DNA of 64,000 nucleotides. Origin: Bacteroidetes bacterium GWF2_38_335 (lineage in GTDB: Bacteria; Bacteroidota; Bacteroidia; Bacteroidales; GWF2-38-335). Location of the stretch: assembly GCA_001769535.1 (NCBI GenBank), contig MEOH01000011.1, positions 62,001 to 126,000 on the forward strand, read 5' to 3'. The stretch's first letter is position 1. Every line of letters starts with the position of its first letter. Under the pieces are notes generated by a model. The model was given only the letters and a program-made list of their open reading frames with translations, had not been told where the DNA came from and did not search any database. The position numbers and the translations under genes were made by a program. Below, one piece after another: positions 1 to 64,000 of this stretch.

Positions 1-1330
1 ACATTACTTTATTTCCATTAATATTGTAAATATTAAGAAGAATGGCATTTTGGGTTTCGTTTAAAACAAAACAATTTTCATTAAACATACTAGGATATAT
101 CTGTAAATCCGAATATTTTTCTTTAATTAAATCACCAAAGGAAATAATAAATTCAAAATACGAAGAGCAATTTGCACTATCATTAACAATTAATAAATAA
201 TTACCAGAACAAAGGTCCGTAATTACAGGGGTTGAAAAATCTCCTGGAATCCATGTTAGATCATATGGTTGGAGCCCTCCTGTAATAATTGCTTCTGCTT
301 GACCATCACAAAAACCAAACTCAGTTTCATCTATAGTCAGCACTTCAATATTAATGCTGTCAAAAAAAGTTATATATATTGTATCTGAGCAAGTTGCAGT
401 ATCTTGAGTTGTAATTTCCCAAATTAACGGATAAGTTCCAGAGCTATCAACAAAAACATTTGTATTATAATCACTAGGGTTAGTAAAAAAAACTTCTGAG
501 TTAGGAGAAAGCCATGAAGAATATATAAAATCGGTTTGGTAATTTCCGCTTAATTCATTATAAAATAGTCCACAAACAGAATCTGAAATACCAGCAACTG
601 ACTCACAGCACAGTTCAACATTTACAGTAACTGTGTCAGTTTGAGGAGGGCATGATGAATCAAGAAAAGAAATTTCAACAATATAATTTATAGTATCTTG
701 AGGAAAAACAATTGGATTTGAAATTGCAGTGCTGTTTATAAAAGTATCAGGAATCCAGCTATACAAGTATCCACTTGAAGCATGAAGCATAACAGAGTCA
801 TTTTTACATATTGTTATGTCTTCACCTGCGTCTATTAAAGGCATTCCGGCAATAGCATTGATAAAATACTCACAATAATTACCAGCAAATCCATCAATCA
901 TAATATAATAAGTTTCACCTGGAATAAGCGGTGAAGCTGTTAGTTGAAAATTATTGCCGGCTGAAATACATCCAGAAACAGGGGTAAAATTTAAACAATC
1001 TTCCGTTGAATAAATTTCCATTTGAACACCATCTCCTGAAGAACAATTAAAAGTACTAACATCAACTGTAATTAAGGTATCAATAGCATCAAATTTAAGC
1101 CACGAATTAATTTCAATACTTCCACAAAATATAGAACCAAGAGGTAGATTATTCTCAATTGTTGAATCTGATTCTGAATAAAAGTTGGTATAACCTGAAT
1201 GAACAATTCCATGGTAATTGTTAAATGTACAAATATGTGTTGCTGTTCCACAATAATCACTTGCTACTTGAGAAAAAACGAATGAAATTTGTATAATAAA
1301 AGTTGTAACAAAAAAGAGTAATATTTTCAT
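1..1330 (-). CDS. T9SS-sorted secreted protein, 3' end cut by window edge
   Basis: An open frame begins at the ATG whose complement lies at 1328-1330 and stays open to position 1, giving 443 visible residues. It starts with a hydrophobic signal peptide (MKILLFFVTTFIIQISFVFS) and continues as a Cys- and Asn-rich extracellular chain with gelation/PKD-like segments such as DAGEDITICKNDSVML. The last visible part (IYPSMFNENCFVLNETQ, then LNIYNINGNKVM) resembles the start of a type IX secretion sorting domain, so only a few dozen residues are probably missing. The likely location is the cell surface or medium. Specific function is unknown. Confidence 0.8.
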   Translation of the reverse strand, partial: MKILLFFVTTFIIQISFVFSQVASDYCGTATHICTFNNYHGIVHSGYTNFYSESDSTIENNLPLGSIFCGSIEINSWLKFDAIDTLITVDVSTFNCSSGDGVQMEIYSTEDCLNFTPVSGCISAGNNFQLTASPLIPGETYYIMIDGFAGNYCEYFINAIAGMPLIDAGEDITICKNDSVMLHASSGYLYSWIPDTFINSTAISNPIVFPQDTINYIVEISFLDSSCPPQTDTVTVNVELCCESVAGISDSVCGLFYNELSGNYQTDFIYSSWLSPNSEVFFTNPSDYNTNVFVDSSGTYPLIWEITTQDTATCSDTIYITFFDSINIEVLTIDETEFGFCDGQAEAIITGGLQPYDLTWIPGDFSTPVITDLCSGNYLLIVNDSANCSSYFEFIISFGDLIKEKYSDLQIYPSMFNENCFVLNETQNAILLNIYNINGNKVM

Positions 1331-1477
1331 TTGGAGTAGTCTCTTGTTTTTTTTATAATATTTGTTTATCAAATATAGTATAAATTAGGTAGAAGAGAAG
1401 AGCAAATTTAAAATATTTTATTAGAAAGGTTTATAAAATAGTAACTTATAACAAGAGAATTAAAAAATGAAAAAACA

Positions 1478-1636
1478 TCAGCATTCGTTTAAAAAACGAG
1501 AAACCATTTCCACCTGCCACGGCAACAAAAGTTTCCGGTTATTCAATTTCAGATCGTTTTTAATGGGTTTAATCCATCGGCGAAGGGTGTTGATGTGGAT
1601 TACGTATTCCGAAGCAATCTGCGAAAGCGTCTTCAT
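1478..1636 (-). CDS. Small DUF4248-like helix-turn-helix protein
   Basis: A 52-residue protein starting at the ATG at 1636 (MKTLSQIASEYVIHINTLRR). An in-frame GTG at 1660 would add eight residues, but the ATG has a purine-rich stretch (GGAAAAA) just upstream and gives the more natural start. The pattern SEY-x-IHINTLRRWIK followed by LLLPWQVEMVSRFL resembles the short DNA-binding proteins called DUF4248 in Bacteroidota, which often sit near mobile or horizontally moved DNA. Target and role cannot be read from the sequence. It lies in a gene-poor stretch between a surface-protein gene and an accessory island. Confidence 0.5.
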   Translation of the reverse strand: MKTLSQIASEYVIHINTLRRWIKPIKNDLKLNNRKLLLPWQVEMVSRFLNEC

Positions 1637-1885
1637 TGATTTTTCCAAATAAACCAGCACTGATTATTTAACTACCAAAAAGCCTTTTTAACACATTCAT
1701 GTTGAAAATTAACTTATAGACAGATAATCAATGGTTTATGCAAGTGTAAGAATATCAATACTTTTTCAACAATACGTTGAAATGTATCTGTAAAATAATG
1801 AAAATGAATTTGTTATGTAATAAAACACTGTAAGATGTTGATAACCATGTTGAAAAGAAGATTAGGGCAAAGCTTAAGGCCTCTG

Positions 1886-2127
1886 TATCTTTGTAATCAA
1901 TAAATTAAAAAAAAGCATAAATGAAGTTTGGACGCTCCCATTTATGCTTTAAATAAAAACCGTTTAAAATTTTTTTTATGTACAAATTAAAATTAATTTT
2001 CTTTAGAAAGCAAAAAAAACAATTAACTTTTGCTTATATCAGTCTCAGCGGAAGCAAACAATTGCTATGGAAAAGATGGTATGTTGAAATCTTTTTGTTA
2101 TTCATTACTATTTTTATTAATAGTTAA
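1886..2127 (+). other. Hairpin leader and tiny basic/hydrophobic ORF (doubtful gene)
   Basis: A TATCTTTG box at 1886-1893 fits the Bacteroidota -7 element. It is followed by a perfect 12-bp stem (1912-1923 with 1939-1950, 15-nt loop) and then by a 49-codon ORF from ATG 1978 to TAA 2127. The peptide is Lys/Arg-rich in its first half and ends in a hydrophobic stretch (VEIFLLFITIFIN), like many small membrane peptides. No partner antisense RNA or homology is recognised, so coding status is uncertain. The rest of 1661-2257 shows no other credible gene. Confidence 0.22.
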
Positions 2128-2257
2128 AAATATGGCATAAAGTTATTCAAATTGCAAAATAAGTCATAATAAATTACAACATTATTGTAATAGAACCTTT
2201 ATAGGTTTCTATTTTTGTAGAAAAAACAAAATAATAAGTTTCTGCTGGTAAATTTGA

Positions 2258-2437
2258 GGCAGAACAATCATTACAGGTTACCTTGATGTGATGCTAACTA
2301 ATGTTGGGGCATCACTATCAGTGAGCAATATCGCTTACTTCGACGACACCCGAGTTTACCCCGTTGACGCAACCACGCCCTCATACTTGTACGATGAATG
2401 GGGCAGGATCAATACAATCATTTCCTTGAGAACTTAA
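2258..2437 (+). pseudogene. Remnant of an RHS/YD-repeat protein
   Basis: An open stretch bounded by a TGA at 2255-2257 and a TAA at 2435-2437 encodes about 59 residues. It contains SNIAYFDDTRVYPVDATTP followed by SYLYDEWGRI. This is close to the FDDxRVYPxDA...YTYD..GR junction seen just before the YD repeats of large RHS-type surface proteins in Bacteroidota. Nothing upstream or downstream continues the family, and GC content here is higher than in the flanks. I read it as a decayed fragment left by deletion of a large gene, probably of horizontally acquired origin. Confidence 0.5.
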
Positions 2438-2527
2438 CGTAATAATAGTGTCTCTTCAAACCAAGACATTGATTGAAGAATAAAACAAAATCAAAAATGG
2501 AATCGGATTGAAAAAAATAGTTTTATT

Positions 2528-2707
2528 TCAATTACTTTTTTCCTTTTCTTTAATGTTTTTTTTGTGCTGATAAAAATTGTATGCAACCAAAACTATTACA
2601 GCCAAACTTAACAGAATGATGGGAACAATATTAGTGTTCTTTTTTTCTGGTTTTGATCCGAAAAACTCATTCACGTTTGTTGGATCTAAATAAATAAACT
2701 CATCCAT
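2528..2707 (-). CDS. Small single-pass membrane protein (59 aa)
   Basis: This gene runs from ATG at 2707 to TGA at 2528-2530. Residues 1-27 are polar (start MDEFIYLDPTNVNEFFGS), residues 28-45 form one hydrophobic helix (IVPIILLSLAVIVLVAYN), and the tail is strongly Lys-rich, so by the positive-inside rule the C-terminus should be cytoplasmic. It begins 6 bp after the stop of the zinc-ribbon gene upstream on the same strand, so the two are probably co-transcribed. The family is not recognised. Coding status rests on the clean hydropathy layout and the tight spacing. Confidence 0.5.
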   Translation of the reverse strand: MDEFIYLDPTNVNEFFGSKPEKKNTNIVPIILLSLAVIVLVAYNFYQHKKNIKEKEKSN

Positions 2708-2713
2708 AATTAA

Positions 2714-3151
2714 TTACTTTATATGATAGAATAAAAAAAATTGGTTTTCAACTCGATAGTGAAATGGACCAATTACATACCATTGTGTATTATCGTCTTT
2801 TTTGATAAACCTATAAGGAGCTTTGAAATCAAAACCTAAACGTAAAATTTCATTTTGCGCAATCTGAATTAATTCTCCATGACTTTTATCCATTTTCAAT
2901 AGAAGATCGGATAAAATTCGGTTGTTTTTTTTAAGCCCATTGGTTTCGCTTTTTATTTTAGCGTTATTTTTGCTTGCTATTTGATTATTAGCCGCTATTT
3001 TGCACTTTGGATGGTATTTCTGGTTTAATCTACCTAAGAATTCCGTTTTGCAAAATTTGCAGGTTATTTTATATTTTCCGGTTGCTTTATCGAAAACAGG
3101 AGTCATTCCCATATTATTAATTAGGTCACTCATTTTTGCAGGTCCATCCAT
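2714..3151 (-). CDS. Unknown protein with N-terminal zinc-ribbon-like motif
   Basis: A 145-residue protein with no signal peptide. Residues about 30-50 carry CKFCKTEFLGRLNQKYHPKC, a CxxC...HxxxC arrangement typical of small zinc-binding ribbons (related proteins often read GRxNQKYCSxxCK). A Lys/Asn-rich, helix-forming stretch with coiled-coil character follows, then a C-terminal half (FDFKAPYRFIKKDDNTQWYV...) of unknown fold. It is sandwiched between an excisionase-like HTH gene (27 bp upstream) and a tiny membrane protein (6 bp downstream), forming a likely three-gene operon in the accessory island. Nucleic-acid binding is plausible but not shown. Confidence 0.6.
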   Translation of the reverse strand: MDGPAKMSDLINNMGMTPVFDKATGKYKITCKFCKTEFLGRLNQKYHPKCKIAANNQIASKNNAKIKSETNGLKKNNRILSDLLLKMDKSHGELIQIAQNEILRLGFDFKAPYRFIKKDDNTQWYVIGPFHYRVENQFFLFYHIK

Positions 3152-3178
3152 TGGGTTCAGTATTTAGATAATTTGCAT

Positions 3179-3457
3179 TTATTGCTTGCTTTTTTTGTTT
3201 TTCTGAAGATCTTCCAGTAATTGAGTGGCTGAATAAATGCACTTTCGGCCATATTGGCTATACCGAATCTTACCAGAGGTTTTTAATTTAGCAAATGTTA
3301 CTGTGGACATTCCCAGGAAGTCTGCTGCATCCTTGTTCGAATAGAAAAGCTTATCTTCTTTCCCCCTATCTGGTTCATCCTTGGTTAAATGCATCTCATT
3401 TAGGAAATCTTTTAGAATTTCTTTAAGCCGCCCTTCACTAAATATAAGTATATCCAT
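3179..3457 (-). CDS. Excisionase/MerR-type helix-turn-helix DNA-binding protein
   Basis: A 92-residue protein from ATG 3457 (MDILIFSEGRL); a TTG three codons upstream is less likely. Residues about 35-90 match the HTH_17/excisionase pattern: LFYSNKDAADFLGMSTVTF, then AKLKTSGKIRYSQYGRKCIY and a short terminal helix. Such proteins act as directionality factors or small regulators of mobile elements. Four TTGCCG half-sites lie about 70-105 bp upstream and may be its own operator. It is the first gene of a likely three-gene operon. No integrase is visible nearby, so a recombination role is unproven. Confidence 0.75.
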   Translation of the reverse strand: MDILIFSEGRLKEILKDFLNEMHLTKDEPDRGKEDKLFYSNKDAADFLGMSTVTFAKLKTSGKIRYSQYGRKCIYSATQLLEDLQKNKKSKQ

Positions 3458-3525
3458 ATTGATCAATTATACCGTAAAAATAGATCATACAAATACGATA
3501 ATCAATTGAATGTAAAGTAAATAGA

Positions 3526-3562
3526 TTGCCGGAGTTGCCGTACGGCAATTTTAGTGCGGCAA
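3526..3562. promoter_or_regulatory. Cluster of four TTGCCG half-sites, operator-like
   Basis: TTGCCG occurs at 3526-3531 and 3535-3540, and its complement CGGCAA at 3543-3548 and 3557-3562. The middle two form a perfect 14-bp palindrome, TTGCCGTACGGCAA. The cluster lies in the gap upstream of the HTH gene starting at 3457 and downstream of the 377-aa gene, as expected for an autoregulatory operator or a recombination-factor binding site. Confidence 0.5.
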
Positions 3563-3611
3563 CAAGCAGATAATCAGATTAAAACAATTTCAATCCTGAA
3601 TTCTAGTGATA

Positions 3612-4745
3612 TTATTTTTTTAGAAATTCTTTATAGTTAATGTATTCTGTATCCTTGCTGGAAATTATTCCAGGACTTTTTTCCTTTAAGTATTCTTCAA
3701 TCGCGCTCAATGAAAAGCTTTTCCCACTTGCATCAATCAATATAGAATGAAAAAAAGCTGCTATAAACCCGGGTGTGTTTTGAAAAATGTAATCTCTTTT
3801 CATTTCATTAAATGGTGTGAGAAAGACTTTTAATGGTTTCAAAAGCATAACTTTCTTTTGTGCTTTCTCATCCTTTAAATGATTTATTAAGTCGTTTTTT
3901 TGCTTTGATTGTATGATTTTCTTTTCGCAAAATTTTTCGACTAATAAAATAGTATTAATATTGTATTTAATAGACAATCGCTCGTTTTTTTTGGTTTTCA
4001 CAGGTTTTTTGCAAGTCATTATTTTTTTATATTTATCATTAATGTCCTTTATGCTTTTTAATATAAGAACCGTGCAGTAAAAAACCAACATATATTTAAA
4101 TTCAGCAACTGAAAGTTTATCAATATAGAAAGTTAAATTCTTAAGCATATCTTCACCATCAGGTAATTTTATTTCAGAAAAAGATTCTCCTATTTTCTTT
4201 TTGTATTGATCATGGATTTCATTTGGTGTTAATATACTTGCATCAATTTTTCTGCAATTATTAATTCCCTGATATATAGGCAGACAAGCTCCCATTAATT
4301 TATATTTGTTTAATATGATTATCTCAAGCAATTTATTGAAATCATTAAGTATTATAGTATATTCCTTTGTGATATTGTTCTGCCAATAAAAGTCCTTGCC
4401 AGTTTGTATCACAATTTTATTAAGGGATTCCAATTCATCAATTTTTTTTTGAATATACTTTTTCTTGATAGTGTTTGAAAAATGATTATCCTTTAGCCAT
4501 ATATCAATATGCTCCGAGTGGGATGTGATATTATTATTAAATAATTCAAGAAAAATATCTATGTTACAGAGAAGTATAAGCTTTTGTTTTTGAGACGACT
4601 GTAAATTAGCGTAGTCTTCAAATATTTTTTTTTCTTGAGTTCTTTTATGGCTTACTTGAGATAACTTTTGCTGAAAAAAATCAGTGTTTTTAAACCATTC
4701 AGCCATTTCTTCAATTGTTTCGGAGATGTCAGTGGTCGATTTCAT
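3612..4745 (-). CDS. Unknown accessory protein, 377 aa
   Basis: A soluble, Lys/Asn/Ile-rich protein with no signal peptide or membrane segment. The chain is predicted largely helical, with a charged stretch near residues 250-300 (CKKPVKTKKNERLSIKYN, then SKQKNDLINHLKDEKAQKK). Low GC and strong AT codon bias fit the rest of the island. It lies between the tRNA-Gln and the HTH operon, on the same strand. I do not recognise the family. Its size, helical make-up and position suggest a mobile-element accessory protein such as an RteC-like regulator, but no diagnostic motif supports that. Confidence 0.6.
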   Translation of the reverse strand: MKSTTDISETIEEMAEWFKNTDFFQQKLSQVSHKRTQEKKIFEDYANLQSSQKQKLILLCNIDIFLELFNNNITSHSEHIDIWLKDNHFSNTIKKKYIQKKIDELESLNKIVIQTGKDFYWQNNITKEYTIILNDFNKLLEIIILNKYKLMGACLPIYQGINNCRKIDASILTPNEIHDQYKKKIGESFSEIKLPDGEDMLKNLTFYIDKLSVAEFKYMLVFYCTVLILKSIKDINDKYKKIMTCKKPVKTKKNERLSIKYNINTILLVEKFCEKKIIQSKQKNDLINHLKDEKAQKKVMLLKPLKVFLTPFNEMKRDYIFQNTPGFIAAFFHSILIDASGKSFSLSAIEEYLKEKSPGIISSKDTEYINYKEFLKK

Positions 4746-4895
4746 GATGGTTTGATTTACACAATTGTCAATTTACAAAGTAACAAAACTCAGTGAATTT
4801 GTCATTCTTCAGATCAAATAAGTTTTAAACAAACTCTATAAAATTCATATTGAATGAATAAAAAGTGTATGTAAATATGTGTGTAACAAAATAAA

Positions 4896-4928
4896 AAGCC
4901 GCTGTAAAAACTTGTTTTACAGCGGCTT
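4896..4928 (-). terminator. Rho-independent terminator of the tRNA-Gln
   Basis: A perfect 14-bp inverted repeat (4896-4909 with 4915-4928, loop 4910-4914) ends in a T-rich run when read on the minus strand. It lies 16 bp past the 3' end of the tRNA. Confidence 0.8.
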
Positions 4929-4944
4929 AGCGGTTCCTCTTTGT

Positions 4945-5015
4945 TGACCTGCCAGGACTCGAACCTGGAATAACAGAGTCAGAATCTGTCGTGTTGCCAA
5001 TTACACCACAGGTCA
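4945..5015 (-). tRNA. tRNA-Gln (anticodon CTG)
   Basis: Read on the minus strand, the 71-nt sequence folds as a cloverleaf. The acceptor stem pairs TGACCTG with CAGGTCA, the anticodon stem pairs ACAGA with TCTGT around the loop TTCTGAC, and the T arm pairs CCAGG with CCTGG around TTCGAGT. Loop positions 34-36 read CTG, which decodes CAG (Gln). CCA is not encoded. The 3' end faces the accessory island at 1478-4745, a typical position for element integration. Confidence 0.92.
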
Positions 5016-5142
5016 GTTTTCAGGGTGGCAAATATACTAACTATCATTAAATTTTTATAAAAAAGTGGATTTTTTTTTATTAATTTTATTCGTGAAACTC
5101 AAATTTCAAGAACGGAGTGAATTGAAATATGTAAGTTGAACA

Positions 5143-5253
5143 ACCCTCGACAAATAAATTTGTCGGGGTATGAGATTAATACCCCGCCCGCTAGCCAACG
5201 GGGCGAATAGATATTAATTTTTTGTTGATACCCTGCTGCTCTGCGGCGGGGTA
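5143..5253. repeat. Intergenic hairpin-rich element
   Basis: Two clear inverted repeats occur in the 337-bp gap after the tRNA. One has arms ACCCTCGACAAAT and ATTTGTCGGGGT (5143-5172, one bulge). The other is a GC-rich hairpin with arms 5229-5239 and 5243-5253 (TACCCTGCTGC with GCGGCGGGGTA, two G-U pairs). Between them lies a similar GC-rich segment (TACCCCGCCCGCTAGCC). The composition contrasts with the AT-rich flanks and resembles dispersed intergenic palindromes. No gene is seen in this gap. Confidence 0.5.
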
Positions 5254-5352
5254 GTTCATTATTATCAAACTATCGTCCCGGTTCAACCAGACCAATAACT
5301 AAACAATAAAAAAAACACTTCCCCGTTTCCTTGTCATCATCAACCAAAAAAT

Positions 5353-6204
5353 ATGTATATGAAAACGTTTTTTTTATTATCAATGATTGTTCCTATGGTT
5401 ATCTTTTCGCAGGAAACAACCGACAGCTACCGGCTCTCTGACTTTCATTTTTCAATGGGAAGACAAATGTATACCCATCATACAGATGATTTGATGCAGT
5501 TGTATGATAATGTGAAAACAGATTTCGGACTCAGCGATAATCTAATGGATAACAGCGGGTACTTTTATGGCAGGTCCAATACCGGCTTTTTTAATTTTAT
5601 CTTAGGCTTTACCAAAAAACCAACCAGGAGTTTGAATGCCGGTATATCTTATTACACCGGTAATCGAAGAAATCTTAGCTTTTCATGCAGGGATAAAACC
5701 CGCACCGACACAGTGGATGCCGGTGATTACATTATTTATGTTGATTCGGTTAATAATACTTTTTATAATTTTAATGAAATAATCAGCGAAATAGCTTTGA
5801 GTTTCTCATCCATTTATCGTACTGCTCCCGAAAAAACAATAATAATGTATTCGGGATTTGGTATTAATGTGGGATATACAATTTACTCATCACTTGATTA
5901 CTCAAAGTTTTCAAAAAATGCCAATGTATACAATATCAATGGAGTTGATTATGAAAATTACATTTTTATGCCTGATAATATGAATTTTACAACAAAAAAT
6001 GATTATAAAAGGAGTTTATACACGAGACTTTTTATTCCAATGGGAATAAATATCCGCTTTTCAAAGGATGACAAGCTTTTTAGTAAATTTTACCTTGATT
6101 TTGCTGCATTATTTGGATTTGAATTTCAAAACCAGCCAGACAGCAGTCCTTATATGAGATCTTATTCGGCTTTTTCTTCAGGCATACGATATAACCTGAA
6201 TTAA
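5353..6204 (+). CDS. Exported protein, probable outer-membrane barrel
   Basis: A 283-residue protein with a signal peptide (MKTFFLLSMIVPMVIFSQ, cleavage near FSQ-ET). The ORF opens MYMKTF, so the start may be ATG 5353 or ATG 5359. The mature part alternates short aromatic beta-strands such as TGFFNFILGFTKK and SLNAGISYYTGNRR, and ends SGIRYNLN with an alternating pattern typical of Bacteroidota beta-barrels. No enzymatic motif is present. It is transcribed alone, away from the tRNA, and ends at a strong terminator. The family is not recognised. Confidence 0.7.
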   Translation: MYMKTFFLLSMIVPMVIFSQETTDSYRLSDFHFSMGRQMYTHHTDDLMQLYDNVKTDFGLSDNLMDNSGYFYGRSNTGFFNFILGFTKKPTRSLNAGISYYTGNRRNLSFSCRDKTRTDTVDAGDYIIYVDSVNNTFYNFNEIISEIALSFSSIYRTAPEKTIIMYSGFGINVGYTIYSSLDYSKFSKNANVYNINGVDYENYIFMPDNMNFTTKNDYKRSLYTRLFIPMGINIRFSKDDKLFSKFYLDFAALFGFEFQNQPDSSPYMRSYSAFSSGIRYNLN

Positions 6205-6214
6205 AATATTAAAT

Positions 6215-6242
6215 AAAAAAGGCTGCGTCAGCAGCCTTTTTT
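6215..6242. terminator. Bidirectional terminator between convergent genes
   Basis: The stem GGCTGC (6221-6226) pairs with GCAGCC (6231-6236) around GTCA, flanked by a run of A on the left and T on the right. It can end both the plus-strand gene at 6204 and the minus-strand gene ending at 6251. Confidence 0.85.
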
Positions 6243-6250
6243 ATTTAATT

Positions 6251-8410
6251 TTATTGATGTGGAGTAATAACTTCAATCAGTTCGGGAAGATCCATTCCCA
6301 GCTTTTTAAGGTGTTCAATTTTTGGAACTCCGTTATTTGTCCAACCTCTTCTTAGGTAAACGGCATCCAATAATTTTTCATATTGTGACTCGCGGAATTT
6401 CCTGAGAATGGTCATTTTTTCCTGAGTGGATTTTCCTGCAGGGTCAATATTAAGGATGGTTTTTAACTGTCCGTCATACCTGTCCTGTCTTGATTCATAT
6501 TCCTCTACGGTAACCGGACCGGCAGCCCTGTAAGGCTGAGCATCCCATTTGCGTACGCCGTATCCTCTTCTGAGGTTGAAAATACGCTGGAAGTTATAAA
6601 CCCTTTCAGATTGTGAAATAATATCTTCTTTGGTAATTTTATTTCCGGTTACAGCATTGTAAATAGTCACGTAATTGTCAACATGCTCGGGAACCTTTGC
6701 AGGTTCAGCGTGGGTATGGTTATCTTCAGGTTCCACATCGTTCCATGGCAGTTTGCATAATCCCATAAGTCCGAACCATGTACGGAACATCGGAAAATAA
6801 TGCAATGCTTCTGCTTTTTTCTCGAAAGTAGGAATCTGATTATTGACCATATCCATAAAAATGAGCCAGGCTTCGTCGTGTTGCGGACCTTTATTGGTCA
6901 TTGCATAACCACCCTGTTGAGCAAGTGATTCCTTTGAAACATATTGAGAATATTCCAATCCTTTGTTTTCCATTCCGATATCCTGAATAAACTGAGGATC
7001 GCCCCAACCTTTTGCAATGAACATTTCTTTCATTTTGCGTACACCCAATCCGGCAATTTTACCAAATCCTTCGCCGCGGGCCATTTGATGAAGAACTTCC
7101 ATGCAAGCATCAGCGTTACCAAAGTTCAGTTTTAATCCGCCGGTTCTTTCTTCATTCAGAATGCCATTTTCGTAGCATTCCATAACAAATCCCATCAGGG
7201 TACCGAAAGTTATGGTGCAAATACCGTATGTGTCGCAGTAGAAGTTTGTTTCGATGGTAAAATCGGGATTGAAAATTCCCAGAATTGATCCGTTTGATGA
7301 AGTTGTTTCATATTCGGGACCATCAACAATAACTTTTGATCCCTTATATGGTCCTGATCTCAGTTCATAATTGTCAACTCCTTTTGCGCAGGCCATGTTG
7401 CATCCTACCCAACAGCCGTCGGGAACTCCCTGTGTGAAGAATGATTTCCATACCTCTCCATGAATTTTATCGGCATCTTTATGTGATCCGAACTTGAAAT
7501 TATTTACGGGAAGTAAATCGTAATCATTCATTACATTGGTGAGGTGGGCAGTGCCTTTCGATTTCATTTCACACTGTTTGTCATCAAGCTCGCGCATTTC
7601 TTTGTTGAAACGCTTTCCTCTTTCCATTATGGCTTCAAGATCAACAACGTTGTTCAAATTTCCTTTGATGCCTTTTACTTTGGCAACGATGGCTTTGATT
7701 TTTTTATCTCTTAAAACTGTTCCGATACCGCCTCTTCCTGCTTGTTTCAAACGAACCACTTTTCTTTTGCTGTCGTAGAAACTGAAATTAAGCATGCCAA
7801 TCAGGGTATGGTCTGCAGCCAATCCAGCTGAAACAACAGCTATATTTTTTTTGTCTTTTTCCTCGTCGGCATACATTTCTGTAAGTTGCTCGGCCAGTAT
7901 ATGACTGTCGATGGCTTCGTCCGGAGCTTCAATGATTTCAACAACTTCACGTGTTTCATCAATAACTACTATGACTTCCTTTGATGATTTTCCCTGAATT
8001 TCAAGGGCGTCGAATCCGCAGAACTTAAGGAATGGACCAAAAAATCCACCCACATTACTGTCCATAACAGAATCAGTTTGAGGGGATATACTTACCACGA
8101 TGGCTTTTCCGGTTCCGGAATATTGGGTAATACCACAAATCGGACCACCTGAAATAACAATCTCATTTTTAGGATCATTCCAGGGAGTTTTTGCATCTGT
8201 TGCATCCCAAAGAAGCTTTAAACCAAAACCTTTTCCTCCAATGAATTTTTCTTTCATCAGTTTAGAAACCGGCTTTTCTTCTACAGTATTGTCAGACACG
8301 TTTACATACAAAGTTCTGTTGTTGTAACCTTTATCAATGGGCGCCCATTTATACGACCAGGTTTTAAGAACTTTGTGCTTGCTTTTGATTTCCTGAATGT
8401 TGAATTCCAT
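6251..8410 (-). CDS. Aldehyde ferredoxin oxidoreductase family (tungsten-pterin) enzyme
   Basis: A 719-residue cytoplasmic protein, longer than the usual ~600 residues of archaeal AOR. Near residues 57-110 it has the pterin-binding start of the family (FIGGKGFGLKLLWDATDAKT, then GPICGITQYSGTGKAIVVS). The 4Fe-4S ligands appear to be C333, C337, C341 and a fourth Cys near 551 (GLCKLPW). The spacing here is Cx3Cx3C rather than the Cx2Cx3C of Pyrococcus AOR. The family oxidises aldehydes or related substrates with ferredoxin as acceptor, and some members belong to larger complexes. No partner ferredoxin or cofactor gene is adjacent, so the substrate is unknown. Confidence 0.9.
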   Translation of the reverse strand: MEFNIQEIKSKHKVLKTWSYKWAPIDKGYNNRTLYVNVSDNTVEEKPVSKLMKEKFIGGKGFGLKLLWDATDAKTPWNDPKNEIVISGGPICGITQYSGTGKAIVVSISPQTDSVMDSNVGGFFGPFLKFCGFDALEIQGKSSKEVIVVIDETREVVEIIEAPDEAIDSHILAEQLTEMYADEEKDKKNIAVVSAGLAADHTLIGMLNFSFYDSKRKVVRLKQAGRGGIGTVLRDKKIKAIVAKVKGIKGNLNNVVDLEAIMERGKRFNKEMRELDDKQCEMKSKGTAHLTNVMNDYDLLPVNNFKFGSHKDADKIHGEVWKSFFTQGVPDGCWVGCNMACAKGVDNYELRSGPYKGSKVIVDGPEYETTSSNGSILGIFNPDFTIETNFYCDTYGICTITFGTLMGFVMECYENGILNEERTGGLKLNFGNADACMEVLHQMARGEGFGKIAGLGVRKMKEMFIAKGWGDPQFIQDIGMENKGLEYSQYVSKESLAQQGGYAMTNKGPQHDEAWLIFMDMVNNQIPTFEKKAEALHYFPMFRTWFGLMGLCKLPWNDVEPEDNHTHAEPAKVPEHVDNYVTIYNAVTGNKITKEDIISQSERVYNFQRIFNLRRGYGVRKWDAQPYRAAGPVTVEEYESRQDRYDGQLKTILNIDPAGKSTQEKMTILRKFRESQYEKLLDAVYLRRGWTNNGVPKIEHLKKLGMDLPELIEVITPHQ

Positions 8411-8561
8411 ATAATATCTTTATAAGAGTTTACTTAAAAATTGCAAGATACAAAATTACTTAAAATATGGATACGATTGATATGATATATAGCAATATGT
8501 TTTTGGTTGCAGAACGGGTTTGAATGCAAAAGCTGGAGGTCTTTACAAACTCAAAATATTT

Positions 8562-9512
8562 CTAATCATATAAGGAAACAAACTGCACATTGAAAAAATC
8601 CCAGATAACCTGACATGCATCAATATCCCTGTTGGTATTTCCTATAAGTTTTTTACCTAAATACTGTTTTCCCCCGGGCCAGGTGTGACCTCCGTTTTTC
8701 ACGCTAATCAATACCACATTTTTACAATTGCAGGGAGTAAAATAGGTGGTTTTTTCAATATTGCAGCTATCTGAAATATTAATATTCTCAATTTTAGTCG
8801 TTACAGGATCTGTTTTTACCTGGTTATGTTTTACCCAAAATTTTATAGATTCATCAGTTGAACAAACTTTTCCAAGTTTTTTTTTGCCGAAATGTACATA
8901 TCCTCCATCATAAGGAACGAGCGGATCTTTTGTGCCATTGATAATCATCATTGCAACTGCATTTTTTGGAGTGCTTTCCAAATCTTCAGGAATATTTCCG
9001 CAAACCGGAGCAGCGGCTGCAATTTTGTCGCTTAGCTCGATGGCCAGCCTTTGACTCATTATTGCCCCGTTTGACATCCCTGTAACAAAAACACGTGTTG
9101 AATCAACATTATAGTAATTTACCATCGTATCAATGAGCGTTGAAATAAATCCAACGTCATCAATATTCCTGTTGTGTGCTTTATATCGTCCCGGCATATT
9201 TTTCCTCCCGTCATTCCAGTTCTTACCAATGCCATCAGGATAAACAACAATGAAATTTTCCTTATCCGACAACTCATTGAATTTATAGGAGGTAAGTTCC
9301 ATCATTCTTTTCCCGTTGCCCAATCCGCCATGCAAAGCAATTATTAATGGCCTCCTTGACTTTTTGTCCATGTTTTTGGGAAAGTGAACAAGGTAGGTTC
9401 TTTTTAAACCATCGTGAATAATTGTATGACTTTCGTAGTCAGGAATGTCAGCACACATCATGCTGTGTGTGGAAAGCACATAAAAGAGTAATATTAATAA
9501 GTATTTGGTCAC
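8562..9512 (-). CDS. Secreted PHB-depolymerase/feruloyl-esterase family hydrolase
   Basis: A 316-residue alpha/beta hydrolase with an N-terminal signal peptide (about residues 1-20). The oxyanion region reads RPLIIALHGGLGNG, the nucleophile elbow is GMSNG (Ser147), the probable acid is Asp196 (NGTKDPLVPYDGG), and the catalytic His is 276 in NGGHTWPGG. This is the LpqC/PHB depolymerase-like layout, whose members cleave feruloyl, acetyl or polyester bonds outside the cytoplasm. It starts 11 bp after the carbonic anhydrase gene on the same strand and may be co-transcribed with it. The substrate cannot be told. Confidence 0.85.
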   Translation of the reverse strand: MTKYLLILLFYVLSTHSMMCADIPDYESHTIIHDGLKRTYLVHFPKNMDKKSRRPLIIALHGGLGNGKRMMELTSYKFNELSDKENFIVVYPDGIGKNWNDGRKNMPGRYKAHNRNIDDVGFISTLIDTMVNYYNVDSTRVFVTGMSNGAIMSQRLAIELSDKIAAAAPVCGNIPEDLESTPKNAVAMMIINGTKDPLVPYDGGYVHFGKKKLGKVCSTDESIKFWVKHNQVKTDPVTTKIENINISDSCNIEKTTYFTPCNCKNVVLISVKNGGHTWPGGKQYLGKKLIGNTNRDIDACQVIWDFFNVQFVSLYD

Positions 9513-9523
9513 TAATTATTCGT

Positions 9524-10240
9524 TTATTCCATAAAACTAACCAATCCTGTTTCAAGGTCATAAAATGCACCAACAATGGAAATTTCTTTTTTCTCAACCA
9601 TTTCCCTGATGATTTTGCTTTTTTTCAAAATATCTTCAATTGTCAGGCTTACATTGTTTTTGGCTGTTTCATCAACAGTTTCGGGTTTTTCGGGGTCAGA
9701 TTTAATGGCTGGTTTGATTTGTTCAAGCAATTGTGTCAGGTTACCAAGTTCATAATCATGTACTGCTCCGGTTACTGCTCCGCAATGATTATGCCCCATC
9801 ACGACTATGAGCTTTGATTTGGCATGTTCCACTGCATACTCCATGCTTCCAAGTACATTGTCATCTTCAATATTTCCTGCAACGCGAAGGGTAAAAATAT
9901 TTCCAATTCCCTGATCGAAAATAATTTCGGGCGGTACTCTCGAATCCATACAGGTTAACACTACAGAATGAGGCGTTTGGCCCTCTTTGGTTTGCTGAAT
10001 TCTTTCGGGATAATTGGTGTTGACCAGTTTGTTTTCGGTGAATCTGATATTTCCGTCTTTTAGTGCTTTGATGGCATCATCCGGAGTATTTACAATTATT
10101 GGGGCCGGACTGGCAACTGAGTCCTTTTTTTCGACAGTTTCTTTTTTTGTTTCTTTTTCAGTTTCTTTTTTTTCCTGATTGCATGAAACAGCAATGAATA
10201 TAATTAGTGCACAACTAATAAATGTAAATAGATTTTTCAT
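9524..10240 (-). CDS. Beta-class carbonic anhydrase, lipoprotein form
   Basis: A 238-residue protein. The beta-carbonic anhydrase zinc ligands are visible: C97 with the Asp-Arg pair D99/R101 in TCMDSRVPPE, then H150 and C153 in GHNHCGAV. The enzyme interconverts CO2 and bicarbonate. Unusually, it opens with a lipoprotein signal peptide (lipobox IAVSC, C20) followed by a Lys/Glu-rich linker of about 20 residues, so it should be anchored in the envelope. It is followed 11 bp later by the esterase gene and preceded by a gene for another lipoprotein. Confidence 0.92.
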   Translation of the reverse strand: MKNLFTFISCALIIFIAVSCNQEKKETEKETKKETVEKKDSVASPAPIIVNTPDDAIKALKDGNIRFTENKLVNTNYPERIQQTKEGQTPHSVVLTCMDSRVPPEIIFDQGIGNIFTLRVAGNIEDDNVLGSMEYAVEHAKSKLIVVMGHNHCGAVTGAVHDYELGNLTQLLEQIKPAIKSDPEKPETVDETAKNNVSLTIEDILKKSKIIREMVEKKEISIVGAFYDLETGLVSFME

Positions 10241-10272
10241 AGTGTTTTTTTTGGCAATATATTAAATGGTAA

Positions 10273-10959
10273 TTAATAATACAAACTGTTGTTTGAAAAA
10301 ATTCTATATATGAATCCCCTGTGATGTTCATTTTTGTTCACGGCAAACCTGATAATATATTTCTGCCTGTTAAGTTCTTTTACCGGTTGCTGGTTTTTGT
10401 GCTCGACCACTAACAGCATAATGTAAATATCGCTGCTGATGGTTTCAATTTTATAGTCTGTTTTATTAGACCAGTAATTTTCTATTGTCCTTTCACCAAT
10501 AATGGTGTCGCCAATTGTTGTGATTTTATCGAATGTATTTGTGAAATAGGGGGGCAAATCTTCGGGACAGGAGCACCAGAAATGAAATGCAACAGAATCT
10601 ATATATATTTCCTTTTCCATATTTTTCCCATATTCGGGAAGGATAATGGCCGGCAATCTTTTCATATCAATTGAATCGGTGAGATTGTAATAATAACCAT
10701 CAAATGAGGTGCTGACATAGGCCCCGTCAATATTGACCATTTTTAACCGGATGGTAAAAGGCGATCTGTTCAGACTAAAAATATTTTTTTCGGGTTTTAT
10801 ATTGACTCCGTTTTGTTCAATCTCAAAAATTACCTCCGGAGTTTTTGTTTTTCCACCTTTATCATCTTCGTTTTTTGATTTTTGCCCGGAGCAATAACTC
10901 AGCAATACTGATAACAGAATGAGTATTGTAAGTATTTGTTTTTCAGAAGGTGCTTTCAT
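10273..10959 (-). CDS. Putative lipoprotein, unknown function
   Basis: A 228-residue protein with an N-terminal hydrophobic segment ending in LSYCSGQ (C23 as lipidated Cys), then a charged linker (KSKNEDDKGGKTK). The mature part is predicted mostly beta, with one internal Cys pair (WCSCPEDLPPYF). Its start overlaps the end of the upstream gene by 17 bp, showing translational coupling. I do not recognise the family. The context (exported unknown proteins and an acetyltransferase upstream, carbonic anhydrase downstream) gives no clear pathway. Confidence 0.7.
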   Translation of the reverse strand: MKAPSEKQILTILILLSVLLSYCSGQKSKNEDDKGGKTKTPEVIFEIEQNGVNIKPEKNIFSLNRSPFTIRLKMVNIDGAYVSTSFDGYYYNLTDSIDMKRLPAIILPEYGKNMEKEIYIDSVAFHFWCSCPEDLPPYFTNTFDKITTIGDTIIGERTIENYWSNKTDYKIETISSDIYIMLLVVEHKNQQPVKELNRQKYIIRFAVNKNEHHRGFIYRIFSNNSLYY

Positions 10960-11632
10960 TTATGTATTTTTTCAGATTGGGTTCATTTAAAAGATCTGAT
11001 AAGGGATTTTTAATTAACAGACTATTCATTTCCTGCTGTGGCGGATTGTTTTTATAATAATCCAGATTTCCTAAAACAAATTTCGCAATAAAATTAGGAT
11101 GGTCAAATATGATATCAATTTTTACATGGCCATGTTCCGGATTCCAGAACTCAAAAGGAAGACCATCAAAAAATGAATTGATTGAAACATATTTATCCTG
11201 AAATATTATCAGGTTTTTAAGATAAAAAATTCTGTTTTGCTCGCTGTTGTAGAAATTATAAACGCTTTGCCCACATGACAAAACCAAATGGGACCAGAAA
11301 TTTCCCATCATGTCAGAAAAAAAATTCTGTATTAATTGATTAAATGTTTCATCTTTTTTATTGATTCCTTCAAGCATGGGAACCACCAATAATCTGGGCA
11401 AAGCAAACAAATTAAAATGCTCCTGGATTCCAGTTAGTGGGTTTGGACCGTCAAGAACCAATTTTCCGGGTACAGATCCAATTTCAATAAAATCATAATT
11501 AGAGACGATTTCACCAACAGGAACGCCTTTTTTGAGTCTCGAAACCACTTTACCTGTTTCACGCTTCACATCAGCAAACTTTCCATATAAAAACGATGGG
11601 ACTGCTATTTTTTCATTATTTGAGTCATTCAT
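10943..11632 (-). CDS. Unknown cytoplasmic protein, 229 aa
   Basis: No signal peptide or transmembrane segment. The protein has mixed alpha/beta character, with a recognisable but unassigned stretch (GPNPLTGIQEHFNLFALPRL) and an aromatic-rich middle. Its stop overlaps the next gene's start by 17 bp, and its start is 5 bp past the stop of the preceding exported-protein gene, so it is clearly part of the minus-strand operon from 12812 to 10273. Function unknown. Confidence 0.7.
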   Translation of the reverse strand: MNDSNNEKIAVPSFLYGKFADVKRETGKVVSRLKKGVPVGEIVSNYDFIEIGSVPGKLVLDGPNPLTGIQEHFNLFALPRLLVVPMLEGINKKDETFNQLIQNFFSDMMGNFWSHLVLSCGQSVYNFYNSEQNRIFYLKNLIIFQDKYVSINSFFDGLPFEFWNPEHGHVKIDIIFDHPNFIAKFVLGNLDYYKNNPPQQEMNSLLIKNPLSDLLNEPNLKKYINESTF

Positions 11633-11637
11633 TCTAT

Positions 11638-12342
11638 CTATAAATCGTTTCTCAATACCTCATCAATAATATTTTCTAAAACAAAAACCTTTTTTTCTTC
11701 TACATCGGGATATATCATTGGCAACATATAATAAGACTTATTTGAAAAATACCAGGTTTTGGAAATGACAAAAAGACTGTAATTCTGACTGTTGTAAATT
11801 GGAATTTCTGTTATTTTCTGAAGTATTTTTTCTTTTTCAATCTTGTATTCTTCAAATCTTTTTTCTTCATCTTCGGTTGCACCCCAGATCAGCTCTTCAG
11901 AATACCGGTACGACCGTTTTAAATGATCGAGTTTATATTTGTAAATGAGACTGTCGGTCTCGGCATATATTTTTTTATTTTCATTTTCAGCTTGTGAAAT
12001 TTTTTGGGCATCCCACTTATTCTGAATATCGAAAAGAACAATCATTTTTGTTTTTCGGCCGTTTTTTTGCAGATATTCATCGGTAAATTTTGCATATTCC
12101 GGATCATCATGCGGAGCACCTGCACTGTTGTAAAAATCAATCCAGATGTAGTTTTTACTTTCTGTAAAAAGAGTGTCGTTTGATACTTTTAAATTCCAGT
12201 CATCTATGAGTTTTGATTGAAGTTTGTTAAGCAGACTGTCATTTTTTATTACCGGATATTCATAAAAATGCCATTCAGTAGTTTGTCCGAATGAACAGAC
12301 AGATGAAAGCACAGAGACGATAATTGCAATTGTTATTTTCAT
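11638..12342 (-). CDS. Exported protein of unknown function
   Basis: A 234-residue protein with a signal peptide (MKITIAIIVSVLSSVCSFGQ). The mature chain is charged and helical in its middle (about residues 110-170, rich in Lys/Glu, coiled-coil-like) and hydrophobic near the end (YYMLPMIYPDVEEKKVFVLE). It overlaps the acetyltransferase gene upstream by 4 bp (ATGA), which indicates coupling. No catalytic motif seen. Family not recognised. Confidence 0.7.
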   Translation of the reverse strand: MKITIAIIVSVLSSVCSFGQTTEWHFYEYPVIKNDSLLNKLQSKLIDDWNLKVSNDTLFTESKNYIWIDFYNSAGAPHDDPEYAKFTDEYLQKNGRKTKMIVLFDIQNKWDAQKISQAENENKKIYAETDSLIYKYKLDHLKRSYRYSEELIWGATEDEEKRFEEYKIEKEKILQKITEIPIYNSQNYSLFVISKTWYFSNKSYYMLPMIYPDVEEKKVFVLENIIDEVLRNDL

Positions 12343-12812
12343 TTTTTTAAAATCATTTCCATAGGTAAATATTTTATTCCGAATTGTTCCTGCATCACAT
12401 CAGTTTCAGTAAATCCAAGTTTTTTGTAAACAGGAATAGAGTAGGGCGATGCATGTACATAAAACTTATCGGGCAATGAGCCGGCAGGAACACATTTTTT
12501 CAGAGATTCCTTGAATAAAGCTTTAGCAATGCCTTTTCCCTGGTGGTTTTTATCAACAAAAAGAAGGGAGATGTTGCGGTTGTCCCTGAGTTCAATCATC
12601 CCGACAATTCTATTATCAATCACAGCCAGCAGTATGGTGTTTTGGTTTTTTTGCCTTTCAGCAATTTTTTCAGGATCAATCCATTCATAAAAAAAGCGAT
12701 TGCCCTCTTCAGAGTAATCGCCTGAAACAAATTCATCATAAACTTTCTTAATCAACAGATGAATTTCATGTTCAAGTCCGGGCTCATATTTTGAAATCTG
12801 AAAATAATCCAT
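12339..12812 (-). CDS. GNAT-family N-acetyltransferase
   Basis: A 157-residue cytoplasmic protein with the acetyl-CoA binding signature: strand LLAVIDNRIVGMIEL, then LLFVDKNHQGKGIAKALFKE (the QGKGIA loop binds the pyrophosphate), and the C-terminal YKKLGFTETD. The substrate is unknown. It is the first gene of a tightly packed minus-strand operon, overlapping the next gene by 4 bp. Confidence 0.88.
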   Translation of the reverse strand: MDYFQISKYEPGLEHEIHLLIKKVYDEFVSGDYSEEGNRFFYEWIDPEKIAERQKNQNTILLAVIDNRIVGMIELRDNRNISLLFVDKNHQGKGIAKALFKESLKKCVPAGSLPDKFYVHASPYSIPVYKKLGFTETDVMQEQFGIKYLPMEMILKK

Positions 12813-13078
12813 AAAGCATGTTTGATAAACAAGTTTTCTGCAATTTATTAAATCAAGGGCAATTAAACAAATGGTAAATAAATGATTCTTTATAAATTAA
12901 GAAACATGTCTGAGTCTCTTAATAAGTAATCGTATCTTAAATGGAAGATGGCTTCGTGCTTCGTAATGATAAACTGAACTGATAGGGATATAAATGTGCT
13001 GTTTTTGTGGAAATATTCAAAGACAAAATTGTAATTATAAGGTAATAAAATCCTTATCTTTATTTTTTTTTCGATGTT

Positions 13079-13360
13079 ATGAAAAAATCAGAATTAGCAA
13101 ATCTTCCAAATTTGGGAAAGACACTTTCTGAAAAGCTCAATTTGGTTGGCATTGAATCAGCTGAGGATTTAATTGCTGCAGGAAGCGAAAATGCATTTAT
13201 TAAACTTGCCACGGTCGATCAATCAGCCTGTATAAACATGCTTTATGCTTTAGAAGGAGCTGTTCAGGGAATTCGGTGGCACGATCTGGACAAATTAAGA
13301 AAAACCGAGTTGAATGAGTTTTTTAAAATAGTTAAAACAAAGCAAAGTCCTGCAAAATGA
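13079..13360 (+). CDS. TfoX C-terminal domain-like protein
   Basis: A 93-residue protein consisting only of the helix-hairpin-helix-like TfoX C-terminal domain: LANLPNLGKTLSEKLNLVGI, then SAEDLIAAGSENAFIKL and MLYALEGAVQGIRWHDL. In other bacteria this domain is fused to an N-terminal half in competence regulators, or stands alone as here. DNA binding is plausible from the helix-hairpin-helix pattern (PNLGKTLSEKL). It overlaps the following acetyltransferase gene by 4 bp. The 266-bp gap upstream shows no other gene. Confidence 0.85.
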   Translation: MKKSELANLPNLGKTLSEKLNLVGIESAEDLIAAGSENAFIKLATVDQSACINMLYALEGAVQGIRWHDLDKLRKTELNEFFKIVKTKQSPAK

Positions 13361-13908
13361 ATTCCAATCAACTTATCTCCAAAAGATTAGTTATTCGCCC
13401 AATCCAAAAAACCGATGCCGAATCTGTTTACTCTTATCGTTCAGATTCTGTTACCAATAAATATCAGGGCTGGATTCCAAAAACAATTGATGATGTTGCC
13501 GATTTTATTGAAAACAGGGTTTCTTCAACCATCAATCTTGATGGCACATGGTTTCAGTTTGTCATTTTAATTAAGGAAACCGGAGAACTTATCGGCGATG
13601 CCGGACTGCATTTTTTTGACCCTGAATATAAGCAGGTCGAATTGGGTTGTACCATTTCAAAAAAACATCAGAATCTTGGTTTTGCAAGCGAAGCCCTGAC
13701 CGAAATTATGAGGTTTCTTTTTGAAGATTTGAATAAACACCGGATTATTGCTTCCATCGATCCCGAAAATACCGGTTCAATAAAATTGGTGAAAAAGTTG
13801 GGATTCAGACAAGAAGCGCATTTTAAAGAAAGCATTTTAAAAAATGAGGAGTGGGTGGATGATTTGGTTTTTGCGATTTTGAGAAAAGAATGGGAGGTTA
13901 AACTTTAA
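13357..13908 (+). CDS. RimJ/RimL-type GNAT acetyltransferase
   Basis: A 183-residue protein of the ribosomal-protein-acetyltransferase branch. It opens with a substrate-binding segment (LISKRLVIRPIQKTDAESVY), then GDAGLHFFDPEYKQVELGCT, the acetyl-CoA loop LGFASEALTEIMRFLFED and the end motif SIKLVKKLGFRQEAHFKES. The ATG overlaps the stop of the TfoX-domain gene, so the two are translated together. The substrate (protein N-terminus or small molecule) is not known. Confidence 0.88.
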   Translation: MNSNQLISKRLVIRPIQKTDAESVYSYRSDSVTNKYQGWIPKTIDDVADFIENRVSSTINLDGTWFQFVILIKETGELIGDAGLHFFDPEYKQVELGCTISKKHQNLGFASEALTEIMRFLFEDLNKHRIIASIDPENTGSIKLVKKLGFRQEAHFKESILKNEEWVDDLVFAILRKEWEVKL

Positions 13909-13919
13909 CAATCATAGAA

Positions 13920-15548
13920 ATGAAAAAAGCTTTATTTATTTGGACAATTTTGTTTTCTGCCACATTGCTGCATGCACAAACACCGGAATGGCTCTGGGCT
14001 GAAAGTTCGGAAGATAATTATTATGTTGAAACAGGAAGGACGGTTTGCACCGATGCTGACGGAAATGTTTTTGTTGCAGGAGATTTTCTGGGTCAGAATA
14101 TGATTGTTGAAAACGACACTTTGATAAACACTATAAGTACTGGAGATAAAAGTGATGTTTTTATTATAAAATATTCACCTTCGGGTAATGTTATTTGGGC
14201 AAAAACAGCCAACGGAAACTCATGGGATGAAATTTATGGTGTATGTACCGACCCTGACGGAAATGTATTGATAACCGGAAGATTTGCAAGTGATTCCATT
14301 TCCTTTGATGATTTCACACTGCTCAACTCCGGAGTAACCGATATTTTTATAGTAAAGTTAGATAGTAATGGAAATGTTCTTTGGGCAAAAAATCCTACCG
14401 GCATATTTTACGAAAGAGGGTATGACATATGCACAGATTTAATGGGTAATATTTATATTACAGGGGGGTTTTATAGTCCGGAAATTGTTTTTGGAGACGA
14501 CACGCTGACCAGAATCGGAACCAATGGCGATTTTTTTATTGCTAAATACGACTCCTCTGGAACAGCTTTGTGGGCTAAAAATGCAATTGATGCTCTTTCT
14601 AATAGCATTTGTATCGATTCCCAGGGAAATGTCCTGGTCTCAGGTTGGTATACTAATACATCCATAGTATTTGAAAATGACACCCTCATATCTATGGGCT
14701 CCAGTGACATTTTTATTGTAAAGTATGATGAAAACGGCAATGTACTTTGGACAAAAACTGCAGGTGGTTTAAATGAAGAAAAATGCAATGGAATAAGTTG
14801 CGACACATATGATAATATATATATCACAGGCTATTTCAGAAGCCAAATCGCTATTTTTGGAAATGATACTTTAACAAATAGTGCATATACTGGTTATGCT
14901 GATGATATTTTTATTGCAAAATATGATGCGTCTGGAAATATGATTTGGGTAAAAAGTCAGGGAGGAATTGGCGGAGACCAGGGGTTTGGTATTGATGTTG
15001 GTCCGGATGGCAACCTTTGGGCAACCGGATTTATTGCTGATACTTACATTTACATAGCAAAATATGATTCTTCTGGATTCAATCTATTTACCGATAGTAT
15101 TGGAAACTCAGGGAGTGGTGGAATGGGCTTTTGCATAACAACAGATACCTACCAGAATGTATTGGTCACAGGACAGTACATTGGCCCGACTCTTGCCTTT
15201 GGCTCCAATATATTAACCAATGCAGATGCTTCAGGAACTTATCCAGATTTTTTTGTGGCAAAATTGCATGATAACATTACCTCTTTAAATGAAAATCAAA
15301 ATACCGGGATTGTGCAAATTTTTCCCAATCCATGCCATTCACAGGCGGTCTTACAATCTGACATTCAATTGAATCAGGCAGTAATTACTGTTGTTGACAT
15401 TTATGGTCAAACGGTAAAACATATAAAAAACATTGGCGAACGGACTGTCACCTTGAACTTCGATAATTTGAAGAGTGGACTTTATTTTGTTTTCCTGACC
15501 ATGGACAATAAAATCATTGCAACAGAAAAATTGATGATCATTGACTAA
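13920..15548 (+). CDS. SBBP-repeat beta-propeller protein with T9SS sorting domain
   Basis: A 542-residue secreted protein. The signal peptide is about 1-20 (ending LLHAQ). The body has seven SBBP-type repeats with the core GNVxVxGxF, for example DADGNVFVAGDF, DPDGNVLITGRF, LMGNIYITGGF, SQGNVLVSGWY, TYDNIYITGYF, PDGNLWATGF and TYQNVLVTGQY, each preceded by a Trp-containing FIVKYDxxGNVLW strand. The last ~85 residues (IFPNPCHSQAVLQ..., ending IATEKLMIID) form a type IX sorting domain for export and surface anchoring. It begins 11 bp after the acetyltransferase stop. The ligand is unknown. Confidence 0.85.
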   Translation: MKKALFIWTILFSATLLHAQTPEWLWAESSEDNYYVETGRTVCTDADGNVFVAGDFLGQNMIVENDTLINTISTGDKSDVFIIKYSPSGNVIWAKTANGNSWDEIYGVCTDPDGNVLITGRFASDSISFDDFTLLNSGVTDIFIVKLDSNGNVLWAKNPTGIFYERGYDICTDLMGNIYITGGFYSPEIVFGDDTLTRIGTNGDFFIAKYDSSGTALWAKNAIDALSNSICIDSQGNVLVSGWYTNTSIVFENDTLISMGSSDIFIVKYDENGNVLWTKTAGGLNEEKCNGISCDTYDNIYITGYFRSQIAIFGNDTLTNSAYTGYADDIFIAKYDASGNMIWVKSQGGIGGDQGFGIDVGPDGNLWATGFIADTYIYIAKYDSSGFNLFTDSIGNSGSGGMGFCITTDTYQNVLVTGQYIGPTLAFGSNILTNADASGTYPDFFVAKLHDNITSLNENQNTGIVQIFPNPCHSQAVLQSDIQLNQAVITVVDIYGQTVKHIKNIGERTVTLNFDNLKSGLYFVFLTMDNKIIATEKLMIID

Positions 15549-15604
15549 ATGAAACTATCGCATTTATTATTTTTCAACAAATCAAATTAATTAATAAGTC
15601 ATCA

Positions 15605-16534
15605 ATGAAAATAGCAATAATCGGAGCAGGCGGAGTAGGTGGGTATTTTGGAGCCAGAATGGCAAAAGCCGGTTTTGATGTTACTTTCCTCGCCAGGGGA
15701 GAGCATTTAAAGGCAATTAAAAAAAACGGACTGACAGTTAAAAGCATCTCCGGTGATTTTCATTTAAACAACGTAAAAGCTACAGACAATATTCAGGATT
15801 TAAAAGAAATTGATCTGGTTATTCTTGCTGTTAAAGCATGGCAGATTAAAGAAATCCGTGACGATATAAAAACCATAATTCATTCGAACAGCACGATTAT
15901 CCCTTTGCAAAATGGAGTCTTAGCTACTGAAGAATTAATGGAATCAATTGATAAATCAAATATTCTTGGCGGTTTATGCAGGATAATCAGCAAAATTGAA
16001 GCACCTGGTGTTATTAACCATTTTGGGGTGACTCCGGCAATCGTTTTTGGCGAACTTAATAAATCTGATTCAGAACGAACCCGAAATCTCAAAACAATTT
16101 TTGATAAAGCAGAGATTGGCTCAAAAATATCCAACGACATCGAATCAGAAATCTGGAAAAAATTTATTGCCATTTGCGTCAGCGGTCTACTGGCCGTTAC
16201 CAAAACAACTTATGGCGAATTAAGGGAATTAAGAGAAACCCGGCAAATGATGATTGACTTGCTGAATGAGATTTATCTGATTTCTCAGAAAGCCGGAGTG
16301 GCCATTGAGTCTGGCTTTGTTGAAAAAAGCGTATCTTTCATTGAAACATTCCCTTATGATTCAACTTCTTCATTAACCCGCGATGTATGGGAGGGACGAC
16401 CTTCTGAAATTGATTACCAAAACGGAACAGTAATCAAACTCGGTGAAAAATACGGCGTTGAAACTCCGGTCAACCGATTTATTTATAACTGCATTCTGCC
16501 GTCGGAACTAAAGGCCAGAGGGTTGAAAAAATAA
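15605..16534 (+). CDS. panE: 2-dehydropantoate 2-reductase
   Basis: A 309-residue cytoplasmic enzyme that reduces ketopantoate to pantoate with NADPH in pantothenate and CoA synthesis. The N-terminus has the Rossmann loop GAGGVGGYFGARMAKAG, followed by FLARGEHLKAI and the conserved LVILAVKAWQ and IIPLQNGV segments. The C-terminal domain has the family's SSLTRDVWEGRPSEIDYQNG. Length is normal. It stands alone, not next to other pan genes. Related ApbA-family reductases can act on other keto acids, so panE is likely but not certain. Confidence 0.88.
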   Translation: MKIAIIGAGGVGGYFGARMAKAGFDVTFLARGEHLKAIKKNGLTVKSISGDFHLNNVKATDNIQDLKEIDLVILAVKAWQIKEIRDDIKTIIHSNSTIIPLQNGVLATEELMESIDKSNILGGLCRIISKIEAPGVINHFGVTPAIVFGELNKSDSERTRNLKTIFDKAEIGSKISNDIESEIWKKFIAICVSGLLAVTKTTYGELRELRETRQMMIDLLNEIYLISQKAGVAIESGFVEKSVSFIETFPYDSTSSLTRDVWEGRPSEIDYQNGTVIKLGEKYGVETPVNRFIYNCILPSELKARGLKK

Positions 16535-16606
16535 AATCCGAATCAGAACAGGATCTATGCATCCTTTCCAAAAATTAATTGTCTTTAAGAGAAATAAAAC
16601 CAAATT

Positions 16607-17227
16607 ATGACCAAAACATTATTCTTATTTATTGTTGTAATTATTTTCGTGAGCAGTTATGGTGATTTAAAAGGACAGGAGAGGGCCATTCCCGTAAATA
16701 TTTCCCTGTTTAACGAATCAACTGCCATTCCTTTCACAAGATTTTTTTCCACCCCAGCTCATCCCGGCATTCTAGTCGGAACTGAATTTAATTATAAGGA
16801 AAAGGAACATTCCAGACTTTTTCAAACGGCCAATATATCATACTTCTATCACAATTACCTCGCTCAGGGAGCTGGAATTAATACTGAACTGGGTTATGAA
16901 CGCACGTTAAAGTCAGGTCTGGCTTTTGAAGGTCTGTTCGGGATTGGTTATATGCACACTTTTGCCACAACCGAAGAGTTTTCATTTTCAGATGGGCAAT
17001 ACCTTAAAAAGACTGACAAAGGAAATGCAAGATTATTCCCTTCTTTCTCCATTGATATTGGGTATTATCTGAAAAAAGGAGAAATAAACAATGGTAAAAT
17101 TTTTATCAGGTACCAGTTATGGGCCGAATATCCTTATTCTCCTGATTTTATTCCAGTCATGACTCATGTCAATTTGCATGTCGGGGCAAAATTCTTTATA
17201 AACAAAAAAGCAAAGAAAAATGACTAA
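16607..17227 (+). CDS. Exported protein, probable outer-membrane barrel
   Basis: A 206-residue protein with a signal peptide (MTKTLFLFIVVIIFVSSYGD, probable cleavage near KGQ). The mature part alternates polar and aromatic residues in short strands (ANISYFYHNYLAQGAGINTE, ALEF-like strands, FIRYQLWAEYPYS) and ends near HVNLHVGAKFFIN, consistent with a small barrel. Its stop overlaps the start of the serine-hydrolase gene by 8 bp, so the two are a pair. Function unknown. Confidence 0.7.
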   Translation: MTKTLFLFIVVIIFVSSYGDLKGQERAIPVNISLFNESTAIPFTRFFSTPAHPGILVGTEFNYKEKEHSRLFQTANISYFYHNYLAQGAGINTELGYERTLKSGLAFEGLFGIGYMHTFATTEEFSFSDGQYLKKTDKGNARLFPSFSIDIGYYLKKGEINNGKIFIRYQLWAEYPYSPDFIPVMTHVNLHVGAKFFINKKAKKND

Positions 17228-18398
17228 AATAATATACATCTCACTTGTGTTGCTCCTGTTGTACTCCTGTAGAAAAGGAGAGGACATCAAACCTGAGTTT
17301 TATGACTGTAGCTTCAATTTTGCCGACAGCAGTGCTGCAAACCCTGACAATAATAAATATCAGGCATTATTGGATGAAATGACATCAAACGGAGTGGTGG
17401 GAGTGACCATGTCGGTGTATCGCCCGCAGACAGGTATGTGGGTCGGGGCAAGCGGAAAATCTGACCTGCATAATGACGTGGATATGAAGCCCTGCAATAT
17501 ATCCAGGGTTGGCTCCACGGTGAAAATGTTTACTGCTGTTACTGTTTTGCTGCTTAAAGAGGAAGGTAAACTTGATCTGGACGATAAAATTTCCGATTAT
17601 TTGCAGGGAGATGTAATTGATAATATTGAAAATGCCGATATAGCAACCATCCGGCAGTTACTTCAACATTCATCAGGAATATACAATTATATTCAGAACC
17701 TTGAATTCCAGACTGCCTCGCTGAATGACCTGATCAGGGAATGGAAACCCGAAGATTTATTGAAATACGCATATAATAAAAAGGCCTATTTTCAATCGGA
17801 TGAAGATGTGAGATATTCAAATACCGGCTATATTTTGCTGGGAATGTTGATTGAAAAAATTGAGGGAAAACCATTTTATGAGGTTTTTGAGGAGAAATTA
17901 TTTGGTCCCTTGGGAATGACACTGACAAAATTTGCAGCTAAAGATCATGTTCCGGAAGGAATAGTCCGGGGTTATATTGACATGTACAGCAATTTGCAGG
18001 TTCTGGAAAGCACCTATTTCAGCGGTTGGGATTATTATACTGCCGATGGCGGATTGATATCAAATCCTTACGACATGAGTGTTTTCTTTCAGACATTAAT
18101 GAATGGGCAGATTGTTAGTGATCAGTCACTAAATGAAATGCTGACATGGAAAATGCCTGATGAAACTGACCCTGGGTTCTTTCCAATTTACTACGGATTG
18201 GGAATCTTTAAAATTGAAACATCTAAGGGAATTGCTTATATGCACAGTGGTGATGCTATCGGCTATTATGCCAATATGCTATATTTTCCTGATGACAGCA
18301 CTACTATAGTGTATGCCGTAAACAGCAATTACGGAAAGATTGACCAGTTTGTATCGACAAAAGAAGCCATGGAAAACATACTTGATGTATTGAAATAA
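17220..18398 (+). CDS. Beta-lactamase-fold serine hydrolase, lipoprotein
   Basis: A 392-residue protein of the class C beta-lactamase/DD-peptidase-like family. A lipobox ends at C17 (LLLLYSC). The SxxK motif is S99-T-V-K102, the YxN motif is Y199-S-N201, and a third motif HSG lies near residue 342. Members include esterases, D-aminopeptidases and DD-carboxypeptidases, and resistance activity is not implied. Overlap with the preceding exported-protein gene suggests both work in the envelope. Confidence 0.88.
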   Translation: MTKIIYISLVLLLLYSCRKGEDIKPEFYDCSFNFADSSAANPDNNKYQALLDEMTSNGVVGVTMSVYRPQTGMWVGASGKSDLHNDVDMKPCNISRVGSTVKMFTAVTVLLLKEEGKLDLDDKISDYLQGDVIDNIENADIATIRQLLQHSSGIYNYIQNLEFQTASLNDLIREWKPEDLLKYAYNKKAYFQSDEDVRYSNTGYILLGMLIEKIEGKPFYEVFEEKLFGPLGMTLTKFAAKDHVPEGIVRGYIDMYSNLQVLESTYFSGWDYYTADGGLISNPYDMSVFFQTLMNGQIVSDQSLNEMLTWKMPDETDPGFFPIYYGLGIFKIETSKGIAYMHSGDAIGYYANMLYFPDDSTTIVYAVNSNYGKIDQFVSTKEAMENILDVLK

Positions 18399-18452
18399 AA
18401 GAATAATACTAAAATTTTTTGCTGGTTATAACAGACATATTTATGAAATGAT

Positions 18453-18460
18453 TACCTTTG
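18453..18460 (+). promoter_or_regulatory. Possible -7 box TACCTTTG
   Basis: An exact match to TAnnTTTG ends 4 bp before the ATG at 18465. No -33 TTTG is found at usual spacing. If used, the transcript would have almost no leader. Confidence 0.25.
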
Positions 18461-18464
18461 TGGC

Positions 18465-18866
18465 ATGATTAAGAAAAATCACCATATCGTTGATTCATTT
18501 TCAGGTTTACTGGTTGCTGTACTGTTTCTGCTGTTGATGATTTCTTTTTCTGAAAAATCTGATGTAAGAAAAATAAATCTTGCACAGGATGAACTTGCAC
18601 AGGATTTATTTTCAGATAACCATCCAGCGATAGCTTATTTTCCGGAAAGTAATACCAAACTATCAAAAGATGCATTTTTATTGACAGATAAAATTTATCT
18701 TAAAAAGATAACTGTCAACTTTTTGATTGATCTTGAAAATCAAAAAACAAAACTAGCTTTATCATGTTTCCGGAATATTCATTTTGCTATTGATATATTA
18801 TCAGTTTACAGAAATTATAATTTATTGTTTTTACCCCGTTCGGTTGAATTACCACTTGTTGCATAA
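18465..18866 (+). CDS. Small single-pass membrane-anchored protein, unknown
   Basis: A 133-residue protein with one N-terminal hydrophobic helix (residues about 13-29, SGLLVAVLFLLLMISF) followed by a polar extracytoplasmic part containing LAQDELAQDLF, a short internal duplication. No known motif. The gene stands alone, 66 bp after the serine-hydrolase gene and 62 bp before the next lipoprotein gene. It may be a real but lineage-specific gene. Confidence 0.5.
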   Translation: MIKKNHHIVDSFSGLLVAVLFLLLMISFSEKSDVRKINLAQDELAQDLFSDNHPAIAYFPESNTKLSKDAFLLTDKIYLKKITVNFLIDLENQKTKLALSCFRNIHFAIDILSVYRNYNLLFLPRSVELPLVA

Positions 18867-18928
18867 TCCGGAACAATATTTTTTATGACGCCTTCTCAGG
18901 CAATTTATTACCTTAAATTTTATTAAAA

Positions 18929-19789
18929 ATGAAAACAATAATATATTTATTAATAGCAATTATCCTGTTTGGATGTATTGCCACTTGTGAAACAAAAAAA
19001 ACTGCACCCAAGGAAAATTCGATAGTAATCGAGACAGTTGATAAAGGCATTTCGGATGATTTATTAAATGAATCAGCGGAAATTATTGCAAAAAGATTGA
19101 AAAGTTTCAGTAAGGAAGATTTCAACATTGAAGTCAACGAAGAAGACAATCAAATCATCATTTTATATTCAGGGAAGCCTGAAATGAGTTTTATTAAGAA
19201 GTTGATTGTGCAAAAAGGTAATTTTGGTTTTTATGAAACCTATGGACAGGATAGTTTGGCAATTCTCCTTAATGACACCAATAAACTGTTTTCCCTGCTT
19301 AAAACCAACCCGGGAAACAATTCAGCTTCAATAGCAGGTTGCGTTACAGTATCTGAAGTTGCAGCAATTGATGAGTATCTATTTACAGTAAAAATAGAAA
19401 ACTGTAAATTTGCCTGGACTAAACCGGGAACATATCAGGAAGTCTGCTTATATGCCCTTAAAACCTGTAAAAACAACATAGGTGTTATTAGAAACTCTGG
19501 TATTAAGAGTATCAAATATGCCAGAGATAAAGTAAGCGGTGGACATGGAATAGAAATCAGCTTAAAGAAGCCTGAAGCCGAAAAATGGGCAGAAGTTACA
19601 AAATTGAACTTGAACAGGGCAGTGGCAATTGTTTTGGATGGTGAAGTGATATGTGCTCCTGTTGTTAAATCTGTTATAAGTGGAGGAAATTGTTCAATTA
19701 CCGGTGATTTTTCTGAAAATGAAATGCTTTATATTGTTGCAATGGCAGGCAACAGTATGCTTCCTGCAGATTTTGAAATTGTAGAATAA
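18929..19789 (+). CDS. Lipoprotein with SecD/SecDF P1-like periplasmic domain
   Basis: A 286-residue lipoprotein (lipobox LFGC, C16). Residues ~35-90 resemble the P1 base of SecD (SAEIIAKRLKSFSKEDFNIE, then KLIVQKGNFGFYETYG). The last ~100 residues resemble the P1 head: GIEISLKKPEAEKWAEVT, then LDGEVICAPVV and ITGDFSENEM. In SecD this domain sits in the periplasm and helps release translocated proteins. Here there are no transmembrane helices beyond the signal and no SecF, so it is a free-standing domain tethered to a membrane. Role unknown. Confidence 0.75.
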   Translation: MKTIIYLLIAIILFGCIATCETKKTAPKENSIVIETVDKGISDDLLNESAEIIAKRLKSFSKEDFNIEVNEEDNQIIILYSGKPEMSFIKKLIVQKGNFGFYETYGQDSLAILLNDTNKLFSLLKTNPGNNSASIAGCVTVSEVAAIDEYLFTVKIENCKFAWTKPGTYQEVCLYALKTCKNNIGVIRNSGIKSIKYARDKVSGGHGIEISLKKPEAEKWAEVTKLNLNRAVAIVLDGEVICAPVVKSVISGGNCSITGDFSENEMLYIVAMAGNSMLPADFEIVE

Positions 19790-19810
19790 ATAAACTGCAT
19801 AAACGGGTTA

Positions 19811-19881
19811 TACCGACTGCATATATGTATTAGTCCAATTTGCATTTATGCTTATTGGATAATACATATATTGCATCGGTA
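19811..19881. repeat. Large imperfect palindrome between convergent genes
   Basis: The left arm 19811-19839 and right arm 19854-19881 are near-perfect inverted copies (TACCGACTGCATATATGTAT... against ...ATACATATATTGCATCGGTA), with a 14-nt loop. There is no T-tract, so it is not an obvious terminator. It lies between the plus-strand lipoprotein gene and minus-strand rsmD. Confidence 0.65.
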
Positions 19882-19997
19882 TTTCCTTTGTAATTACAAA
19901 ATTTCCTTTGTATTTTACAATTGTTATTTTGTTTGTTGCATGAAATCAATAAGTTTTTTGGAGTGTGTAATATTGCTGAAATTATAGAATCACAGGA

Positions 19998-20543
19998 TCA
20001 TTTGGTTTCGTTTTCAGCGAAAATACTAAAATGCACCTGTCCGTATTTTCGCAATTCTTTGAACCTTTCATGGTCAGCAAAAGAATTTCTTTCACCGTGT
20101 TCGAGGATAAGCCATCCATCTTCTAAAAGCAATTGCCTTTCAAAAACCAACTGGGGTATTTTTTCAAACCCGTCCATGTCATAGGGCGGGTCGGCAAAAA
20201 TGATATCGTATTTTTCTGTAGTGTTTTTGAGAAATTTAAAAGCATCGGATTGAATTGCCCTGAAGTTTACGAACTCCATTCTCGCTGATGTGGATTCAAT
20301 AAACTGGATTTGTTTGTGGTTGATATCCACCGCCCTGACGAAAGGGCACCCCCTTGATCCGAATTCGTAGCTTATGCATCCGGTTCCGGCAAACAGGTCA
20401 AGCACCCTGATTTCTTCAAAATCAAAATTATTATTCAGGATATTGAACAATGCTTCACGGGCAAAATCGGTTGTGGGCCTCACACTCATGTTTTTTGGTG
20501 CGATTATTTGTTTGCCCTTGTATTTTCCGCTGATTATTCGCAC
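19998..20543 (-). CDS. rsmD: 16S rRNA (guanine966-N2)-methyltransferase
   Basis: A 181-residue enzyme of normal RsmD length that methylates G966 of 16S rRNA using S-adenosylmethionine. The family start MRIISGKYKGKQI is followed by VRPTTDFAREALFNIL, the SAM-binding loop LDLFAGTG (48-55) and the catalytic DPPYD (118-122). Its start overlaps the end of the upstream DUF3822 gene by 10 bp, a pairing known in Bacteroidota. Confidence 0.95.
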   Translation of the reverse strand: MRIISGKYKGKQIIAPKNMSVRPTTDFAREALFNILNNNFDFEEIRVLDLFAGTGCISYEFGSRGCPFVRAVDINHKQIQFIESTSARMEFVNFRAIQSDAFKFLKNTTEKYDIIFADPPYDMDGFEKIPQLVFERQLLLEDGWLILEHGERNSFADHERFKELRKYGQVHFSIFAENETK

Positions 20544-21382
20544 TGTGGTAAATTTAAAAAATGAGTAAAAGCATGAACTGGCAGTTCGTTGAATTTGTAT
20601 GATCTTGATTGAATGTCAGATGGTATTTCAAGCGAAATGTTTCGAATGTATCTGGAAAAGCCTGTCCACAGTTCATCATGCTTCTGTATCTCGCCTGAAA
20701 GACAAAGATCTGATTTGTCAGGACTAATTTTAAACTGCTCATAAAGGTTCAGGGTATAATATAAAATATCCTGAATGGCAGAAAAACTGTAAGAATTGAA
20801 TAGTTCAAACCTGGCAGATTTAATCAGACAGATGTCAATATTATTTCCTGTTACAGAAATGTGAATGCGGTCCGAATTGCTTTTGCCCTTTCCCTGATGC
20901 AAAGCATTTTCAATAAGCGGCTGTGATTGGTGAAAATATTGGACATTGCTGAATTTTTTATCTATCAGCTCTTTGATTTTCAAACTAACAGGAAATAATG
21001 TATAACTGTTTATTTTATGTATTTTATTAAACAAAACAGTTTCATCTTCAATTGAATCAAAATTAAATCCGGCAAGTTCCTTAATATGTTGCTGATCAAA
21101 AAGGGGAAGTGGAATCAGAGTGGACCTTGATTCCTGAAAAAGCACCCTTACTTTTTTGTAATTTCTTGACAGGTATTCTTCGTTTTCAAATATCTCTGAA
21201 ATTTTTTCAGGATAATGCTTGGGATCAAAAGCGATGGGAAAATGTTTAATCCCGATATATTTATTTCTTATTTCATCGAGAATACAAAAAGAAAATCCAT
21301 CCGCTGATAAGCGGATGGACAGACTATAATTTGATGTTTGATTTATATCTGATGTTTCGTCGAAAGCAACTATGTTGTTCAA
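20534..21382 (-). CDS. DUF3822 family protein
   Basis: A 282-residue cytoplasmic protein with an actin/ASKHA-like pattern: it opens YSLSIRLSADGFSFCILDEI, has a central SDRIHISVTGNNIDICLIKS and a C-terminal LCLSGEIQKHDELW. This fits the DUF3822 family, which sits directly upstream of rsmD in many Bacteroidota, as here (10-bp overlap). Biochemical function is not established. The co-occurrence hints at a link with rRNA modification but is not proof. Confidence 0.82.
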   Translation of the reverse strand: MNNIVAFDETSDINQTSNYSLSIRLSADGFSFCILDEIRNKYIGIKHFPIAFDPKHYPEKISEIFENEEYLSRNYKKVRVLFQESRSTLIPLPLFDQQHIKELAGFNFDSIEDETVLFNKIHKINSYTLFPVSLKIKELIDKKFSNVQYFHQSQPLIENALHQGKGKSNSDRIHISVTGNNIDICLIKSARFELFNSYSFSAIQDILYYTLNLYEQFKISPDKSDLCLSGEIQKHDELWTGFSRYIRNISLEIPSDIQSRSYKFNELPVHAFTHFLNLPQCE

Positions 21383-21421
21383 TCCAGTAATATTATTTAA
21401 TTAATATCAGTATATATAGTC

Positions 21422-21545
21422 GAGTGTCTGAGCTATAAAGTTCGATAACGAGGCCTGCGAAACTCCAAAAAGCGGAGTTTACTAATGTAAATGAGCATTT
21501 TTGGAGTAAGCATAACGAAGTTAGCGGGCTTTATAGACAGACGCT
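21422..21545. repeat. 124-bp palindromic intergenic element with nested hairpins
   Basis: Outer arms 21422-21452 and 21516-21545 are imperfect inverted copies. Inside, AAACTCC (21460-21466) pairs with GGAGTTT (21474-21480), while ACTCCAAAAA (21462-21471) pairs perfectly with TTTTTGGAGT (21498-21507), so two inner hairpins exclude each other. It lies between two minus-strand genes (DUF3822 and the 289-aa membrane protein). It looks like a dispersed palindromic repeat or small non-autonomous element. Confidence 0.65.
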
Positions 21546-21546
21546 A

Positions 21547-22416
21547 TTAATCCCAGTTACCTGCGCCACCATTAGGCGTAGTAATATCTCCCACTTTTAG
21601 CCCCTGAAATCTGTTCAGGTTTTTCAGTTCATCGTTAAAATTTATAATCAGCTGCTTATCCATTCCGTTAAGAATCACAGTGTTTAGCACACTAACTTCA
21701 AATACAGGCTGTTCTGAAGCCAAAGCGGTTACCATTCCAGCCTGTAACAAAAACGATTCGTTTTCAGCAAATGGTACAATCATAATTTTATCTACATCAT
21801 AACCCTTAGGGTAAAGGTCTTTCGGGAATAATTTTTCATGAACCGGAATCATTGTTGTATCCCTGATAACATAGCCTTTCCTTACAGCTTCATCTTCGGT
21901 CATTCCTTCAGGGGCTCTGCTCCTGATCAGACCAAGTGCTATTCCGCGAGCTTCATCTAGTTGTATTTCCATTATGGAATCAGGATTGTTGTCCATTCCA
22001 ATTCTTTCGAGCACATCCCTGGTAATTTCTATATTTAGTTCTTTAGCTTTATCCTTGGTTAAGGATTCCATCAATTCACCGTTCATTCTTACAAATGGCA
22101 GTGAGTCATTTTTGATGAAATTGACTAACACGTCCCATTTGTCGGTGTATTTGCCGTATTTTTCCTCATAAGCAAATTCTGCATCACGAATTTCAATAAG
22201 TTTTTTCTTAACAGCTTCATATCTGATTTCTTTTTCAGCGTTAAATCTAATCGGTTGCATGATGCTTTCATAAATAAAATAAGCTAAAGCTAAAGTACCC
22301 ACTGATAATACAATTATAAATGGTATTTTTATCGCAGGAACAGCAACAAGAATTTTATTTGTGAAAACTCCCAGTATTATTAATACCAAGACCAGAATTA
22401 CTAAAAGTGTTGACAT
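21547..22416 (-). CDS. Membrane-anchored protein, unknown function
   Basis: A 289-residue protein with two N-terminal transmembrane helices (residues about 3-20 and 30-49), a short helical stretch rich in Glu/Lys (AEKEIRYEAVKKKLIEIRDA) and a long extracytoplasmic domain with a YEEKYGKYTDKWDVL motif. That motif recalls type IV pilin-like exported domains in which a sequence near FAYEEKYGKY follows the helix. A conserved Bacteroidota family is likely but its function is not known to me. A TAnnTTTG-type box (TAAATTTG, complement at 22454-22461) lies upstream. Confidence 0.72.
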   Translation of the reverse strand: MSTLLVILVLVLIILGVFTNKILVAVPAIKIPFIIVLSVGTLALAYFIYESIMQPIRFNAEKEIRYEAVKKKLIEIRDAEFAYEEKYGKYTDKWDVLVNFIKNDSLPFVRMNGELMESLTKDKAKELNIEITRDVLERIGMDNNPDSIMEIQLDEARGIALGLIRSRAPEGMTEDEAVRKGYVIRDTTMIPVHEKLFPKDLYPKGYDVDKIMIVPFAENESFLLQAGMVTALASEQPVFEVSVLNTVILNGMDKQLIINFNDELKNLNRFQGLKVGDITTPNGGAGNWD

Positions 22417-22511
22417 ATATTTTTACTTTTTTTAATAATTAATAATGCGGTGGCAAATTTAATTTTTTTTTTATTCATATTATTGCATTCGTAAAAATTT
22501 AACAGAAAAAA

Positions 22512-23933
22512 ATGCTGCATAACCATATTTCAGAAATATTTCTTAAAAACATGGGTTTTTTGCCCACCATCGGACAAAAAAATCTGATTGCACATCTTTC
22601 CGCTTTTATTTCAGACAGCAAAAATCATGCAACTTTTTTAATAAAAGGTTTTGCCGGAACAGGAAAAACCACTATGGTCAATGCCCTGGTTAAAACTCTG
22701 GCTGAATTTTCAATTGATGCAGTTCTAATGGCACCAACGGGCAGGGCAGCTAAGGTCCTGTCTTCTTATACCGGAAAAGATGCCTTTACCATACATAAAA
22801 AAATATACCGACAAAGAAGCAGCAATGAGGGCTTTGGAGTATTTGCAGTTAATTTTAATCCCGCAAAAAATACTTTTTTTATAGTTGATGAAGCCTCAAT
22901 GCTTTCTAATTCCCAGGGTGATTTTTCACCTTTTGGATCGGGAAAGCTGTTAACTGATCTTATAGATTTTGTTTTTTCAGGGCAAAACTGTAAATTGATT
23001 CTGATTGGCGATACAGCTCAGCTTCCGCCTGTCGGACTAGATATTTCCCCTGCACTTGATATCCGCGAGTTAAGATATTGTGGTCTTGATGTGAGTGAAG
23101 CTTTCTTAAAGGATATTGTCAGGCAATCAGAAGATTCAGGGATTCTCATGAACGCAACAGCTATTAGAAATATTATTGATTCAGGAAAAGTTGACATTCC
23201 CATTTTGCATATTGATGGATTTGATGATGTGGTGCCTGTCACTGGAAATGATTTACTCGAATTTATCAACGATTCCTATGACAAAAACGGCGTGGAAAAC
23301 ACTATTGTTATTACAAGGTCAAATAAAAGGGCAAACCAGTTTAATCAGGGAATACGCAACAAAATTCTGTGGCGTGAAAGCGAATTGGAATCAGGTGACC
23401 TGCTGATGGTTGTCAAAAATAATTATCATTGGATGAAAGACAATCGTGAGATTAACTTCATTGCAAACGGTGATATTATCAGGGTGGCAAGAGTTAAAAA
23501 AATTTATGAACAATTTGGTTTGCGTTTTGCAGATATTACCGCTGTGTTTGCAGATTATAATGATCTTGAGGCCGATATGAAAATAATTCTGGACACCCTG
23601 ACTTCTGAAGGCCCATCTTTAACAGCTGATGAAAATAAAAAACTTTATTATTCTGTACTCGAAGAATATGCAGATGCAAAAAACAAAAAGGAACTTAATG
23701 AGAAAATTAAATCCGATCCTCATTTTAATGCCCTTCAGGTAAAATATGCTTATGCAATCACCGGACACAAAGCACAGGGTGGACAATGGGATACGGTTTT
23801 TCTTGATCAGGGGTATTTTAAACCCGAAATGAATAATACTGAATTTCTCCGCTGGCTTTATACCGGATTTACCAGACCAACCAAAAAACTGTTTCTGGTT
23901 AATTTTAATGCTTGCTTTTTTGACAGTCAATAG
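22512..23933 (+). CDS. RecD-like ATP-dependent DNA helicase (UvrD/SF1B family)
   Basis: A 473-residue helicase. Walker A is GFAGTGKT at residues 46-53, followed by MAPTGRAAKVLSSYTGK, Walker B IVDEASML, motif III ILIGDTAQLPPVG and the C-terminal UvrD_C_2 signature YAITGHKAQGGQWDTVFLDQ with FTRPTKKLFLVN. It is shorter than RecD/RecD2 because the N-terminal extension is absent, a common form in Bacteroidota. It unwinds DNA with ATP in repair or recombination. No RecB or RecC is nearby. Confidence 0.92.
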   Translation: MLHNHISEIFLKNMGFLPTIGQKNLIAHLSAFISDSKNHATFLIKGFAGTGKTTMVNALVKTLAEFSIDAVLMAPTGRAAKVLSSYTGKDAFTIHKKIYRQRSSNEGFGVFAVNFNPAKNTFFIVDEASMLSNSQGDFSPFGSGKLLTDLIDFVFSGQNCKLILIGDTAQLPPVGLDISPALDIRELRYCGLDVSEAFLKDIVRQSEDSGILMNATAIRNIIDSGKVDIPILHIDGFDDVVPVTGNDLLEFINDSYDKNGVENTIVITRSNKRANQFNQGIRNKILWRESELESGDLLMVVKNNYHWMKDNREINFIANGDIIRVARVKKIYEQFGLRFADITAVFADYNDLEADMKIILDTLTSEGPSLTADENKKLYYSVLEEYADAKNKKELNEKIKSDPHFNALQVKYAYAITGHKAQGGQWDTVFLDQGYFKPEMNNTEFLRWLYTGFTRPTKKLFLVNFNACFFDSQ

Positions 23934-23952
23934 TAAATCAAAGGAAAGGAGA

Positions 23953-24057
23953 TACCGTGCATAAAATACACGGCAACCCCCTAGGCATCTACGTTGCAGA
24001 TAACAACCAACCACAAAGTGGTTCCCCAACCATACCTATGGGTTTCAACCCGTAGAA
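23953..24057. repeat. Triple-hairpin repeat, copy 1
   Basis: This 105-bp unit starts TACCGTGCATAAAATACACGG and ends ACCCGTAGAAG. It contains three small inverted repeats: around ATCTACGTTGCAGAT, ACCACAAAGTGGT and GGGTTTCAACCC. It is about 85-90% identical to the second copy 141 bp downstream. It lies in the 416-bp gap between the helicase gene and the redox operon, where no gene is seen. Confidence 0.8.
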
Positions 24058-24093
24058 GAGTATAACTCGCATAATTTGACTTTAAGTTTTAAA

Positions 24094-24198
24094 TACCGCA
24101 CATAAAAACACACGGCAACTCCCAGGCATCTGCGTTGCAGATAAAACCAACCACGAAGTGGTTCCCCAATCATACCTGCGGGTTTTAACCCGTAGAAG
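24094..24198. repeat. Triple-hairpin repeat, copy 2
   Basis: Second direct copy of the 105-bp unit, starting TACCGCACATAAAAACACACGG. The hairpin cores ATCTGCGTTGCAGAT, ACCACGAAGTGGT and CGGGTTTTAACCCG are all retained. Several differences from copy 1 preserve or improve the pairing, for example TGCGTTGCA against TACGTTGCA, which suggests selection on structure. The 36-bp spacer between copies is AT-rich and unrelated. Confidence 0.8.
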
Positions 24199-24295
24199 CC
24201 CATCAATCTACATATCTACATTTGTCTATTATTTATAATTGTTCCAAATTATTTCAATTTGTGTAATTTATGATTTTTTTAACAATCAAAAGATA

Positions 24296-24303
24296 TAATT
24301 TTG
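24296..24303 (+). promoter_or_regulatory. Candidate -7 box (TAATTTTG) for the redox operon
   Basis: An exact TAnnTTTG match lies 46 bp before the ATG of the first gene of the 24350-28723 cluster. A TTTG is present only too far upstream (24258-24261), and a T-run at 24274-24280 may serve as a weak -33 region. Confidence 0.4.
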
Positions 24304-24349
24304 CGAAGAATTGGTACGATAATGGTAAGTATTATTAAAAAAAATAAAA

Positions 24350-24733
24350 ATGAAAAAAATATTTTTAACCGGACTTTTATTCTTTTTCATTGCAGGAGCG
24401 ACAAATTTGTTCGCCTGTGAATTTGAATTTGAACTTGTTTCTGAAAAGAAAGAGATTTATAAAGTTGGAGATGAGATTATTGTGCATGTTAAAGTTACTT
24501 TTACTCACAGAGTTTGTCCATTGGCAATTGCTGATACCAAGTTTAAAACCAAAGGGCTTAAAGTTGTTGGAACTAAAGATTGGGAAGAAGTTTCAAGTGG
24601 TGTGTATGTAAGAAAACTGAAACTTGAGGTTACCGGAACCAAAGATGGAAAAATCCAGCTGATTGGCTCACGTACCTGCGATAAAGAGGGTGGATTTGGT
24701 TCCCTGACTCTTAAATGTACACCTGTTGAGTAA
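24350..24733 (+). CDS. Small exported protein, first gene of the redox operon
   Basis: A 127-residue protein with a signal peptide (MKKIFLTGLLFFFIAGATNL, cleavage near LFA-CE). The mature part is an all-beta, immunoglobulin-like chain (EIYKVGDEIIVHVKVTFTH, then GVYVRKLKLEVTGTKDGKI) with four Cys (CEFEF, RVCPLA, SRTCDKE, LKCTPVE) that could form two disulfides or bind metal. It precedes the membrane iron-sulfur gene by 12 bp. The family is not recognised. A periplasmic partner of the redox proteins is the natural guess. Confidence 0.72.
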   Translation: MKKIFLTGLLFFFIAGATNLFACEFEFELVSEKKEIYKVGDEIIVHVKVTFTHRVCPLAIADTKFKTKGLKVVGTKDWEEVSSGVYVRKLKLEVTGTKDGKIQLIGSRTCDKEGGFGSLTLKCTPVE

Positions 24734-24745
24734 AAACCTGACTGT

Positions 24746-25843
24746 ATGAAAAAATTTTTGGGGCTGATTATTCTGCTACTAATAATGAATTTTGCCGGCA
24801 TCAATGCATATGCCGGCTTTTCTGTTGAAAAGGATACCATCAAAACTGAAGCGGTTGATGACTTCGAAGCAGTTGATGACTTCGAGGAAGTGGATGATTT
24901 TGAAGAAGCCGGAAACGAATTTGAAGAGGTTTCTGAGGAGGAGGAACTTCCTCAAAACATTAATGAAGTTAAGGAAGAAACCGGCACTCCCGACTATGTT
25001 TATGATATTACACTGGAATGGTCATTATATGCTCTGGCTTTTGCCGTTGTTGCCGGATTTCTTGTGAGATTCAGGCAAACACGTAGTCTGCGCGGACTGA
25101 TTCTTCTTGCTTCATTATTCCTTTTTGGTTTTTACCGTGGTGGATGCCCTTGCATGCTTTCCAGCTTCCAGGATACCCTGTTGATTGTCATGGGAAATGA
25201 TGTTGCATGGCAAAATCTTGTGTGGTTTTTAGGTCTGATTCCAATTACCTATATCTTCGGAAAAGTATGGTGCGGATGGGTTTGCCACCTCGGAGCCGTT
25301 CAGGAATTCCTTTTCCTTCCATCTAAATATCATATTTTTAAAGGGGAATTGGCTGTAAAAATCATGAAAATAATCAGGTATGGACTTCTTGCTGCTCTTA
25401 TTGTTCAGCTGGGTGTAATGGGAAGTATTTATTTTTGCAGCATCGACCCGTTTAAAGCTATCTTTAATATGCATATTGAAGAGGAATATCTGACAATCAC
25501 CGGAATACTTATGGGATTGATTCTTCTCACATCATTGTTTTCTTACAGGCCTTTCTGCAAATCTGCTTGTCCGGTCGGACTTACCCTCGGATTGGTGAGT
25601 AAAATTCCGGGTGCCTCAGTTGTCGGACTAAAAGGAGAGTGTGCCGGATGCAAAGTGTGTAACAATGCTTGTAAATATGATGCTATTATTAGAAAAGACA
25701 AACATTCTGTTCTGAATAACAATGACTGTATTGCGTGTGGCGATTGCATGGATGCCTGCCATCGCAGCGGATTGGGATTTTTCAGAAAAAACAAGAAACA
25801 TAAAGACATTGTATATTGCAAAAATGAGTGCACAATTGACTAA
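24746..25843 (+). CDS. NapH/NosR-like polytopic membrane 4Fe-4S protein
   Basis: A 365-residue protein. After a signal-like helix (about 1-25) comes an acidic segment with three DDFE repeats (residues ~33-60), then about five transmembrane helices. The family marker WCGWVCHLGAVQEFLF and the later SACPVGLTLG match NapH/NosR/CcoG-type proteins, and GGCPCMLSS gives an extra CxC near residue 133. The C-terminus has two 4Fe-4S motifs, CAGCKVCNNAC and CIACGDCMDAC. Such proteins pass electrons between the quinone pool and periplasmic partners. It overlaps the next gene by 20 bp. Confidence 0.88.
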   Translation: MKKFLGLIILLLIMNFAGINAYAGFSVEKDTIKTEAVDDFEAVDDFEEVDDFEEAGNEFEEVSEEEELPQNINEVKEETGTPDYVYDITLEWSLYALAFAVVAGFLVRFRQTRSLRGLILLASLFLFGFYRGGCPCMLSSFQDTLLIVMGNDVAWQNLVWFLGLIPITYIFGKVWCGWVCHLGAVQEFLFLPSKYHIFKGELAVKIMKIIRYGLLAALIVQLGVMGSIYFCSIDPFKAIFNMHIEEEYLTITGILMGLILLTSLFSYRPFCKSACPVGLTLGLVSKIPGASVVGLKGECAGCKVCNNACKYDAIIRKDKHSVLNNNDCIACGDCMDACHRSGLGFFRKNKKHKDIVYCKNECTID

Positions 25844-27080
25844 AAAGCTGCTGCTTTTTATATTCCTGATTTCAATTATTCCCTTATCAGCCCAATGGTC
25901 ATGCCCATCAAAACTTGGTGCGCACCTGAAACCTTTCTGTAAAAAATTTCCGGTCGAATGGGCTGTCGAAGTGACAGTTGGACAAGGATGGATGAATGAC
26001 CGCAGTGTTCGCAATGCCATGATTTTTGCCGGGTTTAACTATTCCTTTAAAAAAAGCACTTTTTACCTTGAAGGCGGAAATAAAGCATGGTACAACTCAC
26101 TTGATGCCCCTGAAAACCTTAAAGGGCCTTTCCAAAATACAAAACCTGGCTTACGTGAACTGTTTTATAAGTATGGCAACAAGAATAAAAGTCTGATCGC
26201 CGGATTGCATTCTATGAAAATTGATGACTATTTTTTGGTTAATGAAAGAGGTGTTGGGTTGTCTTACAGACAGAAAATGGGAAATTTTAAATTTAATGCT
26301 GGTCTGGCAACTGTTGGAAAGGATTTTTCCCGTCAGGGCTCTTTTTGCAGTGTTTTCTTTTTATATAATGTTGTTAAGGATAGGGATCTGGCTCACCTGG
26401 GAAACCGGCCGGGCCAGACTAACTTCGGAGCTATGGTTCTTACCTGGACTCCGCCCGAAAAGAAAAAAGGCAGCGATGAGTTTTCATCAACCGACGAATT
26501 TGAATCTGAATCAGAGCCCGAAAAAAAGCTTATTAAAGAAGCCGGAGCTGTTTATTATCAGGAGTTTGGTTCATGGGTTAAAGAAATGCCAATCTATTTT
26601 GGCGGATTTACAACCCTCAATATTCATGACTTTGAGTTTCAGATAGAAGCTCTTGGACATTTGAAAACCGATAACAATGCAATTGTTTACAATCCTAAGA
26701 TTAACCGCACCTGGACATGGGATTCGGGAAGTCAGACATTATTCACTTTGGGATATATCGGGAAATACGATTTAAATACTGATGCAAAGGTTTTTCCACT
26801 TTTCAGCAATCTTTTTGCCGGTGAAGTACTTCGTCTGGATGCCGTGGATATGCCTTTTATGCAAGTGGCAGCCCGTCATAATTTTCCAAAAATAAGGGTG
26901 CAGCTTAAAGCTCAGGTTGTTGGCCAGTTCGAAAATCAGCATTTCAGGGAATATGATTTTTCCATTGGAAAAACATTATATAAAAACTTTAAACTAACCG
27001 GCATGTTCAGTAGGATTGAAGCCGACGTGCTTGATGAAATTTATTACATGGCAAGGTTTGAACTCAGGTTTACATTTTAA
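25824..27080 (+). CDS. Predicted outer-membrane beta-barrel of the redox operon
   Basis: A 418-residue protein. I chose ATG 25824, which gives a clear signal peptide (LLLFIFLISIIPLSAQ); the longer frame from 25722 lies inside the upstream gene. The mature chain shows repeated amphipathic strands (MIFAGFNYSFKKSTFYLEGG, FKFNAGLATVGKDF, VQLKAQVVGQFENQ) and ends ARFELRFTF with a terminal Phe, a hallmark of outer-membrane barrels. Four Cys occur (WSCPSK, FCKK, FCSVF). A charged Ser/Glu linker lies near residue 220. It overlaps the membrane iron-sulfur gene and is followed 8 bp later by the polyferredoxin gene. Confidence 0.78.
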   Translation: MSAQLTKKLLLFIFLISIIPLSAQWSCPSKLGAHLKPFCKKFPVEWAVEVTVGQGWMNDRSVRNAMIFAGFNYSFKKSTFYLEGGNKAWYNSLDAPENLKGPFQNTKPGLRELFYKYGNKNKSLIAGLHSMKIDDYFLVNERGVGLSYRQKMGNFKFNAGLATVGKDFSRQGSFCSVFFLYNVVKDRDLAHLGNRPGQTNFGAMVLTWTPPEKKKGSDEFSSTDEFESESEPEKKLIKEAGAVYYQEFGSWVKEMPIYFGGFTTLNIHDFEFQIEALGHLKTDNNAIVYNPKINRTWTWDSGSQTLFTLGYIGKYDLNTDAKVFPLFSNLFAGEVLRLDAVDMPFMQVAARHNFPKIRVQLKAQVVGQFENQHFREYDFSIGKTLYKNFKLTGMFSRIEADVLDEIYYMARFELRFTF

Positions 27081-27088
27081 GTTCTTGT

Positions 27089-28723
27089 ATGAAAGACGAA
27101 AAAGAAAAAAACGAAAATGTTGACCGTCGGGCATTTCTGAAGAAAGCCTCCCTGATGGTTGTGGGTGCAGCTGTTGCATCGGCACTGCCCGGATTGCAGG
27201 GTTGCAGAAAAGAGGACAGTCCGTATGGAATGTATCATGTTGATCCCCATAAATGTATTGGTTGTGGCGAATGTTTGGATCCCTGTTATTACAATGCCAT
27301 CATTCTTCCACAGAAAACAGAATATTTCATAGATACAGAGGATTGCATCGAATGTCAGGTATGTGTCCCGGTTTGTCCCGAAAAAGCTATTCATATAAGC
27401 AAAATTGGCTATTCTATTGACCAGGCAAAGTGCAAGGAGTGCGGACTGTGTGTTCCTGTTTGTCCTGAGAATGCAATTAATATTTCGGTTGTTGATTATG
27501 TCATTGATGAGTCAATTTGTCGCCGCTGTGGCGTGTGCATGCCTGTGTGTCCCGAAGAAGCAATTGATATTGTCAACCTTGATTACAGCATTGATGAGCT
27601 TAATTGCCGAAATTGTGGTCAGTGTGTACCATATTGTGCTCAGGGAGCCATTGACGTAACACCCATAAATTATTACATTCTGGCTGCATATTGTATCAAT
27701 TGTGGACAGTGTGTTCCGGTATGCTCGCAGGGAGCCATTGACATTTCAATTATCAATTATACGGTAAATTCTACCAATTGTGTTGGCTGTGGCGATTGCA
27801 TGACTGTTTGCGCCACGCAGGGCGACTGCCTTTCATGGGTTGGTGGTTATGATTATTACCGGGTAAAATCGACTTGTGGATGCGGTCCACATTATTGTGT
27901 AAGTGCTTGTCCCGAGGGAGCCATTACTATTGTAGGCGGAAAAGCCCAGATAAACCATAGTTTGTGTACCCGCTGTGGTGAATGTGCCGATGCCTGCCCG
28001 TGGAACGAAATTATTCCCTGCAAAGTTCAGCAGGATGCTGCCAGTTGCAATCATTGCGGTCAATGTTACACAGCCTGCGAATATAATGCAATAAACAGAA
28101 TTGTACCTTCCGACTCACATCCTTCAGTGATCAATACTGAACTTTGTAATCATTGCGGAGATTGTTTTAATAATGGTGCCTGCACCTATGGCGCGATAAG
28201 AAGTGATATTCCTGCAGATTTTCATACGCCATTTATAAATCAGGATTTATGTACCCATTGTGGCTCTTGTACGGCAAACAATGGCTGTCAATATGGGCAT
28301 ATTCATACCGCAGAACCTACGGGATATGAATCGCCGGTTATTCACGGGGATATTTGTACCCGATGCAATATCTGCATAGAAAATATTGCGTGTCCATGGG
28401 GAGCAATTTCAAGGATAGAGCCGCCGGGACATCATTTGCCGGTAATTATCACTGAAAATTGTACAAGTTGCGGTGATTGCATACAATTAGATGCGTGCCC
28501 CTTTGATGCAATTAATAATGTGGAACCCGATGAGTATATTCCGCCATACATCAGCAATAAATGCACAAGCTGCGGTGAATGTATTATTCAGAATGCCTGC
28601 CCCGATTATTTTGCCATAAAAAGAGATGTCCATATAGCTGAAATAGATAAAAAGGCATGCGCCAAATGCGGAAAATGTGAATATACCTGTCGTTTTGATG
28701 CAATCTCCCAGGGAGGAGATTAA
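27089..28723 (+). CDS. Exported polyferredoxin with sixteen Cys-rich 4Fe-4S motifs
   Basis: A 544-residue protein. The N-terminus has a twin-arginine-type signal (DRRAFLKKA, then a hydrophobic stretch) ending in LQGC (C39), so export as a folded lipoprotein is likely. From residue 56 to the end it is a chain of CxxCxxCxxxC-type motifs starting at C56, 86, 115, 144, 173, 202, 231, 263, 293, 320, 353, 388, 423, 458, 492 and 524. The first seven recur every 29-30 residues (CGxCVPVCPEKAI style). Numbers 11-15 recur every 34-35 with longer loops (CGDCFNNGACTYGAI style). Motif 8 is irregular (CGCGPHYCVSAC). It may hold up to sixteen clusters and act as an electron wire. Confidence 0.9.
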   Translation: MKDEKEKNENVDRRAFLKKASLMVVGAAVASALPGLQGCRKEDSPYGMYHVDPHKCIGCGECLDPCYYNAIILPQKTEYFIDTEDCIECQVCVPVCPEKAIHISKIGYSIDQAKCKECGLCVPVCPENAINISVVDYVIDESICRRCGVCMPVCPEEAIDIVNLDYSIDELNCRNCGQCVPYCAQGAIDVTPINYYILAAYCINCGQCVPVCSQGAIDISIINYTVNSTNCVGCGDCMTVCATQGDCLSWVGGYDYYRVKSTCGCGPHYCVSACPEGAITIVGGKAQINHSLCTRCGECADACPWNEIIPCKVQQDAASCNHCGQCYTACEYNAINRIVPSDSHPSVINTELCNHCGDCFNNGACTYGAIRSDIPADFHTPFINQDLCTHCGSCTANNGCQYGHIHTAEPTGYESPVIHGDICTRCNICIENIACPWGAISRIEPPGHHLPVIITENCTSCGDCIQLDACPFDAINNVEPDEYIPPYISNKCTSCGECIIQNACPDYFAIKRDVHIAEIDKKACAKCGKCEYTCRFDAISQGGD

Positions 28724-28884
28724 ATCACAAGGCAAACAGAGATAAGCCATATAACCCCGATTTTACCTCGAGTTATAGTTGACTTTCTACTTAAGGCATA
28801 TAAAAATATACCACAGCTATTTTTTTTAAACAAGGAATTATTTAAATTTGATCTGTTTAATTATACACTTATAAAGCAACGCTT

Positions 28885-31335
28885 ATGAAAAAATCTTACT
28901 TATTGATTACACTGCTTGTAGTGCTGTTTGCTGCAGGACTTTCATTCAGCTCCTTTGCTCAGGTTGGCAATGGAGGAACGCCACCCAGTTTTACCCAAAA
29001 CCTGGGTGATGATATTGATGTTATCACTTTACCTGCTCCCGATGTTCAGGCTCTTCAAAGAGAAGATGAAATTGCTGAACAGGAAAAGGAACTGTATCGT
29101 TTTGGAAAAGTGATATGGACCGATCTTACACCTGAAAATTCAGGAACATGGACCGAATTGCCCGACGGAGGCAGAGTATGGCGCCTGACAATAAAAGCTG
29201 AAGGTGCTCTGGGTTTGGGTGTTTTGTATAAACATTTTCAGATACCTTACGGAGGAAAACTGTATTTGTACAATAAAGATAAAAAACAGCTTCTTGGAGC
29301 ATATTCAAATGCTACAAATCTAAAAGGCGAAGAGTTTGCCAATGAAGCAATCAGAGGAGATGAAGTAACTCTCGAATACTATGAATCCGGAAAAATTCTT
29401 GGAGATCTTAAACTGTATATCCATGGAATAAATTATATCTACCGTTCACCCGCATTTACTTTGGAAAGTGAGAAAGCTTCAGGTGCATGCGAAGTGAATA
29501 TTCAGTGCCCTGAGGGTGCAACATGGCAAGACGAAAAGAAAGGTGTTGCAAGGATTGAAATCCTAATTGGCGGTGATTCATACCTCTGTACAGGTTCTTT
29601 GGTTAACAACACTTCCAATAACTGCACTCCGTATTTTCTTTCTGCATACCATTGCAGTGAAGGAGCTTCAGCTTCGGACCTCAATCAATGGGTATTTTAT
29701 TTTGGCTATGAAGCATCAACATGCGCAGCAACAACAGGATATTACCAGGTTTCTATAACCGGTGCAACTAAAAAAGCTGAAGCAGCAAACACTGTTGGTT
29801 CAAAATCGGATATGCTCCTGCTTCAATTGAACAGCACTTCCTTTGGAACTTATGTTCCTTATTACAATGGATGGTCTAAAGCAACCACAGCAAGCGCCAA
29901 TGGAGTTGGTATTCACCATCCGGCCGGTGACATTAAAAAGATCTCAACTTATACAAGTGCACTTACCAATTACTATACCACCCACTGGCAGGTTATCTGG
30001 GCTGCAACTGTTACCGATCATGGTGTTACCGAAGGTGGCTCTTCAGGATCTCCTATTTTCAACAACAGCAGTCTGGTTGTTGGTACACTTACCGGTGGTT
30101 CTTCATATTGTGATGCACCAAACGATCCTGATATCTATGGAAAATTTTCATATCATTGGGAATCTAATGGCACAACATCTGCAGCACAGCTAAAACCATG
30201 GCTTGATCCTTCAAGCACCGGTGCAACAACCTGTCCGGGTATTGCATATCCTTGTACTGGTACTTCTCCTGTCGCTAATTTTTCAGGAACACCAACCACT
30301 GTAACAGTTGGAGGAACAGTTGCTTTTACAGATTTGTCAACCGGAACCATTACAAGTCGCAGCTGGTCATTTCCCGGCGGAACACCAACTTCATCTACAG
30401 CAACCAATCCATCTGTAGTTTATAACACTGTTGGTGACTACAATGTGACTCTTACTATTAATGGCGGCGCTGATACTGAAACTAAAACCAACTATATTCA
30501 TGTTGTTCCTGCCGGAACAGGTGGATGTGATGAACTTCTTTATCCGCTTGCAGGAACCATGACTTATTCATATATGAATGGTAACAACAGCTATAGTGAT
30601 GAAGCTAAGGCAAATTATATTTCTTCATTTTCACCCTATGATTATATTCAGGGTGTGTACATTGATTTTTGCTTTACAACAAATAATACAGGATCAGGAA
30701 ACTGTACGGTAGCTGTTTGGGATGATAATGGCACAGGTGGTGCTCCAAATACTGTCCTTGGTCAGAAAGTTGTTCCGATTAGCTCAATAGTAGCCAATCT
30801 TCCTTCAACAGAAGATATTGCTGATTTTACCTATGTTGAATTTGCTTCCCCGATTGATATTACCGGACCATTTTATGTTGGCGTAATTCTGCCCACTACA
30901 GCCGGTGATACAGTTATTATCACCTCCAATGCCGACGGTGAAACTTCACCCGGTATTGCATGGGAACGTTGGGATGGCGGAGCCTGGTATGCATATACTG
31001 ATGCAAGTTCATGGGAACAAAACCTGGCTTTGGCAATTTTCCCGGATATGTGTGAAGACGCTTCATCTGCTGGTGAGTTCTTTGCAAATCAAATTTCTGT
31101 TTATCCTGTTCCTTCTACCGATATTGTTTTTGTTGAGCTTAACAATGACATGATAAAAGATGCTTCCTTTGAAGTATTTGATTCATTTGGAAGAAAAATT
31201 GACGGGATTAGCTCGAAAAATATCACTGATAACAAACTGCAACTTAACTTTAACAGCTGTGCGGATGGAATTTATATTATCCATTTCAATACCCCGGCTG
31301 GTAAATTTATTAAGAAAGTCTCCATCATAAGGTAA
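28885..31335 (+). CDS. Lysyl-endopeptidase-like serine protease with PKD and T9SS domains
   Basis: An 816-residue secreted protease. Signal peptide ~1-26 (FSSFAQ), then a propeptide. The trypsin-like domain has His near 254 (LSAYHCSEG), Asp near 308 (SKSDMLLLQL) and Ser near 386 (TEGGSSGSPIFN), as in Achromobacter-type lysyl endopeptidases. A PKD domain follows (TVGGTVAFTDLSTG ... NPSVVYNTVGDYNVTLTING), then a beta-rich domain, and finally a type IX sorting domain (ISVYPVPSTDIVFVELNN ... GKFIKKVSIIR). It likely degrades external protein. It is separated by 161 bp from the redox operon and ends at a strong terminator. Confidence 0.9.
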   Translation: MKKSYLLITLLVVLFAAGLSFSSFAQVGNGGTPPSFTQNLGDDIDVITLPAPDVQALQREDEIAEQEKELYRFGKVIWTDLTPENSGTWTELPDGGRVWRLTIKAEGALGLGVLYKHFQIPYGGKLYLYNKDKKQLLGAYSNATNLKGEEFANEAIRGDEVTLEYYESGKILGDLKLYIHGINYIYRSPAFTLESEKASGACEVNIQCPEGATWQDEKKGVARIEILIGGDSYLCTGSLVNNTSNNCTPYFLSAYHCSEGASASDLNQWVFYFGYEASTCAATTGYYQVSITGATKKAEAANTVGSKSDMLLLQLNSTSFGTYVPYYNGWSKATTASANGVGIHHPAGDIKKISTYTSALTNYYTTHWQVIWAATVTDHGVTEGGSSGSPIFNNSSLVVGTLTGGSSYCDAPNDPDIYGKFSYHWESNGTTSAAQLKPWLDPSSTGATTCPGIAYPCTGTSPVANFSGTPTTVTVGGTVAFTDLSTGTITSRSWSFPGGTPTSSTATNPSVVYNTVGDYNVTLTINGGADTETKTNYIHVVPAGTGGCDELLYPLAGTMTYSYMNGNNSYSDEAKANYISSFSPYDYIQGVYIDFCFTTNNTGSGNCTVAVWDDNGTGGAPNTVLGQKVVPISSIVANLPSTEDIADFTYVEFASPIDITGPFYVGVILPTTAGDTVIITSNADGETSPGIAWERWDGGAWYAYTDASSWEQNLALAIFPDMCEDASSAGEFFANQISVYPVPSTDIVFVELNNDMIKDASFEVFDSFGRKIDGISSKNITDNKLQLNFNSCADGIYIIHFNTPAGKFIKKVSIIR

Positions 31336-31361
31336 GTTTTATCTTATTGGCATCATATACT

Positions 31362-31408
31362 TTAGCCACGAATACATTACAAATTTGTATTCGTGGCTAA
31401 TTTTTTTA
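31362..31408 (+). terminator. Rho-independent terminator after the protease gene
   Basis: A perfect 15-bp stem (31362-31376 with 31386-31400) and 9-nt loop is followed by a run of T (31401-31407). Confidence 0.9.
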
Positions 31409-31417
31409 GTATTTTTG
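31384..31417 (+). promoter_or_regulatory. Candidate Bacteroidota promoter for the peptidase/rSAM operon
   Basis: TTTG at 31384-31387 and TATTTTTG at 31410-31417 are spaced by 22 bp, matching the TTTG / TAnnTTTG consensus. The -33 element lies within the terminator loop and right arm. The ATG at 31440 is 22 bp past the -7 box. Confidence 0.5.
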
Positions 31418-31439
31418 AAAAAAAATTAAAATATATCGC

Positions 31440-33194
31440 ATGAAAGTCATTTTTGTACTGCTCCTCCTTCCTTTATTGATTTTTTCTCAAACAACACCTG
31501 ATTTTTCAGAAACAAACCTGAAAAAACACCTCTTGTTTCTTTCGGGTGATTCTCTTAAAGGTCGCTTTCCGGGTACACCCGAAGATAAAGTGGCTGCTGA
31601 TTATATTGCCGGTGAGCTATTGAATGCCGGACTGATGCGGTTAAATAATGTTCAATTACAATCTTTTAAAGTAATTACAGGCTTTGAAACAGGGCAAAAC
31701 AATAAACTTTCATTTGATGGCATTGATTTCATCCCGGAAAAGGATTTTAGTCCGGTTTCATTTTCATCAGATACTTCATTAACCGCCGAAGTCGTTTTTG
31801 CCGGTTATGGTTTTGATATCTCTGAAGAAAAATTTACCTGGAATGATTATCAAAACATTGACTGTGAAGGAAAATGGGTTTTGATTTTAAGAAGTGATCC
31901 TGAAAATGACAACCCCGACAGTAAGTTTATTAATTATGCCAAACTCAGATCAAAAGTAATTACCGCTGTGGATCATAAGGCGGCCGGAGTGCTTTTTGTG
32001 ACAGGTAAAAGGGTCGAAAAAGATGACCAGCTTCCACCACAGAGCTTTGATAAAATTGCAGCTGATGCAGGTATCCCGGTTATCAGCATAACCAGAAAAA
32101 CAGCTGACCAGATTTTGATCAGATACAACGATACCATGATGATTGATAATCTTGAGAACAGAATCTGCAAATCAAAAATGCCCTTTTCGTTTGAAACAGA
32201 CCAGATTTTAAATGGTTCGGCTGAGATTAAAATTAATGAATCTGAAACATATAATATTATGGCCTATATTCCGGGTTATAATTTAATGTATTCTGATCAG
32301 TATATTGTTGTTGGGGCTCATTATGATCATTTGGGAATGGGCGGACAGGGCTCCGGTTCACGCGAGCCTGATGTAAAAGCAATTCATCATGGGGCAGATG
32401 ATAATGCTTCGGGAGTTGCGGGAATCATTGAGCTGGCACGGGCGTTTTCAAAAATCAGCACCGACAGAAGCATCATTTTTGTTGCATTTGGAGCAGAGGA
32501 AATGGGCTTGCTGGGTTCAAAACATTTTGTGGAAAATCTTCCTGTTCCAAAGGAAAAAATTGTTGCAATGCTTAATTTTGATATGATTGGACGATTTGAG
32601 GAAAAAATATCAGTGGGCGGAACAGGTACAGCCTTGCAGTTTGATTCATTGCTTAATATGGTTTCTGAAAAATCAAAAATTGAAATTGTCAGATCTGCCG
32701 AGGGATATGGCCCTTCTGACCATGCCTCTTTTTATTCGGAGAATATTCCGGTGCTTTATTTTAATTCGGGAATTCATGGCGATTATCATACACCCGCTGA
32801 TAGCGAAGAAAAAATTAATTATAAGGGAATGAAAGAAATTTTGGGTGTTTCCTTTGAGTTACTGAACCAGATTCAAAAGGGACAAAATAGCTTGAGTTTT
32901 AGGGAAGCCGGCTCAAAAACAAAATCTTCAAGAAATAATCTGAAAGTTACTTTCGGAATTATACCCGATTTTGCAACAAAAGTAAAAGGAATGGGAGTGG
33001 GAGGTGTAAATAAAGGAGGCCCTGCTGATCATGCCGGTATTGTAAAAGGTGATGTGATAGTTGCTATAAATGGCGAAAAAGTTGAGGATATTTATGAATA
33101 TATGCAGCGCCTTTCTAAATTGAAACCTGGTCAAACAGCAGTTGTTGAGATAGTTAGAAATAATGATAAAAAAATATTATTGATTCAGTTATAA
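31440..33194 (+). CDS. M28-family metallopeptidase with PA and PDZ domains
   Basis: A 584-residue exported peptidase (signal peptide ending LLIFSQ). A PA-type insert occupies about residues 100-240. The M28 zinc site is visible as VVGAHYDHLG, then HHGADDNASGVAGIIELA, the catalytic VAFGAEEMGLLGS, MLNFDMIGR and the last ligand HGDYHTPAD. A C-terminal PDZ domain (GVGGVNKGGPADHAGIVKGD, VIVAINGEKV) may bind protein C-termini. The family contains aminopeptidases. The first small lipoprotein gene starts only 10 bp downstream, so the peptidase may belong to the same transcript as the radical SAM cluster. Confidence 0.92.
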   Translation: MKVIFVLLLLPLLIFSQTTPDFSETNLKKHLLFLSGDSLKGRFPGTPEDKVAADYIAGELLNAGLMRLNNVQLQSFKVITGFETGQNNKLSFDGIDFIPEKDFSPVSFSSDTSLTAEVVFAGYGFDISEEKFTWNDYQNIDCEGKWVLILRSDPENDNPDSKFINYAKLRSKVITAVDHKAAGVLFVTGKRVEKDDQLPPQSFDKIAADAGIPVISITRKTADQILIRYNDTMMIDNLENRICKSKMPFSFETDQILNGSAEIKINESETYNIMAYIPGYNLMYSDQYIVVGAHYDHLGMGGQGSGSREPDVKAIHHGADDNASGVAGIIELARAFSKISTDRSIIFVAFGAEEMGLLGSKHFVENLPVPKEKIVAMLNFDMIGRFEEKISVGGTGTALQFDSLLNMVSEKSKIEIVRSAEGYGPSDHASFYSENIPVLYFNSGIHGDYHTPADSEEKINYKGMKEILGVSFELLNQIQKGQNSLSFREAGSKTKSSRNNLKVTFGIIPDFATKVKGMGVGGVNKGGPADHAGIVKGDVIVAINGEKVEDIYEYMQRLSKLKPGQTAVVEIVRNNDKKILLIQL

Positions 33195-33204
33195 CGAAAT
33201 AGTA

Positions 33205-33570
33205 ATGAAAAGATGGCTTGGTTTTTGCGTTAATAAATATATGGGAAACAAATTGACAATTATATTTTTATATGCTAAATTGCATTGTTTTAAAGCAGTT
33301 CTTTTTATTCTTGGATTGACAGTTGCAATAAGTTGTACTTCAAAAAAGAAAAGTTCAGAGGTTAACAATGATAAGTTAAACGACTCTGTGGCAAAGGTTG
33401 AGAAATTGGATACAGCTTCTCTGGTAGTAAAAAAAGACAGTTTATTACTGGATACTGCCAAAGTCAAGATAAAAGTGCAGCAAGAACAATATATAAAGGA
33501 AAACCACCCGGTTGCTTATGGTACCGGAGTTGATGAATATAAAGTAATAATAAAAAATGATGAAGATTAA
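33205..33570 (+). CDS. Small lipoprotein 1 of the radical SAM cluster
   Basis: A 121-residue protein; an ATG at 33241 would give 109 residues and a more standard signal. The lipobox is AISC followed by TSKKKSSE. The mature part is Lys/Asp/Ser-rich and probably disordered, ending HPVAYGTGVDEYKVIIKN, where YGTGV may be a weak version of the KYG motif seen in the next three proteins. Its end overlaps the following gene by 14 bp. I read it as a candidate substrate or relic of the rSAM/lipoprotein system. Confidence 0.65.
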   Translation: MKRWLGFCVNKYMGNKLTIIFLYAKLHCFKAVLFILGLTVAISCTSKKKSSEVNNDKLNDSVAKVEKLDTASLVVKKDSLLLDTAKVKIKVQQEQYIKENHPVAYGTGVDEYKVIIKNDED

Positions 33571-33880
33571 AATCATAAGGTTGCAATCACGTTTGTACCT
33601 GAAAGTTCTGACATATATGGGTATTATTGGTTTTTTTTCAATGACATCCTGCAAAGGATCTGAAAAAACTTCTGCCAAGGATGATACAGTAAAACCAGCC
33701 AAGGACTCCATTGCTGTTACCGTTAAAGATACAGTTGTTACTTATCCTGCTAATAAATACGGTATTCCGGTAAATTTTGAACCCATCAACAATCCAAATA
33801 ACGTACAACCCACAAAATACGGAGTGCAACCGGTAAATGAGATTGAAGTAAAATATGGTATACCCAATAACACCTATTGA
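33557..33880 (+). CDS. Small lipoprotein 2, three KYG motifs (rSAM-associated)
   Basis: A 107-residue protein with a lipobox ending MTSC and a Ser/Lys/Asp-rich linker. Its tail carries three repeats, NKYGIPVNF, TKYGVQPVN and VKYGIPNNTY, the last at the extreme C-terminus. This KYG[IV]P-type signature matches the family of putative lipoproteins associated with radical SAM enzymes in Bacteroidota. It overlaps the gene before it and is 2 bp from the next ATG. It is the strongest candidate for modification by the enzyme at 34261-35361. The modification is unknown. Confidence 0.75.
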   Translation: MMKIKIIRLQSRLYLKVLTYMGIIGFFSMTSCKGSEKTSAKDDTVKPAKDSIAVTVKDTVVTYPANKYGIPVNFEPINNPNNVQPTKYGVQPVNEIEVKYGIPNNTY

Positions 33881-33882
33881 TT

Positions 33883-34071
33883 ATGAAAATAATTTTAAAA
33901 TCAAAGTCAAATTTTTTCAGGCTAACCCTGGTTGTTGTCGGTTTGCTTACACTTTCATTGTCAGTTGCTTCCTGCCGCACCAATAAAAAACAAAAATACG
34001 GTGGTCCGCCTGTTGATTATAAAGCCTTAAACATTGTGGAAAAACACCTTGACAATAATTTTAATTCATGA
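33883..34071 (+). CDS. Small lipoprotein 3, one KYG motif (rSAM-associated)
   Basis: A 62-residue protein from ATG 33883 (a TTG two codons earlier is possible). The signal peptide ends SVASC, and directly after the lipidated Cys come RTNKKQKYGGPPVDYKALN and a short polar tail. The KYGGPP motif is thus only about 8 residues from the membrane anchor. Its stop overlaps the next ATG. A short, likely lineage-specific member of the rSAM-associated lipoprotein group. Confidence 0.7.
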   Translation: MKIILKSKSNFFRLTLVVVGLLTLSLSVASCRTNKKQKYGGPPVDYKALNIVEKHLDNNFNS

Positions 34072-34259
34072 TTATGAAGTCATTTAAAACAAAAATATTA
34101 CTACTCAGCAGTGCATTTCTTATTGTTCTTGTAACAGTTTTTACTGGCTGCCGTTCTAAAAAGTCTGTCAGTGTGAAATACGGTGTTGATATAAATTCAT
34201 ATATGCCAGTTCCTGAAAACAACCAGAATATCCCTACTGAAACAAAGAGCAAAGTATAA
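34068..34259 (+). CDS. Small lipoprotein 4, one KYG motif (rSAM-associated)
   Basis: A 63-residue protein starting at the ATG that overlaps the previous stop (ATGA); an ATG at 34074 is the alternative. The signal peptide ends VFTGC, followed by RSKKSVSVKYGVDINSYMPV and a polar tail. As in lipoprotein 3, the KYG motif is close to the lipid anchor. The stop codon ends 1 bp before the radical SAM start, so enzyme and peptide are surely co-expressed. Confidence 0.72.
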   Translation: MIMKSFKTKILLLSSAFLIVLVTVFTGCRSKKSVSVKYGVDINSYMPVPENNQNIPTETKSKV

Positions 34260-34260
34260 G

Positions 34261-35361
34261 ATGCGTATTCGACCTTCCTTTAAAAAACGTCTGGCATTAA
34301 ATGTCTTCAGAAGATACGTTAAAACCCAGGCAAAACTGCATGATCTGAATTATTTTTTCTGGGAATGTACCCTTCGTTGCAATATTAATTGCCAGCACTG
34401 TGGCAGCGACTGCCATAAAGATGTCGCCATACAGGACATGCCTGCGGAAGATTTTCTTAAAATTACCGCTCAGGTTGCAAAAAAATATAATCCAAATAAA
34501 ATAATGATTGTGATTACCGGTGGCGAACCCCTGGTAAGAAAGGATCTTGAACAGGTTGGATTGGAACTGTATAAACAAGGATATCCCTGGGGATTTGTTA
34601 CAAACGGGATTGCTCTTACACGAGAACGGTACACCAATTTACTGAAATCAGGACTCAGATCGGTTACTGTTAGTCTCGACGGAATGGAAGCGAGTCACAA
34701 TTGGCTGCGCGGACATAAAGATGGTTTTAATAAAGCGGTTGATGCAGTAAAATTGCTGGTTGGCACTAAAGATCTGGTTTTTGATGTGGTTACCTGTCTG
34801 AACCAACGTAATTTCAATGAACTGGAAAAGGTCAGGGATTTGCTGATTTCACTTGGTGTAAGAAAATGGCGAATTTTTACCATCGACCCAATCGGCAGAG
34901 CTAAAGAAAATCCTGAATTATTGGTAAATGATGAACAGTTTTTGTCTCTCATGGAGTTTATTAAAAAGACCAGGCAGGAAGGGAAAATCATTGCGTCTTT
35001 TGGCTGCGAGGGCTTTCTGGGCGAATTTGAAAATGAAGTGCGCGATGGCTTTGCCTATTGTCGTGCCGGAATAAATATATCATCCATCCTTGTTGACGGA
35101 TCCATTTCTGTTTGCCCGAACAACAGCCACAAAGTGGTGCAGGGCAATATTTATAAGGATGACTTTCTTGATGTTTGGGAAAATAAATATCAGCTCATGC
35201 GCGACAAATCCTGGGCAAAAAAAGGTGTTTGCAAAGATTGCCGGGAATTCAAATGGTGCAGAGGCAATGGCTTGCATTTATGGGATTTTGAAAATGATGA
35301 AGTGATGATTTGCCACTATCACAGAATGGAGGATGCCATTAAGCAAAGAGGGTTGAAGTAA
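34261..35361 (+). CDS. Radical SAM/SPASM enzyme of an rSAM/lipoprotein system
   Basis: A 366-residue protein. The radical SAM triad is C40, C44, C47 (RCNINCQHC), preceded by another Cys in FWECTLRC and followed by GSDCHK. The barrel shows VITGGEPLVRKDLEQVG, GFVTNGIAL and TVSLDGMEASHNWLRG. The C-terminus is a SPASM region with Cys at YCRAG, ISVCPNN, GVCKDCREFKWCRGN and ICHYH, enough for two auxiliary clusters. The sequence resembles the Bacteroidota rSAM enzymes found with small KYG lipoproteins (TIGR04133-like, from memory). It probably modifies the lipoproteins before export. Confidence 0.9.
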   Translation: MRIRPSFKKRLALNVFRRYVKTQAKLHDLNYFFWECTLRCNINCQHCGSDCHKDVAIQDMPAEDFLKITAQVAKKYNPNKIMIVITGGEPLVRKDLEQVGLELYKQGYPWGFVTNGIALTRERYTNLLKSGLRSVTVSLDGMEASHNWLRGHKDGFNKAVDAVKLLVGTKDLVFDVVTCLNQRNFNELEKVRDLLISLGVRKWRIFTIDPIGRAKENPELLVNDEQFLSLMEFIKKTRQEGKIIASFGCEGFLGEFENEVRDGFAYCRAGINISSILVDGSISVCPNNSHKVVQGNIYKDDFLDVWENKYQLMRDKSWAKKGVCKDCREFKWCRGNGLHLWDFENDEVMICHYHRMEDAIKQRGLK

Positions 35362-35376
35362 TTTATATTTGAATTT

Positions 35377-36750
35377 TTATGGAGCAATAACTACTTCTTT
35401 TTCAGTAAGTTCTTCCTTAATCACATTTTTCTTTTTCCATCGTCCGGTTTTGTAATACAGGAAAGTTAATAAAACACCCAGTGCCCATGCAATTGGAATT
35501 GACCACCAGATACCGTGAACACCAATATCGGTTTTTGAAAGATAATTTGCCAGAGGAATGCGTACTGCCCAAAGTGCGAACAGCGTAATGAACATTGGAA
35601 TCAACGTGTCTCCAGCACCTCTGAGCACTCCGCCAATCACAAACATCGTGGTAAACAAAACGTAAAAAGAACTTACAATAATTAAATATTCATGGCCTAT
35701 TGTTATAACAGCAGGATCATCTGAAAACATACCCATCATAGATTCCCCGAAAAATACCATTGTTGCCGTTATGATCAAAGCAAAAATCGTGGTCATTAAC
35801 AGGGTGACATAAAACCCTTTTCTAACTCTGTCAAGTTTTCCTGCACCAATATTCTGACTAACAAAAATGGACAGTGCTGCAGCAAAATTCATGGCAGGCA
35901 TACCGGCCAAAGCATCAAGTCTGCTTGCTGATCCGAATGCAGCAATAACTGTTTCTCCAAACGGGTTAATGATCCAGAGCATAGCCAGCATGCTAAACCC
36001 TACCAAAGCCGACTGTGCCCCGGTGGGCAGGCCGATTTCAATGGCTTTTCTAGTAATGTATTTATCAAATCGCAAACGGTCAAATGAGAATCTGATAATC
36101 TTATGTGTTTTGTTCAGGTAAATAATTGAAGCAATGAAAACCGCACCTTGCGAAATAATTGTTGCTAAAGCAGCCCACTCAATGCCCCACTTTAAAACAA
36201 TGATAAAAAGCCATTCGAGGATGATGTTGAGTACAGCTGCCACAATCATCAGATATAACGGAGTCTTCGAGTCTCCGATTCCACGCAGGATTGCTGAAAT
36301 ACCATGGAAACCAAAAAATGCAATAACGCCCATGAAATACACCTGAACATACCTTACAGCCAATGGCATCACATTTTCGGGCACATTGACAAGGTTAAAG
36401 ATCGGTTCGGCAATAAAAACACCCAAGATTGAAACACAGATCGATGTAACGAAAATTACCACCAGCATGGTGTCGATGGTTAGTTTGACCTTTTCAATCT
36501 GCTTTGCTCCAAAATACTGTGCTATAATGATGTTAAAGCCCATGGCAATGCCAATAATCAGGGCAATCAGTGAGAAAATAATGTGAAAGGAATTTGTGAT
36601 TGCAGCTATTCCGGGCTCTCCTATATGCGAATTCCCGATTATCACAAGGTCAATTATGGAATAGGCCTGTTGAAAAAGGTTTGCAATGAGCATGGGCATT
36701 GCAAATTTGAAAATCAATCCGGATTCTTTTCCAACCGTTAAGTCTTTCAT
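35377..36750 (-). CDS. MATE-family multidrug/sodium antiporter
   Basis: A 457-residue protein with about twelve transmembrane helices in two related halves. It begins MKDLTVGKESGLIFKFAMPM and LIANLFQQAYSIIDLVIIG, the typical MATE start, with GFHGISAILRGIGDSKTPLY at the end of the first half and VIGGVLRGAGDTLIPM in the second. I chose the ATG at 36750 because a -7 box (TACTTTTG, complement 36769-36776) lies directly upstream and would overlap a longer start at 36771. It exports drugs or metabolites using a cation gradient. It ends convergently with the radical SAM gene. Confidence 0.93.
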   Translation of the reverse strand: MKDLTVGKESGLIFKFAMPMLIANLFQQAYSIIDLVIIGNSHIGEPGIAAITNSFHIIFSLIALIIGIAMGFNIIIAQYFGAKQIEKVKLTIDTMLVVIFVTSICVSILGVFIAEPIFNLVNVPENVMPLAVRYVQVYFMGVIAFFGFHGISAILRGIGDSKTPLYLMIVAAVLNIILEWLFIIVLKWGIEWAALATIISQGAVFIASIIYLNKTHKIIRFSFDRLRFDKYITRKAIEIGLPTGAQSALVGFSMLAMLWIINPFGETVIAAFGSASRLDALAGMPAMNFAAALSIFVSQNIGAGKLDRVRKGFYVTLLMTTIFALIITATMVFFGESMMGMFSDDPAVITIGHEYLIIVSSFYVLFTTMFVIGGVLRGAGDTLIPMFITLFALWAVRIPLANYLSKTDIGVHGIWWSIPIAWALGVLLTFLYYKTGRWKKKNVIKEELTEKEVVIAP

Positions 36751-36768
36751 AAACCATAAAACAGTTTG

Positions 36769-36776
36769 CAAAAGTA
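36769..36776 (-). promoter_or_regulatory. Candidate -7 box (TACTTTTG) for the MATE gene
   Basis: An exact TAnnTTTG match on the minus strand lies 18 bp before the ATG at 36750. No clear -33 TTTG is seen. It argues for the shorter start of the MATE protein. Confidence 0.4.
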
Positions 36777-36810
36777 AGACTTATTTTTTCTTGGGAATGA
36801 ATATTTCCGT

Positions 36811-36846
36811 AAAAAAGAAAGAGACACATGATTTTGTGTCTCTTTT
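36811..36846 (-). terminator. Rho-independent terminator after the fusion oxidoreductase
   Basis: An 11-bp stem, AAAGAGACACA (36818-36828) with TGTGTCTCTTT (36835-36845), is followed on the minus strand by a T-rich run (36811-36817 complement). It lies 25 bp past the stop of the gene ending at 36871. Confidence 0.85.
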
Positions 36847-36870
36847 ATTTGTTTAGTGTCTGATAATATG

Positions 36871-39800
36871 CTATTTAAAAGCCTTTTCCGGTAATCCGTC
36901 GCCTGAAAGTTTTAACCTTTCGAAATATGCTGGCACAGGTTTTCCGAGTGCTTTATCAACATACATTTTGGCAAGGTACTGACCAAGCATGAAACCCTGT
37001 CCACGCAACCCAACAAACAATCCAAGTTCATTGTCAAGAATCATTCGGGGTTCAACGTAATAACCCGACCAGACTGCCTGGTATCCAACTGATGAAAGCT
37101 CTGGAATCCAGTCAACAAAAACTTCAGAAGCAATTTCAATAAACTCTTTACTGTTTATTTTCAAATTTTTATCTGCTTCCATGTATTCGTTGATAGGAGA
37201 GGCACAACCAATAATCTGACCGGTTTCAGCAAGCTGCTGGCCATAAACTGCTCCAAATCCTTTATATTTTCTGCGGTCGATGAGCATGTTCAAAGGCTTA
37301 CCGTTTACACCCATCATTGGGAGTCTTCGTGTTATAAACGCCTGATGCTTAACAGGAAATAGTCCTGTTTCAATTCCCAGTTTTCCGGCAAATTTATTTG
37401 CCTCAGGTCCCAAAGCATTGACAAAAACATCAGCATGATATTCAATATATTCTTTGCTATGATTCTGAACAAGAACAACATAGCTATTGCCTGATTTGTG
37501 AAGGTCAATAAGGGCACAATCTTCCAATACTGAACCTCCCGCATTGATTCCTATTTTTCTGATCAGGTCAACTACTTTGCCCGGAGTGGCCTGCCAGCAG
37601 TCTTTTGTAATTAAAGCTGCAGAGTATTTATCAAGATTGGGATTAATAAATGGCGATATCTGTGATTTAAAATCCTTCGGTCCGATCATTCGTGCATCCG
37701 ACCATGCCATTGAGGCTTCCAGCGCCTTATAGGTAGCTTCATCATGCGCAAAGTTTACATATTCGATGGAATGAAAATCAATATTTGACACCTTTTGCAG
37801 GGATTTGAAAATTTCAAGGTTGTTTTTCGCAATGTCAGAGAGTTCGGGTACTGAGAAAGCCGGACGACCGCCTGCAATATTTCTCCATGAAGCACCCCTG
37901 CCTTCGTTAATAAGGATAGGTTTTTTACCTGCTTCGGCAAAATATCTGAAAAGGGCAGAGCCACCAATACCACCACCTGCAATCAGAACTTCGGTTTTAA
38001 CAATTTTATTTGTTTTTCCGGTAGCGCTGGTAATAATTTTTTCTTCCCTGTTTTGAGGATACAATTCGCCCATGCTCAGCTGGTTAGACAGTGGTCCGCG
38101 CGGAGTGGCATCACCCACAATGGTAATCCCGTAATCCCTGATTTTTTGTTTCAAACGGGGAATACATCTTTTTCCGCGGCATGCACCCATTCCCAAACGG
38201 GTAGTATGTTTTATTTCATCAACCGAAATGAACTTACGGTCACCAACTATTTTTACTATGTCCTCAAGTTTTACATCATCACAATGGCAGATATAAGATT
38301 CTGTTTTTACAGGCTCATGCGATTTAAACTGAATTTTCTCAGGGTATTTCTCTTTGAGAATAAAACCGCGCACATCCATAAGTTTCTCGCCATGTACATC
38401 ATAAGATTTTACTCTGGCAATATGGGTTTTATTTGACTTTCGGAGAACTTTTTCAATTACCCCTTCACCAAGTCTTTTTCCATTATTATCAACAAGAAAA
38501 ACCTTTGAATGTTCTTCCATATCAAACTCAATGGGGAGGAAAAGCCAGTCTTTTTTGAGGTTGTATCCGAAAATTGCGAGCCCTGGACATTGGTAAACAC
38601 AATCCATACAGCCAATACATTTATCAAAATCGATTTGGGGAACAGTACTGGTCGATGATTTGGTAATTGCTCCGTGCGGACAGGCAAATGCGCATGGATT
38701 GCATGCAAAACCGTAAATACAATCTATAAGAACAAAAGGTTTAGCTTCAGCCCTTTCAGGTGAAGGCAGGTAAGCATCATCGATAATTTTTACCGGATGT
38801 TGTTGGGAATCAATATATTCTTTTGAAACGGTAAGATAATCATGGTAATTGTACCTTACTTTCATGCTTTCAAAAATTTCAAAAGCAGCTTGTTTTCCTC
38901 TTAAAACAGCCGAGGTACCTTCTCCAATTCTTATTGCATCACCAACTCCGAAACAATCTCTTCCAAAAACCTCATTTCCTTTAATGAGCAGTTGATCATC
39001 GGGAACAAGTCCGGTACATATATTGATAACATCAATTCCATCAATGATTTTTTCGGTACCTGGAATGGGTTTGAAGTTTTTACATTCCGCAACAACCGCT
39101 CCGGTAATACCATCGTGGGTTTTATTGGGAATTGCTTCGATGAGAATATGTGATAAAATTACAGGAATACCCTGTCTTCGCACCCTGTTTGCCTGAACCG
39201 GAAAGCCACCTTCCTTGTCCTGAGCTTCGATGATTGCTTTCACATTAGCTCCTGCCTGAAGCAACTGATATGAAGTAAGGTAACCTATGTTTCCTGCACC
39301 AACGGTTAAAACGTTTTTGCCCAGCAGTGTAAGTTCGTTGTTCATCATTTTTTGTACAACTGCTGCGGTGTAAACTCCGGGAAGGTCATCATTTTCAAAT
39401 GCCGGCATAAAAGGAACTGCTCCCGTTGCAACGATCAGATGGTTACAGTCAACATAGAAAATTTCATCAGTTTCGATGTTTTTAACAGCAACCCTTTTAC
39501 CCTGAAGAATATCCCATACGGTAGAATTAAGGAAGATGCCCTCGTGGTTGTCGCCGGCTAGAGTTTTTGCGATATCAAACCCGCGCATACCGCCAAATTT
39601 TTTCTCTTTCTCAAAGAAAAAAAACTGATGGGTTTGCATAAGAAACTGTCCGCCGATTTTATCATTATTATCGATGACAATATTTGAAATATTTAACTTA
39701 TTAAGTTCCTCACGTGCAGCCAATCCGGCTGGTCCGGCCCCAATAATCACCACTTCGGTGCGGAATACATTAACCGGTGAATCTTTTTTGATGAGGTTGA

Positions 39801-40101
39801 ATTGAGGAGTAAAGTCGGCCGGAATTTCCTTTACCTCTTTAACGTTGTCAATTTTTGTGATACAGATCCTTTTTATTTGACCATCGACAAGCATTTCGCA
39901 GGCGCCGCATTTTCCGATGCCGCATTCCAGACTTCTGTTGCGGTGGTGTATGGAGTGGGAGTGAACAGGAAAGCCTGCCTGGTGAAGGGCTGCGGCAATA
40001 GTGAATCCTTTTTCTCCTGTAACGGTTTTGCCATCAAAGGAGAAAGATATTTTCTCAGGAATTCCAACTTCAATAATCGGATGTTTCGAAATCTTATACA
40101 T
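36871..40101 (-). CDS. HcnABC/proline-dehydrogenase-type fused FAD oxidoreductase
   Basis: A 1076-residue cytoplasmic flavoprotein that joins modules usually made as separate subunits. Residues ~15-95 are a 2Fe-2S domain (C60, C65, C68, C80), as in HcnA. Residues ~113-430 are an FAD/NAD-type oxidoreductase (GAGPAG 121-126, second dinucleotide loop GAGNIG near 268), as in HcnB. Two 4Fe-4S motifs follow (C461/467/470/474 and C495/498/501/505). A BFD-like 2Fe-2S site has C605, C607, C641 and C646. Residues ~703-1065 are a D-amino-acid-oxidase-like FAD domain (GGGIGG), as in HcnC. Likely substrates are amino acids, opines or proline derivatives. Cyanide production is not implied. Confidence 0.88.
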   Translation of the reverse strand: MYKISKHPIIEVGIPEKISFSFDGKTVTGEKGFTIAAALHQAGFPVHSHSIHHRNRSLECGIGKCGACEMLVDGQIKRICITKIDNVKEVKEIPADFTPQFNLIKKDSPVNVFRTEVVIIGAGPAGLAAREELNKLNISNIVIDNNDKIGGQFLMQTHQFFFFEKEKKFGGMRGFDIAKTLAGDNHEGIFLNSTVWDILQGKRVAVKNIETDEIFYVDCNHLIVATGAVPFMPAFENDDLPGVYTAAVVQKMMNNELTLLGKNVLTVGAGNIGYLTSYQLLQAGANVKAIIEAQDKEGGFPVQANRVRRQGIPVILSHILIEAIPNKTHDGITGAVVAECKNFKPIPGTEKIIDGIDVINICTGLVPDDQLLIKGNEVFGRDCFGVGDAIRIGEGTSAVLRGKQAAFEIFESMKVRYNYHDYLTVSKEYIDSQQHPVKIIDDAYLPSPERAEAKPFVLIDCIYGFACNPCAFACPHGAITKSSTSTVPQIDFDKCIGCMDCVYQCPGLAIFGYNLKKDWLFLPIEFDMEEHSKVFLVDNNGKRLGEGVIEKVLRKSNKTHIARVKSYDVHGEKLMDVRGFILKEKYPEKIQFKSHEPVKTESYICHCDDVKLEDIVKIVGDRKFISVDEIKHTTRLGMGACRGKRCIPRLKQKIRDYGITIVGDATPRGPLSNQLSMGELYPQNREEKIITSATGKTNKIVKTEVLIAGGGIGGSALFRYFAEAGKKPILINEGRGASWRNIAGGRPAFSVPELSDIAKNNLEIFKSLQKVSNIDFHSIEYVNFAHDEATYKALEASMAWSDARMIGPKDFKSQISPFINPNLDKYSAALITKDCWQATPGKVVDLIRKIGINAGGSVLEDCALIDLHKSGNSYVVLVQNHSKEYIEYHADVFVNALGPEANKFAGKLGIETGLFPVKHQAFITRRLPMMGVNGKPLNMLIDRRKYKGFGAVYGQQLAETGQIIGCASPINEYMEADKNLKINSKEFIEIASEVFVDWIPELSSVGYQAVWSGYYVEPRMILDNELGLFVGLRGQGFMLGQYLAKMYVDKALGKPVPAYFERLKLSGDGLPEKAFK

Positions 40102-40220
40102 ATAACCTCATTTACAATAAGTTAATCAAAAAAGAACGAAAATTCAAAATTCAGCAAAAATACCATTATTAATAATGATAAAGGTCATTATTGGCTATGA
40201 TTTTAAACAGTAATGAAAAC

Positions 40221-41099
40221 CTAATAAAAAAGAGGAATAATGAACTTTATAGGAACCTGATAACTGACTCTGACTAATCTATTGTGCTGAATCCCCGGAA
40301 CCCAAAGAGGCATTTTTCCAACGACTTTTTTTGCTTCCTGGTCAAGAATAGGATGAACAGATTTTAATATTACAATTTCGCACACTTTTCCGGTTGTATC
40401 AATTTGAAAACCAACCATTACGGTGCCTTTTAAATTTTTATTAAGAGCCTCTTCAGGATATTTGGAATTGGCTGATAAAAAGTCAATAAGCCCTGAATTA
40501 CCCCCCGGAAATTCGGGAAACCTGTTTAAAATGCAAGAATCCTTTTTTGCACCATTTTGATCGAAACATTCATAACTCAGCAAAGAATTATCTAGGTATG
40601 TCTCTTTAGAACATATTCCGCCATCTTTATAATAGTAAACCCATAAGCCATTTTGTTTTCCTTCCTCATAGTACCCTTCAGATTCAGTATTACCATTTTC
40701 GTAATAACTTATGTATTTCCCAACAAAGAGTCCTTTATTAAAATTTTTTATTGATGATATTTTTCCGGATTCAAAAAAATCCTGACACTCGCCTGAATAT
40801 TTATTTTTTAATAAAGTGCACTTTTTTTTGACATTTCCGTTTGAGTAATAATATGTGTAATCACCCGTTCTGTTTTTTTGCTTTTTCGTCTTGCTGATTG
40901 CCAACATCTGAATTTGACCATTCCGGAAATAATCCTTTATAACCCAGGCAGAATCATTTTTAAAACATTGTCTGTAATATACCCGTTTTTTGAAGGAAGT
41001 TTTTTCCCAGTGTTCATCAAAGTAAGAATATGTAGTATCTTGTGAATAAACATTATTTGTTAAAAAAATAAGAGAAATTAGAATGAAGATATATTTCAT
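40221..41099 (-). CDS. YwqK-repeat protein with TonB C-terminal domain
   Basis: A 292-residue exported protein (signal peptide MKYIFILISLIFLTNNVYSQ) starting at ATG 41099. Residues ~50-185 hold tandem MORN/YwqK-type repeats (YRQCFKNDSAWVIKDYFRNG, then SNGNVKKK, ESGKISSIKNF, YYENGNTESEGYYEEGKQNG). Residues ~205-290 match the TonB C-terminal fold (FPGGNSGLIDFLSANSKYPE, then GTVMVGFQIDTTGKV and PLWVPGIQHNRLVRVSYQVP). There is no long Pro-rich spacer, so energy coupling to receptors is doubtful. Such fusions are frequent in Bacteroidota and their role is unclear. Confidence 0.82.
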   Translation of the reverse strand: MKYIFILISLIFLTNNVYSQDTTYSYFDEHWEKTSFKKRVYYRQCFKNDSAWVIKDYFRNGQIQMLAISKTKKQKNRTGDYTYYYSNGNVKKKCTLLKNKYSGECQDFFESGKISSIKNFNKGLFVGKYISYYENGNTESEGYYEEGKQNGLWVYYYKDGGICSKETYLDNSLLSYECFDQNGAKKDSCILNRFPEFPGGNSGLIDFLSANSKYPEEALNKNLKGTVMVGFQIDTTGKVCEIVILKSVHPILDQEAKKVVGKMPLWVPGIQHNRLVRVSYQVPIKFIIPLFY

Positions 41100-41117
41100 A
41101 TGCAAAACGAGTTATAA

Positions 41118-41642
41118 TTAAATATTCTCCTTATAACTTTTAGCCAAAAAAGCCATCATCCCGCTAACAGTAGCTAAAGCCGACAGGGTTTCCTGAGATA
41201 TTTGTTTTCCTTTAAGCCGAAGCATCAGCACGCCATACAGCATGTTTAATGCATACTCAATTTCTGATTGGTTTTTTTCTATTGATTTTTCTTTGATTTT
41301 TTTAATGTTTACAGCTGCCCATGCATAAAGTTCATGATATTTGGCTTGGTCTTTATTTTTTATCAGTTGTTCATGTTTTTTTTGAAGGGAATTTACAATT
41401 TCATTCAGGTAACTTAAATGGCCTGTTTTGGTCAGTCCTTCCTGCTTCATGCTGATGATCAGTTCTGAATACCATTCGGTAATTTCATCAAGGGTTTTTC
41501 TGTTTTCCTTGTATCCTGAGATAACTTTATCATACAGCAGGTTTATGTCAAAATTTGAAGCCCTGATTAAATCTTCTAGCTGCCACATGTACAGCAGGTA
41601 TTCGACAATATTTGTTTGTTTTTTTTGGTTTGCAATGAGCAT
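41118..41642 (-). CDS. DUF4924 family protein
   Basis: A 174-residue, all-helical cytoplasmic protein beginning MLIANQKKQTNIVEYLLYMW, then QLEDLIRASNFDINLLYDKV and EWYSELIISMKQEGLTKTGH, which matches the DUF4924 family of Bacteroidota. Function unknown. It lies 10 bp after the RDD-protein gene on the same strand and 18 bp before the YwqK gene, so these three minus-strand genes may be one transcript. Confidence 0.8.
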   Translation of the reverse strand: MLIANQKKQTNIVEYLLYMWQLEDLIRASNFDINLLYDKVISGYKENRKTLDEITEWYSELIISMKQEGLTKTGHLSYLNEIVNSLQKKHEQLIKNKDQAKYHELYAWAAVNIKKIKEKSIEKNQSEIEYALNMLYGVLMLRLKGKQISQETLSALATVSGMMAFLAKSYKENI

Positions 41643-41652
41643 CGTATTCTTT

Positions 41653-42381
41653 TTACCTTGTTAAAACCACATAATCTTTGAGTAATGTCTGAAGGAAAAC
41701 AAGCTTGTTTTTTTCCGGTTCGCTTATCAACAGCAGCGCACAAACTTTTTTAACCAGCAACCTGATGGCTTCGGTGTGTGCTTTGTTCGGATGCCTGTTG
41801 TATCGGTCAATGGTTTTTTTAATTAGCACCATATCCTGTTCGGGCAGTTTCTTAACTTCGGGATAAGTAACCTGATAATTTTCAGAAGATTTTATCGACA
41901 AAATATCCTTTAAGCTAAACTCCAGTTTTGATTTCAGTCTGACTACCGCAGTATTGGAAAGCTGACAACCAAGTCTCTGTCCATATTGTGAGGAACTGAT
42001 CAGCACTGTGGCAACCGATCCCAAAGAAAGGTAGATATCAATGGACCTGAATGCCCATCTGATAGCAATATCCGTTATTGAAAGTTCTGACCCGTCGATT
42101 TTAAATATTTTAATTCCCATAGCCTTTTTTCCAATGGATTGCCCGCTGAAAATCAACTCTGATACCGGAGTATAAAGGAAAATAACGGGCAAAATCACAA
42201 AATACTGGAAATAATCCAGAGAAAGGGAATTGAATAATAAATTGGTAAGAATTCTGAAAATCAATATGCTTGCCACCATAACCAGCACATCAATGATATA
42301 GGCTACCATTCTTTCCTGATATGAAGAAATTTCATAAGAAATGGTCACTTTTTGTGATGTTGTGATGTCAATCGTGCGCAT
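41653..42381 (-). CDS. RDD-family membrane protein
   Basis: A 242-residue protein. The N-terminal RDD domain has three membrane helices and the family's polar motifs (SYQERMVAYIIDVLVMVASI, then FSGQSIGKKAMGIKIFKIDG and ITDIAIRWAFRSIDI). The C-terminal ~100 residues are cytoplasmic and unassigned. It faces the SpoIIM-MoxR-DUF58 operon across a 111-bp divergent gap, an arrangement common in Bacteroidota. A TATTTTTG box (complement 42399-42406) lies just upstream. Its biochemical role is not established. Confidence 0.88.
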   Translation of the reverse strand: MRTIDITTSQKVTISYEISSYQERMVAYIIDVLVMVASILIFRILTNLLFNSLSLDYFQYFVILPVIFLYTPVSELIFSGQSIGKKAMGIKIFKIDGSELSITDIAIRWAFRSIDIYLSLGSVATVLISSSQYGQRLGCQLSNTAVVRLKSKLEFSLKDILSIKSSENYQVTYPEVKKLPEQDMVLIKKTIDRYNRHPNKAHTEAIRLLVKKVCALLLISEPEKNKLVFLQTLLKDYVVLTR

Positions 42382-42492
42382 ATAAAATTACTGGTTTTCA
42401 AAAATACTTTTTTTTTGCAATAACTCACCCTTACATGTCTTGTTTCTCCATTATTTTAATATTTTTACAAAATTAAACTTGGTATTTGGGTT

Positions 42493-44376
42493 ATGCAAGA
42501 AACAAAATTCATTGAGCAAAATAAACAAAAATGGTCAGATTTTGAGAAAATCTTGCAGGATAAAAAGAAAGATCCGGATAAGCTCAGTGAGCTTTTTATT
42601 GAAGTAACCGATGATCTTTCCTATTCCAGAACATTTTACCCAAACCGCTCGGTGAGTGTTTATCTGAACAATATTGCCCAAAAAATATTTCCCGAAATTT
42701 ACAAAAGCAAAAAAATCAGTACAGGCAGGTTTGTTACTTTCTGGAAGGATGAGGTCCCTTCAATGATTTGGTACACACGCAAACAGTTTATTCTGGCTTT
42801 CTCGATTTTTGTAATTTCCATGCTTGTGGGCATTGTTTCATCTGCCAATGATCCTTCATTTCCTTCAGTGATTTTAGGCCAGGATTACATCTCAATGACC
42901 GATCGCAATATCGAAATGGGCGATCCCATGGCTATTTATAAAAGCCGAAACGAGGGCGATATGTTTCTTGGAATAACCTATAACAACCTGATGGTGGCTT
43001 TTTACACTTTTGTGATGGGTGTTCTTTTTTCAGTGGGATCGGCAGCTTTTCTGATATTTAACGGAATCATGGTGGGAACTTTTCAGTATTATTTCTTGCA
43101 GAAAGGTCTTTTTGTCGATTCGTTTCTCACTATCTGGCAACATGGTACCATTGAAATTTCCTGTATAATAATTGCCGGAGCAGCAGGCATTACACTTGGT
43201 CAGGGATTGGTTTTTCCCGGCTCATATTCACGCGGGCAGTCTTTTCAAATGTCGGCACGACGGGGCATAGTTATTATGCTGGGAATTGCTCCGCTTATAA
43301 TTCTTGCCGGATTTATTGAAAGTTTTATCACCAGACATACAGGTGTGCCTGATGCAGTGAGGTTAACAAGCATCCTTCTTTCATTGCTTTTTATTTTGTT
43401 TTACTTTGTTTGGCTTCCCTGGCATAAATACCGCAGCGGATCACTGGTTCCGGTAAAAACCGCAAAATTGCAACCTGAAAACCTCATTGTGCCTTCGGTT
43501 AATACTGTTCAGTCAAATGGCGAATTGTTTATTGATACTTTCAATGTTTTTAAGAAAAATTTCGGCAAATTGATTTCAGTTGCTGTTTTGACTTCAATAA
43601 TATATGTCCTTTTTATCCGCTATTACCTTCCCGAGGGATATACATACAATTTCAAGGTTTCGGATAATAATGGCGGATTGAAATTTCTGTTCTCATCCTT
43701 GCCTTATCTGAAAAATTACTTTTTGTATAATGATTACAATTCGCTGATGTGGATTAACACAACAGTGATGTTTGTTTTAACGTTTGGAGTACTGTTTTAT
43801 ATTAAGAAACTTACTGAATCAGGATCTTACAAGGTTAAAGTTAAATTTTCCGAGTTGGTGATTTTTGCTTTAATGTCAATCTTAAATATTCTTCCTGTTC
43901 TTGTTCTTATTGCCCTGGCTTTGATTAAATCGAATATACTGGTATGGATATTATTCCTTTTTTTCTTGCCATTGGTGTCATTGCTCTTTTTTATTGTTGT
44001 GAAGGAACGGGTAATGATTTTTACTACTTTTAAGAAAATGAACGGACTGATTGCAGGAAATTTTTCCAGGGTATTAGGGCTGTATGGGGTTATTTTTCTG
44101 CTTGGATTTGGATATTTTATGATCGTTTGTTCTCCGATGATATCCTTTTTATTTGATTTTTTAATGCAAAATATCACATTGGATCCTGAAATGTTTCACA
44201 TGGCTTTTGTTTTATTTACAACCTTTTTCATTGTAATTGGTTTTGTTTTGATTTATGCTTTTCTGATGGCAGGAGCAGGATTGTTGTATTACACACTTGT
44301 TGAAATAAATTTTTCACCCGCTTTGATGGAAAGCATCCGGAATATTGGAGAAAAAAAGAAAAATGGGAAAAAGTAA
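42493..44376 (+). CDS. SpoIIM-family (stage II sporulation protein M-like) membrane protein
   Basis: A 627-residue polytopic protein. After a cytoplasmic helical start (MQETKFIEQNKQKWSDFEKI), residues ~100-310 form the SpoIIM domain (FILAFSIFVISMLVGIVSSA, then NNLMVAFYTFVMGVLFSVG and WQHGTIEISCIIIAGAAGI). The remaining half has further transmembrane helices. The organism is not expected to sporulate. In Bacteroidota these proteins head an operon with DUF4129, DUF4350, MoxR and DUF58 partners, as here. The next gene starts inside its end. Confidence 0.88.
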   Translation: MQETKFIEQNKQKWSDFEKILQDKKKDPDKLSELFIEVTDDLSYSRTFYPNRSVSVYLNNIAQKIFPEIYKSKKISTGRFVTFWKDEVPSMIWYTRKQFILAFSIFVISMLVGIVSSANDPSFPSVILGQDYISMTDRNIEMGDPMAIYKSRNEGDMFLGITYNNLMVAFYTFVMGVLFSVGSAAFLIFNGIMVGTFQYYFLQKGLFVDSFLTIWQHGTIEISCIIIAGAAGITLGQGLVFPGSYSRGQSFQMSARRGIVIMLGIAPLIILAGFIESFITRHTGVPDAVRLTSILLSLLFILFYFVWLPWHKYRSGSLVPVKTAKLQPENLIVPSVNTVQSNGELFIDTFNVFKKNFGKLISVAVLTSIIYVLFIRYYLPEGYTYNFKVSDNNGGLKFLFSSLPYLKNYFLYNDYNSLMWINTTVMFVLTFGVLFYIKKLTESGSYKVKVKFSELVIFALMSILNILPVLVLIALALIKSNILVWILFLFFLPLVSLLFFIVVKERVMIFTTFKKMNGLIAGNFSRVLGLYGVIFLLGFGYFMIVCSPMISFLFDFLMQNITLDPEMFHMAFVLFTTFFIVIGFVLIYAFLMAGAGLLYYTLVEINFSPALMESIRNIGEKKKNGKK

Positions 44377-45043
44377 ATGCCTCATATTGATTTTATTTTT
44401 GCTTCTGTTTTTTTTCTCAGCAAAATCAGCAGCCGGAGAGGATTTGCGAAAATTTGACCGTGAAGAATGGGAAGATATGACCGAGGGGGTTGATTATACT
44501 GAGGAGCAGAAACCACCCGAGGACCTAAATTCCAATCCCATTGAATTGCCCGGTCAATCATCTTGGTTTGGTGATGCCGGACCAGTTTTACAGATAGTAT
44601 TATATGTACTGATTGGTGCTCTGATAATTTTTATCCTTTACAAGCTCATCAAAAGCAACATTTTTGTCAGAAATAAGAAAGTATCGGCCAAAAAAGTTTT
44701 TTCCATTGAGGATGCAGATGAGCATATCCACGAATCCGACCTTGAGCGTTTTCTGAGGGAATCTCTTGAAAATAAAGATTACAGACAGGCTGTGAGGATA
44801 TATTATCTGATGGTAATCCGCGGACTGTCAATGAAAAATTTGATAAACTGGCAAAAGGATAAAACAAATTTCCAATATCTTATGGAAGTCCGGAAATCTG
44901 ATTTGTACACCGGATTCTCAGATCTCACATTGTTTTACGAGCAAATCTGGTACGGAAATGCCATGATTGAAGAAAATATTTTCAACAAATTGTCACCTGT
45001 TTTTAAAAGTTTTATTGAGGAGATAAACAAAAAGAAAATTTGA
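44363..45043 (+). CDS. DUF4129-type membrane protein
   Basis: A 226-residue protein from ATG 44363 (signal peptide MGKSKCLILILFLLLFFFSA); an upstream ATG at 44345 would add six charged residues before the signal. One transmembrane helix lies near residues 75-95 (LQIVLYVLIGALIIFILYKL). The C-terminal cytoplasmic part (ADEHIHESDLERFLRESLEN, then YRQAVRIYYLMVIRGL) fits the DUF4129 region found between SpoIIM and MoxR genes. It overlaps the SpoIIM gene by 14 bp. Confidence 0.8.
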   Translation: MGKSKCLILILFLLLFFFSAKSAAGEDLRKFDREEWEDMTEGVDYTEEQKPPEDLNSNPIELPGQSSWFGDAGPVLQIVLYVLIGALIIFILYKLIKSNIFVRNKKVSAKKVFSIEDADEHIHESDLERFLRESLENKDYRQAVRIYYLMVIRGLSMKNLINWQKDKTNFQYLMEVRKSDLYTGFSDLTLFYEQIWYGNAMIEENIFNKLSPVFKSFIEEINKKKI

Positions 45044-46269
45044 AAAAAAATTATACCATATTGATTGTCGTAGGTATAGCTGTTGCTGTTATTGCATTGG
45101 TATTTTTTAGTATGCAGAAAAAAAAGGATAAAAATTTTGACTGGTCACAAACCTATATGGATCAGGATAAAAATCCTTATGGTACATATTATATTTATGA
45201 AATGTTACAGGGTTATTTCGAAGGTTATGAATTCGAAGACCTGAAAACAAATTTTGCCGAAACCGACCTTGAAAATCTTGAGGAACCGGCCATCTATATT
45301 TTTGTAGGAGATTATCAGGGATGGGATTACAAAGATTGCAGCGATTTCCTTGATTTTATTTCAAAAGGTAACCAGGGGTTTATTTCTGCCCGCATTGTTC
45401 CTGATGATCTGATGAATATGATAAATAATTGGTATTCAAAAAAATACGACGGCAATTTATTTTTTACTGCCCGCAAAGCAAATGCAACTTTCACTGAATA
45501 TGAAAATGCCGGGCCGTTTTCTTTTAATTTTAAAGAAAAGGATTTTGATTCATTTTATAAATGGGATTATTTCAACAAAATTGTCACTGAACATGAGATA
45601 TTGGGCTATATTGGAGAAAAGGAAAATTTTGTAAAAATCCCATATGGTGAGGGTGTTTTGTATTTGCATAGCACGCCGCTTACTTTTACCAATTTTCATA
45701 TGATAGAAGATAAGGGATATGAGCATGCCTCACTGGTTTTTTCATATCTGGAACCTGCCAATATTTATTGGGATAAAAAGTTGGCTGTTGACCGCAATAT
45801 AACTGAAAAACCCAAAAACAGAAATTCCGTTAGTCCGCTCAGCTATATCCTGTCGCAGCAAAGTCTCCGCTGGGCATGGTACCTGCTTGTTTTGCTGGTT
45901 GTAATGTTTTTCCTGTTCAGATCAAAGCGCCGGCAGCGAATTATTCCGGTTATCCTGCCAAACGTGAATACCTCGCTGGAATTTGCCAAGACAATAGGCC
46001 GGCTTTATTACAAGCAAAACGACCACCAGAAGCTGGCTGGTTATAAAGTACGGAATTTCACACTTTTTGTCAGAAACCGTTACCGGATTTCAACAAAAAC
46101 CATTGATAATAAATTTGCCGAGCGGCTTGCCGAAAAATCGGAAACATCATTAAAAGACATACAATATATTGTAAATACAATCAATTATATTAATGAAAAT
46201 CAGATATCCGGCGACCTGTTGATTCAGTTCCATCTGGCCCTGGATACATTTTATAAAAACTGTAAATAA
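45040..46269 (+). CDS. DUF4350-type membrane protein
   Basis: A 409-residue protein starting at a TTG that overlaps the previous stop (TTGA). An N-terminal helix (about 5-22) is followed by a periplasmic DUF4350-like domain (YGTYYIYEMLQGYFEGYEFE ... PAIYIFVGDYQGWD). A second transmembrane helix lies near residues 284-298 (WYLLVLLVVMFFLFR) and a cytoplasmic helical tail ends the protein. This family occurs in MoxR/DUF58 operons, as here. Function unknown. Confidence 0.82.
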   Translation: MKKNYTILIVVGIAVAVIALVFFSMQKKKDKNFDWSQTYMDQDKNPYGTYYIYEMLQGYFEGYEFEDLKTNFAETDLENLEEPAIYIFVGDYQGWDYKDCSDFLDFISKGNQGFISARIVPDDLMNMINNWYSKKYDGNLFFTARKANATFTEYENAGPFSFNFKEKDFDSFYKWDYFNKIVTEHEILGYIGEKENFVKIPYGEGVLYLHSTPLTFTNFHMIEDKGYEHASLVFSYLEPANIYWDKKLAVDRNITEKPKNRNSVSPLSYILSQQSLRWAWYLLVLLVVMFFLFRSKRRQRIIPVILPNVNTSLEFAKTIGRLYYKQNDHQKLAGYKVRNFTLFVRNRYRISTKTIDNKFAERLAEKSETSLKDIQYIVNTINYINENQISGDLLIQFHLALDTFYKNCK

Positions 46270-46270
46270 T

Positions 46271-47356
46271 ATGGAAGAAAACAATTTTACACCTGCAAAT
46301 GAAAACATTCCGGCCGACGGAACCCATTCTGAAAGCGCACAAAACCCAGGTCAGGTTGCAGGCAATTTCGCAGCCCCTGAAATGATGTATGGTGGAGCAG
46401 CAAATCCCGGTATTGCCCGAATCCGTGAAATGGTTCAGAAAATAAGGACCGAGCTTCATAAAGTTGTTGTGGGACAGGATGAAATGATAGATCTCATGCT
46501 TGTTGGGTTATTTACCAACGGTCATATCCTGCTCGAAGGTGTACCTGGAATTGCAAAAACAGTTTCAGCTAAACTACTCGCAAAGTCCATTTCCACAGGA
46601 TTTTCGAGGATGCAGTTCACGCCTGATTTAATGCCAACAGACATCGTGGGGACTTCTATTTTCAATTTGAAAACATCTGAATTTAACTTTGTTAAAGGTC
46701 CGGTTTTCTCAAATATCGTATTGATTGATGAGATAAACCGTTCGCCTGCAAAAACCCAGGCAGCTTTGTTTGAGGTAATGGAAGAGCGCCAGGTAACTGT
46801 TGATGGTACCACTTATAAAATGGGATTCCCGTTTATGGTATTGGCAACACAAAATCCCATTGAGCAGGAGGGAACCTATAAGCTTCCCGAGGCTCAACTC
46901 GACAGGTTTTTGTTCAGGGTAAAGCTGAAATATCCGTCACTTTCAGAAGAAATACAGATTCTGACACGTTTCCGCGAAGATTTTTCATCAAACGTGATAA
47001 ATACGGTAAATCCGGTTATCAGTCCGGATGAAATAAAATACTGTCAGAGCGAAGTTGAAAAAATCTTCATCAAGGATGAACTCATTAAGTACATTGCTGC
47101 AATTGTTGACAGCACCAGGAATAATCCCGAGCTCTTTCTGGGGGCATCACCCAGAGCATCCCTTTCAATAATGAAATCTGCAAAGGCACTGGCAGCAATC
47201 AATGGTAGGGGATTTGTTACGCCTGATGATATCCAATATGTTGCCGTTCCGGTAATGAATCACCGAATGATACTTTCGCCCGAAGTAGAGCTTGAGGGAA
47301 CTGAAATAGAAGATGTAATTAAATCAGTAATTAAAAAGATAGAAGTGCCCAGATGA
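46271..47356 (+). CDS. MoxR-family AAA+ ATPase
   Basis: A 361-residue ATPase of the MoxR type (AAA_3 plus lid). After a low-complexity N-terminus, Walker A reads LLEGVPGIAKTVSAKLLA (about residues 86-103), then the MoxR markers RMQFTPDLMPTDIVGT, Walker B VLIDEINRSPAKTQAALFEV and ATQNPIEQEGTYKLPEAQLD. MoxR proteins act as chaperones in maturation of metal centres or membrane complexes. It starts 1 bp after the DUF4350 stop, and its stop overlaps the DUF58 gene start by 4 bp. Confidence 0.95.
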   Translation: MEENNFTPANENIPADGTHSESAQNPGQVAGNFAAPEMMYGGAANPGIARIREMVQKIRTELHKVVVGQDEMIDLMLVGLFTNGHILLEGVPGIAKTVSAKLLAKSISTGFSRMQFTPDLMPTDIVGTSIFNLKTSEFNFVKGPVFSNIVLIDEINRSPAKTQAALFEVMEERQVTVDGTTYKMGFPFMVLATQNPIEQEGTYKLPEAQLDRFLFRVKLKYPSLSEEIQILTRFREDFSSNVINTVNPVISPDEIKYCQSEVEKIFIKDELIKYIAAIVDSTRNNPELFLGASPRASLSIMKSAKALAAINGRGFVTPDDIQYVAVPVMNHRMILSPEVELEGTEIEDVIKSVIKKIEVPR

Positions 47357-48687
47357 TAAGGCTGTTCAGATATCTATACCTGCCCGACAGGTTTTTTGTG
47401 CTGCTGGGAATTGTGGTGGCGGTTTTTGCCATCAGCTTTTTTCTGGATCTGTTTTTTTATGCAGGCCAGATTGCCCTGTTGAGTTTGTTTGCACTGACTT
47501 TTGTGGATATCCTGTTCCTTTTTGGGAAAAAGACTATTGTTAATGCCGGACGCAAAACACCCAAGATATTTTCTGTTGGTGATGAAAACGAAATTCATAT
47601 CAATATTGAAAATAATTATGGAATGCCTTTGTTTATCAATTTAATAGATGAAATTCCGGTTCAGTTTCAGGAAAGAAATTTTTCCATGAGCATGTTCCTT
47701 GCTCCCGGTGCGGTCAAAAAACTCAGGTATTCACTAAAGCCATTAACTCGGGGCGAATATGAGTTTCAAGACCTGAATGTTTATGTGAAATCGTTGATTG
47801 GATTGGCAGAAAGAAGAATCAGGGTGAAGTGTGGCAAAATGGTGCCGGTTTACCCTTCGGTGATTCAGATGAGAAAATTTGAACTCAAGACACTCAAAAA
47901 GATGTCGCAGTTTTATGGGATTAAGAAAATCAGACGACTGGGAGGAGGATCTGAATTCGAAGAAATCAAAAACTATGTAACAGGTGATGATTACCGCAAA
48001 ATAAACTGGAAAGCCACAAGTCGACGAAACTCGTTAATGGTTAATTTATACGAGGACGAAAAAGCCCAGCAGGTTTATGCCCTGATTGATATCAGCAGGT
48101 CAATGAGTCTTTCGCACGAAGGAATGAGTCTGCTCGATTATTCAATCAATACTTCACTGGTAATATTGAATACAGCTTTGCAGAAGCATGATAAAGCCGG
48201 ACTGATTACTTTTTCAAATGAAATTGACCGGGTAGTGCCGGCAGAGCGGAGCCGCAACCAGTTGAGAACTGTTTTGGAAGCGCTTTACAAAGTACAGGAA
48301 AGCAAGTTAGAGGCAAATTATGAAAAACTGTATATGGTTTTGAAAAATGTGGTACGTTTCAGATCCCTGATTTTCCTATACCTGAATTTTGAAAGCATAT
48401 ACTCCTTGCATAGAGTGTTGCCCATTCTCAGGAAAATAAACCGAAACCACCTGCTTGTGGTAATGTTTTTTGAAAATACTGATATAACTGAATATTCAAA
48501 AACCGATAGTGCAAATCTTGAGGAAATATATTTGAAAACCATTGCTGTAAAATTAGTAAACGACAAGCATCAGATAATACATGAATTAAAACAATACGGT
48601 ATACAGGTAATTATGAATAAACCCAATGAATTAGCGGCGAATTCAATAAACAAATATCTGGAATTAAAATCAAGGGGATTAATATAG
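47353..48687 (+). CDS. DUF58 domain protein (vWA-like)
   Basis: A 444-residue protein with two N-terminal membrane helices (about residues 12-55), a beta-rich middle and the DUF58 core: GGGSEFEEIKNYVTGDDYRK, then INWKATSRRNSLMVNLYEDE and a vWA-like start with the metal-site motif ALIDISRSMSL. It pairs with MoxR as a partner protein in many bacteria. It is the last gene of the five-gene plus-strand operon and is followed by a terminator. Confidence 0.92.
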   Translation: MIRLFRYLYLPDRFFVLLGIVVAVFAISFFLDLFFYAGQIALLSLFALTFVDILFLFGKKTIVNAGRKTPKIFSVGDENEIHINIENNYGMPLFINLIDEIPVQFQERNFSMSMFLAPGAVKKLRYSLKPLTRGEYEFQDLNVYVKSLIGLAERRIRVKCGKMVPVYPSVIQMRKFELKTLKKMSQFYGIKKIRRLGGGSEFEEIKNYVTGDDYRKINWKATSRRNSLMVNLYEDEKAQQVYALIDISRSMSLSHEGMSLLDYSINTSLVILNTALQKHDKAGLITFSNEIDRVVPAERSRNQLRTVLEALYKVQESKLEANYEKLYMVLKNVVRFRSLIFLYLNFESIYSLHRVLPILRKINRNHLLVVMFFENTDITEYSKTDSANLEEIYLKTIAVKLVNDKHQIIHELKQYGIQVIMNKPNELAANSINKYLELKSRGLI

Positions 48688-48703
48688 GAAAGCATTAAGA
48701 AGT

Positions 48704-48738
48704 AAAAAAAAAGCCCGGACAACCGGGCTTTTTTTTAT
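48704..48738. terminator. Bidirectional terminator
   Basis: An 8-bp stem AAGCCCGG (48711-48718) with CCGGGCTT (48723-48730) around ACAA has an A-run before and a T-run after. It serves the convergent genes ending at 48687 and 48735. Confidence 0.9.
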
Positions 48739-49016
48739 TCTTTATCTTTTTCTTTGCAGGCTTCGTAAGTTTCTTTGTAAACTTTTTCAAGTTTTTCCTG
48801 TTCGCCTTTGTCCATGTCTTTTACCTTTTTTTCAAGGCCTTCTTCCATTTCATCCAGCTCATCTTTGCATTTGTCTTTATCATCACCATCCAGTTTTTTG
48901 CATTCGCATCTTTTTTCAGCTAATGCTTTTACATCACCTTCAAGTCCTCCGCCGCATGAAGGCAGAATAAAAGAAATTGCGAAAATCGCAACAATCAACA
49001 ATGTTAAATTCTTCAT
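48735..49016 (-). CDS. Small Lys/Glu-rich lipoprotein
   Basis: A 93-residue protein with a lipobox ending LPSC (C21) and a GGG spacer. The mature part is a highly charged helix with coiled-coil character (CECKKLDGDD-like Cys pair, then DELDEMEEGLEKKVKDMDKG and EKVYKETYEACKEK). Three Cys in the helix could pair. It is probably a periplasmic, membrane-tethered helical protein. Family not recognised. Confidence 0.72.
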   Translation of the reverse strand: MKNLTLLIVAIFAISFILPSCGGGLEGDVKALAEKRCECKKLDGDDKDKCKDELDEMEEGLEKKVKDMDKGEQEKLEKVYKETYEACKEKDKE

Positions 49017-49135
49017 AGTAAAAAATATTAAAGGTTAATAATCAATTATGTGCTAAAAATGGGAAAAAAATATTAAAAACCAAAATTATCTTATTTTTTT
49101 TTATTTCAGGAACGGTACAAGAAAAGATTTCTTTT

Positions 49136-49825
49136 TTAAGACATGCTTTTCATAACACTGTATCCCTGAAGTTTATCTTTGTCATTGTATTGTTCTGAGC
49201 GAATAATACCTTTTCCGGGAACCCAGTATTCAACTGTATGGGTTTTTACTTTGAACATCATTTTAGTTTCAGTATCATAAGTTAATTTGTACGCTTCGAA
49301 TGTACCTGCAGGAACGGTAATGGTTTCCTTGCTTTCAATTTTGCGGTTAGTAGTAAATACAGTTATTGTCATAAGTGTCATACCCTGATTGCTGATGGTC
49401 ATTTTCAGACTTGCATCCTTAAGGGTTGTTCCAACTGTCAGGCTCGATGGCATTTCCATATCAGTTACATCATAAGATACCTGCATATCTTTGTATTGTT
49501 CAGAAACAGTTGGATCAAGAAAGTTTTTCATATCAATGTAAAAAATCCCATTTTCACATTTCATTGCATAAACCATCTTAACAGTATTTTTTCCTTTATC
49601 ATCAGAACTTTCAGTTTCAATACTCATATTATATCCTGTGGCCGAAGTGGTGTAGGTTAATACTTTTGATTTGGTTGTTCCGGTAATTTTATCTTTCGCA
49701 TCAAAAGATTGAGTTTCCCAACTGGAACCCATGGTTATTGGATAATACTGAGGACAATCCTGAGCAAAAATTTTTCCTGAAAAAACGAATAATAAAAGAG
49801 CGGCTAAAATAAAATTTGTTTTCAT
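49136..49825 (-). CDS. Exported DUF3108/TapB-like protein
   Basis: A 229-residue protein with a signal peptide (residues 1-21, ending GKIFAQ). The mature part reads DCPQYYPITMGSSWETQSFD and then TITVPAGTFEAYKLTYDTET and HTVEYWVPGKGIIRSEQYN, the all-beta layout of DUF3108-like envelope proteins. It stands alone with a good promoter upstream. Function unknown; lipocalin-like ligand binding is conceivable. Confidence 0.75.
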   Translation of the reverse strand: MKTNFILAALLLFVFSGKIFAQDCPQYYPITMGSSWETQSFDAKDKITGTTKSKVLTYTTSATGYNMSIETESSDDKGKNTVKMVYAMKCENGIFYIDMKNFLDPTVSEQYKDMQVSYDVTDMEMPSSLTVGTTLKDASLKMTISNQGMTLMTITVFTTNRKIESKETITVPAGTFEAYKLTYDTETKMMFKVKTHTVEYWVPGKGIIRSEQYNDKDKLQGYSVMKSMS

Positions 49826-49849
49826 TTTGAATAAGTTTTAAATAAAGTG

Positions 49850-49884
49850 CAAAGATAAATTAATATTTCTAAGCATAAAGCAAA
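49850..49884 (-). promoter_or_regulatory. Candidate Bacteroidota promoter
   Basis: On the minus strand, TTTG (complement at 49881-49884) and TATCTTTG (complement at 49850-49857) are spaced by 23 bp, fitting the TTTG / TAnnTTTG consensus. It is 24 bp before the ATG at 49825. Confidence 0.55.
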
Positions 49885-49963
49885 GAAAAATAATTTATTT
49901 AACAATCACATTTACAGTGCGTTAATAAAACAATAGAAAAATAATCATAATATTTGGACTGTT

Positions 49964-49997
49964 TTTGTCGATTAATCAATTAATTAGCTTATTTTTG
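49964..49997 (+). promoter_or_regulatory. Candidate Bacteroidota promoter for the RRM gene
   Basis: TTTG (49964-49967) and TATTTTTG (49990-49997) have a 22-bp spacer. The ATG at 50030 is 32 bp downstream, leaving a short AT-rich leader. It is divergent from the promoter at 49850-49884. Confidence 0.6.
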
Positions 49998-50029
49998 CAT
50001 AAAATTTAGTACTAATTAATTAATTTTTT

Positions 50030-50419
50030 ATGAACATTTTCGTTGGAAGCCTGCCCTATGATATGGAAGAGGCTGAATTAAAGCAAATTTTTGAAGAGTA
50101 CGGGGAAGTTACCTCGGCTAAAATTATTAAAGACAAATTCTCAGGCAGGAGCAAGGGTTTTGGTTTTGTTGAGATGCCAGATGATGAAAAGGCACAGAAA
50201 GCCATCGAGGAATTACATGAGGCTGAAATTGACAGCAGAAAAATTGTTGTTAACAAAGCAGAAGAAAGAAAACCCGATCAAAGAAAAGGTGGTTTTGGCG
50301 GTGGAAACCGTGGTGGTGGATTCAACCGTGGCGGCGGATTTAACCGTGGCGGTGGTAATTATCACGGAAATTCCGGCGGCGGCCAGGATAGGGGTAATAC
50401 CAGGAGATCAAGCTATTAA
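50030..50419 (+). CDS. RRM-type RNA-binding protein with Gly-rich tail
   Basis: A 129-residue protein. Residues 1-80 are one RNA-recognition motif with RNP2 NIFVGSLPYD and RNP1 SKGFGFVEM. The tail is a Gly/Arg/Asn-rich low-complexity region with repeats of GGGFNRGGGFNRGGG type, expected to be disordered and able to bind RNA non-specifically. Such proteins are common in Bacteroidota and Cyanobacteria and may help RNA folding or post-transcriptional control. It is monocistronic with its own promoter and terminator. Confidence 0.93.
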   Translation: MNIFVGSLPYDMEEAELKQIFEEYGEVTSAKIIKDKFSGRSKGFGFVEMPDDEKAQKAIEELHEAEIDSRKIVVNKAEERKPDQRKGGFGGGNRGGGFNRGGGFNRGGGNYHGNSGGGQDRGNTRRSSY

Positions 50420-50443
50420 TAATTTCTTTGAAAAAAAAATTAC

Positions 50444-50470
50444 GGGCTGCCTTTGGCGGCCCTTTTTTTT
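50444..50470 (+). terminator. Rho-independent terminator after the RRM gene
   Basis: An 8-bp stem GGGCTGCC with GGCGGCCC (one G-U pair), loop TTT, is followed by a run of eight T. The rest of the gap to 50687 holds a TATTTTTG box (50621-50628) that may be the -7 element of the next gene. Confidence 0.85.
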
Positions 50471-50686
50471 GAAAAATTTTCACTACTGACAGACTAAAAT
50501 TAGTTGTCAGGTTAACCACTTTCCACTAACATTTCATTTATATCTTCAGTACAAATTACAATAAACACAAGTTTGTTAATAAACTAATCAGTTTTTAATA
50601 CAATATTATATCTGCTTTTTTATTTTTGACGTTATAATTATTTGTAAATAAGTTTCCCTTGAAACTTTTTTAAATACTGACTTTTT

Positions 50687-53641
50687 ATGATATTCAAAAT
50701 ATTTGCTCTGGTTTTATTAAGCTTTTTTATTTCTGGTGCTCCTTCAACTGAAAATAACGATTACCGACAAATTTTAATGACTGAGTCGGATCCTGCTTTT
50801 TTGAGTGCTGATACCGTATGGGTTAATAAGGTTTTTAACAATTTAACGCCCGACGAAAGAATTGCCCAGCTTATCATGGTTTCGGCATATTCCAATAAGG
50901 ATCAGGTGCATATTGATGAAATTACCAAGTTGATAAAAGATTATAAGATTGGCGGACTTATTTTTATGCAGGGCGGACCAGTAAGGCAAGCCCAACTTAC
51001 AAACCAATATCAGTCTCTTTCCAAAGTTCCGCTTTTTATTGCAATGGATGCTGAATGGGGATTGTCAATGCGGCTTGATTCAACTTTTAACTTTCCCAAA
51101 CAAATTGTTTTAGGCGCTATTCAGGATAATACACTCATTTATAAAATGGGTGTCGAAATTGCCCGTCAGTGCAAAAGAATGGGAGTTCATGTGAATTTTG
51201 CCCCTGTGGTGGATGTAAACAACAACCGAAACAACCCGGTGATCGGATTCAGATCTTTTGGCGAAAATAAAAGAAATGTGGCATCCAAGGGAATTTCTTA
51301 CATGAAAGGCATGCAGGACAATGGTGTGCTTGCTTGTGCCAAACATTTTCCCGGACATGGTGACACCGACACAGATTCACACAAATCATTACCGGTAATT
51401 AACCATTCAACTCAAAGACTCGATACTTTGGAATTTTTTCCATTCAGAGAGTTGATCAAAGAAGGAGTGGGCAGTATGATGGTGGCTCATTTATATGTTC
51501 CTTCACTGGATGCTACAGAAAATCTTGCCACAACTCTTTCAAGAGTAGTGGTCACAGAATACCTTAAAAATAAACTTGGGTTTAAAGGATTGATATTTAC
51601 TGACGCGCTCAATATGGGCGGAGTTACAAAATACTTTCAACCCGGAGATGTGGAAGTAAAAGCCCTGATTGCCGGAAATGATGTTCTCCTGTTTCCTCAG
51701 GATGTGCCCAAAGCCATTCAAAAAATTAAAGAGGCTATTGCAAACGGAGAAATATCACAAAAAGATATTGATGACAGATGTAAGAAAATACTGAAATTTA
51801 AAAAATGGGCTGGTCTAGACAAGTATAAACCCATTGACCTTGCAAACCTTCAAACTGATCTGAACTCTTCTGAAGCTACATTGCTCAACAGAAAGCTTAT
51901 CGAAAATGCACTTACACTGGTTAAAAACAAAGATGGTCTCATTCCTCTTAAAAGTCTGGATACCCTAAAAATAGCATCTGTCGTAATTGGAGATCCGGTT
52001 AACAACAGTTTTCAGAAAACCCTGACCCGCTACAAAAAAACCGATAATTATAGTCTGCCAAAAGCCCCAACCGCCGAGGAATGCAATGCCCTTCTTAAAA
52101 AACTTACTCCTTATAATCTTGTGATAATCAGCTTTCACAATACAAACCAGGTTATTTCAAAAAATTATGGAATTTCAACCGTTGCAGTTGATTTTACAGG
52201 TAAAGTAGCCGCTACGAAAAAAGTAATTCTTGATGTGTTTGCAAATCCATATTCCCTCAAACTTTTTGATGATGTAAAAGGAATTGAAGCCATTGTAATG
52301 TCATATTTCGATACAAAGGTTACTAATGATCTTTCTGCACAACTAATTTTCGGAGGTATCCCTGCTAAAGGAAAACTTCCGGTTACCGGATCTTCAAAAT
52401 ATCCTGCAGGAACAGGTTTGCTCGTTGAACATGCAGTCAGATTAAAATATGGTGTTCCTGAAGAACTCGGAATAAATTCTGCCGCATTATATAAAATTGA
52501 CTCCATTGCCAATCTGGCCATTAAAAACGGGGCCACCCCGGGATGCTCAGTTCTGCTGGCAAAGGACGGAATAGTTTTCTATGAAAAAACATTTGGCTAC
52601 CATACTTACGATAATATTAAAACTGTTGACAGCTGTGATTTGTATGATCTTGCTTCTGTAACGAAAATCACAGCTACAACTGCGGCATTGATGCGCCTTT
52701 GCGATGAAGGAAAATTTTCCGTTGATTCAACAATGGGCAGCTATTCTCATTATCTTGATTCATCGGTACTTAATAATTTGAGGATAAAGGATGTTTTAGC
52801 ACATCAGGCCGGACTAAAAGCATGGATTCCCTTTTATAAGCGCACAGTCAAGACAGATTCCATAAAGAATGAAATTTATAGCAGTTTACAATCCACTGAC
52901 TATCCTGTCAAAGTGTCTGATAATATGTATATTCATAAAAATTTCAGAGATTCCATATTCACCCGAATCGCAAATTATCCGTTAAGAACAAAAAAAGATT
53001 ATCAGTACAGTGACCTTGGTTTTTATCTTTTTTATGAAATGATAGAAAATATCACCGGAGTTACTTTTGATAATTATCTTGATTCGGTTTTTTATAAAAA
53101 ATTGGGCGCAGACAGATTGTGTTTCAATCCATTGACCAGATTTGACAAAAGTGAAATTGTGCCTACCGAGAATGATACTTCTTTTAGAGATTGTCTTGTG
53201 CATGGTTACGTTCACGATTACGGAGCTGCAATGTTGGGAGGCGTTTGCGGTCATGCCGGACTATTTTCAGATGCCAATGATCTTGCTAAAATGATGCAGA
53301 TGTTTTTGAATGGGGGAGAATATGGGGGAGAAAAATATCTTTCGTCAAAAATTTTAAATGAATTTACTGCATGTTATAATTGTCCTAAAAATCGCCGCGG
53401 ATTAGGATTTGACAAGCCTCAGAAGAAAGGCGAACCCGGTCCGGTTACCTCTGTTGTGCCAAAATCAAGTTATGGTCATTCAGGTTTTACAGGAACTTTT
53501 ACATGGATTGACCCGGAAAATAAAATAGTTTATATATTTTTGTCAAACAGGATTTATCCTGACTCAGAAAATAAAAAGTTAATTAAAGATGACGTCAGGG
53601 CCAATATTCTGGATGTGGTTTATAATAGTATTTTAAATTAA
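50687..53641 (+). CDS. GH3 beta-N-acetylhexosaminidase fused to a beta-lactamase-fold domain
   Basis: A 984-residue exported protein. A signal peptide comes first, then the GH3 domain (residues ~50-370) with the NagZ hallmark CAKHFPGHGDTDTDSHKSLP, whose Asp-His dyad supports hexosaminidase action, and FTDALNMGGV. A GH3 C-terminal-like domain spans ~395-580. From ~600 on is a serine beta-lactamase-fold domain with SVTK near 656, YSD near 772 and HSG near 930. The fusion is widespread in Bacteroidota and suggests cleavage of GlcNAc-MurNAc-peptides in wall turnover. The next gene, an M23/LysM peptidase, fits that. Confidence 0.92.
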   Translation: MIFKIFALVLLSFFISGAPSTENNDYRQILMTESDPAFLSADTVWVNKVFNNLTPDERIAQLIMVSAYSNKDQVHIDEITKLIKDYKIGGLIFMQGGPVRQAQLTNQYQSLSKVPLFIAMDAEWGLSMRLDSTFNFPKQIVLGAIQDNTLIYKMGVEIARQCKRMGVHVNFAPVVDVNNNRNNPVIGFRSFGENKRNVASKGISYMKGMQDNGVLACAKHFPGHGDTDTDSHKSLPVINHSTQRLDTLEFFPFRELIKEGVGSMMVAHLYVPSLDATENLATTLSRVVVTEYLKNKLGFKGLIFTDALNMGGVTKYFQPGDVEVKALIAGNDVLLFPQDVPKAIQKIKEAIANGEISQKDIDDRCKKILKFKKWAGLDKYKPIDLANLQTDLNSSEATLLNRKLIENALTLVKNKDGLIPLKSLDTLKIASVVIGDPVNNSFQKTLTRYKKTDNYSLPKAPTAEECNALLKKLTPYNLVIISFHNTNQVISKNYGISTVAVDFTGKVAATKKVILDVFANPYSLKLFDDVKGIEAIVMSYFDTKVTNDLSAQLIFGGIPAKGKLPVTGSSKYPAGTGLLVEHAVRLKYGVPEELGINSAALYKIDSIANLAIKNGATPGCSVLLAKDGIVFYEKTFGYHTYDNIKTVDSCDLYDLASVTKITATTAALMRLCDEGKFSVDSTMGSYSHYLDSSVLNNLRIKDVLAHQAGLKAWIPFYKRTVKTDSIKNEIYSSLQSTDYPVKVSDNMYIHKNFRDSIFTRIANYPLRTKKDYQYSDLGFYLFYEMIENITGVTFDNYLDSVFYKKLGADRLCFNPLTRFDKSEIVPTENDTSFRDCLVHGYVHDYGAAMLGGVCGHAGLFSDANDLAKMMQMFLNGGEYGGEKYLSSKILNEFTACYNCPKNRRGLGFDKPQKKGEPGPVTSVVPKSSYGHSGFTGTFTWIDPENKIVYIFLSNRIYPDSENKKLIKDDVRANILDVVYNSILN

Positions 53642-53674
53642 TTTTATTTCTAACTTAGTGACAAAAAGATAGTT

Positions 53675-54592
53675 ATGAGGTTTTTATTTTTATTTATTTT
53701 TTCTTTTTCAGCACTGGTTGCTTATACTCAGAACCCCGGAAAAACACCGATTGATACCATAAAATTCAATTCCATTCCCATAATCATGTACACTGATTTT
53801 TCATGGGATTACCTGTATCCTGATGATGCAGATGAATATTTCAATGTTCAGAATGCTATGTTTTTTGATACTGTATGCTTTTTTAATGAGTATTGGAAAA
53901 CTGATGAAGTATATGTTTATGAGGATACAACCGAATTTGAGGATTCAATATATGTTCCTCTTTTTGATGCTTATCATTCAAAATACTTCTTGCCTAACAA
54001 AGGCAAATTTATTTCTGAATTTGGTCCGAGGGGAGGTAGAATCCATTACGGAGTGGATATTGATTGTGAAGTGGGGGATTCCATTTTGACCACTTTCGAC
54101 GGAAAGGTGAGATATGCTGAATATAATAAGGGTGGGTATGGTAATTTTGTAGTTATAAGGCATTTCAACGGATTGGAAACTTGCTATGGACACCTGGATC
54201 AAATTTTTGTTGACGCTGATCAGTATGTGAAAGCCGGGACTATTATTGGAAAGGGAGGAAACACAGGAAGATCCAGAGGACCACACCTTCATTTTGAAAC
54301 AAGATACAGGGGCTTTGCTTTTGATCCTGAAAAATTGATTGATTATGAAACCGGTTTGCTCAAAAATGATACTATTTTGCTGACATCAAGGAATTTTAAT
54401 TACAAATCAAAGCAAAAATACTACCCTCCGGTTGCAACCAGCGGAAAAGGAACATGGTACAAAGTAAGATCAGGTGATACCCTTTCAGCTATTGCCGGCA
54501 GATACGGTACTTCAGTAAATACCCTTTGTGCACTTAATGGAATTTCAAAAAACTCAATTCTTCAAATTGGTCAAAATCTCCGGGTGAGGTAA
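53675..54592 (+). CDS. M23 peptidoglycan endopeptidase with LysM domain
   Basis: A 305-residue exported protein (signal peptide ending ALVAYTQ). The M23 domain (residues ~110-220) shows the zinc site in [18 protein letters not shown], then [19 protein letters not shown] and the catalytic HLHFET. A LysM domain (residues ~260-304, [20 protein letters not shown]) binds glycan strands. Catalytic residues are present, so it is probably an active DD-endopeptidase. It starts 33 bp after the GH3 fusion gene. Confidence 0.93.
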
Positions 54593-54715
54593 GGTATCAG
54601 GATTAGATTCTCGTTCAAAAATTCATGAATTTTCAACGGTATTTATAGAATTTTAGCTCAAAAAGCTTCTCTTTAAAAAATTACCGGGAATTGAGCTTAT
54701 TGAAGTTAAACCGGC

Positions 54716-55987
54716 TTATTTTGGCTGGCCAAACAACAATTCAAAGAATGCAGAAAAATCCCACATACCTCCATACCAGCAACCATCATAAGTAAAACTT
54801 AGTTTAAGATTGTATATTATTAATAGTGCTATCAGGGAAATATTAAATATTCCTGAAATCCCCTTACTTTTTGTTTTTTCTATAATGAAACCGAAGGGCA
54901 ATACAAGTATTGAATAATATTCAACAAAAGGCCTGCTGCCAAAAGAACAGCCATACGTCCAGTCATGCCAAAAAGAAAAAATTAGTGAAATGACTAAAAA
55001 ATAAACCCCTATGAGGATACTTTTTCCCGGTGATTTTTTATAATAATAAATTAAGCCTGCTAAAATCAATATAATTAGTGGGTTATAAGTAATTAGTCCG
55101 TTGTTTGTGGAAAACCAAAGTTGAATAAGTTTTGGTGAAAGTATATTTGTAAAACCCTCATCTCCATATGAATAATGAAAATAATCGCCACTGGAGTATT
55201 TCCAGTATAACAATTGGGGAATAATTACAATAATTACCGATAATACTAATAGTACATATTTGCCTGAATTGGTTCTTAAATCGGAAATTTTAACCTTGTG
55301 AAAGATGAAAAATACCGGAAGGAATAATATGTTTAGTGGTCTCACAGCAATAATCAGACCTGCAACCAATCCGAATAAAATAAAATATTTTAGTTTATTT
55401 TCTTTTTCAACGATAAAGGGAGCCAGATAAAGATAGCAGGAAAACAGGAAGAACGAATAAATATGCGACATTCCTGTTTCAAATATTGAATAATAGAAGA
55501 TATTGGTTCCAAGGTATAAACAGACCACTGTGAAAACAGCGGCTTTTTTACTAATATAACGAACAAGAAAAAAATAGAGGAATAATAAAGAAAATAATGA
55601 ATAAATTACTGCTGAGATATTAATCGCTTTGTGGTATAAAAATGAAAAACCATCGGAAGGATATCCTGTAAATTTTGAAAGTATGTGCGCTGAAAGAAAA
55701 AATGGACTCTGCATCAGAGCCACCCCATAGGTGTACTTTGTTTTAATCTTATTATCTTCAATAGCAAATCCTTGTCCTGTTTTCTGATCTATTTTATCAG
55801 GAAAACTTTCGCCTTGAAAATTATAAATAAATACCGAGGGCAGATACACATAATAACCGGCTTTATCTGCCCAGATTTCACTGTGGTAATTCTGTATGCC
55901 TGACTTGCTATGCCTGTTTAGTGAAAGGAAAACCAAGAAGCATATACTAAGAAAAAACAAGGTGTTTTTTATAATTCTTTTTCTCAT
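54716..55987 (-). CDS. Polytopic membrane protein, glycosyltransferase-like (PMT/ArnT type)
   Basis: A 423-residue protein with about ten transmembrane helices. An early extracytoplasmic loop carries acidic/aromatic residues (YHSEIWADKAGYYVYLPS), then FETGMSHIYSFFLFSCYLYL and GLVAGLIIAVRPLNILFLPV, features of lipid-linked-sugar glycosyltransferases of the GT-C fold. Catalytic Asp/Glu assignment is uncertain. It is a single gene on the minus strand. The 301-bp gap upstream (55988-56288) is very AT-rich and shows no gene. Confidence 0.7.
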   Translation of the reverse strand: MRKRIIKNTLFFLSICFLVFLSLNRHSKSGIQNYHSEIWADKAGYYVYLPSVFIYNFQGESFPDKIDQKTGQGFAIEDNKIKTKYTYGVALMQSPFFLSAHILSKFTGYPSDGFSFLYHKAINISAVIYSLFSLLFLYFFLVRYISKKAAVFTVVCLYLGTNIFYYSIFETGMSHIYSFFLFSCYLYLAPFIVEKENKLKYFILFGLVAGLIIAVRPLNILFLPVFFIFHKVKISDLRTNSGKYVLLVLSVIIVIIPQLLYWKYSSGDYFHYSYGDEGFTNILSPKLIQLWFSTNNGLITYNPLIILILAGLIYYYKKSPGKSILIGVYFLVISLIFSFWHDWTYGCSFGSRPFVEYYSILVLPFGFIIEKTKSKGISGIFNISLIALLIIYNLKLSFTYDGCWYGGMWDFSAFFELLFGQPK

Positions 55988-56288
55988 ATTAATTATTGTC
56001 TGTATTCAATTTTTAGATAAAATATTTTAATGCAGGTTTGTAACTAAAAATCAGGTTTTAGAATGCAATGTTAATTAAAAATGGAAATAAAAAAAATACG
56101 GTGAGGGTTATTATATCGGATCAGGATAATAACTAAAAAATTAGTAGGATTGAAAAAATGTATTTATATTGATAAATATATATATAATAAAATAAAGTTA
56201 TATAAAATATTGAATAACAGCTATATACATTGTGAAAATGCACTTAATTAAAATCAATTAAAATTGCTTTTTTGGACTTGTTTATTTA

Positions 56289-58154
56289 GTGAAATTTTTT
56301 AGCTTTGTAGTTTATGCACAAGTAGTTTGGCTTTTTAATTTAAATTTTTGTCCTTTGATTAAGTCGGTTTTTATATTGTTATTAACATTTCTTTTAGTTG
56401 CACCGGTTTTTTCCGGCACAATTAATAAATGGTTAATTGTTTATGAAAAGGTTTGTACTAATGAAAATCAACAGGAAGATACTTTATCTGTTGATACCTT
56501 AGGTGTTGTTAATTCACAAACTGAAAATTCCAAAGACTCTGTCAGTTTTCTATCGAAAGTAAAGGAAAAAGTTAAGATTCGTGGGGGAATGGGCCTCTCA
56601 ACAGCTTTTTATCAGGCAATAGGTATACCTGACCAAAGGGATCCTTTTTATTGGCAGGTGGCAGGAAACGTTGAAATTACCATTGGCCAGGTTTCTTTAC
56701 CTTTTTCAGTGACTTACAATCAGCAGGAAAGAAACTTTACTCAACCTTTCAACCAATACGGGGTAAGTCCAAAATATAAATGGATCACCACACATCTTGG
56801 ATACCGTACCATGTTTTTTTCAGAATATTCTTTAAGCGGTAACCAATTTCTCGGGGCAGGGGTTGAGCTCAATCCCGAAAATTCAATTTTCAAGGGCAAA
56901 TTCCTGTACGGAAGGTTTTCTAAAGCGGTTGATGGTTATTATACCGACGGTCATGTGAGCGGCACCCCAAGCTTTGAACGCATTGGTGCAGGCGTGCTGT
57001 TTTCTGTTGGCAAACCTAAAAACAGTATTTCGGCATATTTGTTTAAAGCAAAAGATGATAAAAACTCAATTACCGCCTTTGCAAACGATGTCTCCATTAA
57101 ACCGGCCGAAAACCTCGTCATGGGCTTTTCAACAGTTCAGGATCTTTCAAAAAAAATATCTTTCTCTTCCGAAATCAATTTCAGCGCATACACCCGCGAC
57201 ACCCGCATACCCGAATCTGTTCTTGACGGCTACACCTTTATCAACAACATGGGTGACCTTTTCTATGCCAATTCAACATCAACGTTTAATAAGGCCATCA
57301 AAGGGGAAATCAGCTATACCGAAAAAAAATACAAAATAGGTGCGGTTTACCGCAGGGTTGACCCCGATTACCTGACCATGGGTTCGGTTTACCTGAACAA
57401 TGATTTCGAAGACATCCAGCTGAAATCAAATTTCAGGGCCATTAAAAATAAACTCAATGTGACCTTGTCCGGCGGTTCCCAACGTAATAACCTCAATAAG
57501 GACAAAACCACTAAGATGAGTCGGCTCATTGCTTCCATTTCTGGTGCTTATACCATTAGCAAGAACTGGACAAGCATGATCACCTTCTCCAATTTCAACA
57601 CATCCAGCTCAATGATGGTGGTCAATACCCTCGATACCATGCGGTATGCCCAGGTTACACAAAACGCCTCTGCTCAGTTGATGTACAACAAAGTGCTTAA
57701 AAAGGTACGGCTTGCTACCGGGTTAAGTGGAAATTACCAGAATGCCAATGTTTTTCAGAACCAGGAGCTGAACACCAACTCAAGTTCCCGTCTTGTGAAT
57801 GCCAATTATTCATTTCAGATGGAGTTTCTGAAATCAGGACTGAATGTCTCAGCCAATTTATCAGGTGCACAAAACCAGTCTGGTGAAAATGAGGTCTCCA
57901 CCCTTGGCCCTACATTGGTTGTAAACAAACGTTTTTTTACAGGAAAACTGAATTCGGCCGTTTCGGTTTCTACTTTAAAATCCTTCATGAACGGCGACCA
58001 TTTGGGCTACATCTTAAATTTGAAAGGAAGTAACAATTTTCTGATTAACCGCCATCACGCTCTGACAAATACCATATCATATATAAAGAAATCATCGGAT
58101 ACATCAGTATCTGAGCAGTTTATTGTAACCTTAGGATACAACTATGTCTTTTAA
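56289..58154 (+). CDS. Predicted outer-membrane beta-barrel partner of the giant surface protein
   Basis: A 621-residue protein starting at GTG 56289. A hydrophobic signal lies unusually far in (about residues 25-45), so the true start could be later. The mature part begins with a Ser/Asp/Thr-rich linker, then VKIRGGMGLSTAFYQAIGIP and many amphipathic strands (NVEITIGQVSLPFSVTYNQQ, FKGKFLYGRFSKAVDGYYTD, KYKIGAVYRRVDPDYLTMGS). It ends FIVTLGYNYVF with a terminal Phe, typical of barrels. It overlaps the next gene by 11 bp, so the two probably form a secretion or surface pair. Confidence 0.78.
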   Translation: MKFFSFVVYAQVVWLFNLNFCPLIKSVFILLLTFLLVAPVFSGTINKWLIVYEKVCTNENQQEDTLSVDTLGVVNSQTENSKDSVSFLSKVKEKVKIRGGMGLSTAFYQAIGIPDQRDPFYWQVAGNVEITIGQVSLPFSVTYNQQERNFTQPFNQYGVSPKYKWITTHLGYRTMFFSEYSLSGNQFLGAGVELNPENSIFKGKFLYGRFSKAVDGYYTDGHVSGTPSFERIGAGVLFSVGKPKNSISAYLFKAKDDKNSITAFANDVSIKPAENLVMGFSTVQDLSKKISFSSEINFSAYTRDTRIPESVLDGYTFINNMGDLFYANSTSTFNKAIKGEISYTEKKYKIGAVYRRVDPDYLTMGSVYLNNDFEDIQLKSNFRAIKNKLNVTLSGGSQRNNLNKDKTTKMSRLIASISGAYTISKNWTSMITFSNFNTSSSMMVVNTLDTMRYAQVTQNASAQLMYNKVLKKVRLATGLSGNYQNANVFQNQELNTNSSSRLVNANYSFQMEFLKSGLNVSANLSGAQNQSGENEVSTLGPTLVVNKRFFTGKLNSAVSVSTLKSFMNGDHLGYILNLKGSNNFLINRHHALTNTISYIKKSSDTSVSEQFIVTLGYNYVF

Positions 58155-61100
58155 AAGTAAAATAAGAAGCGCACTTCTTTGTTTTTTTGTTTTTTTCTTA
58201 ATTGGAAACTCAATAAAAGCACAGATGATGCCGGTTGGGGTTAATGTGATAATTAACCCGCCAAGTTCGCCTTATATTGCAGATTATTACAGCATGGAAT
58301 CTGCCGGTTTGCAAGCCTTTGTTACGCTCAACGACTTAAACGAACCATCATGGAATGTGCGGCTGATCATCAGTATCGAAGGCCAGGGCATTGTGATCGA
58401 AACAAAAAAGACCTACGTTCCTCCTGTACCCATTACCCTGCTTCCCGGTGTTCCCCAGGTGATTCAGGGCTCTGATCTCGCTCCGTATCTCGATATTAAC
58501 AACTTAAATCTTCAGGGTATTTCGGCCACCACACTTCAAAACGGCAAGCTGCCCGAAGGTGTTTACCAATTTTGCGTTCAGGCACTCGATTATAACTCAG
58601 GCACTCCCTTAAGCATCAGCGCATGCAGTCCGGCTTTCATCTTTTTCGAAAATCCCCCTGTACTGCTTGTTCCCGCATGCGAATCGTCCATTCAGCCCAC
58701 TAACCCGCAAAACATCTACTTCCACTGGGAACTCGCAGGTGGCTCTTCCCCGACAATTGCTGCCACAAGTCAGTATAAGCTTTTTGTATATGAATTGACT
58801 GATGAATCAGAAAACCCGTATTTTGCCGTTCAGAATAACAAAGCACTGCTGATTTTTGAATCCGAATTTCAACAGGGAACATCCCAGACCATTGACTTTG
58901 GAATGTCAAACTCTGCCCCTCTGATACCCGGTAAAAGATACATTTATAAGGTTCGCGCCCTTGACGCTGACGGAAAAAATATTTATAAAAACGACGGGTA
59001 CAGTGAATATTGCTGGTTTTATTATGGCTATCCTTCCGATGGGATCATTAACCTGACAGCTCCTTCCGAAGCCCACATCTTCTCAAGGATGGAAAATAAA
59101 ATGTTTAGTTGGGAAACCAGCGATAAAGCGGTTCCCGGACAGGAATTTTCCTATGTACTGACCATCAAGGAAAAAAATCCCGGCCAGACCAATGAACGTG
59201 CAATGGACCAAAATCCCGAGTGGACTTCTGTGAACCTGCCCACATCTACCTCTGTAAATGGTGGTGACTACCTTTTGACGCAGGAACTTGAATTTGGAAA
59301 AAACTATGTTTGGGAGGTGCGGGCATCCACCGGCGCCCAACAGGTTGCTATTAGTCCGGTTCACGACTTTTTTTCCCCCTCTGTAATGGAACAGTTTCTT
59401 GCCGGAAATTTTCCGGTTAAAATTCTTACCATGACCAGCTTTGATAAATCAGGCGATACCTATAACAACCTTACAGGAAGGGGCAGAATACAGTTGTCTG
59501 AAGACCCCGATGACTTTGCTGATGTTGATTTTTCAAATATTACCGTTGTTGACTACTCCGGGACCATGATCATGACCAATGGCAGTTTCTCCATTGACCT
59601 TTCATCAAGGGAACCGAAGGAGCTGCAGGGAATCCTTCCTGAAAACGGATCTGCTTTTTTCTATTATAATAATGGCCTTGTTGATAATTCCGGTTTAAAA
59701 ATTAACGGAAGGATAGAATGGCCATTCCCGCATGCCACCACCTCACCCGACCTGCAAACGGTAAAATCAAAAACTGCGTCCTTTGTGCTCAATTCACAAT
59801 TTTTGCTCAATGGCCAGGTCAATATTGATGAAGCACGGGCATTCACTCTGTTGGAACCCGACGGACTGGTCATCAGTTTGGATGCAACAACCCAGTTTAA
59901 CCTGTCTTCTGATCGCTTCTCGCTCAAACTTAACGGTAACATCCTGGCCGGTTCTCAGGTAAGGACCAACAATGGCAATCCATTTTCAGTAAGAATGAAC
60001 CAACAAACGCAGTTATATTATTTTAATGTAGATAACCTGCTGATTACCAGTTCTAATTTTATTGCTCCCATTGAGGCTCTGAACATAGGGTTGATGCCGA
60101 AAGCGGCAGTTATTGATTTGAGTGATGAGGTTTCTCCCGATAAAATGGCTTCAAATCCTTCATGGAAAGGACTGTATTTTCCTGAGTTTCAGGTGAGATT
60201 ATTCAGTTCGCAGTTTGATAACTCCAATCAGGTTGTATTGCCCTCCAATATTGACTTTCACGAGGACATCACCATGTTTGAATTTTGGGTTGCCAATCAG
60301 GGACTTCAGTTTAATTATGAGTTTTCTACTTCTGAATCAGGAATCATGTTCAATAAGTTTAAAACTGCTTTGACCGGAAAAATAAAAATCACCGATAACA
60401 TTGTATCTGATTCATATTTTCGTGGTGCAGTAAAAATACCGCTGATAAACGAACAGGATAACTTTACTTTTGAGATACCATTAAACAACGACGGTTTGCA
60501 ATCGGGATTTCTTAATGAGGATCTGACCTTGCGCGAGATTGTGTTTAATCCGTTTGGTGGCGAAAACCGTGTCAATGTCTCTATTACCAGAGCCGTTTTT
60601 GCCGATAATGAGCGCATTGATATGGAAATAAATGCCGAACTGGTTGGTTTTGCTGCCGAAGTGAATAATATAAATGACTTCAGGATTTATGGCGACAATG
60701 TAATCGGTATCGGTTCGCGAAACGGCGCAAAGGAACTTGATACAAGGGTTAACGGCACTTACAAGGGCTTTAATGCCTACATCACTGATGTTGGAGCATC
60801 TCTGTTCAACGGAAACTATGTTTTTTCATATATTGCAGAAATGGACCTGGGTGATGATGTTACTGGTCAGGATGGCCCTCCCTTACTTTCAGTATCCAGT
60901 GTTTCTCCGGTTGGAAGTGGTGTCGAGCTTCCTTCGTTTTCTGTTTCAAACCCTCAGCCCGAGCCTGCCATTAATGTTCCAACTGATCCCGAAGCCGCTA
61001 CAAGCCAGACAATAACCTCTGTCGAAATGTTCATTGGCATTAATAATTCTGTTGTCGAAATAAACGGCTATCTGAAATTAAGAGCCAATGACCCCGTTTG

Positions 61101-64000
61101 GGGAAGCTCATTTTCAGGAGGTATCAACGGAAAAATAAAGATTCCGACCGAAATCGAGGCAGGAGCCAACATGATCCTTGGAAACAGGGAAGGACTGAAG
61201 TTCTGGTATTTCGATGCATGGTTCAACGACAGGCAGGGCACCGGATTGCCTGTTGGAAACCTGTTCAATATCACCGCTATGGAAGGCCGTATCTATCACC
61301 ATATGGCAAAAGCCGAAGGTGAATTCGTCATTGACCCGTCACTGGCTTTTGGCGGTGCTTTATATATGCAGATTATTGATCCGTCGGGCGGACGACTATT
61401 TGCCGCCGATATCGGAGCAGAGCTAAAGGTTTATGAAGATGGTGAATTTACTCTTGGAATGGATGGCGATGTTGCTGTCCTGAATAAAAATACACGTACT
61501 CCGGGTGCTGGCGGAATTGTTTCTGCTGTTGGTGAGCAAATCGTCAATGAAGTTATTGAATCTGTTGGTCCTTTGTCATTATCGCTCGATATTAATGGTG
61601 GTACGCTTACTGTTGAAGCACAGAGTCTGAAAGCCGGCTCCCTTCAGTACACAAAAAGCGATTATTCTTTTGGCGTTTCTGCTGATGTATCTTCAACACC
61701 TAGTCTGGGCTTCAATTTTGCCAAAGGAAGCACAAACTTTAATATTAATGCCGATGCTGCCGGGGAGTTTGACCTTGGCGTCGGTTTCAACGGCAATCAG
61801 GTAGGACTTGGAATCAGCGGAACCAATGGCGGTAACCTTAATTTCAATATCGGAGGTGCTGTACTCAATGCAGACATCAACCGTGCCAATAAAACTGGTA
61901 ACTTCCTGTTTGGGTACGACGGAAAAGAAATTGGGATCGGTGTAACCCCGAACAGTGGTTCACTCAGCTTAAAACTTTCACCCACTAGAACTTTCAATGC
62001 CGGGTATAATACAGCAGGAACAGCAAATATCGGTTTTCAGTATGATAATAATATATTCAGCTTAGAAGGGGATAAAGTCGAAAAATCCGGACGTTTGGCA
62101 ATGACTCTGGGCAGTATGGAACTTGACTTATCGGCCAATGCAACTGAAAAATCAGCATCCCTGCTTTTCAATTATCCCGGAATTGGCATTGATATTTCCG
62201 GCAAAAAAGATGTTGGTGGCGCCTTTCATCTAGCTACCACTGATTTTAATGTAGATGTGGAATGTGATCTCCCCTCAAAAACAGGATCACTGGGTTTTTC
62301 TTTCGATGGAGGCAATAAAGCTTTTCACGCCGGACTTGATGGCGGGTCACAGGGTTCACTGAGTTTCAAGAACGGGTCACAGGAGTTTGGAATATCAGGA
62401 AATGCTGATGGTTCGGCTGGCAGTGTAAGCTATAAAGACGGAACAAATGAGTTTTCTGTTGCTGCTGACCGTATTGCACGAACAGGATCACTCACTTTAA
62501 TGTTAGGCGGAAACGGCATCTCTTCAGCACTCACACCCGATTCGGCCTTTGTTAATTTCAACTATAACAATTATTTATTCAGCGCCGGAGCATCATCTGC
62601 CGGAACAGGTGGATTGAATTACAGTGATGGCAGCAATTCCTTTGGAATCTATGGAAACCCCTCACAAAAAAGAGGTTCCTTTGACCTGCAATGGAGTGGC
62701 AACCAGGTGGCCCTGTCAACCGATATACCAAACAACGAACATTCCATCAAAGTGGATGTAGGTGAGTTTTTACTTGATGGGAAAATAAGCAATGAATCTG
62801 ATGAGCTTTCTGTTGGATACCAGAATTACCTCGTAAAGCTTGCTAAAACACAGAGCAGCGCAGGCTCTGGCGGGGCAGCCGGCAGCGTTTCCTATGCCGA
62901 TGGCACAAATAATATTGCCCTCAATGCTGATCCCGATGCCAATTCCGGTTCTTTGGTTATTGACCTGAATGGTAATGGAGTTAACTCTTCCGTAAACAAT
63001 GACACTGCTTTTTTGAATTTAAACTATGAGGGATATGCTTTTTCAACCGGAGTTTCGGCCGAAGGATCAGGAGCAGTCAAGTTTTCCGGTCCGGGTAATT
63101 CATTCAGCTTAAGCGGAAACCCAAGTCAGCAAAAAGGTGCCGTTGATCTTACCTTTGGCAGTAATCACATTGCCGTTAGTACTGATATTCCCGATCAGCA
63201 ACATTCCATAAATGTTGAATCTTCAGGTGTTACATTCAGTGCATCAACTTCCCCTACAGATAAGTCAATTGATGCAAGCTATAATGGCTATGCGGTTCAT
63301 GCAAGCAAAAAATCGGACGATTATCTGGTGGGGCTCACAATGGATGGAAAATCCATTGAAGGTGGTATAGAAAGCGGTGTTCCTCATGTGGCTTATTCCG
63401 ACGAAAACCTTGAAGTAAGCATCAGCACCGAAAAGATCATTCTTTCAGCCGGTGGAAATACCATGAATGTAACCGCAGATGGTATTACAGTGAATGGCTC
63501 ATCAGTCGAAGAGTTTTTAAGCACCGTCAATGCCAGTTTCACCGTAGCTGTTGGATCGGTTAACACAACCGTTGAACTTAATTCGGGTGTATATTCAGTC
63601 CTCTTTGCAAGCAATGGAAACAGTTTCAGGATTACAACCTCGGATTTTTCAAACGGTTCGCTGCTGCTGACAGTTAACGGTAACAACATCGGACTGACCC
63701 GTGAAAGCGGAAAATATACCCTGACAGTAAACGATATTGAGGCCAGTTATGAGCCCGGAATAATATCACTTAAAAAGGGATCAGAAAGACAGCTCATGCT
63801 CAATGGCGATGTCCTGAGCGTGGCTTACGACGGATATAATATGTCAGTTTCTCCATCTGAATTCAATTATTCTGATGGTCAGAATACAGCTAAGCTTTCC
63901 TCTGAAGGACTGGCGCTTGCCAAAGATGACAAAGAGCTTTTCGTCGGACCTGAAAAGTTCGGACTGAAACTGGGAACAGGAAAAAGTCTGGATCTCACAA
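58144..64000 (+). CDS. Giant repetitive surface protein, 3' end beyond window
   Basis: An open frame from ATG 58144 to the window edge gives 1952 residues without a stop. A signal peptide (FFVFFLIGNSIKAQ) is followed by an N-terminal beta-domain (ALQAFV-type start, then LNDLNEPSWNVRLIISIEGQ and LAPYLDINNLNLQGIS). Fibronectin III-like segments follow (NIYFHWEL, KMFSWETSDKAVPGQEF, VWEVRAST). From about residue 1150 it is Gly/Ser/Asn-rich repetitive beta structure (GSLSFKNGSQEFGISGN type). It is probably secreted and surface-bound, perhaps by the T9SS and the barrel encoded just before it. Exact role unknown. Confidence 0.85.
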   Translation, partial: MSFKSKIRSALLCFFVFFLIGNSIKAQMMPVGVNVIINPPSSPYIADYYSMESAGLQAFVTLNDLNEPSWNVRLIISIEGQGIVIETKKTYVPPVPITLLPGVPQVIQGSDLAPYLDINNLNLQGISATTLQNGKLPEGVYQFCVQALDYNSGTPLSISACSPAFIFFENPPVLLVPACESSIQPTNPQNIYFHWELAGGSSPTIAATSQYKLFVYELTDESENPYFAVQNNKALLIFESEFQQGTSQTIDFGMSNSAPLIPGKRYIYKVRALDADGKNIYKNDGYSEYCWFYYGYPSDGIINLTAPSEAHIFSRMENKMFSWETSDKAVPGQEFSYVLTIKEKNPGQTNERAMDQNPEWTSVNLPTSTSVNGGDYLLTQELEFGKNYVWEVRASTGAQQVAISPVHDFFSPSVMEQFLAGNFPVKILTMTSFDKSGDTYNNLTGRGRIQLSEDPDDFADVDFSNITVVDYSGTMIMTNGSFSIDLSSREPKELQGILPENGSAFFYYNNGLVDNSGLKINGRIEWPFPHATTSPDLQTVKSKTASFVLNSQFLLNGQVNIDEARAFTLLEPDGLVISLDATTQFNLSSDRFSLKLNGNILAGSQVRTNNGNPFSVRMNQQTQLYYFNVDNLLITSSNFIAPIEALNIGLMPKAAVIDLSDEVSPDKMASNPSWKGLYFPEFQVRLFSSQFDNSNQVVLPSNIDFHEDITMFEFWVANQGLQFNYEFSTSESGIMFNKFKTALTGKIKITDNIVSDSYFRGAVKIPLINEQDNFTFEIPLNNDGLQSGFLNEDLTLREIVFNPFGGENRVNVSITRAVFADNERIDMEINAELVGFAAEVNNINDFRIYGDNVIGIGSRNGAKELDTRVNGTYKGFNAYITDVGASLFNGNYVFSYIAEMDLGDDVTGQDGPPLLSVSSVSPVGSGVELPSFSVSNPQPEPAINVPTDPEAATSQTITSVEMFIGINNSVVEINGYLKLRANDPVWGSSFSGGINGKIKIPTEIEAGANMILGNREGLKFWYFDAWFNDRQGTGLPVGNLFNITAMEGRIYHHMAKAEGEFVIDPSLAFGGALYMQIIDPSGGRLFAADIGAELKVYEDGEFTLGMDGDVAVLNKNTRTPGAGGIVSAVGEQIVNEVIESVGPLSLSLDINGGTLTVEAQSLKAGSLQYTKSDYSFGVSADVSSTPSLGFNFAKGSTNFNINADAAGEFDLGVGFNGNQVGLGISGTNGGNLNFNIGGAVLNADINRANKTGNFLFGYDGKEIGIGVTPNSGSLSLKLSPTRTFNAGYNTAGTANIGFQYDNNIFSLEGDKVEKSGRLAMTLGSMELDLSANATEKSASLLFNYPGIGIDISGKKDVGGAFHLATTDFNVDVECDLPSKTGSLGFSFDGGNKAFHAGLDGGSQGSLSFKNGSQEFGISGNADGSAGSVSYKDGTNEFSVAADRIARTGSLTLMLGGNGISSALTPDSAFVNFNYNNYLFSAGASSAGTGGLNYSDGSNSFGIYGNPSQKRGSFDLQWSGNQVALSTDIPNNEHSIKVDVGEFLLDGKISNESDELSVGYQNYLVKLAKTQSSAGSGGAAGSVSYADGTNNIALNADPDANSGSLVIDLNGNGVNSSVNNDTAFLNLNYEGYAFSTGVSAEGSGAVKFSGPGNSFSLSGNPSQQKGAVDLTFGSNHIAVSTDIPDQQHSINVESSGVTFSASTSPTDKSIDASYNGYAVHASKKSDDYLVGLTMDGKSIEGGIESGVPHVAYSDENLEVSISTEKIILSAGGNTMNVTADGITVNGSSVEEFLSTVNASFTVAVGSVNTTVELNSGVYSVLFASNGNSFRITTSDFSNGSLLLTVNGNNIGLTRESGKYTLTVNDIEASYEPGIISLKKGSERQLMLNGDVLSVAYDGYNMSVSPSEFNYSDGQNTAKLSSEGLALAKDDKELFVGPEKFGLKLGTGKSLDLT
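62545..63219 (+). repeat. Internal protein repeat of about 154 residues in the giant surface protein
   Basis: Two copies align in frame, starting at 62545 and 63007 (residues 1468 and 1622). They share AFxNxNYxxYxFSxG, then a segment ending GNPSQ, and VALSTDIPNNEHSI against IAVSTDIPDQQHSI. The period is 462 bp. Confidence 0.75.

Follow-up and report, generated by a model that had tools for sequence, protein, structure and literature searches.

A four-gene cluster from a Bacteroidales bacterium probably encodes an iron-sulfur redox system spanning the inner and outer membranes

In the porin-cytochrome conduits described to date, electrons exit Gram-negative cells via haem. The barrel of one of these, MtrB, is built of 26 strands, and its ∼30 Å opening holds the folded MtrA (PMC7198977). 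A different kind of system is formed by NapH and the Tat-exported NapG, which together act as a quinol dehydrogenase (PMC5449189).

Here I describe a cluster in which a NapH-type protein is encoded next to a polyferredoxin and an outer-membrane barrel. It was found in a 64,000-nucleotide stretch of the genome of Bacteroidetes bacterium GWF2_38_335 (contig MEOH01000011.1, positions 62,001 to 126,000; hereafter the window). The cluster spans positions 24350–28723, with all four genes on the + strand and intergenic spacings of +12, −20 and +8 nt. An initial annotation of the window had proposed four tightly packed or overlapping genes at this position, for a small exported Cys protein, a NapH/NosR-like membrane protein with two 4Fe-4S motifs, an outer-membrane barrel, and an exported polyferredoxin with sixteen motifs; coordinates, packing and gene contents all hold. 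The features are as follows, with the basis of each in brackets:

24350..24733, + strand: gene 1, exported 127-aa Ig-like Cys protein (AlphaFold2 model, homologue alignment)
24746..25843, + strand: gene 2, NapH-type inner-membrane ferredoxin (family profiles, homologue alignment)
24857..24925, + strand: DEF-type repeats DDFEAVDDFEEVDDFEEAGNEF in the periplasmic tail of gene 2 (4 observed, 0.76 expected from tail shuffles)
25824..27080, + strand: gene 3, outer-membrane beta-barrel, 418 aa (AlphaFold2 model, fold search)
26448..26531, + strand: barrel loop 8-9 with DEF motifs DEFSSTDEFESESE (AlphaFold2 model, motif count)
27089..28723, + strand: gene 4, polyferredoxin lipoprotein with 16 cluster motifs (motif count, homologues, PDB match)
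27125..27205, + strand: twin-arginine signal and lipobox of gene 4 (RRAFLKK...LQG/C), then RKED (sequence)
27875..27910, + strand: irregular cluster motif CxCx4CxxxC of gene 4, CGCGPHYCVSAC, residues 263–274 (same place in homologues)

Gene 2 runs into the barrel gene, which begins with an ATG at 25824; a 452-aa barrel ORF from 25722 was rejected, as its start is too early. By eye, the neighbours on either side are a helicase-type ORF and a gene for a secreted protein of the PKD type, indicating that the four genes stand alone. Within the 0.4-kb gap upstream of gene 1 there is a 54-nt direct repeat (24005–24058 and 24145–24198, 91% identical, spacing 140). A search of the four-gene cluster for the haem motif CXXCH found none, the cofactor motifs there being 4Fe-4S, and no gene for a terminal or extracellular reductase lies within it. 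The four proteins probably constitute one redox system, spanning the inner membrane, the periplasm and the outer membrane, and of all the interpretations given here this has the strongest support.

Gene 2 possesses a signal-peptide-like start and an acidic tail. It is predicted to have ∼5 TM helices, and two 4Fe-4S motifs lie near its C-terminus. The cluster Cys are all invariant in 7 homologues, and its membrane part contains two invariant CX3C(P) sites. It matches Fer4_5 in Pfam (E 2e-13), and its best NCBIfam family is NapH/MauN, at 79.9 bits, which is far under the napH cut-off of 213 bits. The positive-inside rule suggests that the tail is periplasmic and the ferredoxin domain cytoplasmic, matching the arrangement reported for NapH (PMC5449189). 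At several loci (L036, L025, L068–L071, L073) the NapH periplasmic tail contains extra Cys clusters (e.g. CASTCKSTTGCNSSC), mostly after the DEF motifs and ahead of the first helix, and these may form an additional metal or Fe-S site.

NapH, MauN and CcoG relatives have roles in maturing other enzymes. The NapH-type protein and the polyferredoxin could likewise provide electrons for building the cofactor of an enzyme that is encoded elsewhere and resides in the outer membrane or at the surface, with the barrel as its secretion or assembly port. This would suit a cluster that contains no terminal reductase, but none of the loci has a conserved enzyme partner nearby, and I regard it as improbable.

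Gene 1 is predicted by AlphaFold2 to form an all-beta, Ig-like sandwich (pLDDT 87). Three residues, Cys23, Cys56 and Cys110, are invariant in 17/17 primary homologues; the first is the N-terminal residue of the mature protein or adjoins it, Cys56 follows the tripeptide THR, and a conserved His is found three residues before it. For this small exported Cys protein, Pfam, NCBIfam and PDB sequence searches gave nothing useful and no known carrier family, and a fold search returned generic Ig-like matches only. The N-terminal domain of DsbD was considered as a fold relative, and rejected as its Z of 7.0 is too low to trust. At one locus whose genome has no barrel, a small lipoprotein carrying a single CXXCH haem motif (L070:2205-2552) lies near gene 1 and NapH. 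At three others, a gene-1 paralogue that does not possess the first and third Cys adjoins a permease (L033:4926-6441, L037:8267-9687, L038:4813-6008); in L033 and L037 the permease scores best against the SO_0444 Cu/Zn and SaoE efflux families, though below their cut-offs.

The NapH-like protein CcoG reduces copper, or keeps it reduced. A metal-handling role can be drawn up for the whole cluster. Gene 1 would carry a metal (for example copper or iron, or an arsenic/selenium species), electrons would reduce this metal or keep it reduced, the barrel would let it pass, and the polyferredoxin would act as a low-potential store. The three invariant Cys and the conserved His of gene 1 are consistent with this, as are the extra Cys clusters of the NapH tails and the permeases beside the gene-1 paralogues. 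However, such a permease is found at few loci only, most loci show neither a known metal chaperone fold nor a regulator, and 16 clusters are far beyond the needs of a metal reductase, making this role unlikely.

The 67 Cys of gene 4 correspond to 15 regular CxxCxxC motifs, the irregular motif, the lipobox C39 and two spare residues, so that the initial count of sixteen motifs was right, with one of them atypical. The best PDB match is MvhB (E 4e-24). From its twin-arginine signal and lipobox, gene 4 is expected to be exported by Tat as a lipoprotein. This prediction extends to its homologues, with a Tat motif in 7/7 and a plausible lipobox in at least 5/7, and TatC is encoded in 7/7 carrier genomes; the exported location proposed at the outset, rather than a cytoplasmic one, is therefore the predicted one. 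The seven homologues follow one plan, with a cluster number that varies from 10 to 22.

The initial annotation had interpreted the cluster as a possible ferredoxin-based porin conduit, with iron-sulfur clusters in place of haem. In such a conduit the polyferredoxin would take electrons from NapH across the outer membrane, either within the barrel or alongside it, to acceptors outside the cell. The lipid anchor of gene 4 and its variable cluster number, as a wire could vary, are in keeping with this proposal. In Bacteroides fragilis the surface signal of lipoproteins is SDDDD. A different surface signal, C-X-K-(D/E)2 after the lipid Cys, has been described (PMC5080379), and is matched exactly in the window (CRKED) and in G077. 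Nonetheless, it is only near in L022 and absent in four of the 7 homologues, so that it fits 2–3/7.

The barrel possesses a signal peptide and a C-terminal Phe, and its AlphaFold2 model (mean pLDDT 77) shows 18 strands, in agreement with the outer-membrane barrel initially predicted. No match was found in Pfam, NCBIfam or PDB sequence searches, nor was the barrel found among plasmids. The model matches the fold of AlgE (Z 27, 323 residues, rmsd 3.1) and of OprD-type channels (Z 24–26), and both charged residues and long extracellular loops of the protein are conserved, a pattern like that of selective channels. The predicted model, at a pLDDT of 77, thus points to a substrate channel resembling OprD and AlgE. 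Using one formula for both, the lumen is estimated at ∼23 Å for 18 strands of the predicted model, versus ∼37 Å for 26 strands. A ferredoxin chain would therefore be a tight fit at best, though it might still be accommodated, in a pore well below the width of the 26-strand MtrB sheath (PMC7198977).

Gene distribution bears on this question from both sides. In 149 order-level relatives, 9 genomes possess the barrel. All 9 are among the 14 genomes with gene 1, and they include every one of the 5 with the polyferredoxin (Fisher p ∼2e-7 for polyferredoxin and barrel over the 149 genomes, ∼4e-6 with the one shared genus collapsed, kinship being ignored). In a 395-genome phylum sample, neither barrel nor polyferredoxin was found outside the window's genome. 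A scan of 85,000 species yielded 22 barrel loci, mostly from uncultured Bacteroidales, including sediment bacteria, with one each from Fibrobacterota and Myxococcota; a single cultured strain, Mangrovibacterium lignilyticum, is among them and possesses all four genes. The order gene 1-NapH-barrel, on the same strand, is found in nearly all loci with enough flank, in all three groups, and the linkage recurs in >20 distinct genomes. Together with the co-occurrence of polyferredoxin and barrel, this indicates that the grouping is not by chance.

Two loci encode NapH and the barrel as a single ORF, in which a signal peptide marks where the two parts meet (L033:1962-4565 and L038:1792-4389); in L038 the barrel frame is broken near its end. 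Other neighbours vary, with Rnf-type genes adjoining the module in L034:3-3634 and L035:6305-9141 (by eye) and Na+-NQR genes in L037:1-4111 (NqrF confirmed), both being ion-pumping electron complexes. A TetR-type regulator is found upstream in L029, L030, L034 and L040, and an RND-type transporter downstream in L029, L030, L039 and L040.

Polyferredoxin and barrel are both kept even where they are unlinked, in G077 and G543, and in G077 all four genes are present on four contigs, so that co-retention is not merely a matter of linkage. That the two are unrelated neighbours, as the common occurrence of the barrel without the polyferredoxin might suggest, is accordingly very improbable, since the polyferredoxin was never found without the barrel in the 149 relatives (p ∼4e-6 with the one shared genus collapsed, kinship ignored).

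Three near-complete genomes (G049, G053 and G076, 92–99% complete) possess gene 1, NapH and the barrel, but no polyferredoxin anywhere. It is likewise missing from most genomes behind the other barrel loci, the 92–99% completeness applying to the three named genomes; there is one polyferredoxin in the genome of L025, and none in that of L027. A polyferredoxin wire can therefore not be the basic function of the barrel. Conversely, gene 1 and NapH are found without the barrel in G052, G065, G138 and G063, marking these two as the probable older core of the module, a putative electron-export pair. From these partial sets, the build-up was probably gene 1 and NapH, then the barrel, then the polyferredoxin. 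In the barrel tree, a fully supported group of 12 without the polyferredoxin stands against a mixed group that includes all carriers. The polyferredoxin may have had one origin or more, as the tree requires several changes and has long branches.

The initial annotation had called for a search for the four-gene order across Bacteroidota, for joint occurrence of barrel and polyferredoxin, and for absence of multihaem cytochromes from the carriers. The gene 1-NapH-barrel order does recur, even across phyla, but the polyferredoxin is often missing beside the barrel, and while the polyferredoxin occurs only with the barrel, the reverse does not apply. The expected absence of cytochromes was rejected, as PF14522 gave matches (PF09699 did not), with NrfAH present in the window's genome and several multihaem cytochromes in Mangrovibacterium. 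NrfAH is an inner-membrane nitrite reductase, not a conduit.

What survives of the ferredoxin porin conduit is thus a single envelope-spanning system of four genes, with a polyferredoxin that is predicted to be exported and is found only where the barrel occurs. Against it count the many genomes that keep the barrel without the polyferredoxin, the narrow, channel-like 18-strand model, the multihaem cytochromes of the carriers, the fit of the surface signal to only 2–3/7 homologues, and the absence of an extracellular reductase gene from the cluster. On balance I consider a conduit across the outer membrane rather unlikely.

A further feature connects the two membranes. Most NapH tails contain two to seven copies of the motif [DEN][DEN]F, exceeding shuffled expectation, and the barrels carry it mostly in one stretch, corresponding in the model to loop 8-9, the sole long loop on the periplasmic side. 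For NapH tails and barrel loops together, these DEF motifs are above shuffled expectation in most genomes; in L042 they are weak or missing. The topology and the barrel model suggest that proteins of two different membranes both expose this short peptide on the periplasmic side, and lead to a testable rule, namely that a single periplasmic partner recognises the DEF motifs of either membrane. Since the NapH of L068–L071, in genomes without the barrel, keeps the motif, and gene 1 is its constant partner there, gene 1 is the first candidate binder.

I tentatively favour, at somewhat less than an even chance, a NapGH-kind electron export that works together with a dedicated outer-membrane channel, the polyferredoxin being a wire or store peculiar to one lineage. 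Gene 2 would draw electrons from the quinol pool or from cytoplasmic ferredoxin and bring them to the periplasmic side, where gene 1, the constant partner with its three invariant Cys, may act as an electron or metal carrier. Gene 1, or another periplasmic partner, would dock on the DEF motifs of the gene 2 tail and of the barrel loop, and docking would keep the reductant at the pore mouth. The 18-strand barrel could then admit a soluble acceptor, or release a reduced product, reduction taking place on the periplasmic side. In the window's lineage, the delivery arm would be the Tat-exported, lipid-anchored polyferredoxin, whose 10–22 clusters may conduct or store electrons close to the outer membrane. 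The direction of the electrons, the docking, the substrate and the job of the channel are all inferred, and up to 22 clusters seem excessive for a purely periplasmic polyferredoxin.

If electrons did cross the outer membrane, a lipid-anchored chain of 10–22 4Fe-4S clusters and its dedicated barrel would be a haem-free, iron-sulfur counterpart of the porin-cytochrome complexes, and sediment Bacteroidota would gain a new route of electron disposal at or beyond the outer membrane. A more modest reading still defines a new gene family set, with an Ig-like Cys protein and a barrel that has no Pfam family. The cultured M. lignilyticum, possessing all four genes, makes tests possible.

In the openly accessible literature, I found neither a ferredoxin-based outer-membrane conduit nor an exported polyferredoxin of the gene 4 type, and no description of this gene set, in line with the initial statement that no system of this layout was known. 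Its parts can nonetheless be compared with known systems. The module shares with the porin-cytochrome conduits (MtrCAB, Pcc) an inner-membrane donor, a periplasmic chain and an outer-membrane barrel in one cluster, but it has no haem motif and no surface cytochrome, its barrel has 18 strands and not 26, its polyferredoxin is dispensable in relatives, and electron passage across the outer membrane is hypothetical. The barrel has the predicted 18-strand fold of OprD/Occ and AlgE (Z 25–27), but only ∼10% identity to these and no Pfam match, and differs in its DEF-rich periplasmic loop and its linkage to redox genes. Gene 4 resembles the methanogen polyferredoxins MvhB and FwdF in its tandem 4Fe-4S repeats, but is predicted to be Tat-exported and lipid-anchored, and has no hydrogenase or formylmethanofuran partner. 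As in NapGH, a NapH-type membrane protein is paired with a Tat-exported multi-cluster ferredoxin, and an electron path from quinol to the periplasm is likely (PMC5449189). In contrast to NapGH, gene 2 is under the napH family cut-off, the polyferredoxin has 16 clusters (10–22 in homologues) where NapG has 4, and a lipid anchor, an Ig-like protein and a dedicated outer-membrane barrel are present, with no nitrate reductase. Since its parts are of known kinds (NapH, a tandem ferredoxin and an 18-strand barrel), the module is best regarded as a variant of NapGH-kind electron export, outside the Mtr/Pcc family.
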